Part shown: piece by piece, positions 1-41,382 of the stretch
Layout: each line of letters starts with the position of its first letter
Numbering within the stretch: the first letter of the stretch is position 1
Origin: Caulobacteraceae bacterium
Lineage (GTDB): Bacteria; Pseudomonadota; Alphaproteobacteria; Caulobacterales; Caulobacteraceae
Reading direction: 5' to 3'
Assembly: GCA_031291685.1 (NCBI GenBank)
Contig: JARLIP010000141.1
Coordinates: 1-41,382 of the forward strand
DNA length: 41,382 bases
Program-made: the position numbers and the translations under genes
The notes under the pieces: model-generated
What the model saw: the letters and a program-made list of their open reading frames with translations, nothing else
Database searches by the model: none
What the model was told of the DNA's origin: nothing

Positions 1-2002
1 GACCAGGATCTTGCCGTTGTCGCCGATCACCGCCAGGTGGTCACCGCTGGCCTCAAGGGAAATCGCAGCCTCGCCATTGAGCACCTGCTTGCCCGCACGG
101 CGGTAGGCTATGGCGTCGTCCTCGGGCAGGATGAAGCCATAGCCCGGCCTTGGAGGCGATCACCCGCTTGCGGCCGGGCTTGTGGGCGAAGACGTCGTTG
201 ATGGCGACCTTGTCGTCCAGGTCCAGCATCAGCCGCAGGGGTTCGCCATGGCCCCGGGCCGAGGGAAGCTTGTCGCAGGTCAGGGTGAAGAAGCGGCCGT
301 CCGAGGCGAAAATCAGCAGCTTGTCCGTGGTTTCCGCCGGAACCAGGAAGCCCAGCTTGTCGCCTTCCTTGAACTTCAGCTCGGAAGGATCGTCCACCCG
401 CCCCTTGGCGGCGCGGATCCAACCGCGCTCCGACAAGATCACGGTGATCGGCTCCCGGGGGATCATCGCCTCGATGGCGCTGGCCGCGTCGATCTGCGGG
501 GCGTCGGCGAAGGTCGAGCGGCGCTTGCCGACCTTGGTGTCCGGGCCCAGGATCTTGCGCACCTTCAGCAGATCTTCTCCGACCCGCTTCCATTGCCGGC
601 TTTCCGAGTTCAGCAGGGCGTTCAGACCGTCCCGCTCCTCGGACAGTTCGGCGTGCTCCCGGCGCAGCTCCATCTCTTCCAGCTTGGCCAATTGGCGCAG
701 GCGGGTGTTGAGGATGGCGTCGGCCTGGACGTCGCTGAGGGCGAAGGCCGAGATCAGCTTGGCCTTCGGCTCGTCCTCGTAACGGACGATGCGGATCACC
801 TCGTCCAGATTGAGGAAGGCGATCAGCATCCCATCCAGGATGTGCAGGCGCTGTTCGATCTTGGCCAGACGGAAGCGCGAGCGGCGGATCAGGACGTCGC
901 GTCGGTGAGCCAGGAAGGCCAGCAGCGCGCCCTTCAGGCCCATCACCCCCGGGGCGCCCCGGGCGTCCAGCACGTTCATATTGACCGGGAAGCGGTTTTC
1001 CAGGGCGGAGAGCTTGAACAGGCTCTCCATCAGGACCTCGGCCGGAATGGTGCGGGTCTTGGGCTCGATGATCACCCGCACGTCCTCGGCGGATTCGTCA
1101 CGAACGTCCCCCAGCAGGGGCGCCTTCTTGTTTTCGATCAGGTCGGCCAGCTGCTCGATCAAATCGGCCTTCTTCACCTGATAGGGGATCTCGGTGACGA
1201 TGATCCGATAGGTTCCTCTGCCCAGATCCTCCTGGGTCCAGGTGGCCCGCACCCGCACCCCGCCCCGGCCGGTCTCATAGGTCTCCAGCAGGGAGGCCGC
1301 GGGCTCGACGATCACCCCGCCCGTGGGGAAATCGGGACCGCCGACCACCTTCATCAGGTCGGCCGTGGTCGCCTCGGGCTTTTCCAGCAGGATCATGCAG
1401 GCCGCGATCAGCTCGCCCACATTGTGCGGGGGGATCGAGGTGGCCATGCCCACGGCGATACCGGAGGAGCCGTTGGCCAGAAGATTGGGAAAGCCCGCCG
1501 GAAGAACGACCGGCTCTTCTTCCTCGCCGTCATAGGTGGCGCGGAAATCGACCGCATCCTCGTCAATGCCGTCCAGCAGCAGGGCCGCCGCCTCGGTCAT
1601 GCGGCATTCCGTGTACCGCATGGCGGCGGCGTTATCGCCGTCGATATTGCCGAAGTTCCCCTGGCCGTCGATCAGGGTGTAGCGCTGGGCGAAATCCTGA
1701 GCCAGGCGCACCAGGGCGTCATAGACGGCGGTGTCGCCATGGGGGTGATACTTACCGATCACGTCGCCGACCACCCGGGCGCACTTCTTGGCCGTGGTCG
1801 CCGGGTCCAGGCGCAGTTGGCGCATGGCGAACAGCAGGCGCCGGTGGACTGGCTTCAGGCCGTCGCGGACATCCGGCAGGGCGCGGGAGGTGATGGTCGA
1901 AAGCGCATAGGCCAGATAGCGCCGGGACAGGGCCTCGGTCAGGGGCTCGTCGACGATCCGGTCGCCGTCGCCGCCATCGGACGGAGTGAAGGGCTTGGTC
2001 AT
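1..2002 (-). CDS. parC: DNA topoisomerase IV subunit A (partial, with a frameshift near the C-terminus)
   Basis: ParC is the DNA-cleaving subunit of topoisomerase IV, which unlinks daughter chromosomes together with ParE. The start ATG is at 2002. The catalytic Tyr is Y130 in the AMRYTE motif. The quinolone-resistance region follows KYHPHGD, with T91 and D95 at the positions of E. coli Ser80 and Glu84. The breakage-reunion domain is complete and the beta-pinwheel C-terminal region follows. The gene runs off the left edge. The original frame is lost at 143-145, where the plus strand reads CCC and CC is expected. Removing one C restores a normal ParC reading ([13 protein letters not shown]...) that stays open to base 1. 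As written, the frame ends at a stop at 53. A sequencing or assembly error is the simplest explanation; a true mutation in an essential gene is less likely. Family identity is certain. Confidence 0.95.
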
Positions 2003-2103
2003 GCGCTGAACGAATCGGTCATGGGAGGGTCATCTTAGCGGATGGCGGGCGGAGCTTGGCGGGCCTTATAGACCGATATCGCCGCAGGCGCGCAGGTTCC
2101 CCG

Positions 2104-2835
2104 CTAGAGGCGCCCCGCATCGCGCAGTCTGTCCAAAAGCCATACCCGGGCTGGCGGCAAGGGACGGTTCATCACCGCGAAGACGAAGGTCTCCAGGAAA
2201 TGTCCGGTCAGATCGAGGCCCGCCCCGACATCCCCCTCCATCAACCCGCCTTGGGACGACAGCAGGAACGGCGGCAGGGCCAGCAGACGGTCGGCATAGG
2301 GTGCTCCGGCCTCGCGGCTGACCGCGCGGCCGGTCCGGGGACTTACATAGACGAGATCGTCGGTCGAGCCCGTGGCGGCGCACTTGGACAGGTCCAGGCC
2401 AAAGCCCAACTCCTGCAACAGCCCCGCCTCGAACCGCACATAGACCGCTGGCCAGGCCTCCAGCAGGGCCAGGGCCTCGGCCAGGGCCTCGAAGGCGAAG
2501 AAGGCGCCCGGATGGGGCTCGCGCTCCGGCAGGGCGCCAGCGGTCACCGCGGCGGCTGCGGCCAAGCCCGCCAGGGCCAGGGGGTCATCGAACAGGGCCG
2601 CGGGCCCCTCCCCGACCGGCTCCAGGCTCGCCGAGCCCAGCTGCTCGGAAACCCGGGAGCGGTAGTTGACGATCGCCCTCGCGCCCGGTTGTAGAAAGGG
2701 CCGCATCTTGCGCGAGCCGCCGCCGGCCACATGGGCGACGAAGCGGCCGTGATTGGCGGTCAGGAGATCGACAATGGCGCCGGATTCGCCATGGGCCCGG
2801 GCCGCCAGCACGAAGGCCTCGTCCTCAAAGTCCAT
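2104..2835 (-). CDS. recO: DNA repair protein RecO
   Basis: RecO acts with RecR and RecF to load RecA on SSB-coated single-stranded DNA in gap repair. The 243-residue product begins MDFEDEAFVLAARAHGESGA, the usual start of the N-terminal OB fold. It has a basic GGGSRKMRPFLQPG segment and a helical C-terminal half rich in Ala and Leu. The frame is open further upstream, but only the ATG at 2835 matches the family N-terminus and it lies just after the era stop. The gap to era is 14 bp, so the two are almost certainly co-transcribed, as in many proteobacteria where recO follows era. A Cys near the middle (LSKCAATG) stands where many family members have a zinc cluster, but the full cluster is not visible. 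Confidence 0.9.
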   Translation of the reverse strand: MDFEDEAFVLAARAHGESGAIVDLLTANHGRFVAHVAGGGSRKMRPFLQPGARAIVNYRSRVSEQLGSASLEPVGEGPAALFDDPLALAGLAAAAAVTAGALPEREPHPGAFFAFEALAEALALLEAWPAVYVRFEAGLLQELGFGLDLSKCAATGSTDDLVYVSPRTGRAVSREAGAPYADRLLALPPFLLSSQGGLMEGDVGAGLDLTGHFLETFVFAVMNRPLPPARVWLLDRLRDAGRL

Positions 2836-2849
2836 GGCGCCGTCCGAAT

Positions 2850-3794
2850 TCAGACATCGAACTCCAGCCCCAGGCCGGAATAGAATTCCCGCTCCTCGGA
2901 CCAGTTCTCCCGCACCTTGACCGTGATGAACAGGTGCACCGGGCGGTCCAGGATCTCGGCCAAGTCCTTGCGGGCGTTCTCGCCGATCCATTTCAGGGTC
3001 TGGCCGCCCTTGCCCAGCACGATCGGCCTTTGGCTGTCACGCTCGACATAGACGGTTTGTTCGATCCGGGCGCCGCCATCCTTGGTCTCGGTGAAGGCCG
3101 TGGTCTCCACCGCCGCCGAATAGGGCAGCTCGTCATGGACCCGCAGATAGAGTTTTTCCCGGGTGATCTCGGCCGCCAGCAGCCGGGCCGGCAGGTCCGC
3201 GGTCTGGTCCTCGGGATAGAGCCAGTGCCCCTCGGGCATCAGCTCGGCCAGCCTGGCCTTCAGGTCATCGACGCCTGAGCCATTGATGGCGGAGATCATG
3301 AAGACCTCGCTATAGACCCCCTCGCCGAACAGGCGCTGGGACAGGCCCAGAAGCTGGTCGCGGCGGATCAGGTCGATCTTGTTGAGGGCCAGGATCGCGG
3401 TCTGGCCCGAGGCCTTGAGGCCCGCGATGATCGATTCCACGTCCTCGGCGGAGCGGCGGTCGGCGGCCTTGCCCCCGCCCTCTGCGGCGGCGATCTCGGC
3501 GTGGGCGTCCACCACATGGACGATGGCGTCGGCGTCCTGGGCGCCGGTCCAGGCCGAGCGGACCATGGCCCGATCCAGCCGGCGGCGGGGCTTGAAGATG
3601 CCGGGGGTGTCCACCAGCACGATCTGAGCCTCACCGGCCATGGCCACGCCCTTGACCGGAAAGCGAGTGGTCTGGACCTTCTGGGTGACGATGGTGACCT
3701 TGGCGCCCACCAGGCGGTTGACCAAGGTCGACTTGCCGGCGTTCGGCGCGCCGATGATGGCGGCGAATCCGGCGCGGTGTGCCCCTTCGGTCAT
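2850..3794 (-). CDS. era: Ribosome-assembly GTPase Era
   Basis: Era is an essential GTPase that binds the 3' end of 16S rRNA during 30S maturation and couples ribosome assembly to growth. The 314-residue protein has the G1 loop GAPNAGKS at 15-22, G3 DTPG at 62-65 and G4 NKID at 138-141. A C-terminal KH RNA-binding domain contains the [11 protein letters not shown] loop. An Ala/Gly/Lys-rich insert at about 100-118 ([12 protein letters not shown]) lies between G3 and G4 and is longer than in E. coli Era. The start ATG overlaps the rnc stop by 4 bp (3791-3794), which indicates translational coupling in an rnc-era-recO operon, the same order as in E. coli. Confidence 0.97.
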
Positions 3795-4486
3795 GACTGT
3801 CCTTCCCTTTCGAGCAGCCGCGCGGCGGCGGACTTCTCGGCTTCCTGACGTGAGCGGCCTTCAGAGCGGGCGGGCTCAAGGCCCTCGACCCTCACTTCTA
3901 CCGTAAAAATGGGTGCGTGGTCGGGCCCTGAGCGGCCGATCACAGCATAGACCGGCAGGGGCTTGCCTTGGCCCTGGGCCCACTCCTGCAAGCTGGTCTT
4001 GGGATCCCGGGGCCTGGGGGCGCCCAGGCTGTCAAAGGCGTCGGCCCACAGGTCCAGAAACACCCGCCGGGCGACCTCAAGGCCGCCGTCGCGATAGACC
4101 GCCGCCATGACCGCCTCGCAGGCGCCGGCCAGGATCGAGTCCTTGTCCCGGCCGCCGGTCTTGGTCTCCGCCCCCGAAAGCCTCAGGGCCGGTCCCAGGG
4201 CGACGCGGCGGGCCACCCTGGCGCAGGCCTCCCGGCTGACCAGGGCGTTCAGCCTGGGCGCCAGATCCCCCTCCGGCGCGGCGGGATTGAGCTCAGCCAG
4301 GCGCTCGGCGGCGAACAGGCCGATCACCCGATCGCCGATGAACTCCAGCACCTCGTTATCCCGACGCTTGCCCGCGCTGGGGGTGACGCTGGCGTGGGTC
4401 AGGGCGCGCTCAAACAGTTCGCGATCGGCGAAGGTGTGGCCCAGCCTCCGCTCCAGAGCGTCGACGGCGGCCGCGCGCGTATTCAT
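3791..4486 (-). CDS. rnc: Ribonuclease III
   Basis: RNase III cleaves double-stranded RNA in rRNA precursors and structured mRNAs. The 231-residue product has the signature [11 protein letters not shown] at 44-54. E45, E48 and D52 match E. coli Glu38, Glu41 and Asp45. A double-stranded RNA-binding domain spans about 162-228. E124 matches Glu117, but the position of the metal ligand Asp114 is Gly121 (ILAGACEA, codon GGC at 4124-4126). I cannot tell from this window whether that is a lineage trait, a mutation or a base error. The gene overlaps lepB upstream and era downstream, each by 4 bp, as part of a tightly coupled operon. Confidence 0.95.
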
Positions 4487-5331
4487 TTGAGGACGTGGAC
4501 GAAACGGCTCGGGCGGGCGTTCAGGAACCAGGTCCAGGGCTTCAGCAGGCTTGCGCCCTTCCTCCAGGACAGCAGGATCAGCTGAGCGCGGCCCTCAAGA
4601 TTTTCTTCCGGCACGAAGCCCACGCCCTTTTCGTCAGGCACGAAGGCGTCAACCGACGGGTCCCAGCCGCAGTTGGAGGTGCTGACCGCATCGAAGGCCA
4701 TGCCCGGATCAAAACGGCTGTCCAGGGAGTTGTCGCGGTTGTCGCCCATCATGAAGTAACAGTGCGGCGGCACCACATAGACCCCTGTATTCTCGGACAC
4801 CTGGTTCGACGGGTTGCTGTTGGTGACATAGGAGCGCCCTTCGGGATTGGTCTCCAGGAAGCGGTCCACCGGGAAGATCAGGCCATCGCCCATGTCCTCG
4901 GAGCCCGCGCCCACGCGCTTGCGGTCCAGGGGCTTGCCGTTGATGAACACCACGCCCGACTTCACCTGCAACTTGTCGCCGGGCATGCCGATCAGGCGCT
5001 TGATGTAGTCGACCTTCGGGTCACGGGGCAGTTTGAAGACGATGATGTCGCCGCGGCGAGGCGCGTGATTGAACAGACGACCGTTGAACAGCGGCGGGCT
5101 CAGCGGAATGGAGTGCTTGGAATAGCCGTAACTGTATTTCGAGACGATGATGTAGTCGCCCTCATAGAGGTTCGGCTCCATCGATCCCGACGGAATCGTA
5201 TAGGGCTGAAACAACAGCACCCGAAGAACCAGCGCGATCAACAGCGCATAGACGATGGTCTTGACGATCTCGACCGTCTCATTGACGGCTCCGTTCTTAT
5301 CGTCCGGCGCGCCTTGGGCGTCTGTGGTCAT
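4483..5331 (-). CDS. lepB: Signal peptidase I
   Basis: This inner-membrane serine protease removes signal peptides from exported proteins. The 282-residue protein has one clear transmembrane helix at about 22-41 and then the catalytic Ser50 in [10 protein letters not shown]. The general base is Lys111 in [13 protein letters not shown]. The box [12 protein letters not shown] is also present. Only one N-terminal membrane anchor is visible, as is typical of alphaproteobacterial LepB (E. coli LepB has two). Its stop overlaps the rnc start by 4 bp. A 127-bp gap separates its start from acpS, so a promoter for the lepB-rnc-era-recO group may lie at 5332-5458, though I see no convincing motif there. 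Confidence 0.96.
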
Positions 5332-5458
5332 GGAGTGTCGTCTCGTTTGGGCCGTTACGGCGAAGTGGCCTTGCTAGACGTTCGATACGTCATGGGCAAG
5401 CCGCGCGCCCGTTAACTCGCCGTCATATGGATGGGGAATGGCGCCATTCATGGCCCGC

Positions 5459-5860
5459 CTATTGGTCTGGCAGAGCCTCGATGATGACGAAGGCCTGGGC
5501 GTAGGGATGATCGTCCGTCAGGCTCAGATGGATTACCGCCCGCATGCCCGCCGGCGTCATCCTGGCCAGACGCTCGCCCGCGCCGCCGGTCAGGGCCAGG
5601 GTCGGCTGGCCGCTGCGCAGGTTGACCACCCCCATGTCCCGCCAGAACACCCCGCCACGAATTCCCGTGCCCAGGGCCTTGGCGCAGGCCTCCTTGGCGG
5701 CGAAGCGCTTGGCGTAGCTCGATGCCCGATCCTGTTTGCGTTCCGAACGGGCGCGTTCGACATCGGTGAAGATCCGGTGGGTGAAGCGTTCACCGAAGCG
5801 GTTCAGGGTTTCGTCGATCCTGCGGATATCGCAAAGATCCGAGCCGATCCCGATAATCAA
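5459..5860 (-). CDS. acpS: Holo-[acyl-carrier-protein] synthase
   Basis: AcpS transfers 4'-phosphopantetheine from CoA to a serine of the acyl carrier protein, activating it for fatty-acid synthesis. The 133-residue product begins [15 protein letters not shown], with the Mg-binding Asp8. The second conserved motif is [13 protein letters not shown], with Glu57. Length is normal for the family (120-140 residues). The start overlaps the pdxJ stop by 4 bp (5857-5860), which places acpS at the end of a pyrE-pdxJ-acpS operon. pdxJ-acpS is also the order in E. coli. Confidence 0.96.
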
Positions 5861-6630
5861 GCCGCCGACTCCGCCGGCGCGGCCGCCCGGGCGTGATCCA
5901 TCAGAAGGCGCATCCGCCGGATGGCCGCCTCAAGCCCGGTGAAAATGGCTTCGCCGATCAGGAAATGGCCGATGTTCAGTTCCACCACCTGGGGGATCGC
6001 GGCGATGGGGCCGACGGTTTCATAGTCAAGGCCGTGGCCGGCATGGACTTCCAGGCCAAGGCCCGCGGCCTGGGCGGCGGCGTCGCGCAGGGCTTGCAGA
6101 TAGCGCGCCGCTTCCGGCCGGCCCTCGCGCACCGCATCGCTATAGGCGCCGGTGTGCAACTCCACCACCTGGGCGCCGACATCGCGGGCCGCGAGGATCT
6201 GGATCGGATTGGCCTCCACGAATAAGGACACCCGAATCCCGGCGTCACGCAGGCTGGCCACCACGGGAGCGATTGTGTTGTGCCCCTTGGCCACGTCCAG
6301 GCCGCCCTCGGTCGTCACCTCTTCCCGCCGCTCCGGCACCAGGCAGGCGGCGTGGGGGCGATGGCGCAGGGCGATGGCCTTCATCTCCTCGGTGACGGCC
6401 ATTTCGAAGTTGAGTGGCAGGCCGCGCCGACGGGTCAGGACCGCCAGGGCCTCGATATCGGCGTCGGAAATATGCCGCCGATCCTCCCGCAGGTGGGCGG
6501 TGATGCCGTCGGCGCCGGCGGCCAGGGCCAGTTCCGCCGCCCGGCTCGGGTCCGGGGCGCTGCCGCCCCGGGCGTTCCGGATGGTGGCGACGTGGTCGAT
6601 ATTGATCCCAAGGCGCAGGCGAGCGCTCAC
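5857..6630 (-). CDS. pdxJ: Pyridoxine 5'-phosphate synthase
   Basis: PdxJ condenses 1-deoxyxylulose 5-phosphate with 3-amino-2-oxopropyl phosphate to form pyridoxine 5'-phosphate, the last ring-forming step of DXP-dependent vitamin B6 synthesis. The 257-residue TIM barrel shows [55 protein letters not shown] and [14 protein letters not shown] place the start at the GTG at 6630. No suitable ATG exists near the family N-terminus, and this GTG overlaps the pyrE TGA in the sequence GTGA. The frame continues upstream of 6630, but that part is antisense or out-of-frame pyrE sequence and looks nothing like PdxJ. Confidence 0.95.
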
Positions 6631-7211
6631 GCCGAAAGCCTCCGACTGCCAGGATCCTCGGTGGGGATCGCGGCCAGTTCCGGCGGCAGGGCGTCGGCGG
6701 GATAGGCCGGCACATCCAGGCTGGCCAGGGCGATCAGGGGCACGCCAACATCGGCCCGTCCGCCGGAACGATCGACGATGCAGGCGGCGCAGACCACATC
6801 GGCGCCCGTGGCGCGGATCGCCTCGATGCATTCCCGGGAGGACAGCCCCGTGGTGACGATATCCTCGACCATCACCACCCTTGCGCCTGGCTCCAGATGG
6901 AAGCCCCGGCGCAGCTTGAAGGCGCCCCCTTCCCGCTCGACATAGATCGAGGGCACGCCGAGGTGGCGGGCGGTCTCATAGCCGGGAATGATCCCGCCGA
7001 CGGCGGGAGAGACGGCCACGTCCACCAGGCCCACGGCCGCGGTGATCTTCTCGGCCAGGGCCTTGCACAGCCGCTCGGTGCGGTCGGCGCGCATGAAAAC
7101 CAGGTTTTTCTGCAGGAACACGCCGCTGTGCAGCCCGGAGGACAGCACAAAATGGCCTTCCCGCAGGGCCCCGGCCGCACGGAATTCTTCGAGAACGTCT
7201 TCATTGGTCAT
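6627..7211 (-). CDS. pyrE: Orotate phosphoribosyltransferase
   Basis: PyrE makes orotidine 5'-phosphate from orotate and PRPP in pyrimidine synthesis. The 194-residue protein has the PRPP-binding loop [14 protein letters not shown] at about 112-125. Other expected motifs are [10 protein letters not shown], the proposed substrate region [10 protein letters not shown], and [14 protein letters not shown] with the catalytic-loop lysine. It is the first gene of the pyrE-pdxJ-acpS group. It diverges from the leader-peptide transcript across a 156-bp gap that contains a perfect 15-bp palindrome. Confidence 0.96.
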
Positions 7212-7269
7212 AAGAGCGGTGGATACCGCTTTAGGCCGTTCCGCGAAAGTCCCGCGTGCGCCTTTGCGG

Positions 7270-7284
7270 TCCTTGATTCAAGGA
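7270..7284. promoter_or_regulatory. Perfect 15-bp palindrome in the pyrE/leader divergent gap
   Basis: TCCTTGATTCAAGGA is a perfect inverted repeat with 7-base arms around a single T. It sits about 60 bp upstream of pyrE and about 85 bp upstream of the leader peptide. It could be an operator for a dimeric regulator of either transcript. No regulator is identifiable from the sequence. The element GCTATATG at 7331-7338 resembles a Caulobacter housekeeping -10, but no matching -35 is clear. Confidence 0.4.
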
Positions 7285-7367
7285 TGTGTTCGCGGGTCGG
7301 ATTGAGGGGATGCATTCTTAACCCGATCGCGCTATATGCGGCTGATCAGCAGACGAGGATCGTCGAC

Positions 7368-7511
7368 ATGCCCTCTGGGCTCGACATCGCCAAAACGCCG
7401 CTCGCGGGCCACACGGCCCAGCGTCTGGCGTCGCTCGCCCTGAAAACCATGACCGCGATGATGATTACCACCATTCCCATGACAGGAACGGGGCTCACGC
7501 GCGCGCCATAG
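7368..7511 (+). CDS. Thr/Met/Ile-rich leader peptide of a ribosome-mediated attenuator
   Basis: This is a 47-codon ORF that starts at the ATG at 7368, 9 nt after a GAGG ribosome-binding site (7355-7358), and stops at TAG 7511. The 3' part reads MTAMMITTIPMTGTGLTRAP, with 6 Thr, 4 Met and 2 Ile in 20 residues. This recalls the E. coli thr operon leader (ThrL), whose control codons are Thr and Ile. An internal ATG at 7449 would give just these 20 residues but has no good ribosome-binding site. The control codons end just before a segment (7484-7495) that pairs with the terminator's 5' arm. I infer that stalling at scarce Thr, Ile or Met charged tRNA lets transcription continue into the ACT genes. 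The product is likely a sensor of translation, not a functional protein. Confidence 0.8.
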   Translation: MPSGLDIAKTPLAGHTAQRLASLALKTMTAMMITTIPMTGTGLTRAP

Positions 7512-7550
7512 GCCGCCGGACAGATCGAAGGATCTCTTAGCCCCGCTCCT
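7484..7550 (+). promoter_or_regulatory. Antiterminator of the Thr/Ile attenuator
   Basis: AGGAACGGGGCT (7484-7495, inside the leader ORF) can pair with AGCCCCGCTCCT (7539-7550) at 11 of 12 positions; the one mismatch is A7488 with C7546. The second segment contains the complete 5' arm of the terminator, so the two structures exclude each other. A ribosome stalled on the Thr/Met/Ile codons would leave 7484-7495 free and favour readthrough. A ribosome reaching the stop at 7511 would mask it and favour termination. A small hairpin, AGATC GAAG GATCT (7522-7535), lies in the loop between them. Confidence 0.75.
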
Positions 7551-7569
7551 CACCGGACGCGGGGTTTTT
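7541..7569 (+). terminator. Intrinsic terminator of the attenuator
   Basis: CCCCGC-TCC, loop TCACC, GGA-c-GCGGGG, followed directly by five T (7565-7569). The stem has nine base pairs with a one-base bulge. The terminator follows the leader stop by 29 nt and lies upstream of the ACT genes, where a terminator makes sense only as an attenuator. Confidence 0.85.
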
Positions 7570-7613
7570 GCTGTTTGGCCTGCCCCTCCACCACACCCCT
7601 CAGGACCCCACCG

Positions 7614-7700
7614 ATGAAAATGATCCGCTCCATTCGTCCCACCCTCGGCAAAACCTCCGCCTCGTCCGTCTCCAACTTCAGGAACGCTTCCCATGCTTGA
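7614..7700 (+). CDS. Possible 28-residue small protein or coupling ORF before the ACT genes
   Basis: This ORF starts at ATG 7614, 8 nt after AGGA (7602-7605), and ends with TGA at 7698-7700, inside the first codons of the ACT gene that starts at 7693. The product starts MKMIRSIRPTLGKT and is basic and Ser-rich, with no recognisable domain. Its own good ribosome-binding site and the 8-bp overlap with the next gene suggest either a small protein or an ORF that couples translation into the ACT gene after attenuation is relieved. It could also be a chance ORF. I do not recognise it. Confidence 0.45.
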   Translation: MKMIRSIRPTLGKTSASSVSNFRNASHA

Positions 7701-7986
7701 CGCTCAACAAACCGCCGCCCCCGTCGCGCCCGTTCGCGACGAGGTTCACGTGCTCCTGATCGCCGCCCGCTCCAGCCGCGCGGCCCTTCTGGCCGTCGAG
7801 GACGCCCTGGGCGCCAGCGACGCCGAACTGTGCCGCCTGAACCTCAAGCCCGTTGGCGAGATCGTCGAGGCCACCGTCAAGCTGCGCGGCATCGACGCCG
7901 GCGCCGCGGACCGACTGGCCGCCCGCGTCGGGGCGCAGCTTGGGGTATGCAATGCCCGGGTTGAGCACCTCTGGGGGCTCAAATGA
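7693..7986 (+). CDS. Small stand-alone ACT-like domain protein (first of a tandem pair)
   Basis: The 97-residue protein has a short Ala/Pro-rich N-terminus and then one ACT-like fold (about 17-94). It starts with the strand EVHVLLIAARS, has a helix ending ALGAS, then strand LCRLNLKPVGE, a second helix DRLAARVGAQLG and a last strand NARVEHLWG. ACT domains bind amino acids and act as regulatory modules of enzymes such as acetolactate synthase, aspartate kinase and Rel. It aligns by eye with the following protein (LNLKPVGEIV with LDLRPQADNG), so the two look like an old duplication. Its start has the ribosome-binding site AGGA at 7680-7683. Its stop overlaps the next start in ATGA. It lies behind the Thr/Ile-type attenuator, which suggests a role in the aspartate or branched-chain amino-acid families. 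The function is not known to me. Confidence 0.75.
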   Translation: MLDAQQTAAPVAPVRDEVHVLLIAARSSRAALLAVEDALGASDAELCRLNLKPVGEIVEATVKLRGIDAGAADRLAARVGAQLGVCNARVEHLWGLK

Positions 7987-8243
7987 CGCCCACATCGGAG
8001 GTTCAGCGCACCTTCCTGATCGAGATTCAGGACGAGGCGGAGGCCGTGCTCAGGGTTCTTGGCGCCTTTGCCCTGGGCGGTGCGCGCCTGACCGGTCTGG
8101 ACTTGCGGCCTCAGGCGGACAACGGCCTGCGCCTGCAGGTCACCGCCGCCAACCTGGACGAACCGCGCAGCGCCTCCATCGCCCAGCGATTGGGTGCGCT
8201 GCCGATCGTGCGGGCGGTTTCATTCGGATGGCGCTCCACCTGA
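7983..8243 (+). CDS. IlvM-like stand-alone ACT domain protein (second of the tandem pair)
   Basis: The 86-residue protein consists of a single ACT domain: RTFLIEIQDEAEAVLRVLGAF, then GARLTGLDLRPQ, LRLQVTAANL, a helix RSASIAQRLGAL and strand IVRAVSFGW. By eye it resembles E. coli IlvM, the small regulatory subunit of acetolactate synthase II, in length and in the strand-helix pattern (EAVLRVLGAF compared with ETLERVLRVV). The difference is context: IlvM follows its catalytic subunit IlvG, but no catalytic gene is next to this one. The 4-bp overlap with the previous ACT gene indicates fixed stoichiometry, so the two may form a heterodimer. It may be a regulatory subunit acting on an enzyme encoded elsewhere. 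That partner is an inference and cannot be identified here. Confidence 0.75.
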   Translation: MTPTSEVQRTFLIEIQDEAEAVLRVLGAFALGGARLTGLDLRPQADNGLRLQVTAANLDEPRSASIAQRLGALPIVRAVSFGWRST

Positions 8244-8315
8244 CCAGAGCACAAAGGCGATTGCCAGGAATTGCCGGACGGGCCAAAGACAACCTCAGGC
8301 CTTAGGGGGATTTTC

Positions 8316-8735
8316 ATGCCATTCAAACGCGTGATGTGGCTCGGTCTGGCGCTCTGCGCGGCAGGTTGCGTGGGCGGCGGTGAACAGACAAAGCAGGCGG
8401 ACGCCGTAACCCAACGCTTCATCGATGCGCTGGACGCCAAGGCCTATCCGACCGCCTATGCCGAGGTGTCCCCGGAATTCAAGGCGACCATGAGCGAGGA
8501 TCTGTTCGAGGGCTTCCTCAAGCGGATCGACCACAAGCTCGGGCCCTGCCAGGCGCCGGTCAAGGGCGGTAATTGGCGGGTCAACGCCACCACCAACGGA
8601 TATTTCCGCGACCAAGGCTATACCCGGGCCTGCGCCAAGGGGACCTTGGATATCACGATCAGCGTCGTGGTCCGAGGCGGTGAGGCCAAGATTCTCGGAT
8701 ATCGCGCCACCAGTCCGCTGCTGTTGACCGACTAA
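8316..8735 (+). CDS. Small putative lipoprotein, NTF2-like
   Basis: The 139-residue protein starts at ATG 8316 behind AGGGGGA (8304-8310). It has a type II signal peptide MPFKRVMWLGLALCAAGC, with the likely lipidated Cys at 18. The mature part begins with a helix containing AVTQRFIDALDAKAYPTAYAEVSPEFK, typical of NTF2-like or DUF4019/DUF4864-type periplasmic proteins. Two later Cys (LGPCQAP and TRACAKG) could form a disulfide. A 72-bp gap separates it from the ACT pair, so it may be the last gene of the attenuated transcript or have its own promoter. It converges on rel/spoT with a 10-bp gap. The function is unknown. Confidence 0.7.
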   Translation: MPFKRVMWLGLALCAAGCVGGGEQTKQADAVTQRFIDALDAKAYPTAYAEVSPEFKATMSEDLFEGFLKRIDHKLGPCQAPVKGGNWRVNATTNGYFRDQGYTRACAKGTLDITISVVVRGGEAKILGYRATSPLLLTD

Positions 8736-8745
8736 GGCCCGCGCC

Positions 8746-11022
8746 TCAGGTTCGCGCGCGCTCGACGGTCTCGATGGGCGGGCAGGCGCGCAGGGCTGCG
8801 GAGATGTTGGTCAGGTGACGGGCGTCACGGACCTCGACGTCGAAATCCACATCGAAGAACTCGCCCTGACGGTGATGCATGCGCAGGCCGACGATATTGC
8901 CCCCGGCATCTCCAATGATGGTGCAGGCCTGGCCGAGAACACCCGGCGCGTCGCGAATGGTGGCGATCAGCTTGGCCTGGGACAGGGTGTTGCGCTCGGC
9001 CTCCGGCGTCCATTGCAGATCGCGCCACAGGTCGTCGCGGTCTTCGTATTCGGCCAGGCGGGAACAGTCGATGGCGTGGACCGTCAGGCCGCCGCCCTCA
9101 GCCTCAAGGATACCGACGATCCGATCGCCCGGGACCGGATTGCAGCAGGTTCCGAAATGCAGGGTGATACCGGGGGTCAGCCCCCCGCCGCGCACGAACA
9201 ATCGCGCGCCGCGGCCGCCCTCGATCCGGCGGCGGGCCGCGGCGGCGGCCTTTTCGGTTTCCTTCAGGCCCGGGAACGCCACTTCCAGCACCTGGGCCGG
9301 CGCCACACGGCCCCGACCGACGGCCTCATAGAGGTCGTCCTCAGTGGTGACGCCAAAGCGATCCACGGCCGGTCGTAACGAGACACCCGCCCGCACCTTG
9401 CCGGCTCGCTCGAAGGTCTGCTCGATGGAGGCCTTGCCCAGGCGGATGAACTCGTCCTTCTCCGTCTGGCGAATGTGTCGGCGGATGGCCGAGCGCGCCC
9501 GCCCCGTCACCGCCAGGGATTGCCATTCGGGATGGGCGATAGCCTTGGCTCCGCGGATCACCTCCAGCACGTCCCCATTGGTCAGGGGGGTGCGCAGGGG
9601 CTTGAGTTCGCCATTGATCTTGATGCCCACGGCGGTGTCGCCCACGTCGGAGTGGACCGCATAGGCGAAATCCAGGGGCATGGCGCCTCGGGGCAAGCTG
9701 ATCAGACGACCCTTGGGGGTGAAGACGAACACCTGGTCGAGGAACATCTCGAGCTTGGCGTGTTCCACCAGATCCTCGGCGTCGCCGCCATGCTCCAGCA
9801 CCTGGACCAGGTGGCGCAGGTTCACGAGCGGATCGCGGCCGCCGGCCTCCTCCTGGGCCTCGGCGTCGAAGCCGTAGGACTTGTCCTTGTAGCGCCAGTG
9901 GGCGGCGACCCCCTCCTCGGCCACCCGATCCATGGCCTCGGTGCGGATTTGCATCTCGATCCGCATGCCCTTGGGTCCCACCACCGTGGTGTGGAGGGAG
10001 CGGTAGTTGTTGCGTTTGGGGGTGGATATGAAGTCCTTGAACCGCTCGGGCACGCTGGGCCAGGCTCGGTGAATGATGCCCAGGGCGCGGTAGCAGTCCT
10101 CCTCCGAGCCCACGATCACCCGGAAGGCGTAGATGTCGGACAGCTGGGAAAAGCCGATCGATTTGCGCTGCAGCTTGCGCCAGATCGAGTAGGGATTCTT
10201 TTCGCGGCCGAACACCCGGGACGGCAGGCCCGCGGCCTCCAGCTTGGACGAGATTTCCCCGCTGACCACGGCCACGGCCGCGCCCTGCTCGGCCCGCAGC
10301 ACCTCCAGGCGCCGCACGATGGCGTCCCGGGCCACCTTGTTCAGGTGGGTGAAGGCCAGCTCTTCCAACTCGGTGCAGATCCGCTGCACGCCGATGGACC
10401 GGGCCAGGGGCGCATAGATGTCCAGGGTTTCCCGGGCGATCCGCTCGCGCTTTTCCTGGCGGGGAATGAATTCCAGGGTGCGCATGTTGTGCAGGCGGTC
10501 GGCCAGCTTGACCATCAGCACCCGCACGTCCCGGGAGATGGCCAGGATGAACTTACGCAGGTTTTCCGCCTGGCGCGTGTGCTCGGCGGCCAGCTCCAGG
10601 CGAGACAGCTTGGTCACCCCCTCGACCAGTTCGCCGATCAGCGGGCCGAACAGCTGGTCTATGTCGGCGCGGGTGACCGGGGTGTCCTCGATCACGTCAT
10701 GCAGCAAGGCAGTGACGATGGTGGCGGTGTCCAGCCGATAGTCGGTCAGGATCCCGGCCACCTCGATGGGATGGGCGAAATAGGGATCGCCCGAAGCCCG
10801 GGTCTGCGAGCCGTGCATACGCATCGCATAGACATAGGCGCGGTTGAGCAGGGCCTCGTCGGCCGTTGGGTCGTAGCTCTTGACCTTCTCGATCAGTTCA
10901 TACTGACGCAGAAGCTTTGGACGCGCCTTGGTGACCGGCTTTGCGGCGGCATCCTCGGACGCCGCCTCAACAGGCGCAGGTTCTGAATGCGTAGAGTCTG
11001 ACGACGCGGTATCAATATCCAC
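8746..11022 (-). CDS. spoT: Bifunctional (p)ppGpp synthetase/hydrolase (Rel/SpoT)
   Basis: The enzyme makes and degrades the starvation alarmone (p)ppGpp. The 758-residue protein has an HD hydrolase domain with H70, H84 and H108-D109 (LLHDVIEDT). A synthetase domain follows, with D296 in SDIYAFRVIV and E356 in IEMQIRT. Next come a TGS domain at about 425-490 (VFVFTPKGRLISLP), a conserved Cys-containing helical region (GTCCNPVPGDRIVG) and a C-terminal ACT domain at about 685-755. Both active sites look intact. Alphaproteobacteria usually have one such bifunctional enzyme. The N-terminal 36 residues before LLRQYELIEKV are Ala/Asp/Ser-rich and not conserved, so a later start is possible. It follows rpoZ by 77 bp, as in the rpoZ-spoT order of many proteobacteria. 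Confidence 0.96.
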   Translation of the reverse strand: MDIDTASSDSTHSEPAPVEAASEDAAAKPVTKARPKLLRQYELIEKVKSYDPTADEALLNRAYVYAMRMHGSQTRASGDPYFAHPIEVAGILTDYRLDTATIVTALLHDVIEDTPVTRADIDQLFGPLIGELVEGVTKLSRLELAAEHTRQAENLRKFILAISRDVRVLMVKLADRLHNMRTLEFIPRQEKRERIARETLDIYAPLARSIGVQRICTELEELAFTHLNKVARDAIVRRLEVLRAEQGAAVAVVSGEISSKLEAAGLPSRVFGREKNPYSIWRKLQRKSIGFSQLSDIYAFRVIVGSEEDCYRALGIIHRAWPSVPERFKDFISTPKRNNYRSLHTTVVGPKGMRIEMQIRTEAMDRVAEEGVAAHWRYKDKSYGFDAEAQEEAGGRDPLVNLRHLVQVLEHGGDAEDLVEHAKLEMFLDQVFVFTPKGRLISLPRGAMPLDFAYAVHSDVGDTAVGIKINGELKPLRTPLTNGDVLEVIRGAKAIAHPEWQSLAVTGRARSAIRRHIRQTEKDEFIRLGKASIEQTFERAGKVRAGVSLRPAVDRFGVTTEDDLYEAVGRGRVAPAQVLEVAFPGLKETEKAAAAARRRIEGGRGARLFVRGGGLTPGITLHFGTCCNPVPGDRIVGILEAEGGGLTVHAIDCSRLAEYEDRDDLWRDLQWTPEAERNTLSQAKLIATIRDAPGVLGQACTIIGDAGGNIVGLRMHHRQGEFFDVDFDVEVRDARHLTNISAALRACPPIETVERART

Positions 11023-11099
11023 GGACGGTGCGGTCGGCGAGCCTAGTGCAGCGGCGGGTTGGACCGTCGCAAAGACGATGTCTCCTGGCGCCGGGGCGC

Positions 11100-11459
11100 T
11101 CAGTAGCGCTCCTCTTGACCACCGTCACGGTCGCTTTGCAGGGCTCGAACCAGTTCCTGTTCGCTCATATGCTGGTGCTGCGGATCGGCCAGCAGGGCGA
11201 GGGTTTCAGCCTCTTCCTCGGCGTCGGCGCGTTCGTCCACCCGTTGCAGGCTGGTGATCAGGCTCTCGCGCAGGCTATCGGCGTCGACCACGTCGTCGGC
11301 GATTTCCCGCAGGGACACGACGGGGTTCTTGTCGTTGTCGCGGTCGACCAGCAGCGGCGAGCCGGCTGAAATCGCCCGGGCGCGGTGAGCCGCCAGCAGC
11401 ACGAGGCTGAAGCGGTTCGGAACTTTCTCGACGCAATCTTCGACGGTGACGCGAGCCAT
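11100..11459 (-). CDS. rpoZ: RNA polymerase omega subunit
   Basis: Omega binds the beta' subunit, helps RNA polymerase assembly and in many proteobacteria forms part of a ppGpp site. The 119-residue product starts [20 protein letters not shown], the family signature. It continues with [13 protein letters not shown] and a conserved acidic segment. The frame is open further upstream, but the ATG at 11459 matches the family start. The C-terminal 35 residues are Gln/Glu-rich, as in other alphaproteobacteria. The gene lies between folK and rel/spoT on the same strand. Co-occurrence with spoT fits a shared ppGpp function. Confidence 0.95.
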
Positions 11460-11528
11460 ATCATCCTCAAATAGGGGGATAGAACGAAGCAAAATAGTCA
11501 ATCGAACGGGCCATGGCAATGCCGTGCG

Positions 11529-12038
11529 TCACCCAATCGGGCTAGCGTCCCGTCCAACCTTGGCTTTTTTCGCCAGATCGGTCGCGGTTTCGCCCAGAAC
11601 CGGGTGGCGCCAGTCCGGTGCGACCTCGGCCAGGGGCCCCATCACGAACAGCCTATCGGCGGCCCTGGGATGCGGCAGGACCAATCTGTCTTGATTCATA
11701 ATGGATCGCCCATGGGCGATCAGGTCAAGATCCAGCGTCCTTGGGCTGTTGGGGACGCTCCGCTGGCGGCCGAACCTAGCCTCGATATCGTGCAGGGCGG
11801 TCAAGGTTTGCAACGGCGATAGCGTTGTCTCGACAACCACCAGACCGTTGAGGTAGTCAGGCTCAAGCGGGTCCGGCCAGGCGGCCGACCGCCACCAGGA
11901 CGACCGCTTCAGGATCTTCAGACCATTCGACACGAATTGATCCAGCGCCGCCTCCAGCAAGCCTTGCGAGGAATCGTAACTTCCCTGCAAATTGCTTCCC
12001 AAGGCGATTAGAACAGCGTCATTTTCGTAGGGCTTCAT
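11529..12038 (-). CDS. folK: 2-amino-4-hydroxy-6-hydroxymethyldihydropteridine pyrophosphokinase
   Basis: FolK transfers pyrophosphate from ATP to 6-hydroxymethyl-7,8-dihydropterin in folate synthesis. The 169-residue protein starts MKPYENDAVLIALGSNLQGS. It has the ATP-binding signature RTLDLDLIAHG, with the Mg-binding DxD, and the closing motif LVLPHPRAADRLFVMGPLAE. It probably forms an operon with rpoZ (69-bp gap). Upstream only 21 bp separate its ATG from the divergent NYN gene at 12060. The folK promoter must therefore overlap that gene's coding region or the palindrome at 12042-12057. Confidence 0.95.
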   Translation of the reverse strand: MKPYENDAVLIALGSNLQGSYDSSQGLLEAALDQFVSNGLKILKRSSWWRSAAWPDPLEPDYLNGLVVVETTLSPLQTLTALHDIEARFGRQRSVPNSPRTLDLDLIAHGRSIMNQDRLVLPHPRAADRLFVMGPLAEVAPDWRHPVLGETATDLAKKAKVGRDASPIG

Positions 12039-12041
12039 TTC

Positions 12042-12057
12042 AATCAAGGTTTTGATT
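12042..12057. promoter_or_regulatory. Palindrome filling the 21-bp folK/NYN gap
   Basis: AATCAA-GGTT-TTGATT is a perfect 6-bp inverted repeat with a 4-base centre. It occupies most of the space between the two divergent start codons (12038 and 12060). A DNA-binding dimer here would block ribosome or polymerase access on both sides. It could also be simple A/T-rich start-region sequence. Confidence 0.35.
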
Positions 12058-12059
12058 TT

Positions 12060-12659
12060 ATGACTTTTTATCCGAACGATCGGATTGCGCTCTTCATAGA
12101 CGGGGCCAATCTCTACTCCTCGTCCAAGAGCCTGGGCTTCGACATCGACTACAAGAAGCTGCTTGAAGAGTTCCGCAAGCGCGGCGTGCTGATTCGCGCC
12201 TATTACTACACCGCCTTGGTGGAGGATCAGGAATACTCCCCAATCCGGCCCCTGGTGGACTGGCTGGATTACAACGGCTTTTCCCTGGTGACCAAGAGCG
12301 CCCGGGAATACACCGACAGCCAGGGCCGACGTCGCTGGCGCGGTGACATGGATATCGAGATCGCCGTCGACATGATGGAAATGGCGCCTCACGTGGATCA
12401 CGTGGTGCTGTTCTCCGGCGATGGCGACTTCCGCCGTCTGATCCAGGCCGTGCAGCAAAAAGGGGTGCGAGTCACCGTGGTCTCGACCATGAAGTCCCAG
12501 CCGCCCATGGCCTCGGATGACCTGCGCCGTCAGGCCGACGCCTTCGTCGATCTGGTGGACCTGGCGGACATCATCGGCCGCCCAGCGCGCGCGCCCCTGC
12601 CCCGCTTCATCCAGGACGCACCGTCCGGCCACGACCGGGACGTCGATGCCGACGCCTAG
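12060..12659 (+). CDS. NYN-domain (LabA/DUF88) nuclease-like protein
   Basis: The 199-residue protein is a NYN domain of the PIN-like nuclease superfamily, related to LabA/DUF88 proteins. It starts MTFYPNDRIALFIDGANLYS with Asp14 and has DMDIEIAVDMM (D96, D98, D104) and LFSGDGDFRRL (D121, D123). These give the cluster of acidic residues expected to hold metal ions. The C-terminal 30 residues are Pro/Asp-rich and probably flexible. RNA is the likely substrate from family knowledge; none is shown here. It overlaps the next gene, a uracil-DNA glycosylase, by 14 bp in another frame, so the two are co-translated. Confidence 0.9.
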   Translation: MTFYPNDRIALFIDGANLYSSSKSLGFDIDYKKLLEEFRKRGVLIRAYYYTALVEDQEYSPIRPLVDWLDYNGFSLVTKSAREYTDSQGRRRWRGDMDIEIAVDMMEMAPHVDHVVLFSGDGDFRRLIQAVQQKGVRVTVVSTMKSQPPMASDDLRRQADAFVDLVDLADIIGRPARAPLPRFIQDAPSGHDRDVDADA

Positions 12660-13293
12660 TTCGGCGGCCGAGCCGGCCCGCGACTGCCCCCTCTGCCCGC
12701 GTCTCGTCGCCTATCGTCAGGAAAACCAGGCCCAGAACCCGACCTGGTTCAACGGCCCGGCGCCTTCCTTCGGCGACCCGCAGGCGCGCCTGCTGGTCGT
12801 GGGCCTGGCGCCCGGACGCACCGGGGCCAATCGCACGGGCCGGCCCTTCACCGGCGACCACGCCGGGATCCTGCTCTATGGGACCCTGATCAAGACCGGC
12901 TTCGCCCGGGGCGTCTATCAGGCGCGGCCGGACGATGGGTTGGAACTGGTCGACTGCATGATCACCAATGCGGTGCGCTGCGCCCCTCCAGGCAACAAGC
13001 CCCTGCCGGCCGAAGAGAGCCAATGCCGCCCGTTCCTGACGGCGCGGATTGAGGCTCTGCCCCGGCTCAAGGCCATCGTCACCCTGGGGGACGTCTCCCG
13101 CCGCGGCGTGTTGCGGGCCCTGGGCCTGAAGGGCTCGGCGGCGGAGGCGGGGCATGGCACCGAGACCGACGCCGGAGGCTATCGCATCTTCAACAGCTAT
13201 CACTGCTCGCGGTTGAACACGAACACCGGCCGGCTGACGCCCGCAATGTTCGAGGGGGTGTTCGAGCGGGTGCGGGCCTATCTCGGCGAATAG
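12646..13293 (+). CDS. Type-5 (UDGb-like) uracil-DNA glycosylase
   Basis: This is an iron-sulfur uracil-DNA glycosylase that removes uracil and other deaminated bases from DNA in base-excision repair. The 215-residue protein has likely [4Fe-4S] ligands C14, C17, C112 and C127. The family-5 motif VGLAPGRTGANRTGRPFTGD at 51-71 lacks the catalytic Asp/Glu of families 1 and 4. The second motif is SYHCSRLNTNTGRLT. I chose ATG 12646, which overlaps the NYN stop by 14 bp; the frame is open upstream, but that part is NYN sequence out of frame. The gene converges on smpB with a 3-bp gap. Confidence 0.9.
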   Translation: MPTPSSAAEPARDCPLCPRLVAYRQENQAQNPTWFNGPAPSFGDPQARLLVVGLAPGRTGANRTGRPFTGDHAGILLYGTLIKTGFARGVYQARPDDGLELVDCMITNAVRCAPPGNKPLPAEESQCRPFLTARIEALPRLKAIVTLGDVSRRGVLRALGLKGSAAEAGHGTETDAGGYRIFNSYHCSRLNTNTGRLTPAMFEGVFERVRAYLGE

Positions 13294-13296
13294 CCG

Positions 13297-13746
13297 CTAT
13301 CCCTTGTCCCGCATCAGGCGGCCCTGTTCGCGCTTCCAGTCGCGATTGGCCTCGGTCTCGCGCTTGTCGTGCAGCTTCTTGCCCTTGGCCACCGCCAGTT
13401 CCAGCTTCACCATGCCCTTGTCGTTGAAATAGAGCTTGGTGGGGATCAGGGTGCGGCCTTCACGCTGCACCGAGCCCAGAAGCCGATCGATCTCCTTGCG
13501 ATGCAGCAGCAGTTTGCGATGCCGCCGCGGCTCGTGGTTGAAACGGTTGGCCGGGCCGTATTCGGGGATATAGGCGTTGACCAGCACGATCTCCCGCCCC
13601 TCCGTCGCCGCATAGGACTCGGCGATATTGGCGCGGCCCTCGCGCAGGGCCTTGACCTCGGTGCCGGTCAGGATGAGGCCGGCCTCGAAGGTGTCGTCGA
13701 GAAAATAGTCGAACCGCGCCCGCCGGTTTTCGGCGATCAGCTTCAT
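13297..13746 (-). CDS. smpB: SsrA-binding protein SmpB
   Basis: SmpB brings tmRNA to stalled ribosomes for trans-translation; in Caulobacter it is linked to cell-cycle timing. The 149-residue protein starts [15 protein letters not shown] and has ETFEAGL-type and [19 protein letters not shown] motifs. Its basic C-terminal tail ([19 protein letters not shown]) inserts into the decoding centre. Its ATG overlaps the dapA stop by 4 bp (13743-13746). I see no ssrA gene in the window. Confidence 0.97.
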
Positions 13747-14630
13747 GTGAGCACGCCAGCCTCGCGCATGGCCTCCAGGATCTTCGGCCGCACCGCCTCG
13801 GCGCAGGCCGAAATCGGCAGACGCACTTCGTCCGAGCACAGCCCCAGATGGGCCAGGGCGAACTTGGTCGGCGACGGAGAAGCGTCGAGGAACAGGGCCT
13901 TGTGCAGATGCAACAGCTTGTCCTGCCCTTGGCGAGCCGCCTCGAAATCGGCGCTCAGGCAGGCGTTGTAGAAGCTCGCGCAGGCTTGCGGCGCCACATT
14001 GGCGGTGACCGAGATGCAGCCATGCCCCCCATGGGCGATATAGCCCAGGGCCGTCGGATCATCCCCCGACAGCATCACCCACTCCTCGCCGCAGACCAGA
14101 CGCTGCTGGCTGACCCGGGTCATGTCACCGGTGGCGTCCTTGATGCCGATGATATTGGGCAGCTTGGACAGGCGCGCCAGGGTTTCGTTGGTCACGTCGC
14201 TGCTGGTGCGCGAGGGCACGTTATAGACCAGCACCGGCAACTGCACCGCGTCATTGATCGCGGCGTAGTGCTGATAGATGCCTTCCTGGCTCGGACGGTT
14301 ATAGTAGGGCGTCACCACCAGGGCCGCATCGGCGCCCACGGCCTTGGCGTGGCCCACCAACTCGATCGCCTCGGCGGTGGAGTTGGAGCCGGCCCCGGCG
14401 ATCACCGGAACCCGGCCTTTGGCCGTGTTAACGCATAATTCTACGACTCGCCTATGCTCGTCGTGACTGAGAGTCGCTGTTTCACCCGTGGTGCCCACGG
14501 GGACGAGGCCGTGGACGCCGCCGGCGATTTGCCGCTCGACGAGGGCTATGAAGGCTGCTTCGTCCAGTTGGCCGTCGCGGAAGGGCGTAATCAGCGCCGG
14601 AAAGACGCCCTTGAAGAGGGGTAGGGTCAT
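13743..14630 (-). CDS. dapA: 4-hydroxy-tetrahydrodipicolinate synthase
   Basis: DapA condenses pyruvate with aspartate semialdehyde, the first step committed to lysine and diaminopimelate. The 295-residue protein has the Schiff-base Lys164 ([10 protein letters not shown]), Tyr136 (LVYNVPSRT) and the GTTGE motif at 46-50 with Thr47-Thr48. Tyr110 sits in [17 protein letters not shown]. Together these match the E. coli triad of Tyr133, Thr44 and Tyr107. It is the first gene of a dapA-smpB pair and diverges from the lytic transglycosylase. Note that its substrate pathway, the aspartate family, also feeds Thr, Met and Ile, the amino acids of the attenuator 7 kb away. Confidence 0.97.
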
Positions 14631-14753
14631 GAGAAACGCAAAATGCCGTGATCTGGTTCGACCGCGCTTGCGGGCGATTTCGCGGCGGACAATATGGCGG
14701 CGAGTGTGGTCACCGCAACCACGCTCGTCGGGTGACGGACGGAGAGTTTGATT

Positions 14754-16904
14754 TTGTCGCTGTCGATGAGCCGTGGACTACTCGCTTTGGCGCTGGTGAC
14801 GCTGGTCGATCCGACCGCGCGCGCCCAGTCTCCATCGGATCAGACGGCTGCGCCCGCCGCGGCCGCATCTGATGGCGACTCTACCGCGGCCGCCCCCGCG
14901 GCCCCGGCGATCCAGTATCCAGGCGTCGCGCCCCAGGCCGGGCTCAGCGACACCGACCGCAACGCCCTGGCCAGCGCTATCACCGCCGCCAAGCGCGGCG
15001 ACGGCTCCGGCGCCCAGGCCGCCATGGCCCTGATCAGCGATCCCGCCGCCCGAAAGCTGGCCCTATGGGTCACTGTGGACATAGACGGCGAGCAACTGTC
15101 CTTCATGCAACTGGATCAGGCCCGCCGCGATCTGGCCGGCTGGCCCCGTTCCGCCCGGCGCCAGCAGGCGGCGGAAAAGATCATCGGCGCCTCCAACCTG
15201 CCTCCCGATCAGGTGATTGCCTGGTTCGGCGGCGCTGAGCCTGTCTGCCCGCAGGGGGCCATGGCCCTGGCTTCGGCCTACCAACTGGCCGGCAAGCGAC
15301 CGGAGGCCCAGGCCCTGATCCGGCGCTGGTGGCGCACCCGGGTGTTCGAGGTCGATGCCCAGCGCGCCATGCTCAGCCGTTTCGGTGACCTCCTGACGCC
15401 CGAAGACCACGTCAAGCGCATGGACACCCTGCTCTATGGCCAGCAGGGCCCCGCCGCCCGGGAAATGCTGGCCCTGATGCCGGTGGATCAGCGCGCCCTG
15501 GCTGACGCCCGCATGGCCCTGCGCGCGGAATCCAGCCGTGCCACCGCCCTGGTGCAGGCCGTGCCGCCGGCCTTGGCCAGCGACCCCGGTCTGGCCGCCG
15601 AGCGCGCCGCCTATCTGGTCAAGCACGGCCAGGAGGCCGACGCCCTGGCCCTGGTCAGCCAGTTTCCCAGTGATCCGCCCAATGACGACGCGGCCAGCCG
15701 CATCTGGTCCACCCGGCGGCGCCTGATCGGCGTCGCGCTACGGGCGGGCGACTATCGGGCGGCCTATGCCGCGGCCACCCATACCGGCCTGGCCAACGGC
15801 GTCGACTACACGGAGTCTCAATTCTACGCCGGCTGGCTCGCCTTTTCGAAGCTGCGTGATCCCGTGGCGGCCGACCAGCATTTCGCCGAGGTCCAGCGGG
15901 CGGGCCTGGCGCCGATCACCCAGTCGCGGGCCCTCTATTGGCGCGGTCGGGCCGCCGAGGCGATGGGTGAGGATGAGGTGGCCAAAGCCTTCTATGGGGC
16001 CGGTGGGCGCTACTACACCACCTTCTATGGCCAACTGTCGGCGGAAAAGGCCGGCCTGACCGATCTGGTCCTGGGTCATGACCCCCTGCCCACGCCAGCT
16101 GACCGCGCCCGGTTCGAAGGCCGCGATCTGGTTCGCGCCACCAAGATGCTGGGAGATCTGGGCGAGCGGGACATCTTCCGCACCTTCGTGCTGCAGGTGG
16201 ATGAAACCCTGCCCAACACTCAGGAAAGCGCCCTGCTGGTCGATCTGGCGCGCCTCTATGGCGATCAGGATCTGGCCATGAAGGTGGTCCGCACCGCCGC
16301 CCAGCACGGCCACATCCTGCCCGAGCGCGGCTATCCGGTGCGCACGGTCCCAGTCTCACCCGAGGCGCCGGAAGCAGCCATGGTCTTTGGCATCACCCGC
16401 CAGGAGAGTGGCTTCGATCCTCGGGTGCATTCCGGCGTCGGCGCCCGGGGCATGATGCAACTCATGCCCTATACCGCCCAGTCCGTAGCCCGCCGTATCG
16501 GCGAGCGGTTCTCACCCTCCATGCTTGACGAGCCCGACTACAACATGCGGCTCGGAGCCGCCTATCTGGGGCACATGATCAGTAACTTCGGCGGCTCCTA
16601 TGTCATGGCCGCCGCAGCCTATAATGCTGGCCCCGGCCGCCCGGCGGACTGGTCCGGCTATTGCGGCGATCCGCGCACGTCCAGCGTCGACCCGGTGGAC
16701 TTCATCGAGTGCATTCCGTTCTCGGAAACCCGCAACTATGTGATGCGGGTGCTTGAAGCTACTCAGGTTTATCGGGCTCGGCTGAACAATGGGGTGACCC
16801 GCTTCACCCTGTCCGCCGATCTCAAGCGCGGGGGCTATGCCTATGCGTCGGCGTCGCCAGCCTCAACCGAGGTGGCGTCCGTGGGAACCCAGCCCACCCG
16901 CTGA
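14754..16904 (+). CDS. Soluble lytic murein transglycosylase (Slt-type)
   Basis: The protein cleaves peptidoglycan glycan strands in the periplasm. The 716-residue product has a signal peptide ending near TARAQ and a long alpha-superhelical region of TPR-like hairpins. The C-terminal SLT domain contains catalytic Glu551 in [10 protein letters not shown], then [13 protein letters not shown] and [10 protein letters not shown]. It ends with an [10 protein letters not shown] motif. The start is uncertain. TTG 14754 lies 9 nt after GGAG (14741-14744); ATG 14766 lacks a ribosome-binding site at the right distance; TTG 14748 is too close. All three give the same mature protein. It diverges from dapA across about 120 bp. 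Confidence 0.92.
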
Positions 16905-16938
16905 TGGTCTGGGCGCGGTTTTGAGCGCAAGGCGTTGT

Positions 16939-17705
<767 letters not shown>

Positions 17706-17709
<4 letters not shown>

Positions 17710-18692
17710 CCGCGCCAACTCCGCGCGGCTCGCCAGGCGATGACGGCGAACAGAGGGGCGCCGAACAAGGCCGTGACCACGCCAAGCTTCAGTTCGACAT
17801 CGGTGGGCGCCATCCGCGCCGCTAGGTCCGCGGCGACGAGCAGGATGGCTCCCGCGAGAGCCGAGGGCGCCAGAATCGCGGCCGGATCGTTGCGGGCGCC
17901 GCTGCGGACCAGATGGGGCGCCGCCAAGCCCACAAAGCCGATCACGCCTGACGCGGCCACCGCCGCGCCGGTAAGCAGGGCCGCCCCCGCCACCGCCGCC
18001 GCCCGCATCCGCGCCATGGGCAAGCCGGACAGGGCCGCGGTCTCCTCGCCCAGGGTCATCATCAACAGGCCGGGACGGGCGTAGAGGCACAGGCCAAGGC
18101 CGATGGCCATGGGCGGCAAGGCGGCGAGGATGTCGCCAAGGTCGCGATTGGCCACCGATCCCATCAGCCAGGACAGCACCTCCGCCGTCGTCACCGGCGA
18201 GGGCGAGAAGTTGAACACCAGGGCTGTCAGGGCGCCGGCGAAGGCCGAAAGGGCCACTCCAAACAGGATCAGGGCCTCTGGCTCCCGAAACCGCGCCGCC
18301 GCCAGCACCACAATCCCGCCCGCCCCCAACGCCCCCACCAGGGCCGAGGCCTCCACTGCTCCCGGCGCGCCAGCCAGCCCCAGCGCGATCGACAGGGCCG
18401 CTCCGAGCCCACCGCCAGCGGAGACGCCGAGAACGCCCGGGTCGGCCAGGGGATTGCGCAGCAAGCCTTGCAGCACCGCCCCGGAAAGCCCCAGGGCCGC
18501 CCCGACCAGGGCCGCCATCACCGCCCGGGGCGCGCGCAGCCCCCACAGCACATCGCCCTCGGGCGAACCCGGATGGATCAAGGCCTGATGGTATTGGGCG
18601 CCGGTCAGTGGCGTCTCGCCGAGAGCGACCGCAAGGATGATCAGCAGGATCAGGCCAAGAGCGAGGGAAAGGATCTGGACGGACGGCCTCAT
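17706..18692 (-). CDS. FecCD/BtuC-type ABC permease
   Basis: The 328-residue permease has the family layout with many hydrophobic helices. It shows LWGLRAPRAVMAALVGAALGLSGAV near 50-74, the N-terminal coupling region typical of FecCD permeases, and the motif PLADPGVLGVSAGGGLGA. The last third contains GFVGLAAPHLVR, the cytoplasmic loop that contacts the ATPase. It overlaps both neighbours by 4 bp (17706-17709 and 18689-18692), so the importer is one translational unit. It likely works as a homodimer with the ATPase and the binding protein of this operon. Confidence 0.93.
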
Positions 18693-19513
18693 CGGCGGGC
18701 GCCCTCAGCCAGGGCCTGGACGGCGTCCCCCGCGAACCAGGCGGGGCAGCCCAGCACGGAGGCGGGCAGGCTGCCGATGGCGCGCCGATCGACCACCGCC
18801 CGGGCGACCCCATGTCGGCCCAGCCCCCACCGGGCGCTGGCCGCCCCTGCTCCATCGAAAAAGCCCAGCACCACCTGCTGCGGCGGCTTAAGCACCAGGG
18901 ACTCGATGGACACCGGTCGATAGCCGGGCCCCGGAGCCGCATTGCGCAGTCCGGCCGCGGTCAGGATCGAGTCCACCAGGGTTCCCGGCCCAGCCGTGAA
19001 GCCCCCTGGCGTCAGATAGAGGGCCTCGCGCCCGCCGAAGGCGCCTTTGGATGCGGCGAGTTGGGCCTCAAGCCGCCCGATCAGGGCCTCGCCCCGGGCG
19101 CCCTGCCCCATGGCGGTGGCGACCCGGCGGATATTGGCCTCGACGCCGTCGAAACGATCCGCTTCCTCGATCCGCACGACCCGCACCTGGCGCCGCGTCA
19201 GCACCCGGTCCAGCCGGCTGTCGCCGCCCCAGTAGCGCACCACCAGGTTCGGCCGCACCGCCAGCACCGCCTCGGCCGTCGCCCGCCGCCGGGGCAGGTC
19301 GGCGCTTTCACCACGCAGATAGGAATCGGGCGCCCCGGCCCGCGCCGAGACCCCGACAATGGCCTCCCGGGGCGACAGGGCCATCACATACTGATCCGCG
19401 CACTGGTCCAGGGACAGCACGCGCGGCGACGCGAGCGCCTCACTGTCGGCCAGGGCGAGCGCCAAGCCGGCCGCGAGCGATATCGTCGCCCAAGGGCCGG
19501 CATGCCGGCGCAC
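18689..19513 (-). CDS. BtuF/FecB-type periplasmic binding protein
   Basis: The 274-residue protein starts with GTG at 19513 and has a signal peptide with a hydrophobic core ISLAAGLALALA and a likely cut near ALA-SP (28). The mature part begins PRVLSLDQCADQYVMALSP, a common opening of the TroA/BtuF fold. A single long helix would link the two lobes. It is shorter than typical siderophore-binding proteins and has no lipobox. It starts only 4 bp after the TetR stop (19518) and overlaps the permease by 4 bp. It could deliver cobalamin, haem or a ferric chelate; the window has no TonB receptor or cobalamin gene to settle this. Confidence 0.88.
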   Translation of the reverse strand: MRRHAGPWATISLAAGLALALADSEALASPRVLSLDQCADQYVMALSPREAIVGVSARAGAPDSYLRGESADLPRRRATAEAVLAVRPNLVVRYWGGDSRLDRVLTRRQVRVVRIEEADRFDGVEANIRRVATAMGQGARGEALIGRLEAQLAASKGAFGGREALYLTPGGFTAGPGTLVDSILTAAGLRNAAPGPGYRPVSIESLVLKPPQQVVLGFFDGAGAASARWGLGRHGVARAVVDRRAIGSLPASVLGCPAWFAGDAVQALAEGARR

Positions 19514-19517
19514 GAGG

Positions 19518-20156
19518 CTATTGGATCAGAAGGCCGCCGAAGACGCTGCTGAGCATCGACGACATCAAGACCTCGTTATCTTCCCATTCCACCACATTGG
19601 GGCGGCAGATCCGCAGGGCCACCAAGCCGTGGCAAGCGCTCCAGAGCAGATGGGCCGCCAGGGCGGTTGTTCCCGGACGCAGCCGTCCCTCGCCTTCGAT
19701 CTCCGCCACGGTGTCGTGGAAGCGTTCATAGCAGCGCGCGGAAATCTCGGTCAGTTGCTCCTGCTTGGCGCCGGGAATCTCATCCGGACCCGAGCAATAG
19801 ACCAGGCGATAGGCGTTGGGGTTATCCAGTGCGAACTGCATATAGGCCGTCAGCATCAACCGAACCCGGGTCACCGCGTCCAGAGGGCGGCTGGCGATCT
19901 CGGTGTTGCTGGTCAGGAGCGCGGTGACGGCGTTCTCCGCGATTTCGAGCAGGATCTCGTCCTTGTCGCGGAAATGCATATAGAGCGCCGTCGAGGAGAC
20001 CCCAACCTCGTCGGCGATCTTGCGGATCGTCGCGCCCTGATAGCCGTCCCGAAGGAAAATGGTCTCGGCGGCGCGCAGAATCTCAGCCCGGCGCAGATGT
20101 CCGTCGCCCTTGGCCTTGCGGGCGGATCTGACAGGCTTGGTTTCGATGAGCGTCAC
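19518..20156 (-). CDS. TetR-family transcriptional regulator
   Basis: The 212-residue protein has a basic N-terminus and a TetR helix-turn-helix at about 22-68 (AAETIFLRDGYQGATIRKIA, then VGVSSTALYMHFRDKDEIL). The C-terminal ligand domain is helical and ends GGLLIQ. I start it at GTG 20156, preceded by AGAGGA at close spacing. It is the first gene of a four-gene unit with the BtuFCD-like importer, so it probably controls that importer and itself. An imperfect repeat, GTTCACTTAAC (20189-20199), upstream is a possible operator. Confidence 0.9.
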   Translation of the reverse strand: MTLIETKPVRSARKAKGDGHLRRAEILRAAETIFLRDGYQGATIRKIADEVGVSSTALYMHFRDKDEILLEIAENAVTALLTSNTEIASRPLDAVTRVRLMLTAYMQFALDNPNAYRLVYCSGPDEIPGAKQEQLTEISARCYERFHDTVAEIEGEGRLRPGTTALAAHLLWSACHGLVALRICRPNVVEWEDNEVLMSSMLSSVFGGLLIQ

Positions 20157-20261
20157 AGTCCTCTGAGTCCTGAAGGAAATTCCGAGTTGTTCACTTAACG
20201 AGAATCTCCCCCTCGCCGCAACCCTTTGACGCCTCAGGGCCCTTACGCGTAATGCCTTCTC

Positions 20262-21212
20262 ATGAGCGTTTCACCTGATCCAATCCTCGCCGGCGCCCCG
20301 TCGGTCATGCGAACCCGAGGCTGGGGGGACTACGCCCTGCTGGACAGCGGCGGTGGCCGCAAGTTGGAGCGTTACGGCCCCTATACCGTGGTGCGGCCAG
20401 AGCCCCAGTGCCTGTGGGCGCCACGCCTGTCGCCGGCGGACTGGGAGGGCGCCGATGCGGTGTTCGACCCCACCGACGAGGACGAGGCCGGCCGCTGGCG
20501 TTTCAAGGGCCAGCCCAAGGACACTTGGCCCCTCTCCTGGCGCGGCGTGCGCTTCAAGGGTCGCTTCACCGCCTTTCGCCATCTGGCCTTCTTCCCCGAG
20601 CAGGCCGCCAACTGGGCCTGGCTGGACGAAACCATCGGCGCCGCATCCAAGGCCGAGCCGCCTCGGATCCTGAACCTGTTCGGCTATACCGGCGTGGCCA
20701 GCCTGGTCTGCGCCAAGGCCGGCGCCACGGTCACCCATGTGGACGCTTCGAAAAAGGCGATCGGCTGGGCGCGGGAAAACGCGGACCTGTCCGGCCTGTC
20801 CGAACACCCGATCCGTTGGATCTGCGAAGACGCCCGCCGCTATGTCCAGCGCGAGGTGCGCCGGGGTTCACGCTATGACGGGATCATTCTCGATCCACCG
20901 AAATACGGTCGCGGCCCCAATGGCGAGGTCTGGCGCCTGTTCGAGGATCTGCCCGAGCTTCTGGCCGGCTGCGTCGCCCTCCTGTCCGACAAGGCCCGCT
21001 TCCTGGTGCTGAACGCCTATGCCGAGCGGATCTCCGGCCTGTCCATGGCCGCGGTGATGGGCGAGGCCATGACGGGTCGCGGTGGGCAGGTGGACTGGGG
21101 CGAACTGGCCCTGATGGAGGACGCCTCCCCCGCTCCCGGCGCCAAGACCCCCGCCCCGTTCGAGCGGGGCGTGGGCCTGTCCTTCTTCGCCCGCTGGAGC
21201 GCCGCCGCATGA
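20262..21212 (+). CDS. Class I SAM-dependent RNA methyltransferase, RlmI/YccW-like
   Basis: The 316-residue protein has SAM-binding motif I NLFGYTG at 138-144, an acidic motif II VDASKK with D161, and motif IV LDPPKYG at 210-216. These place it in the RlmI/PUA-type 23S rRNA cytosine methyltransferase group. The N-terminal third (TVVRPEPQCLWAPRLSP) is not a canonical PUA domain, so the exact substrate is open. It overlaps the following methyltransferase by 4 bp. It diverges from the TetR gene over 105 bp. Confidence 0.88.
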   Translation: MSVSPDPILAGAPSVMRTRGWGDYALLDSGGGRKLERYGPYTVVRPEPQCLWAPRLSPADWEGADAVFDPTDEDEAGRWRFKGQPKDTWPLSWRGVRFKGRFTAFRHLAFFPEQAANWAWLDETIGAASKAEPPRILNLFGYTGVASLVCAKAGATVTHVDASKKAIGWARENADLSGLSEHPIRWICEDARRYVQREVRRGSRYDGIILDPPKYGRGPNGEVWRLFEDLPELLAGCVALLSDKARFLVLNAYAERISGLSMAAVMGEAMTGRGGQVDWGELALMEDASPAPGAKTPAPFERGVGLSFFARWSAAA

Positions 21213-22012
21213 CCACGCCGGACCTGGCCCGCCTGGTCACGTCCCTGACCAATCCCACGGTCAAGGCCGTGCGCGCCCTGCACCTGCGCAAGGAGCGGGA
21301 CGAGACCGGGCTGTTTCTAGCCGAAGGGCTGAAGCTGATCGGCGAGGCCCTCGATCTGGGCCATACCCCGCGCATCCTGCTTTACGGGCCCGAGGCCAAA
21401 TCCCTGCCTATTCTGCGCCGGGCCATCGCCGCGACCCGGGCCGCCGGGGGCGATGTGGTTGAGGTCAACCGCGACATCCTGGAAAAGGTCTCCCGTCGGG
21501 ACAACCCCCAGACAGTGGTCGCGGTCTTCCCCCAGGTGTTCCACGACCTGAAGACCTTGCAACCCGACAAGGCGCCGGTCTGGGTGGCCCTGCAGGCGGT
21601 CCGCGACCCGGGCAATCTGGGCACCATCGTGCGCACCGCCGATGCGGCGGGCTGCGGCGGCGTGATCCTGGTGGGGGACTGCTGCGATCCCTATTCGGTC
21701 GAGGCTGTACGGGCCACCATGGGCTCAATCTTCGCCGTTCCTCTCTACAAGATCTCGATCCCCGACTTCATCGCCTGGCGCGCGGGCTGGACCGGCTCCG
21801 TGGTGGGCACCCTTCTGACGGCCACGGTCAACCAGCATCAGGCCGAGTATCGCCGCCCGACCATGATCCTGATGGGCAACGAACAGGCCGGCCTGCCGCC
21901 CGAATTGGCGGCGGTCTGCGACGTCAACGTCAAGATCCCGTGGCGCGGCCGCGCCGACAGCCTGAACCTCTCGGTGGCTACCGGCATCATGATCTACGCC
22001 GCCACGGGTTGA
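21209..22012 (+). CDS. TrmH/SpoU-family RNA methyltransferase
   Basis: The 267-residue protein has an N-terminal substrate-binding domain (FLAEGLKLIGEAL) and a SPOUT knot. Motif 1 is DPGNLGTIVRTADAAG at 133-148, motif 2 is MGNEQAGL at 222-229 and motif 3 is SLNLSVATGI at 251-260. Family members methylate the 2'-O of ribose in rRNA or tRNA. Its start overlaps the preceding class I methyltransferase by 4 bp, so two RNA modification enzymes of different folds are co-translated. It converges on the small cytochrome oxidase gene with a 15-bp gap. Confidence 0.92.
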   Translation: MTTPDLARLVTSLTNPTVKAVRALHLRKERDETGLFLAEGLKLIGEALDLGHTPRILLYGPEAKSLPILRRAIAATRAAGGDVVEVNRDILEKVSRRDNPQTVVAVFPQVFHDLKTLQPDKAPVWVALQAVRDPGNLGTIVRTADAAGCGGVILVGDCCDPYSVEAVRATMGSIFAVPLYKISIPDFIAWRAGWTGSVVGTLLTATVNQHQAEYRRPTMILMGNEQAGLPPELAAVCDVNVKIPWRGRADSLNLSVATGIMIYAATG

Positions 22013-22027
22013 GCGAGGCGCGGGGCT

Positions 22028-22288
22028 CTAACCCGGCGGAGCGTCGCTCTCGGTGGAATGGGCCAGGCCATGGCGCATGGCGTAGATCCCGATAACCAGC
22101 ACAAGGGCCCCACAGATCAGGCCGGGCAGAATCCCCGCGCTGGTTCCAAAGGCCATGATGGCGAAGGTGAGAAAGGCTCCCAGCCCAATCGCCACCCATT
22201 TCACGCCAAGCATGAAGTGGTGATAGGCGGCGGCGTGGAGGGGCAGGTCCTGAACCGGGTCGTAGGACGGGCTTGAATGTCCGGCCAT
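22028..22288 (-). CDS. aa3-type cytochrome c oxidase subunit IV
   Basis: The 86-residue membrane protein has a hydrophilic N-terminus (DPVQDLPLHAAAYHHFMLGVKW) and then one or two hydrophobic helices. The pattern H-x-x-x-Y-x-x-F-x-x-x-x-K-W before the helix is that of bacterial aa3 oxidase subunit IV. I start it at ATG 22288, with GGGAGC about 9 nt upstream, and not at the upstream ATG (22303). The subunit is small and its role in the oxidase is minor or stabilising. It stands alone; no cox genes are near. Confidence 0.8.
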   Translation of the reverse strand: MAGHSSPSYDPVQDLPLHAAAYHHFMLGVKWVAIGLGAFLTFAIMAFGTSAGILPGLICGALVLVIGIYAMRHGLAHSTESDAPPG

Positions 22289-22357
22289 TGTGATTGCTCC
22301 CAAACGGCGAACTGACGCCGAATGCTACCACGCATCGGAGCCCCTGGGTATGCCCCG

Positions 22358-22801
22358 TCAGCCTTGCCCCGTCCTCGCGGCGGAAACTCCTGGGTTCAAG
22401 TTCCGGACAAGCAGGGCGACGACATCTTCGCTGAGGGGAAAGCGGAACCGATATCCGATCTTCTCCAGGGCGCTTCGAGTCATGATGTGGCGGTAGTGGT
22501 TGTCCAGAACCATGTCGCCGGAGACCACCACCGCGTGGGCCTGGCCCAGATTGTCCCAGACGATCCAGGCCGCGGCCGGGATGCCCCGCGCCTTCAGCGC
22601 CTGTAGATTGTGCAGGGCGAAGGTGGTGCAATCGCCCTTCTGGCCCAGGGACCATTTCACCCCGCCGGTGAAAGTAACCTCGCGCTGGGTGCGCATGTTC
22701 ACATGATCGAGAACCTGACGCTGAGGATCGTCGGCGCAACCGGCCATCAGCACGCTGAGCACGGCGACGATCCGAAGAACGCGACTAGCCACGACGATCA
22801 A
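22358..22801 (-). CDS. Lipoprotein with a transglutaminase-like cysteine protease fold
   Basis: The 147-residue protein has a lipoprotein signal with LMAGC, so Cys22 is the likely lipid site. The mature domain resembles BTLCP, the bacterial transglutaminase-like cysteine proteinases. The catalytic triad would be Cys58 (QKGDCTTFAL), His89 (GQAHAVVV) and Asp100 (MVLDN). A core of about 100 residues is compact for the family. Substrate and role are unknown; related domains act on cell-surface proteins. A 270-bp gap lies upstream, with no gene that I can see. Confidence 0.75.
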   Translation of the reverse strand: MIVVASRVLRIVAVLSVLMAGCADDPQRQVLDHVNMRTQREVTFTGGVKWSLGQKGDCTTFALHNLQALKARGIPAAAWIVWDNLGQAHAVVVSGDMVLDNHYRHIMTRSALEKIGYRFRFPLSEDVVALLVRNLNPGVSAARTGQG

Positions 22802-23024
22802 TATTGCACCGGCCGCCGTTCATCTGGACGGCCCCGCTTCGACAGGATTGTTCACCACCGAGATCTCATCTCCCGTGACTCGCCTGCGGACAGGTGAGCA
22901 CGGGACTGGTGAATCAATCGCGATGCCTGAACTCGTCGCGGACGGCTGATCGAATGATGGCTTCGAATTAGCCATTTTCACGTCAGGATGAGGCGAATTC
23001 GGTCATCCGCGGGCCGGAGCCTCG

Positions 23025-23054
23025 CCTCTCCGCGGCGCGAAGGCCACGGAGAGG
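23025..23054. repeat. Hairpin after the permease gene
   Basis: CCTCTCCG (23025-23032) pairs with CGGAGAGG (23047-23054). GGC and GCC inside can extend the stem around the loop GCGAAG. It lies 17 bp past the permease stop and has no T-run, so it may be a weak terminator or a REP-type unit. The rest of the 22802-23071 gap holds no gene that I can see. Confidence 0.4.
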
Positions 23055-23071
23055 TTGAACGCCGGCGCGGA

Positions 23072-24676
23072 TCAGTCTTCCAGGTGGGGCAGTTCCATGG
23101 GCCCCGCCTCATGGCCGGTCACGGTCTCGCCGCGTCCCAGCTTGGAGCTGCGCAGGCCATAGACGAAATAGAGCACGATCCCGCCCGCCAGATAGATCAG
23201 GAAGAAGTTTCGGGTCGCAGCCCCCGCCATCAGGCTCATCAGCAACACCAGGCACATCAGGGCGCCCAGGATCGGCACGATCGGGAACAGGGGCGTGCGG
23301 AAGGGGCGCACCAAGTCCGGGTGGGTGACGCGCAGATAGATGACGGTAATGCAGACAATGGCGAAGGCCGCCAGGGAGCCCACATTGGATAGGTCAGACA
23401 GGGCGTCCAGGGACATGAAACCCGAAAACCCCGCCGCAACCGCGCCAACGATCAGGGTATTGATCCAGGGGGTCTTGAACTGCTTGTGCACGGTCGCGAG
23501 GGACGATGGCAAAAGCCCGTCCCGGGACATGGTGTAGAAGATCCGGGTCTGGCCGTAGAGCAGCACCAGCATCACGCTGGACAGGCCCGCGATGGCGCCG
23601 ATCTTCACGAACAGGCCGAACCAAGGCAGGCCGATCTGATTGACCGCGGTGGCGATCGGGGCCGGATTGTCGAGGGAGGCATAGGGCACGATGCCGACCA
23701 GCACCGCCGACGTGGCGATGTAGAGCACGGTGCAGATGACCAGGGCGCCCAGGATGCCGATGGGCATGTCACGGGCCGGATTGCGCGACTCGGCGCCGGC
23801 GGTGGAGACCGCCTCGAAACCCAGATAGGCGAAGAAGATCACGGCTGCGGCGTGAATGACGCCCCCTACGCCATAGCGCGAGCCACTGGCCCCGGTCAGC
23901 ACATCCCAAAGGGCCCGACCGATTTGGTGGCCCATATCCATGGGCGTTCCCGGCGGCGGCGCGGGAATTTGCGCCGGTATCAGGGGCGACCAGTTGGCGG
24001 GGTGAACATAGCGCGAGCCGATCAGGATGAAGGCTATGACCACGGTCAGCTTGATCACGACGACGATATTGTTGACCAGAGCCGATTCCGAAATACCCAC
24101 CACCAGCAGTGCGGTCACGGCGCCGATGGCGAAGATCGCCGGCAGATTGGCAATCCCATGGGCGATGACATGGCCCGCCGCATCGGTGACCGCCACCCCG
24201 GGCGCCGCCGTCAACATTGGCGGTATGTGAATATGTAGATCCTGCAGCAGACTGGTCAGATAGCCGGACCAGCCCACGGCCACCGTGGAGCCGGCCAGCC
24301 CGTATTCCAGCAGGAGCAGCAGGCCCATGATCCAGGCCACGATCTCGCCCATGGAGGCGTAGGTGTAGGAATAGGCCGAGCCCGAGACCGGCAGCGCCGA
24401 GGCCAGTTCGGCATAGCAGAGGGCGACGAAGGCGCAGAGCAGGCCGGTGATGACGAAGGAGATCATGATCCCGGGACCGGCGAACTGGGCCGCGGCCCGG
24501 CCCGTCAGGACGAAGATCCCCGTGCCGATGATGCAACCAATGCCTAGCAGGATCAGGTTCAGCGGCCCGAGGGTCCGCTTAAGTTCCCCATGTTCATGCT
24601 CCGATTGGATCTGTCCCACCGATTTTCGGAGGAAGATGCGCCCAATGCCCCGGCTGGCGGGCCCGACATTCGCCAT
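23072..24676 (-). CDS. APC-family amino-acid permease (CAT-like)
   Basis: The 534-residue inner-membrane transporter has a 30-residue cytoplasmic N-terminus (EHGELKRTLGPLNLILLGIG) and about 12-14 hydrophobic helices. It has the first-helix motif GIGCIIGTGIFVLTG used for substrate binding in APC transporters, and the sixth-helix segment FFAYLGFEAVSTAGAES. It is closest to the cationic amino-acid transporter (CAT) subgroup, but substrate preference cannot be fixed from sequence. The start ATG 24676 is preceded by AGGGA. A direct repeat of GGATCGGGCAA lies upstream of it. No operon partner is apparent. Confidence 0.92.
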   Translation of the reverse strand: MANVGPASRGIGRIFLRKSVGQIQSEHEHGELKRTLGPLNLILLGIGCIIGTGIFVLTGRAAAQFAGPGIMISFVITGLLCAFVALCYAELASALPVSGSAYSYTYASMGEIVAWIMGLLLLLEYGLAGSTVAVGWSGYLTSLLQDLHIHIPPMLTAAPGVAVTDAAGHVIAHGIANLPAIFAIGAVTALLVVGISESALVNNIVVVIKLTVVIAFILIGSRYVHPANWSPLIPAQIPAPPPGTPMDMGHQIGRALWDVLTGASGSRYGVGGVIHAAAVIFFAYLGFEAVSTAGAESRNPARDMPIGILGALVICTVLYIATSAVLVGIVPYASLDNPAPIATAVNQIGLPWFGLFVKIGAIAGLSSVMLVLLYGQTRIFYTMSRDGLLPSSLATVHKQFKTPWINTLIVGAVAAGFSGFMSLDALSDLSNVGSLAAFAIVCITVIYLRVTHPDLVRPFRTPLFPIVPILGALMCLVLLMSLMAGAATRNFFLIYLAGGIVLYFVYGLRSSKLGRGETVTGHEAGPMELPHLED

Positions 24677-24721
24677 ATGGCTGTCCCTGCTTATCTAATT
24701 GACTCAGGGGACGCCCCCCAA

Positions 24722-24759
24722 GGATCGGGCAAGCTAGCCGTCCATTTCGGATCGGGCAA
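24722..24759. promoter_or_regulatory. Two exact copies of an 11-bp direct repeat upstream of the permease
   Basis: GGATCGGGCAA occurs at 24722-24732 and 24749-24759, 27 bp apart start to start. The copies lie 46 to 83 bp upstream of the permease ATG on the minus strand. Tandem boxes at this place could bind a regulator of the permease, but the spacing is not a whole number of helical turns (about 2.6). Confidence 0.35.
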
Positions 24760-24830
24760 TGACGGGCTATCTCTCCCCGCCAAGCTTGCGCTTCATGTCG
24801 CCGACGCTTCGATTGGGGGCAGAATATTGC

Positions 24831-27266
24831 CTATCCCCGTGGCTTTACCCGTGTCGTCGGGGCAGCCGAGGTCGGATCTTCCGGCCAGGGGTGCTTGGGA
24901 TAGCGCCCTCGCATGTCCTTGCGCACGTCGCTCCAGCTGCCTTTCCAGAACCCGGGCAAGTCCTTGGTCATCTGGATCGGTCGATGGGCGGGCGACAACA
25001 GGGCCAAGGTCAATGGGACACCCTTGGCCACCATCGGGTGGGCCGCCAGGCCGAACAACTCCTGAACCCGAACATCCACCCGTGGCCCACCCTCGGCGGC
25101 ATAGTCCACCGCGTGGGTGTTGCCCGTGGGCGCGGTCCATCGGCCGGGCGCTTCGGCGTCCAGGCGGCGTTGCGCGTCCCAGGGGATCAGGGCGCGCAAA
25201 GCGCCTTCGAGGTCTGCATCTCGCAGAGATTCCAGCGCTGATTTCCCCGCCAGAACGGGCGCCAGCCAATCCTCCAGCCGCTCGGCCAGGGCCCCGTCCG
25301 ACAGGTCCGCCCAGGTCTGGTCGCCGGCTCTCAGGAAGCCGACCCTGGCGCGCAGAGCCGCCGAGGCAGGACCCCAGCCCAGGGCGGACACCCCGCGCCG
25401 ACGAACCTGATCGAGCAAAGCGGCCTGGATCAGGGCGGGATCGGGATTGGGGATCAGACGCTCTTCCACCGCCAGCCGCCCCAGCCATAGAATCTCCTTG
25501 GCCGCCAGCTTTCCGCCGGGGCCCGGCTCTAGCCTCTCCTCCCGGGTCATCCGATCCTTGAAAGCCGTCCTGAGGGCGGTCTCGTCCAGGCGGGCGGCCA
25601 GCAGGATGCGGTCCCGCGCCTCCCCGCCTCCCAACTCCGCCACCGCCAGCCACGGCTCCCGGGCCAGGGCGTCGGTGGGGTCCAGCATCGCCCCCCGGCC
25701 ATTGACAAGCTGAAACTCTCCCAGCTTTCCCCGGGCCTTGGCGATGCGTTCGGGGAAGGCCTCGGCCAGCAACAGGCCATCCTCCACCGCGCCCTCTCCG
25801 CCTCGTCCGCCCGCGATCCGCGCCCAACGGTCCGCGAGGGCGAGAGCCGCTGAAGCGCGCTGCCCCCTCTCCCTGCCAAAGGCCTCAAGCCGCGAGGACA
25901 GGTCCGTCTGCCGTCCACCCAGACCCCGCTCGGTCAGCAGGGCCGCGATCCGCGCCGCGCGTCGGCCCGCCCCCCGCTCGGCGCCGACCTGAACCATGTG
26001 GGCCAGACGCGGCGGCAGGGGCAGTTCGCTCATCCGCCGCCCATGGACGGTCAGCCCTCCAGCCTCGTCGAGGGCGCCCAGACGCACCAGAAGCGCCCGC
26101 GCCTCGGCCAGGGCGCCCGGCGGCGGACGGTCCATGAAGCTCAGGCTCTCCGCGTCCTTGGCGCCCCAGCGGGCCAGGTCCAGGGCCAGACGGGACAGAT
26201 CGGTCTCCAGGATCTCAGGCCGCTCAAAGGGGACCAGGGCCCTGGTCTCCGGCTCGTCCCAGAGCCGATAGCAGACCCCCGGCCCGACTCGTCCGGCCCG
26301 GCCCCGCCTCTGATCCGCCGAGGCGCGGGAGACGCGTACGGTCACCAGCCGGGTCACCCCGCTGGCCGGATCGTAGCGAGGAACCCGCGCCATGCCGGCG
26401 TCGATCACCACCCGCACATCGGTGATGGTCAGGCTGGTCTCGGCGATGGAGGTGGCCAGGACCACCTTTCGCCGGCCGGGCGGCGCGGGCGCGATCGCTC
26501 GGTCCTGATCCTTTGGGTCGAGAGCGCCATAGAGGGGGGCGATCTCCACCGCCGGATTGCGCAGCCGCTCGGCCAGGCGATCGGCCACCCGCAGTATTTC
26601 GCCCTGCCCCGGCAGGAACACCAGGATCCCGCCGGTTTCCTGCTCCAGCGCCCGCTGCACCGCGCGCACGGTCTGGTCCTCCAAGCTCAGGCGCGGATCG
26701 CGGCCCAGATAATGGGTCTCGACATCGAAGCTGCGCCCCAGGCTCTCGATCACCGGCGCGTCCCCCAGCAGACGGGATACCCGCGCTCCGTCCAGGGTGG
26801 CGGACATCACGATCAGGCGAAGATCCGGGCGCAGGACCGACTGACTATCCCGGGCGAAGGCGAGGCCCAGGTCCGCATCGAGGCTGCGTTCGTGGAACTC
26901 GTCGAACAGCACCGCGGCCACCCCGTCGAGGCCGGGGTCGTCGGTGATCATGCGGGAGAACACCCCCTCGGTGACCACCTCGATCCGGGTGCGGGCCGAG
27001 ACCTTTGATTCCAGGCGCACCCGAAAGCCCACCGTCTCGCCGACGGCCTCGCCCAGGGTGGCGGCCATGCGGGCGGCCGCTGTGCGCGCGGCCAGGCGTC
27101 GGGGCTCCAGCACGATCAGCTTGCCCCCCTCGGTCCAGGGCTCGTCCTTCAGGGCCAAGGGAACCATGGTGGTCTTGCCCGCCCCGGGCGGGGCCACCAC
27201 CACGGCGCAGACAGTCTCGGCGAGGGCCGATTTCAGGGCCGGCAATGCGTCTTCGATAGGCAGCAT
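24831..27266 (-). CDS. hrpB: ATP-dependent RNA helicase HrpB
   Basis: HrpB is a DEAH-family helicase of proteobacteria; its cellular role is not well defined. The 811-residue protein has Walker A APPGAGKTT at 25-33, the DEAH-like box DEFH at 122-125 (DEFHERSLDADLGLA) and SATLDGARVS. It also has the helicase C region (QRRGRAGRVGPGVCYRL) and the HrpB-specific C-terminus ending in MRGRYPKHPWPEDP. It fills a 2.4-kb gap and diverges from the metallo-beta-lactamase gene. A perfect 17-bp palindrome lies between their starts. Confidence 0.95.
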   Translation of the reverse strand: MLPIEDALPALKSALAETVCAVVVAPPGAGKTTMVPLALKDEPWTEGGKLIVLEPRRLAARTAAARMAATLGEAVGETVGFRVRLESKVSARTRIEVVTEGVFSRMITDDPGLDGVAAVLFDEFHERSLDADLGLAFARDSQSVLRPDLRLIVMSATLDGARVSRLLGDAPVIESLGRSFDVETHYLGRDPRLSLEDQTVRAVQRALEQETGGILVFLPGQGEILRVADRLAERLRNPAVEIAPLYGALDPKDQDRAIAPAPPGRRKVVLATSIAETSLTITDVRVVIDAGMARVPRYDPASGVTRLVTVRVSRASADQRRGRAGRVGPGVCYRLWDEPETRALVPFERPEILETDLSRLALDLARWGAKDAESLSFMDRPPPGALAEARALLVRLGALDEAGGLTVHGRRMSELPLPPRLAHMVQVGAERGAGRRAARIAALLTERGLGGRQTDLSSRLEAFGRERGQRASAALALADRWARIAGGRGGEGAVEDGLLLAEAFPERIAKARGKLGEFQLVNGRGAMLDPTDALAREPWLAVAELGGGEARDRILLAARLDETALRTAFKDRMTREERLEPGPGGKLAAKEILWLGRLAVEERLIPNPDPALIQAALLDQVRRRGVSALGWGPASAALRARVGFLRAGDQTWADLSDGALAERLEDWLAPVLAGKSALESLRDADLEGALRALIPWDAQRRLDAEAPGRWTAPTGNTHAVDYAAEGGPRVDVRVQELFGLAAHPMVAKGVPLTLALLSPAHRPIQMTKDLPGFWKGSWSDVRKDMRGRYPKHPWPEDPTSAAPTTRVKPRG

Positions 27267-27335
27267 AGCCCTGGCATAGCCACCGGAGCCGCCCGCGTCA
27301 CCCGGCGCGACCTATCGGATCAAGCCAAGGGGTCT

Positions 27336-27352
27336 GGTGATCGGCGATCACC
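27336..27352. promoter_or_regulatory. 17-bp perfect palindrome between hrpB and the hydrolase gene
   Basis: GGTGATC-GGC-GATCACC is a perfect inverted repeat with 7-bp arms. It lies 70 bp upstream of hrpB (start 27266) and 56 bp upstream of the chosen start at 27409. It may be an operator for a dimeric regulator. Confidence 0.35.
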
Positions 27353-27408
27353 GGCCTATTCTAATGAGGAACCGGCGGCCTGGAGTCGCCCACCGCCATG
27401 GATCCGCG

Positions 27409-28104
27409 ATGCCCGCCACCGAACCCCAGAGCCTGCCCATCAAGGCCATGATCGCCCCGGTCACGCCCCTGCAGCAGAACTGCACCATCGTCTGGTGCGA
27501 AAAGACCAAAAAGGCCGCCATCATCGATCCCGGCGGAGAGGTCGAGCGCCTGCTGGGCGCCCTGGAGAGCCAGGGCCTGGCCCTGGAAAAGATCTGGATC
27601 ACCCATGGCCATATGGATCACGCCGGCGGCGCGGCGGCCCTGAAGGACGCGACCGGGGTTCCCATCGAAGGGCCGCATGTGGACGATCAGTTCTGGATCG
27701 ACCAGATCGAGGACAGCGGCCGGCGCTATGGCGTTCCGGACGCCCGCGGCTTCACCCCCGATCGCTGGCTGAGCGACGGCGACGTGGTCACGGTGGGCGA
27801 AACCGAGTTCGAGGTCTATCACACCCCCGGCCACACCCCGGGACATGTGGTCTTTTTCCACCGCGAGGCCCGCTTCGCCCAGGTCGGCGATGTGCTGTTC
27901 CAGGGCTCCATCGGCCGCACCGACTTTCCCCGAGGGAATTTTGCTTCGCTGGTGCAGTCCATCACCGGCAAGCTGTGGCCGCTGGGGAACGATGTCGCCT
28001 TCGTGCCGGGCCACGGGCCCATGTCCACCTTCGGGGCTGAACGCAGGTCCAACCCGTTCGTTTCCGACGAGGCATTGGAGATCACCCAAGAGCTTGGGCG
28101 ATAG
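27409..28104 (+). CDS. Metallo-beta-lactamase-fold hydrolase, glyoxalase II-like (YcbL group)
   Basis: The 231-residue protein has the metal motif THGHMDHAGG with H66, H68, D70 and H71. It also has HTPGHTPGHV and a GDVLFQGSIGRTDFP segment with another metal ligand Asp. This set is typical of the YcbL/glyoxalase II-like subfamily that hydrolyses thioesters such as S-lactoylglutathione. I place the start at ATG 27409, before the family opening MIAPVTPLQQNCTIVW. An in-frame ATG at 27364 gives 15 more unconserved residues and lacks a ribosome-binding site. Confidence 0.9.
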   Translation: MPATEPQSLPIKAMIAPVTPLQQNCTIVWCEKTKKAAIIDPGGEVERLLGALESQGLALEKIWITHGHMDHAGGAAALKDATGVPIEGPHVDDQFWIDQIEDSGRRYGVPDARGFTPDRWLSDGDVVTVGETEFEVYHTPGHTPGHVVFFHREARFAQVGDVLFQGSIGRTDFPRGNFASLVQSITGKLWPLGNDVAFVPGHGPMSTFGAERRSNPFVSDEALEITQELGR

Positions 28105-28109
28105 ACCAC

Positions 28110-28128
28110 GCCGCCCAATATTGGCGGC
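28110..28128 (+). terminator. Hairpin after the hydrolase gene
   Basis: GCCGCC (28110-28115) pairs with GGCGGC (28123-28128) around the loop CAATATT, 5 bp after the stop at 28104. There is no T-run, so termination would be weak. Confidence 0.35.
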
Positions 28129-28154
28129 TCATGCGCGACCAGACGCCACAATCC

Positions 28155-28195
28155 GATTTCAATCCTGAAATCCGCATGTGACCCTGATCTGAAAT
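28155..28195. promoter_or_regulatory. TGAAAT boxes upstream of the two-component operon
   Basis: GATTTCA (28155-28161), four bases, then TGAAATC (28166-28172) form a perfect 7-bp inverted repeat. A third TGAAAT copy lies at 28190-28195. They sit 10 to 50 bp upstream of the response-regulator ATG. Regulators of the OmpR class often bind near their own promoter, so autoregulation is plausible. Confidence 0.35.
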
Positions 28196-28204
28196 ATTCC
28201 GCGC

Positions 28205-28975
28205 ATGGAACTCGAAATGCCTATCAGCGACAGCGACGCCGCTCCGCGCACGGACTCCGAGCCCCTGGCCCGGGTGCTCATGGTGGACGACGATCCTGGC
28301 ATCCGGGATGCGGTCTCGGATTTTCTGCGTCGACACGGCTATGCGGTGGAGACCGCCGCCGACGCCCGGGAGATGGAGATCATGCTCGCCCGCGGCGCGA
28401 CGGACCTGATCGTGCTCGACATCATGCTGCCCGGCGAGGACGGCCTGGCCATCTGTCGACGCATGGCCGGGGGCGCCAGCCCGGCGATCATCATGCTCAG
28501 CGCCATGGGAGAGGAAACCGACCGGATCATCGGCCTTGAGCTGGGCGCCGACGACTATCTGTCCAAGCCCTGCAATCCCCGCGAACTCCTGGCCCGGATC
28601 CGCGCGGTGCTGCGCCGCCGCCAGGAGCCCCGCTCGATCAATGACGGTCCCATCGGCGCCGGCTGCGCCTTCGCGGGCTGGCGGCTGGACCTGGTCCGGC
28701 GGGAGTTGCGCTCGCCGCAGGGGGTGATCGTCAACCTGTCCAGCGGCGAGTTCACCCTGCTGCAAGCCTTTATTGAACGGCCCCAGCGGATCCTGACCCG
28801 GGATAGCCTGCTGGATCTGGCCCGGGGCCCGGACAGCGAGGTCTATGACCGGGCCATCGACGTCCAGATCAGCCGCCTGCGGCGCAAGCTGGACGACGGC
28901 GCGGGGGGCCAGGAGCTGATCCGCACCATCCGCAACGAGGGCTACATGTTCACGGCGCGGGTCCAGCGCACATGA
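28205..28975 (+). CDS. OmpR-family response regulator
   Basis: The 256-residue protein has a receiver domain (about 22-137) with the acidic pair D28-D29, phosphoacceptor Asp72 in IVLDIMLPGEDG and Lys121 in YLSKPCNP. A winged-helix DNA-binding domain follows (about 155-253) with the wing motif TIRNEGYMF. It lacks the PAS or CheY-only layout of other regulators, so it is a classical DNA-binding output. The start could also be ATG 28217. The stop overlaps the histidine-kinase start by 4 bp (28972-28975). I cannot name the regulon. Confidence 0.93.
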   Translation: MELEMPISDSDAAPRTDSEPLARVLMVDDDPGIRDAVSDFLRRHGYAVETAADAREMEIMLARGATDLIVLDIMLPGEDGLAICRRMAGGASPAIIMLSAMGEETDRIIGLELGADDYLSKPCNPRELLARIRAVLRRRQEPRSINDGPIGAGCAFAGWRLDLVRRELRSPQGVIVNLSSGEFTLLQAFIERPQRILTRDSLLDLARGPDSEVYDRAIDVQISRLRRKLDDGAGGQELIRTIRNEGYMFTARVQRT

Positions 28976-30342
28976 TTGAGGCCGTCGGCGCCAAGCGCCG
29001 GGTGCTGCCGACCACCACCCTCTTCGTCCAGACCCTGGCCCTTGCGGTGCTCAGTCTGGTCGCGGCGATCCTGATCAACATCCTATTGATCTTCAACCTG
29101 CCGCCGCCCATGCCCGATTTCTATCGGGTCAGCGAGATCGCCCAGGTGTTCAAGACCGGCCGGGGCGCCATGTCCGGCGATCGTCCCGACCTGATGCGCA
29201 GCATCGAGGTCAAGCCGCCGAACGACGCTGACATTTCGTTCAAGGAAATGCCCTCCGTGCGCCGGGAATTGGGTGGGCTGATCGGCGTCGATCCTGACCA
29301 TATCGTCATATCCAATGACTTCCCGCGCTATCCGGACCGCCGCTCGATCCGCCTGATCCACACCCAGATGAGCCGGGATGGCCGTGTCGGGGAGGACCGG
29401 TTCCTGATCGCGCCCTTCATCGTGGCCTATCAGTTGCCGGACGGGCGATGGATGAACGTCCGTCCCAAGCCCACCCTGCGTCCCACCCCATGGCAGCAAC
29501 GCCTGATGATCTGGCTGGCCGCCAGCTTGCTAGCCCTGATCCCCCTCGCCTACCTGTTCGCCCGCCGCCTGGCCGCCCCTATCGCGTCCTTCGCCGCCGC
29601 CGCCGAGCGCCTGGGCCGCGATCCCCGCGCGCCGCCCCTGGCGATCACGGGATCCAGCGAGGTCGGCATGGCCGTGCGGGCGTTTAACGAGATGCAGGAG
29701 CGCCTGGCCCGCTATGTCGACGACCGCACCGCCATGGTTGGCGCCATCGCCCATGACCTGCGCACCCCCCTGACCCGCCTGCGGTTCCGCCTTGAGGAGG
29801 CGCCCGAGACTGTGCGCGACAAGATGGTGGCCGACATCGTCGAGATGGAGGCCATGATTTCCGGCACCCTGGCCTTCGTCCGCGACGCCAACGCCCGGAC
29901 CGAGCGCTCGCGCCTGGAGCTTTCATCCCTGCTGGAAAGCCTGGCGGACGAGCGCAGCGAGACCGGATTGGATGTGGCGGTCGATCGCGCCGACCGGGTG
30001 ATCATCGAAGGCGACAGCCTGGGTCTGCGCCGCCTGTTCAACAACCTTCTCGACAATGCGGTGAAGTTCGGGGGCTCCGCCCGGGTGCGCGTGTTCCAAG
30101 AAGACGGCGGCGCCGTGGTCGAGATCGACGACAGCGGCCCCGGCGTCCCCCCCGCGGAGTTGGAGCGAGTGTTCGACCCCTTCTATCGCTGCGAGGCGTC
30201 CCGCTCTCGGGAGACCGGGGGCATCGGCCTGGGCCTGCCTGTGGTGCGGTCCATCGCCCGGGCCCACGGTGGCGATGTGGTGCTCAACAACCGTCCCGAC
30301 GGCGGCCTGACCGCCCGCGTGAACCTGCCGCTCGCTGCTTGA
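28972..30342 (+). CDS. EnvZ-like sensor histidine kinase
   Basis: The 456-residue kinase has transmembrane helix 1 at about 17-42 and helix 2 at about 178-196, flanking a periplasmic domain of about 135 residues. That domain is predicted to be soluble and matches no sensor family that I recognise. The HAMP linker spans about 197-250. The HisKA box has phosphorylated His261 (AIAHDLRTPLTRL). The ATPase domain has the N-box NNLLDNAVKF at 357-366 (catalytic Asn362), G1 DSGPG at 387-391 and G2 GGIGLGLP. It partners the preceding regulator through the 4-bp overlap. The stimulus is unknown. Confidence 0.92.
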   Translation: MIEAVGAKRRVLPTTTLFVQTLALAVLSLVAAILINILLIFNLPPPMPDFYRVSEIAQVFKTGRGAMSGDRPDLMRSIEVKPPNDADISFKEMPSVRRELGGLIGVDPDHIVISNDFPRYPDRRSIRLIHTQMSRDGRVGEDRFLIAPFIVAYQLPDGRWMNVRPKPTLRPTPWQQRLMIWLAASLLALIPLAYLFARRLAAPIASFAAAAERLGRDPRAPPLAITGSSEVGMAVRAFNEMQERLARYVDDRTAMVGAIAHDLRTPLTRLRFRLEEAPETVRDKMVADIVEMEAMISGTLAFVRDANARTERSRLELSSLLESLADERSETGLDVAVDRADRVIIEGDSLGLRRLFNNLLDNAVKFGGSARVRVFQEDGGAVVEIDDSGPGVPPAELERVFDPFYRCEASRSRETGGIGLGLPVVRSIARAHGGDVVLNNRPDGGLTARVNLPLAA

Positions 30343-30519
30343 TTTTCGCGTGGAAGGCTCAGGAAAGCTTGACCATTTGATGAGCCGGGTAAAAGGCGGC
30401 CATTAGCTTCTCTAACCGATCGCGAAGATAAGATGCGCTGCGATCCGGGTCGATTGGCTGTATTCCACTGACAACTCGCCGCCGGATCACCGGGGCGGGC
30501 CTGGAGTTATTGTTCGCGA

Positions 30520-31458
30520 ATGTCCACCGCTCCCGCCCCCCTGCCCAATGCTCGCCGCGGCCTTTCCGACCACCTCAAGCGGCTGGAATCGGAATCCATC
30601 GAGATCATGCGGGAGGTCGCCGCGGCCTTCGACAATCCGGTGATGCTCTATTCCATCGGCAAGGATTCCGGAGTCATGCTGCACTTGGCGGCCAAGGCCT
30701 TCTATCCGTCCAAGCCTCCATTCCCCCTGCTGCACGTGGATACGACCTGGAAGTTCGCGGACATGATCCGCCACCGGGACACCGTGGCCGAGCGCTATGG
30801 GGTCAACCTGATCGTGCACGTCAATGAGGAAGGCCTGGCCAAGGGGATCAACCCCATCTCCTCCGGCTCCTCCCTGCACACCCAGGTGATGAAGACCGAG
30901 GGCCTCAAGCAGGCCCTGGACAAGTACGGTTTCGACGCGGCCTTCGGGGGCGCGCGCCGGGACGAGGAAAAGAGCCGGGCCAAGGAGCGCATCTTCTCGT
31001 TCCGCTCCGCCGGCCACGTCTGGGACCCGCGCAACCAGCGCCCGGAGCTTTGGCGGCTCTACAACACCCGTGTGAACAAGGGCGAGACCATTCGGGTCTT
31101 CCCCCTGTCCAACTGGACCGAACTCGACATCTGGGAATACACCCGCGCCGAGGGCATTCCCGTGGTGCCCCTCTATTTCGCCGCCCCCCGTCCTGTGGTC
31201 AGCCGTGATGGCCTGTTGATCATGCGCGACGATGACCGCATGTCGCTGCTTCCCGGCGAGACCGAGGAAACTCGCTGGGTGCGCTTCCGGTCCCTCGGTT
31301 GCTATCCGCTCAGCGCCGCCGTTGAATCCCGCGCCGACACCCTGGACGACATTATCGACGAGATGCGCGCCTCGCGCAGTTCGGAACGGGAGGGCCGACT
31401 GATCGACACCGACGAATCCGCCTCCATGGAAAAGAAGAAGCGCGAGGGGTATTTCTGA
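30520..31458 (+). CDS. cysD: Sulfate adenylyltransferase subunit 2
   Basis: CysD with CysN makes adenosine 5'-phosphosulfate from sulfate and ATP, the first step of sulfate assimilation. The 312-residue protein has the PP-loop [10 protein letters not shown] at 45-54; the family usually has SIGKDSS. It also has [19 protein letters not shown]. The stop (TGA 31456-31458) overlaps the ATG of cysNC by one base. A 177-bp gap upstream of cysD contains TTGACC at 30369-30374 but no clear -10 that I would trust. Confidence 0.96.
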
Positions 31459-33362
31459 TGGACGGCGCCCAAGCCCAACTCATAGCCCGCGCGCAAGCCG
31501 ATATCGAGGCCAGGACCGGCGCCCAGCGCGGTCTGTTGCGCTTCATCACCTGCGGATCGGTGGACGACGGCAAATCGACCCTGATCGGCCGATTGCTTTA
31601 TGATTCCAAGCTGATCCTGGACGACCATCTGGCGGCTCTGGAGCGGGACAGCCGCCGGCACGGCACAACCGGCGAGGATCTGGATCTGGCGTTGCTGGTC
31701 GATGGCCTGGAGGCCGAGCGCCAGCAGGGCATCACCATCGATGTCGCCTACCGGTTCTTCACCACAAACCGCCGCAGCTTCATCGTCGCCGACACCCCTG
31801 GGCACGAGCAATACACCCGCAACATGGCCACCGGCGCGTCCAACGCCGACCTCGCGGTGATCCTGATCGATGCGCGCAAGGGCCTGCTGACCCAGACCAA
31901 GCGCCACAGCTATATCTGCTCGCTGCTGGGTGTGCGCCACGTGGTGCTGGCGGTGAACAAGATCGATCTGGTGGGTTATGATCAGGCCGTCTTTGACCAG
32001 ATCATCAGTGACTATACGGCCTTCGCCAAGGATCTGGGCTTCGCCTCCGTGACGCCGATCCCGCTGTCGGCGCGGCATGGGGACAACGTCACCTGGCGCT
32101 CCGAACACACCCCCTGGTACGAGGGACCCACCCTGGTGGGGCATCTGGAAACCATCGATGTGGTCAGCGATGCGGCGGCCAAGCCGTTTCGTTTTCCGGT
32201 CCAGTGGGTCAACCGGCCCAATCTCGACTTCCGCGGCGTCTCTGGCACCGTGGTGTCTGGAACGATCCGTCCGGGCGATCGGGTCACGGTGGCCGAGTCC
32301 GGGCGTGAAACAACGGTCAGCCGTATCGTCACCTATGACGGCGACTTGGCCGAGGCCGTCGCCGGTGACGCGGTCACCCTGACCCTTGCCGACGAAGTCG
32401 ATATCGCCCGCGGCGATCTGCTGGCGCCGCCCACCGCCCGCCCGGTCGTGGCCGACCAGTTCGCGGCCCATGTGATCTGGATGGGAGACGAGCCGCTCCT
32501 GCCCGGCCGGCCCTATCTGATGCGCATCGGCACGCGTTATGTGCCGGTCAAAGTCACCGCGCTCAAGCACCGCATCGATGTGGACACCCTGGAGCACCTG
32601 GCGGGCCGCACCCTGGCCCTCAATGAGATCGGGGTCTGCAATCTCTCGTCCTCGTCCGCCGTGGCCTTCGACCCTTATGCCGAAAACCGCGAGACGGGCG
32701 CCTTCATCCTGATCGACCGCTACACCAACGCCACGGTCGGCGCGGGCATGATCGATTTCGGCCTGCATCGAGCGGCCAATATCCACCGTCAGGCCCTGCT
32801 GGTGAGCCGAGTCGAGCGCGAGCGGCTGAATGGACACATGCCGGCGGTGCTTTGGTTCACCGGTCTGACCGGCTCGGGCAAGTCCACCATCGCCAATCTG
32901 GTGGAGCGGGCGCTGCATGACCGGGGCGTGCGCACCTTCCTGCTGGACGGCGACAACGTCCGACATGGCCTGAATCGGGACCTGGGTTTCTCCGACGCCG
33001 AGCGGGTGGAGAACATCCGCCGTGTGGGTGAGGTGGCCAAGCTGTTCGTCGAAGCCGGGACCATCGTCCTATGCTCGTTCATCTCCCCCTTCCGGGCCGA
33101 ACGGCGGATGGTGCGCGAACTGTTCGAGGGCGGTGAATTCGTCGAGGTCTTTGTCGATACGCCCATTGAGGATTGCATCAAGCGCGATCCCAAGGGGCTC
33201 TACGCCAAGGCCCTGGACGGCCAAATCGCCAATTTTACCGGCGTCAGCTCGCCCTACGAGGCGCCAGAACACGCCGAAATTGTTTTGGAGACGAAATCGC
33301 TCTCGCCGGAAGCGGCGGCTGCGCGAATTGTCGCCGAATTGGAAGCTTCTGGCCGCATCTGA
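31458..33362 (+). CDS. cysNC: Fused sulfate adenylyltransferase subunit 1 / adenylylsulfate kinase
   Basis: CysNC joins the GTPase subunit of ATP sulfurylase (CysN) to APS kinase (CysC) in one chain, as in rhizobial NodQ. The 634-residue protein has the GTPase G1 GSVDDGKST at 33-41, [18 protein letters not shown] and NKIDL. It then has the EF-Tu-like barrel domains and the APS kinase P-loop GLTGSGKST at 469-477. The following [16 protein letters not shown] and [10 protein letters not shown] motifs complete the kinase. It is translated with cysD through a one-base overlap. The product is PAPS for reduction or sulfation. Confidence 0.97.
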
Positions 33363-33487
33363 CCTGGCCGCCCCGGGTGGCGCCTTTGCGCCCCCTTTGC
33401 GGTTGAACTAGGTTTGCGGACCCCTATACCGGGGGGACGTGAAGCGCCTATTGGTCGCGCGCCAAGTCAGCTGAGAGTCGCGAGTTC

Positions 33488-33883
33488 GTGCCGGATAACG
33501 TGAAAGCCGCCCTGCCCATCGCTCTTCTTGTGGAGGATGAGGCCCTGGTGGCCATCATCGCCGAGGAAAGCCTGCGGGCGATCGGCTTCGAGCCGATTCT
33601 CGCGATCAGCGCGGCAGCGGCCCGGGAGGCTGTGGCGTCCGGGCCGGCGCCGGTTATCGCCTTGGTCGATATGGGCCTGCCCGACGGCCGGGGCGATGAA
33701 CTCATTCCACATCTGCGCGCCAAATGCCCCGACCTGGGGGTGATCGTAGCCAGCGGCTATGACGAGGCCGACCTTCGGGCGACCTTCAAGGGCGATCGCT
33801 CCGTCGTCATCGTGACCAAGCCCTATACCGAACGCGACCTGGCGCGCGCTATCCAGTCCCTGGGCATCACCGTCGCCAGTTGA
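33488..33883 (+). CDS. Stand-alone receiver-domain response regulator
   Basis: The 131-residue protein is a single receiver domain with E16-D17, phosphoacceptor Asp61 (ALVDMGLPDGRGDEL) and Lys111 (VTKPYTERDL). No output domain follows. It starts with GTG at 33488. Stand-alone receivers often act in phosphorelays or bind other proteins; the FxPxF/FATGUY class of Alphaproteobacteria is similar in length and has VASGYDE-like and KPY motifs, which this protein shares. It is 125 bp after cysNC and probably has its own promoter. Its partner kinase is unknown. Confidence 0.88.
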   Translation: MPDNVKAALPIALLVEDEALVAIIAEESLRAIGFEPILAISAAAAREAVASGPAPVIALVDMGLPDGRGDELIPHLRAKCPDLGVIVASGYDEADLRATFKGDRSVVIVTKPYTERDLARAIQSLGITVAS

Positions 33884-33902
33884 TCGATCTGATCGGCTCC
33901 TG

Positions 33903-34598
33903 TCAGTGCCCCACCAGCCCCGACAGGATATTGATGCCCAGGGCTAGGATCGTGGTGTTGTAGAAATAGGCGATGGCGCCGTGCGCGGTGATCAGGTTGC
34001 GCAGGGGCGCGCGTTCGACATTGGTGTCGGACACCTGGAACGTCGCTCCCATGCAGAACGACAAGTAAACGAAATCCATATAGCTTTCAGGGGGATCCCC
34101 CGCGAACTTGAAGCCGCCGTTGATTTCGCCGTCCCCATTTGAATCCCCGAAATAACGGTGGGCGTAGTGCAGCACGAACACGGTCTGCAGCATCACCCAT
34201 GAGACGATCAGGGTCAGCACGGCCAGGGCGGAAACCAGGTTCTGGACGGTCTCGCCGCCATGCTTGGATTCCATGAGGGCGAAGACGATCCCCACCAGGC
34301 TGGAAATGATCGCGCCGATCACCAGAACCAGGAGGCCCCAGGGGGTTTCATCCTCGAAGGACGCCCGGCACCGCACGTCGGCGGCGTCCGCGATCAGGAA
34401 CAGCCGCCAGGTCAGGATCAGATAGACCGCCGCGCCCGCATTCCACGCGATCAGGCTGCGCGCTGGCGCTGGCGCATCGGCCAGGGTCGAAAGGACCAAG
34501 GCGACGACACCCGTCACAGCGCCCACCCCAAGGCGCCAATGATGGGGCGGCATCCGCCGTTTGCGGGGCGTCACGCCCGATGGCGATAGGTCAGACAT
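33903..34598 (-). CDS. DUF1345 membrane protein
   Basis: The 231-residue protein has four or five transmembrane helices. After a basic N-terminus (GVTPRKRRMPPHHWRLG), the helices are rich in Leu and Val. A conserved hydrophilic stretch ESYMDFVYLSFCMGATFQVSD, followed by YFYNTTILALGINILSGLV, is typical of DUF1345. Function is unknown for the family. I take ATG 34598 (MSDLSPSG) as the start because the upstream in-frame ATG adds only unconserved residues. It converges on the receiver gene with a 19-bp gap. Confidence 0.85.
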   Translation of the reverse strand: MSDLSPSGVTPRKRRMPPHHWRLGVGAVTGVVALVLSTLADAPAPARSLIAWNAGAAVYLILTWRLFLIADAADVRCRASFEDETPWGLLVLVIGAIISSLVGIVFALMESKHGGETVQNLVSALAVLTLIVSWVMLQTVFVLHYAHRYFGDSNGDGEINGGFKFAGDPPESYMDFVYLSFCMGATFQVSDTNVERAPLRNLITAHGAIAYFYNTTILALGINILSGLVGH

Positions 34599-34899
34599 CA
34601 ATGCGATCCTCACTTCCGCGTGAAGCCTGTTGGACCATGACAACCCATCTTTGGTCGAGCATCAAATTAACTATCTATTTTTATTGAATATTATTGGCGC
34701 CAGTCGGACCGTTCAACGAACGGGCGCCACCTGATTCCAAATTTTTCGCCGAACAGGCGAGAACTCAGCCGAGCTTGATGCGTTTGCAGTCCAGAGGGAT
34801 CAGGACCGGCCCGGCCGCGTTTCCGATCATCGCTCGGACCGACATCGCTCCCCCGCCAAAGGCGCTTGTGTTTGCGCCCATCGCAAAAAGGAACACTTC
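34599..34899. other. Gap between DUF1345 and the KGG gene: divergent promoter region
   Basis: About 300 bp without a gene. It holds an A/T-rich block at 34663-34695 (the most A/T-rich sequence in the window) and the nested inverted repeat at 34696-34728. I see no RNA gene. Promoters for both divergent genes must lie here. Confidence 0.6.
34696..34728. repeat. Nested inverted repeat
   Basis: The outer pair is GGCGCC (34696-34701) and GGCGCC (34723-34728). The inner pair is CCGTTC (34709-34714) and GAACGG (34718-34723) with the loop AAC. The two stems share base 34723. It could be an RNA hairpin or an operator between the divergent genes. Confidence 0.45.
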
Positions 34900-35136
34900 A
34901 TGACCGAGTCCACCCCCGCCGCCCAAAAGCCCGCACGCCGGGGCTTCGCCGCGATGGACAAGACCCGCCAGCGCGAAATCGCCCGCAAGGGCGGCGCCAG
35001 CGTTCCCGACGAAAAACGCAGCTTCTCTCAGGATCGCGACCTCGCCGCCGCCGCGGGCCGCAAGGGCGGTGAAGCCTCCCACGGAGGCGGACGTCGCCGG
35101 GCCAACAGCGGCGAAGAACCCGCCCGTCAATCCTAG
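34900..35136 (+). CDS. KGG-repeat stress protein (YciG/con-10-like)
   Basis: The 78-residue basic, disordered protein has two KGG repeats at 30-32 and 55-57. Each sits in a repeat of about 25 residues that starts near GFAAMDKTRQREIARKGG and near SQDRDLAAAAGRKGG. Similar proteins are induced by stress or desiccation in bacteria and fungi; the molecular role is not established. The ribosome-binding site AAGGAA lies 8 nt before the ATG at 34900. The gene converges on the egt gene, and a strong hairpin lies between them. Confidence 0.8.
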   Translation: MTESTPAAQKPARRGFAAMDKTRQREIARKGGASVPDEKRSFSQDRDLAAAAGRKGGEASHGGGRRRANSGEEPARQS

Positions 35137-35149
35137 AGTCTTCATGGGC

Positions 35150-35174
35150 GGGGAGCCGGCCGAAGCGGCTCCCC
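35150..35174. terminator. Hairpin between convergent KGG and egt genes
   Basis: GGGGAGCCG (35150-35158) pairs perfectly with CGGCTCCCC (35166-35174) around the loop GCCGAAG. The stem of 9 bp lies in the 39-bp gap between the two stops. It can form on both strands, so it may end both transcripts, but neither side has a T-run. Confidence 0.5.
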
Positions 35175-35175
35175 C

Positions 35176-37452
35176 TCACCCATCTCGCTGGACACCTGCA
35201 CCGGCGTCCCGCAGCAGGAACAGGCCAAAGGTCGGTTCCGGGCTGATCCATTGCGCCCCAATCCGCCATCCCGCCCGACCAGCAAGCCGCTCCAGGCTTT
35301 CCGGCGTATATTTGTGCGAATTTTCCGTGTGGATCGTCTCACCCTCGGTCATGGAGATGGCCTGACCGGCGATCATGAAGGTCTGGGCGATCCGGCTGAC
35401 CAGATGCATCTCGATCCGGGAATCCGAAGGGCTCCAAACCGCGCGGTGGCCGAATAGAGCCAAGTCCAGAGTCCCGTCCAGTTCGCGATTGATCCGGCCC
35501 AGCAGATTGAGGTTGAACGCGGCGGTCACGCCCCGGGCGTCATCATAGGCCGCCACCAGCACGCCCTCGTCCTTCACCAGATCCGCGCCCAGGATGAACT
35601 GGGCGCCAGGGCCAAGCAGGGTCTTGGCCGCAATCAGGAAATCAACCGCCTCATCCTCAGTGAAGTTGCCGATGGTCGAGCCCGGAAAGAATCCGGTACG
35701 CGGGCGGCCCAGGGCGGCCTGAGGCGCCGCGATCGGCTTGGTGAAATCCCCTACGACGGGCTCCACCTCCAGCCGGGGATAGGCCGCGGCGATGGACCGG
35801 GCGGCCGGGATCACGGCGTCCGGGCTGATGTCCACCGGGATATAGGCGCCCAGCTGCGGCGCCGCGCTCAGCAGCAGGCCAGTCTTGACACTGGCCCCGC
35901 TCCCGAACTCGATCAGGGCCGCATTGTCGGAAATGTAAGCCGCCATCTGGGGGGTGGCCTCGCGCAACAGGGCGGTTTCCGTGCGGGTGGGATAATATTC
36001 CGCAAGCCCGCAGATCTCCTCGAACAGGGCGGAGCCCCGCTCGTCATAGAAATATTTGCTGGGCAGTGTCTTTTGCGGCTGTGAGAGCCCGGCCAGGACG
36101 TCCTTGAGGAACTCATCCCGTTCCTTACGATCGATGCTCACGTCCCGGGCCAGCCGCACGCCGCTGAACATCCAGCGTTGATGAGGCTGGAAGAAGTTTC
36201 GATAGGTGGCCCGCACATGGTCCGGCGGCGTGGCGCAGCAACCGCCCCGAAGGACCATCTGATTGATCATGAACTTGCCATTGTACTCGCCCACCGCGCC
36301 TGCGCCCGGGGCGAAACCCGGATAGGCCAGATAGGCGCTGGCGGTCCATTGCCACAGATCACCGAACATCTGCCGAAGACCCGGTCCACCGGGATCGGAT
36401 TGGGGCGCCAGCCGATCTGGATTCAGATAGCCGCCATCCGCCGGGTTAAGCTCGCTTGAGGCGTGTTCCCATTCAGCCTCCGTTGGCAGACGCGCGCCGC
36501 TCCACCGGGCGAAGGCGTCGGCCTCGTAGAAGCTGACATGTCTGACCGGCGCGTGAGGATCCAGCGGGATCAGCCCGGTCAAGGTCATCTCGCCCCAGCG
36601 CCCCTCCCCTTCGTCCCGCCAATAGCCAGGATGCCTCCAGCCCTGAGCCTGGACGACGGTCCAGCCGTCCGAAAGCCAGAATTCCGGGCGCTGATAGCCG
36701 CCGTCCGTGATGAAGCCCAGCCACTCGCCATTGGTCGTCAAACGATCGGCCAGATCGAACGGGCCCAGGAACACGCGATGACGGGGCTGTTCATTGTCGA
36801 AGGCGAAGCCTGGCCCCTCATGGCCGATGGCGGTGATCCCACCCGTAAAGCGTGAATAGGTCGGGGCTCCGGGATCTGTGGCCGCTGAGGTTGCGAGGCG
36901 GCGATAGGCCGGCTCCCCCGGCATCTGAGCGAACAGGTGCAACACATCCATCAGGATCAGTTCCTGGTGCTGCTCCTCATGGGCAAGGCCCAGGTCCATC
37001 AGAGCGACGAGTTCGGGATCGTCCCCAGCGTCCCCCCGCAGCACCCGGGCCATGGCCTCGTCCACATGCCGCCGATAGGCCCGCACCTCACTCAGACCCG
37101 GACGGGTGACCAGGCCGCGGGTCGGACGCGCCCGCCTGGGCCCCACGGCCTCATAGTAGGAATTGAACAGGAACCCGAACCGCTCGTCGAACGGGGCGTG
37201 GTCCGGGTCGAACCGCGCCAGGATGAAGGTCTCGAAGAACCATGTGGTGTGGGCCAGATGCCATTTGACCGGGCTGGCGTCCGGCATGGATTGAACCACC
37301 TGATCCTCCGCGGACAGGGGCGTGGTCAGGGACAGGGTGCGGGCGCGTACATGCTCAAAGCGCTCGATCAGGGCGGAACCCGGGCCGCTGTCGGCGCGTG
37401 TCCTAGGCTGATTGTCGCCGGTCGCGACGTCCAGGGGGCTCACGCCAGGCAT
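35176..37452 (-). CDS. Fused ergothioneine synthesis protein: EgtB sulfoxide synthase plus EgtD histidine methyltransferase
   Basis: One 758-residue chain joins two enzymes of ergothioneine synthesis. Residues 1 to about 437 are EgtB, the iron sulfoxide synthase, with ligands H68, H158 and H162 (LAHEEQHQE) and a sulfatase-modifying-like C-terminal part (RLPTEAEWEH, NQMVLRGGCC). Residues from about 438 are EgtD, the SAM-dependent histidine trimethylase, with LIEFGSGASVKTG, FFPGSTIGNF, the AAYDDARGVTAAFN segment and IHTENSHKYT. The linker is very short: EgtB ends GVRLARD and EgtD-like sequence resumes at ERDEFLKDVLAGLSQPQ. EgtB and EgtD are usually separate adjacent genes in bacteria. Fungal Egt1 fuses them in the opposite order. 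Fusion by loss of a former stop/start overlap is possible (GTGA at 36138-36141, minus strand). The start is ATG 37452. Confidence 0.92.
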   Translation of the reverse strand: MPGVSPLDVATGDNQPRTRADSGPGSALIERFEHVRARTLSLTTPLSAEDQVVQSMPDASPVKWHLAHTTWFFETFILARFDPDHAPFDERFGFLFNSYYEAVGPRRARPTRGLVTRPGLSEVRAYRRHVDEAMARVLRGDAGDDPELVALMDLGLAHEEQHQELILMDVLHLFAQMPGEPAYRRLATSAATDPGAPTYSRFTGGITAIGHEGPGFAFDNEQPRHRVFLGPFDLADRLTTNGEWLGFITDGGYQRPEFWLSDGWTVVQAQGWRHPGYWRDEGEGRWGEMTLTGLIPLDPHAPVRHVSFYEADAFARWSGARLPTEAEWEHASSELNPADGGYLNPDRLAPQSDPGGPGLRQMFGDLWQWTASAYLAYPGFAPGAGAVGEYNGKFMINQMVLRGGCCATPPDHVRATYRNFFQPHQRWMFSGVRLARDVSIDRKERDEFLKDVLAGLSQPQKTLPSKYFYDERGSALFEEICGLAEYYPTRTETALLREATPQMAAYISDNAALIEFGSGASVKTGLLLSAAPQLGAYIPVDISPDAVIPAARSIAAAYPRLEVEPVVGDFTKPIAAPQAALGRPRTGFFPGSTIGNFTEDEAVDFLIAAKTLLGPGAQFILGADLVKDEGVLVAAYDDARGVTAAFNLNLLGRINRELDGTLDLALFGHRAVWSPSDSRIEMHLVSRIAQTFMIAGQAISMTEGETIHTENSHKYTPESLERLAGRAGWRIGAQWISPEPTFGLFLLRDAGAGVQRDG

Positions 37453-37675
37453 CCGTTCACAGCGGAGGCCGATGTCAGATCCGGCATGTTCGCCCCCTCT
37501 TCAAACCGGCGCCGCGTCTCAACGCGCCGCGCCGTTGGTGTCGGTCGTTACGGCGACGGCCTGAAACCGTTGCTCTTCACGCACCCTGAAGGTGGGGCTG
37601 GAGGGGTCCGATTTCAAGAACAAAACATCAACACGCGGGCGATTGATTGGGTTCCGTATGCGCCGGACGGGCACG

Positions 37676-37703
37676 AAAAAAAGGCCGGCGTTTCCGCCGG
37701 CCC
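37676..37703 (-). terminator. Intrinsic terminator of the rpsB-tsf operon
   Basis: On the minus strand GGCCGGCG, loop GAAA, CGCCGGCC form an 8-bp stem followed by seven T. It sits 28 bp after the tsf stop. The plus strand shows the stem at 37683-37702 preceded by A-run 37676-37682. Confidence 0.95.
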
Positions 37704-37730
37704 TTGATCCTGTCAGCCTGAGAAGAAGGC

Positions 37731-38669
37731 TCAGCCTTGACCGCTGACCGCCGCCACTTCCGCGGCGAAGTCTTCCTGCTTCTTCTCGACGCCTTCGCCC
37801 AGGGCGAGGCGCACGAAACCCTTCACCGACACCGGAGCGCCGAGGGTCTTGCCCGCTTCGGCCACCAGTTGCTCGATGGTCTGGTCGGGGTTCATGACGA
37901 AGGCCTGCTTCAGCAACACGACTTCCTCGAAGAACTTGCGGATACGGCCTTCGACCATCTTTTCGACCACGCCCGCCGGCTTGCCGGATTCCAGGGCCTG
38001 TTCGGTGAAGATGGCGCGTTCCCGCTCCACCGCCGCCGGGTCCAGATCGTCGGTCGACAGGGACAGGGGCGCGGTGGCCGCCACGTGCATGGCGATCTTG
38101 CGGCCCAGTTCCGTCAGCTTGGCTTGATCGCCTTCGCCTTCCAGGGCCACCAGCACGCCGATGCGGCCGAGGTCCGGCGCGGTGGCGTTGTGCACATAGG
38201 CCGCGATGGCCCCGGCGCCCACTTCAAAGCGGGCGGCGCGGCGCAGCAGCATGTTTTCGCCGATGGTGGCGATCAGGTTGGTGATGGTGTCGGCCACGGT
38301 CTCGCCATCGGCGGTCTTGGCCGCGGTGATGGTGTCGACAGAGCCATCAGTGTCCAGGGCCACCTGCGCGATCTTGCGGGCTTCGCCCTGGAACAGTTCG
38401 TTGCGGGCGACGAAGTCGGTTTCGGCGTTCAGCTCGATCACCGTGCCGACCATGCCGGCGCCGACGGGGCGCAGGGCGATGGCCACCAGACCCTCGGCCG
38501 CGACGCGGTCAGCCTTCTTGGCCGCCTTGGACAGGCCCTTGGTGCGCAGCCAGTCCATGGCGACATCGACATCGCCGCCGTTCTCTTGCAAGGCGCGCTT
38601 GCAATCCATCATGCCCGCGCCCGACTTCTCGCGCAGTTCCTTCACCAGGCCGGCCGTGATCTCCGCCAT
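37731..38669 (-). CDS. tsf: Translation elongation factor Ts
   Basis: EF-Ts exchanges GDP for GTP on EF-Tu. The 312-residue protein starts [20 protein letters not shown], with the TDF-like segment [11 protein letters not shown] and the domain repeats of the family. It follows rpsB after 95 bp, the conserved rpsB-tsf order. A strong hairpin lies between the two genes and a strong terminator follows. Confidence 0.97.
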
Positions 38670-38701
38670 GGAGGTTCTCCAGTTTGCAAAATAAATAGAA
38701 G

Positions 38702-38730
38702 CGACGGCTGGGCGTGTAGCCCAGCCGTCG
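38702..38730 (-). terminator. Hairpin between rpsB and tsf (possible partial terminator)
   Basis: CGACGGCTGGGC and GCCCAGCCGTCG form a perfect 12-bp stem around a 5-base loop. On the minus strand it is followed by CTTCTATTTATTTTGC, T-rich but interrupted. It probably lowers tsf transcription relative to rpsB or processes the mRNA. Confidence 0.7.
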
Positions 38731-38764
38731 GATCGAAGAAAGATCTAGCGCCCGTGAGGGCCGA

Positions 38765-39577
38765 CTATTCTTCCGCGACGGCCTCGACCACCGGCTCGGC
38801 CTCAGCCGCCGGAGCGACGTCGGAGGCCAGGCTCAGCACCGGCTCGCTCGGAGCCTCGGAGGCGCCCAGGTCAACGCCCAGGGCCGCCTGGCCTTGAGCC
38901 AGACCGTCCAGCACCGCGTCGGCGATCAGATCGCAATAGAGTTGCAGCGCGCGCGCCGCGTCATCATTGCCCGGGATCGGATAGGTGATGCCGTTCGGAT
39001 CGCAGTTGGTGTCGAGGATGGCCACGACCGGGATGTTCAGCTTGCGGGCTTCCTGGATCGCGATCGCTTCCTTGTTGGTGTCGATCACGAACATCAGGTC
39101 GGGGATCCCGCCCATGTCCTTGATGCCGCCCAGGGACAGTTCCAGCTTTTCCCGCTCGCGGGTCAGCTGCAGCAGTTCCTTCTTGGTGCGGCCTTCGCCG
39201 GAGCCGTCCAGCACGCCTTCCAGCTCGCGCAGACGCGCGATCGAGCCGGAGATGGTGCGCCAGTTGGTCAGGGTGCCGCCGAGCCAGCGGTGATTGACAT
39301 AGTACTGGGCGCAGCGACGGGCGGACTGGGCCACCGGGTCGGAAGCCTGACGCTTGGTGCCGACGAACAGAACCCGGCCGCCGGCGGCGCTGACGTCGCG
39401 CACCTTGACCAGGGCCTGATGCAGCAGCGGGATGGTCTGCGACAGGTCGATGTTGTGGATGTTGGCGCGGCTGCCGAAGATGTAGCGCTCCATCTTCGGG
39501 TTCCACCGGTGGGTTTGGTGGCCGAAGTGGGCGCCAGCTTCGAGAAGCTGCCGCATGGAAAATTCAGGAAGCGCCAT
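38765..39577 (-). CDS. rpsB: 30S ribosomal protein S2
   Basis: S2 is a late-assembling 30S protein. The 270-residue product starts [20 protein letters not shown], followed by [21 protein letters not shown], the S2 signature. The C-terminal 45 residues are Ala/Glu-rich. The ATG at 39577 is preceded by GAAGGA. Upstream, the 188-bp gap to dnaE has a CCCTCTAGGGGG hairpin-like segment that could be part of an S2 leader, which I cannot confirm. Confidence 0.97.
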
Positions 39578-39765
39578 AGATCTTGTTCCTTCTTCCGGTG
39601 CGCCTCCGCAGACAAACCCCCTAGAGGGACCGGAACGGTTGCGGTTGGGATTGACCAATCGCCGCCGAACGTCTGCGTGTGAGATTGAGGGCGCGTGCTT
39701 AAGCCCACAATCGCCAGAATGCAAGGGATATCCCTAAGGCCCTTGGCCCGGGTCTTAAGGCCGTC

Positions 39766-41382
39766 CTAGACCTCTTCCAGGAACATCACGCCGGGGGCGG
39801 TCTTCAGGGCTCCCCGCACGGCGCTGTCCATCAGGAACCGACCCGGCAGTTTCAACTCGACCTCCCGCCCGGCGCCCAGGCCCGCCACCAGCACGATCTC
39901 GCCGCTGGGGCCCGGCCCGGTGGCGACCGGCAGGCGACGCCGCAGGGAATCGAGATCCGTGGTCCCGGCCGACAGATGCACCCTCAGGCTCGCAACAACC
40001 CCCTCCATGGCCTTGTCCAGGGGCTCGGCGTCATCGCCGAAGAAACGCACCTCCCCGTCCGTGGACTTGGCCCGCACCTTGACCAGCACCGACTTGCCCG
40101 GCTCCAGGGCGTCGCGGCACCGGCGCAGGGATTCCGGCGGAAACAGCACCTCGAATTCGCCGGTGGGGTCCGACAGCGTGACGAAGGCGAACTTGTCGCC
40201 GCTGCGGGCGGAGGCCCGCTCCTGGCGCCGCCGAACGACACCGGCCATGCGGAAGGCTTCCGCACCGGCCTCGGCCTGGATCACGGCGTCGCTGAGCAGG
40301 GTGGAGCGGCGCCGGCGCAGGGCGTCCAGCATGTTCTCCAGGGGATGGCCGGTCAGATAGAAGCCCACCGCGGCCAGTTCCTCGTCCAATTGCTCCGATT
40401 GGGTCCAGGGATCGCGCTTGGAAAGGCGGGGCCGCCCGGCCTCGGCTTGTTCGCCGCCGAACAGGGTGGCCTGGGAGGAGGCCCGCTCGGCCGCCACGCT
40501 TTGACTGTAGGCCAGGAGAGCGTCGGCATTGGCCAGGATCTGGGCGCGATTGGGGTGCAGGCTGTCGAAGGCGCCGGCCCGGGCCAGGTTTTCCAGGGCC
40601 CGCTTGTTGACCTGCCGCGGATCCACCCGCTCGACAAAGTCGAACAGGTCGCGGAAGCGTCCACCCTCCTCGCGCACCGCCACCAGGTGCTTCATGGCTT
40701 CCAGGCCCACATTGCGCACCGCGCCCAGGGCGTAGAGCACCTCCCCGTCCTCGACCTCGAAGTCCGCCCCAGAACGATTCACATCGGGCGCGCGGATCTT
40801 CACCGAGGAGCGGCGGGCGTCCTGGTAGAACACCGCCAGCTTGTCGGTGTTGGAAATATCCAGGCTCATCGAGGCGGCGAAGAACTCGACCGGGGTGTTG
40901 GCCTTCAGCCAGCCAGTCTGATAGGCGATCAGGGCGTAGGCGGCCGCGTGGCTCTTGTTGAAGCCGTAGCCGGCGAACTTGGCCACCAGGTCGAAGATGC
41001 TGTCAGCCTGCTTGGCGGCCACCCCGCGCTCGACGGCGCCGGAGACGAACCGGGCCTTCTGCAGGTCCATCTCCTCCTTTTTCTTCTTGCCCATGGCCCG
41101 CCGCAGCAGGTCGGCCTCCCCCAGGGAGTAGCCCGCCAGGATCTGGGCGATCTGCATCACCTGTTCCTGATAGACGATGATGCCGTAGGTCTCCTTCAGC
41201 ACCGGCTCCAGGGAGGGGTGCAGGGTGTCCATGGGCTTGCGCCCGAACTTGCAGTCGACGAAGGCGTCGATGTTATCCATCGGCCCCGGCCGATAGAGCG
41301 AGATCAGGGCGGTGATGTCCTCGATGCTGCCCGGGCGCACCTTGCGCAGGGTGTCGCGCATCCCCTGGCCTTCCAGCTGGAA
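39766..41382 (-). CDS. dnaE: DNA polymerase III alpha subunit (partial, 3' end)
   Basis: This is the C-terminal part of the replicative polymerase alpha subunit. The window shows the end of the palm/fingers ([53 protein letters not shown]), then the tandem HhH region, the OB fold and the end at 39766. The frame is open through base 41382 (reading [10 protein letters not shown] from the edge), so the true start is outside the window. There is no sign of truncation. The gene precedes rpsB on the same strand. Confidence 0.96.

Follow-up and report, generated by a model that had tools for sequence, protein, structure and literature searches.

In Escherichia coli, the leader thrL (thrLABC) combines Thr and Ile control codons with an exchange between terminator and antiterminator and responds to an aspartate-family signal. 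The leader unit described here shares all three properties, but thrL controls biosynthetic enzymes and its leader carries no Met or Lys emphasis. To our knowledge, known attenuators control enzymes, transporters or tRNA synthetases. A second E. coli leader, ilvL (ilvXGMEDA), resembles the present one in that its control block precedes a GC-rich, arm-encoding tail, and its operon encodes IlvM, an ACT-type AHAS small subunit; however, the ilvL codons are Leu, Val and Ile, and IlvM sits with a catalytic subunit and pathway enzymes. Within the same family as our locus, the Caulobacter crescentus ilvBN leader also works by leader-peptide attenuation, but its Ile and Val codons control AHAS itself, as stated in a passage of PMC4117421 that cites Tarleton 1994.

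The locus analyzed here lies in a 41,382-nucleotide stretch of contig JARLIP010000141.1 from a Caulobacteraceae bacterium (the window), and all of its features are on the forward strand. As judged from sequence, the leader unit is very likely a ribosome-mediated transcription attenuator. A leader ORF of 47 aa (MPSGLDIAKTPLAGHTAQRLASLALKTMTAMMITTIPMTGTGLTRAP; 7368–7511, with ATG at 7368 and TAG at 7509–7511) is preceded by a Shine–Dalgarno-like GAGGA (7355–7359) located 8 nt 5′ of the ATG. The preliminary description had placed the control codons in the last 20 residues, where we found 6 Thr, 4 Met and 2 Ile; the Thr/Met/Ile cluster, assigned from codon enrichment in 62 leaders, spans 7446–7484. 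The antiterminator 5′ arm (region 2, 7484–7495) pairs at 11 of 12 positions, with a single A–C mismatch, with region 3 (7539–7550), which is both the antiterminator 3′ arm and the terminator 5′ arm. Between the leader stop and the terminator sits a small hairpin, A-GATC-GAAG-GATC-T (7522–7535). The intrinsic terminator (7539–7569) consists of AGCCCCGC (7539–7546), a loop, GCGGGG (7559–7564) and a T-run (7565–7569). Since the G-rich arm is able to pair with the terminator 5′ arm, antiterminator and terminator are mutually exclusive. The parts of a classical attenuator listed earlier, namely leader ORF, 11-of-12 antiterminator and T-run terminator, are thus all present in the window. Folded as a single sequence, the whole window leader was more stable than 200 of 200 shuffles (z −2.7). 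A simple terminator and promoter scan of the window listed nothing, and the terminator was probably missed because the loop limit of that scan is 8. The upstream pyrE and the downstream rel/spoT-type gene are both on the opposite strand, so the likely transcript unit comprises the leader and the small genes only.

The unit is conserved throughout the family. A search with ACT2, the second regulated gene product, followed by an ACT2 profile search, identified about 100 Caulobacteraceae genomes with the locus, and all 97 testable loci, meaning those with enough upstream sequence, carry a leader, an antiterminator and a T-run terminator in front of an orthologous small operon (95 scored by script, and L065 and L056 by eye). 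At each of the 97, a block of Met/Ile/Thr(/Lys) codons in the leader is accompanied by a tail that encodes the G-rich arm, about 30–50 nt 5′ of the GC-rich T-run terminator. Two weak matches, L114 and L115, were excluded as probably not being the ACT2 gene. Two genomes contain two ACT2 gene copies each: in G411 (L054 and L057) each copy has its own leader and terminator, and in G067 (L063 and L064) locus L064 ends at the contig end. The exact core pattern matched 30 times in 84,980 species genomes, only in Caulobacteraceae as far as the matches could be assigned (Caulobacter, Phenylobacterium and unclassified relatives); 29 of these are followed by an ACT gene and the remaining one ends at a contig end. 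Only 29 of 95 leaders have a suitable start with an SD-like motif. A literature search returned no report of this leader element or of the ACT operon.

A trans-acting role is possible for translated leader peptides and has been reported for Sinorhizobium peTrpL (PMC7298713), and the peptide itself might likewise be the functional product here. However, apart from the control block and the tail that encodes the arm, the leader peptide is poorly conserved, and we consider a trans-acting peptide very unlikely.

Alignment of 62 leaders formed the basis of the gap, covariation and codon analyses. Gaps in this alignment come in multiples of three within the leader ORF and become irregular 3′ of its stop. 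The antiterminator showed 11 compensatory cells, in which both sides had changed, against 4.0 in shuffles, a number that none of 500 shuffles reached; its covariation score exceeded those of all 500 shuffles and lay far above slid controls. Single-sequence pairing of the antiterminator beat shuffles by only a modest margin (mean rank 7.8 of 100), because everything in the region is GC-rich. The terminator and the small hairpin together were 89 percent paired in the alignment (terminator helix, 87 percent of cells; small hairpin, 96 percent). The small hairpin reads GATC-GCAA-GATC in most relatives, in which it is preceded on its 5′ side by GCCGAC. Conservation of the leader ORF and of the pairing in relatives, which the preliminary description had made the sequence-based test that could refute it, was therefore found together with compensatory changes.

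We then asked which amino acids the leader reads. Control codons are concentrated just 5′ of the antiterminator arm: relative to the regulated genes, the nine codons 5′ of the arm in the 62 leaders are enriched in Ile (8.4-fold), Met (11.6-fold), Thr (5.2-fold) and Lys (7.2-fold) and depleted in Leu (0.11-fold), Val (0.5-fold), Ala and Gly, the frame having been chosen by M/I/T density, which inflates the enrichment somewhat. The most conserved control codons are Ile at −8 (46/62) and Thr at −6 (42/62). The Ile codon is ATT in 99 of 114 cases in the leaders but in only 20 of 206 in the ACT2 genes; in genes, unlike in leaders, ATC dominates. Thus the Thr/Met/Ile set proposed earlier holds for its three members and is refined by the addition of Lys and by the depletion of Leu and Val. 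By its codons, the leader is thus of the aspartate family and not of the branched-chain type. We take the signal to be Ile and Thr, and probably Met and Lys as well. The strongly conserved GATC-GCAA-GATC hairpin could instead suggest a metabolite riboswitch, or the unit might be no more than a terminator that happens to follow an ORF; however, an Rfam search of the window gave no match at the gathering score, and the codon-periodic conservation and the Leu/Val-depleted control block of the 62 leaders speak against both ideas, which are very unlikely.

In the proposed ribosome-mediated mechanism, when charged tRNA-Ile and tRNA-Thr, and perhaps tRNA-Met and tRNA-Lys, are plentiful, the ribosome would reach the leader stop and mask the G-rich arm, so that transcription ends. 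When one of these charged tRNAs is short, the ribosome would stall on the control block, the antiterminator would form, and ACT1 and ACT2, or an SDH-beta-like protein and ACT2, would be made. The distance from the Ile −8 and Thr −6 codons to the downstream arm is roughly that of one ribosome footprint; judging by this size, a ribosome that stalls at these codons would just clear the arm. The Caulobacter subtype has an arm whose end lies up to 20 nt 5′ of the stop, so that its masking by a terminating ribosome is borderline.

Of the two downstream proteins, ACT1 (97 aa; 7693–7986) is a paralog of ACT2 (profile E 1.4e-11), and ACT2 (86 aa; 7983–8243) has an ACT fold by structure model and resembles AHAS small subunits by profile; their genes overlap by ATGA. 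These coordinates correct those given before. An additional short ORF of 28 aa (MKMIRSIRPTLGKTSASSVSNFRNASHA; 7614–7700) is located between the terminator and the first gene. This second ORF overlaps the ACT1 start by 8 nt in the window and by 8–14 nt in the ACT1-type subgroup and is rich in Ile, Met, Thr and Lys; besides the window, seven further ACT1-type genomes have a comparable ORF, and so does L056. In the subgroup of the window, ACT1 translation is probably coupled to translation of this ORF. The earlier statement that two small ACT proteins are controlled holds for the window, but does not extend to all relatives: about two thirds of the loci have an ACT paralog as first gene, while at about a third this gene encodes a free-standing, serine-dehydratase-beta-like protein (R), which matches SDH_beta and PDB 2iqq/2iaf by profile and fold. 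R resembles the beta domain of L-serine dehydratase and ASB–ACT modules, but is free-standing and has no catalytic chain. In known allosteric enzymes such as SerA and SdaAB, the regulatory module consists of ASB plus ACT.

The structure model of ACT2 (pLDDT 90.9) matched homoserine dehydrogenase, IlvN and IlvH in the PDB. Pfam ACT_5 was detected in 28 of 55 ACT2 members, while the ACT1 and ACT2 proteins of the window itself gave no Pfam match. By profile, ACT2 is most similar to AHAS small subunits (E 1.5e-4 against E. coli IlvH), and its similarity to IlvM is weak (hhalign probability 67, E 5e-5). The glycine that usually contacts the ligand after the first strand of ACT domains is replaced by Asp in 49 of 55 ACT2 proteins. 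We therefore do not call ACT2 an amino-acid-binding ACT protein; it may instead serve as an accessory subunit of the IlvM type and not as a sensor. The preliminary description had suggested a sensor that binds an aspartate-family or branched-chain amino acid. Both the ACT fold of ACT2 and the likeness of the alternative first gene to an ASB-type domain would suit free-standing sensors with Ile or Thr as ligand and some partner to regulate, but the Asp substitution speaks against ligand binding, and we regard this as rather doubtful.

That the products are IlvM-like accessory subunits of a catalytic enzyme, for which the single AHAS IlvB is the best candidate, is our leading but tentative proposal. 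By binding IlvB, they would bias the enzyme to isoleucine production under shortage of isoleucine or threonine. Neighboring genes vary between genomes, and no amino-acid biosynthesis gene was recognized among them at 13 loci; in particular, no AHAS catalytic gene was recognized among these neighbors or near the genes of the window. This lack of linkage counts against the IlvB role, as does the weak similarity to IlvM. Across 16 genomes, again contrary to this role, presence of the operon showed no phyletic correlation with the content of AHAS, homoserine dehydrogenase and threonine deaminase. A partner enzyme devoid of its own regulatory domain was also considered and dropped, as all three enzymes occur in 16 of 16 genomes, with and without the operon, and no candidate partner lacking its own regulatory part was found in operon-bearing genomes, as far as tested.

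With the same attenuator, the ACT pair could alternatively act on the aspartate pathway, through aspartokinase, homoserine dehydrogenase or threonine deaminase. This fits the control codons, as Ile, Thr, Met and Lys all belong to the aspartate family, and ACT2 has ACT domains of homoserine dehydrogenase among its best matches by fold. However, homoserine dehydrogenase and threonine deaminase possess a C-terminal regulatory domain in genomes with and without the operon, the best profile similarity of ACT2 is to AHAS small subunits, and the tie between ACT relatives and the control of ileS speaks for isoleucine. An aspartate-pathway target is likewise a tentative idea, less likely than not.

The link to ileS comes from other Alphaproteobacteria, in which ACT2 relatives stand alone and are preceded by a leader different from the Caulobacteraceae unit, a short ORF that contains CGA-ATT-ANC, with a covarying hairpin after it. 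This element (CGAATTANCNNCCCGG plus the covarying hairpin, within the short ORF) lies before ileS and before stand-alone ACT genes, for example at L131, L138, L139, L164, L177, L178 and L180, among others. In 240 alphaproteobacterial genomes, the CGA-ATT-ANC motif occurred 76 times against 9 for a reversed control. It frequently lay in front of an ACT gene or of ileS, the latter at 13 of 30 loci read. An Rfam search with the ileS/ACT leader element returned no credible family; the leader hairpin is an undescribed element. At L139, the stand-alone ACT gene overlaps the ileS start, as if the two formed one operon. A leader element common to ACT2 relatives and ileS points to isoleucine independently of the Caulobacter leader.

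The covariance model of the Caulobacteraceae leader additionally detected leaders of the same layout, rich in Leu, Val and Ile, immediately upstream of ilvD in further Caulobacterales (L149, L155 and L157). ilvD is a known kind of attenuator target. L149 even carries the same GGAACGGGGC arm, but the control block of these leaders is branched-chain and their target is an enzyme. The switch described here therefore looks like a branched-chain attenuator with a changed control block and target. Weaker matches of the model (e.g. L152–L154, L156 and L158) were left out of the count, as they look like ordinary terminators that follow other genes.

The fullest reading of these results is an aspartate-family attenuator whose targets are free-standing regulatory modules only, with a second translational layer and with ACT relatives in an alphaproteobacterial isoleucine regulon that includes ileS; we judge this combination nearly, but not quite, as likely to be right as wrong. 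If true, an attenuator that controls only small regulatory proteins would constitute a two-step feedback circuit: the level of a regulator would be set by translation of an amino acid, and starvation for Ile, Thr, Met or Lys would produce proteins that retune an enzyme rather than more of the enzyme. Two small uncharacterized protein families would thereby gain a likely role in Ile/Thr metabolism. The genetic model organism Caulobacter vibrioides has the conserved unit, and the circuit, its signal and its target are therefore directly testable.
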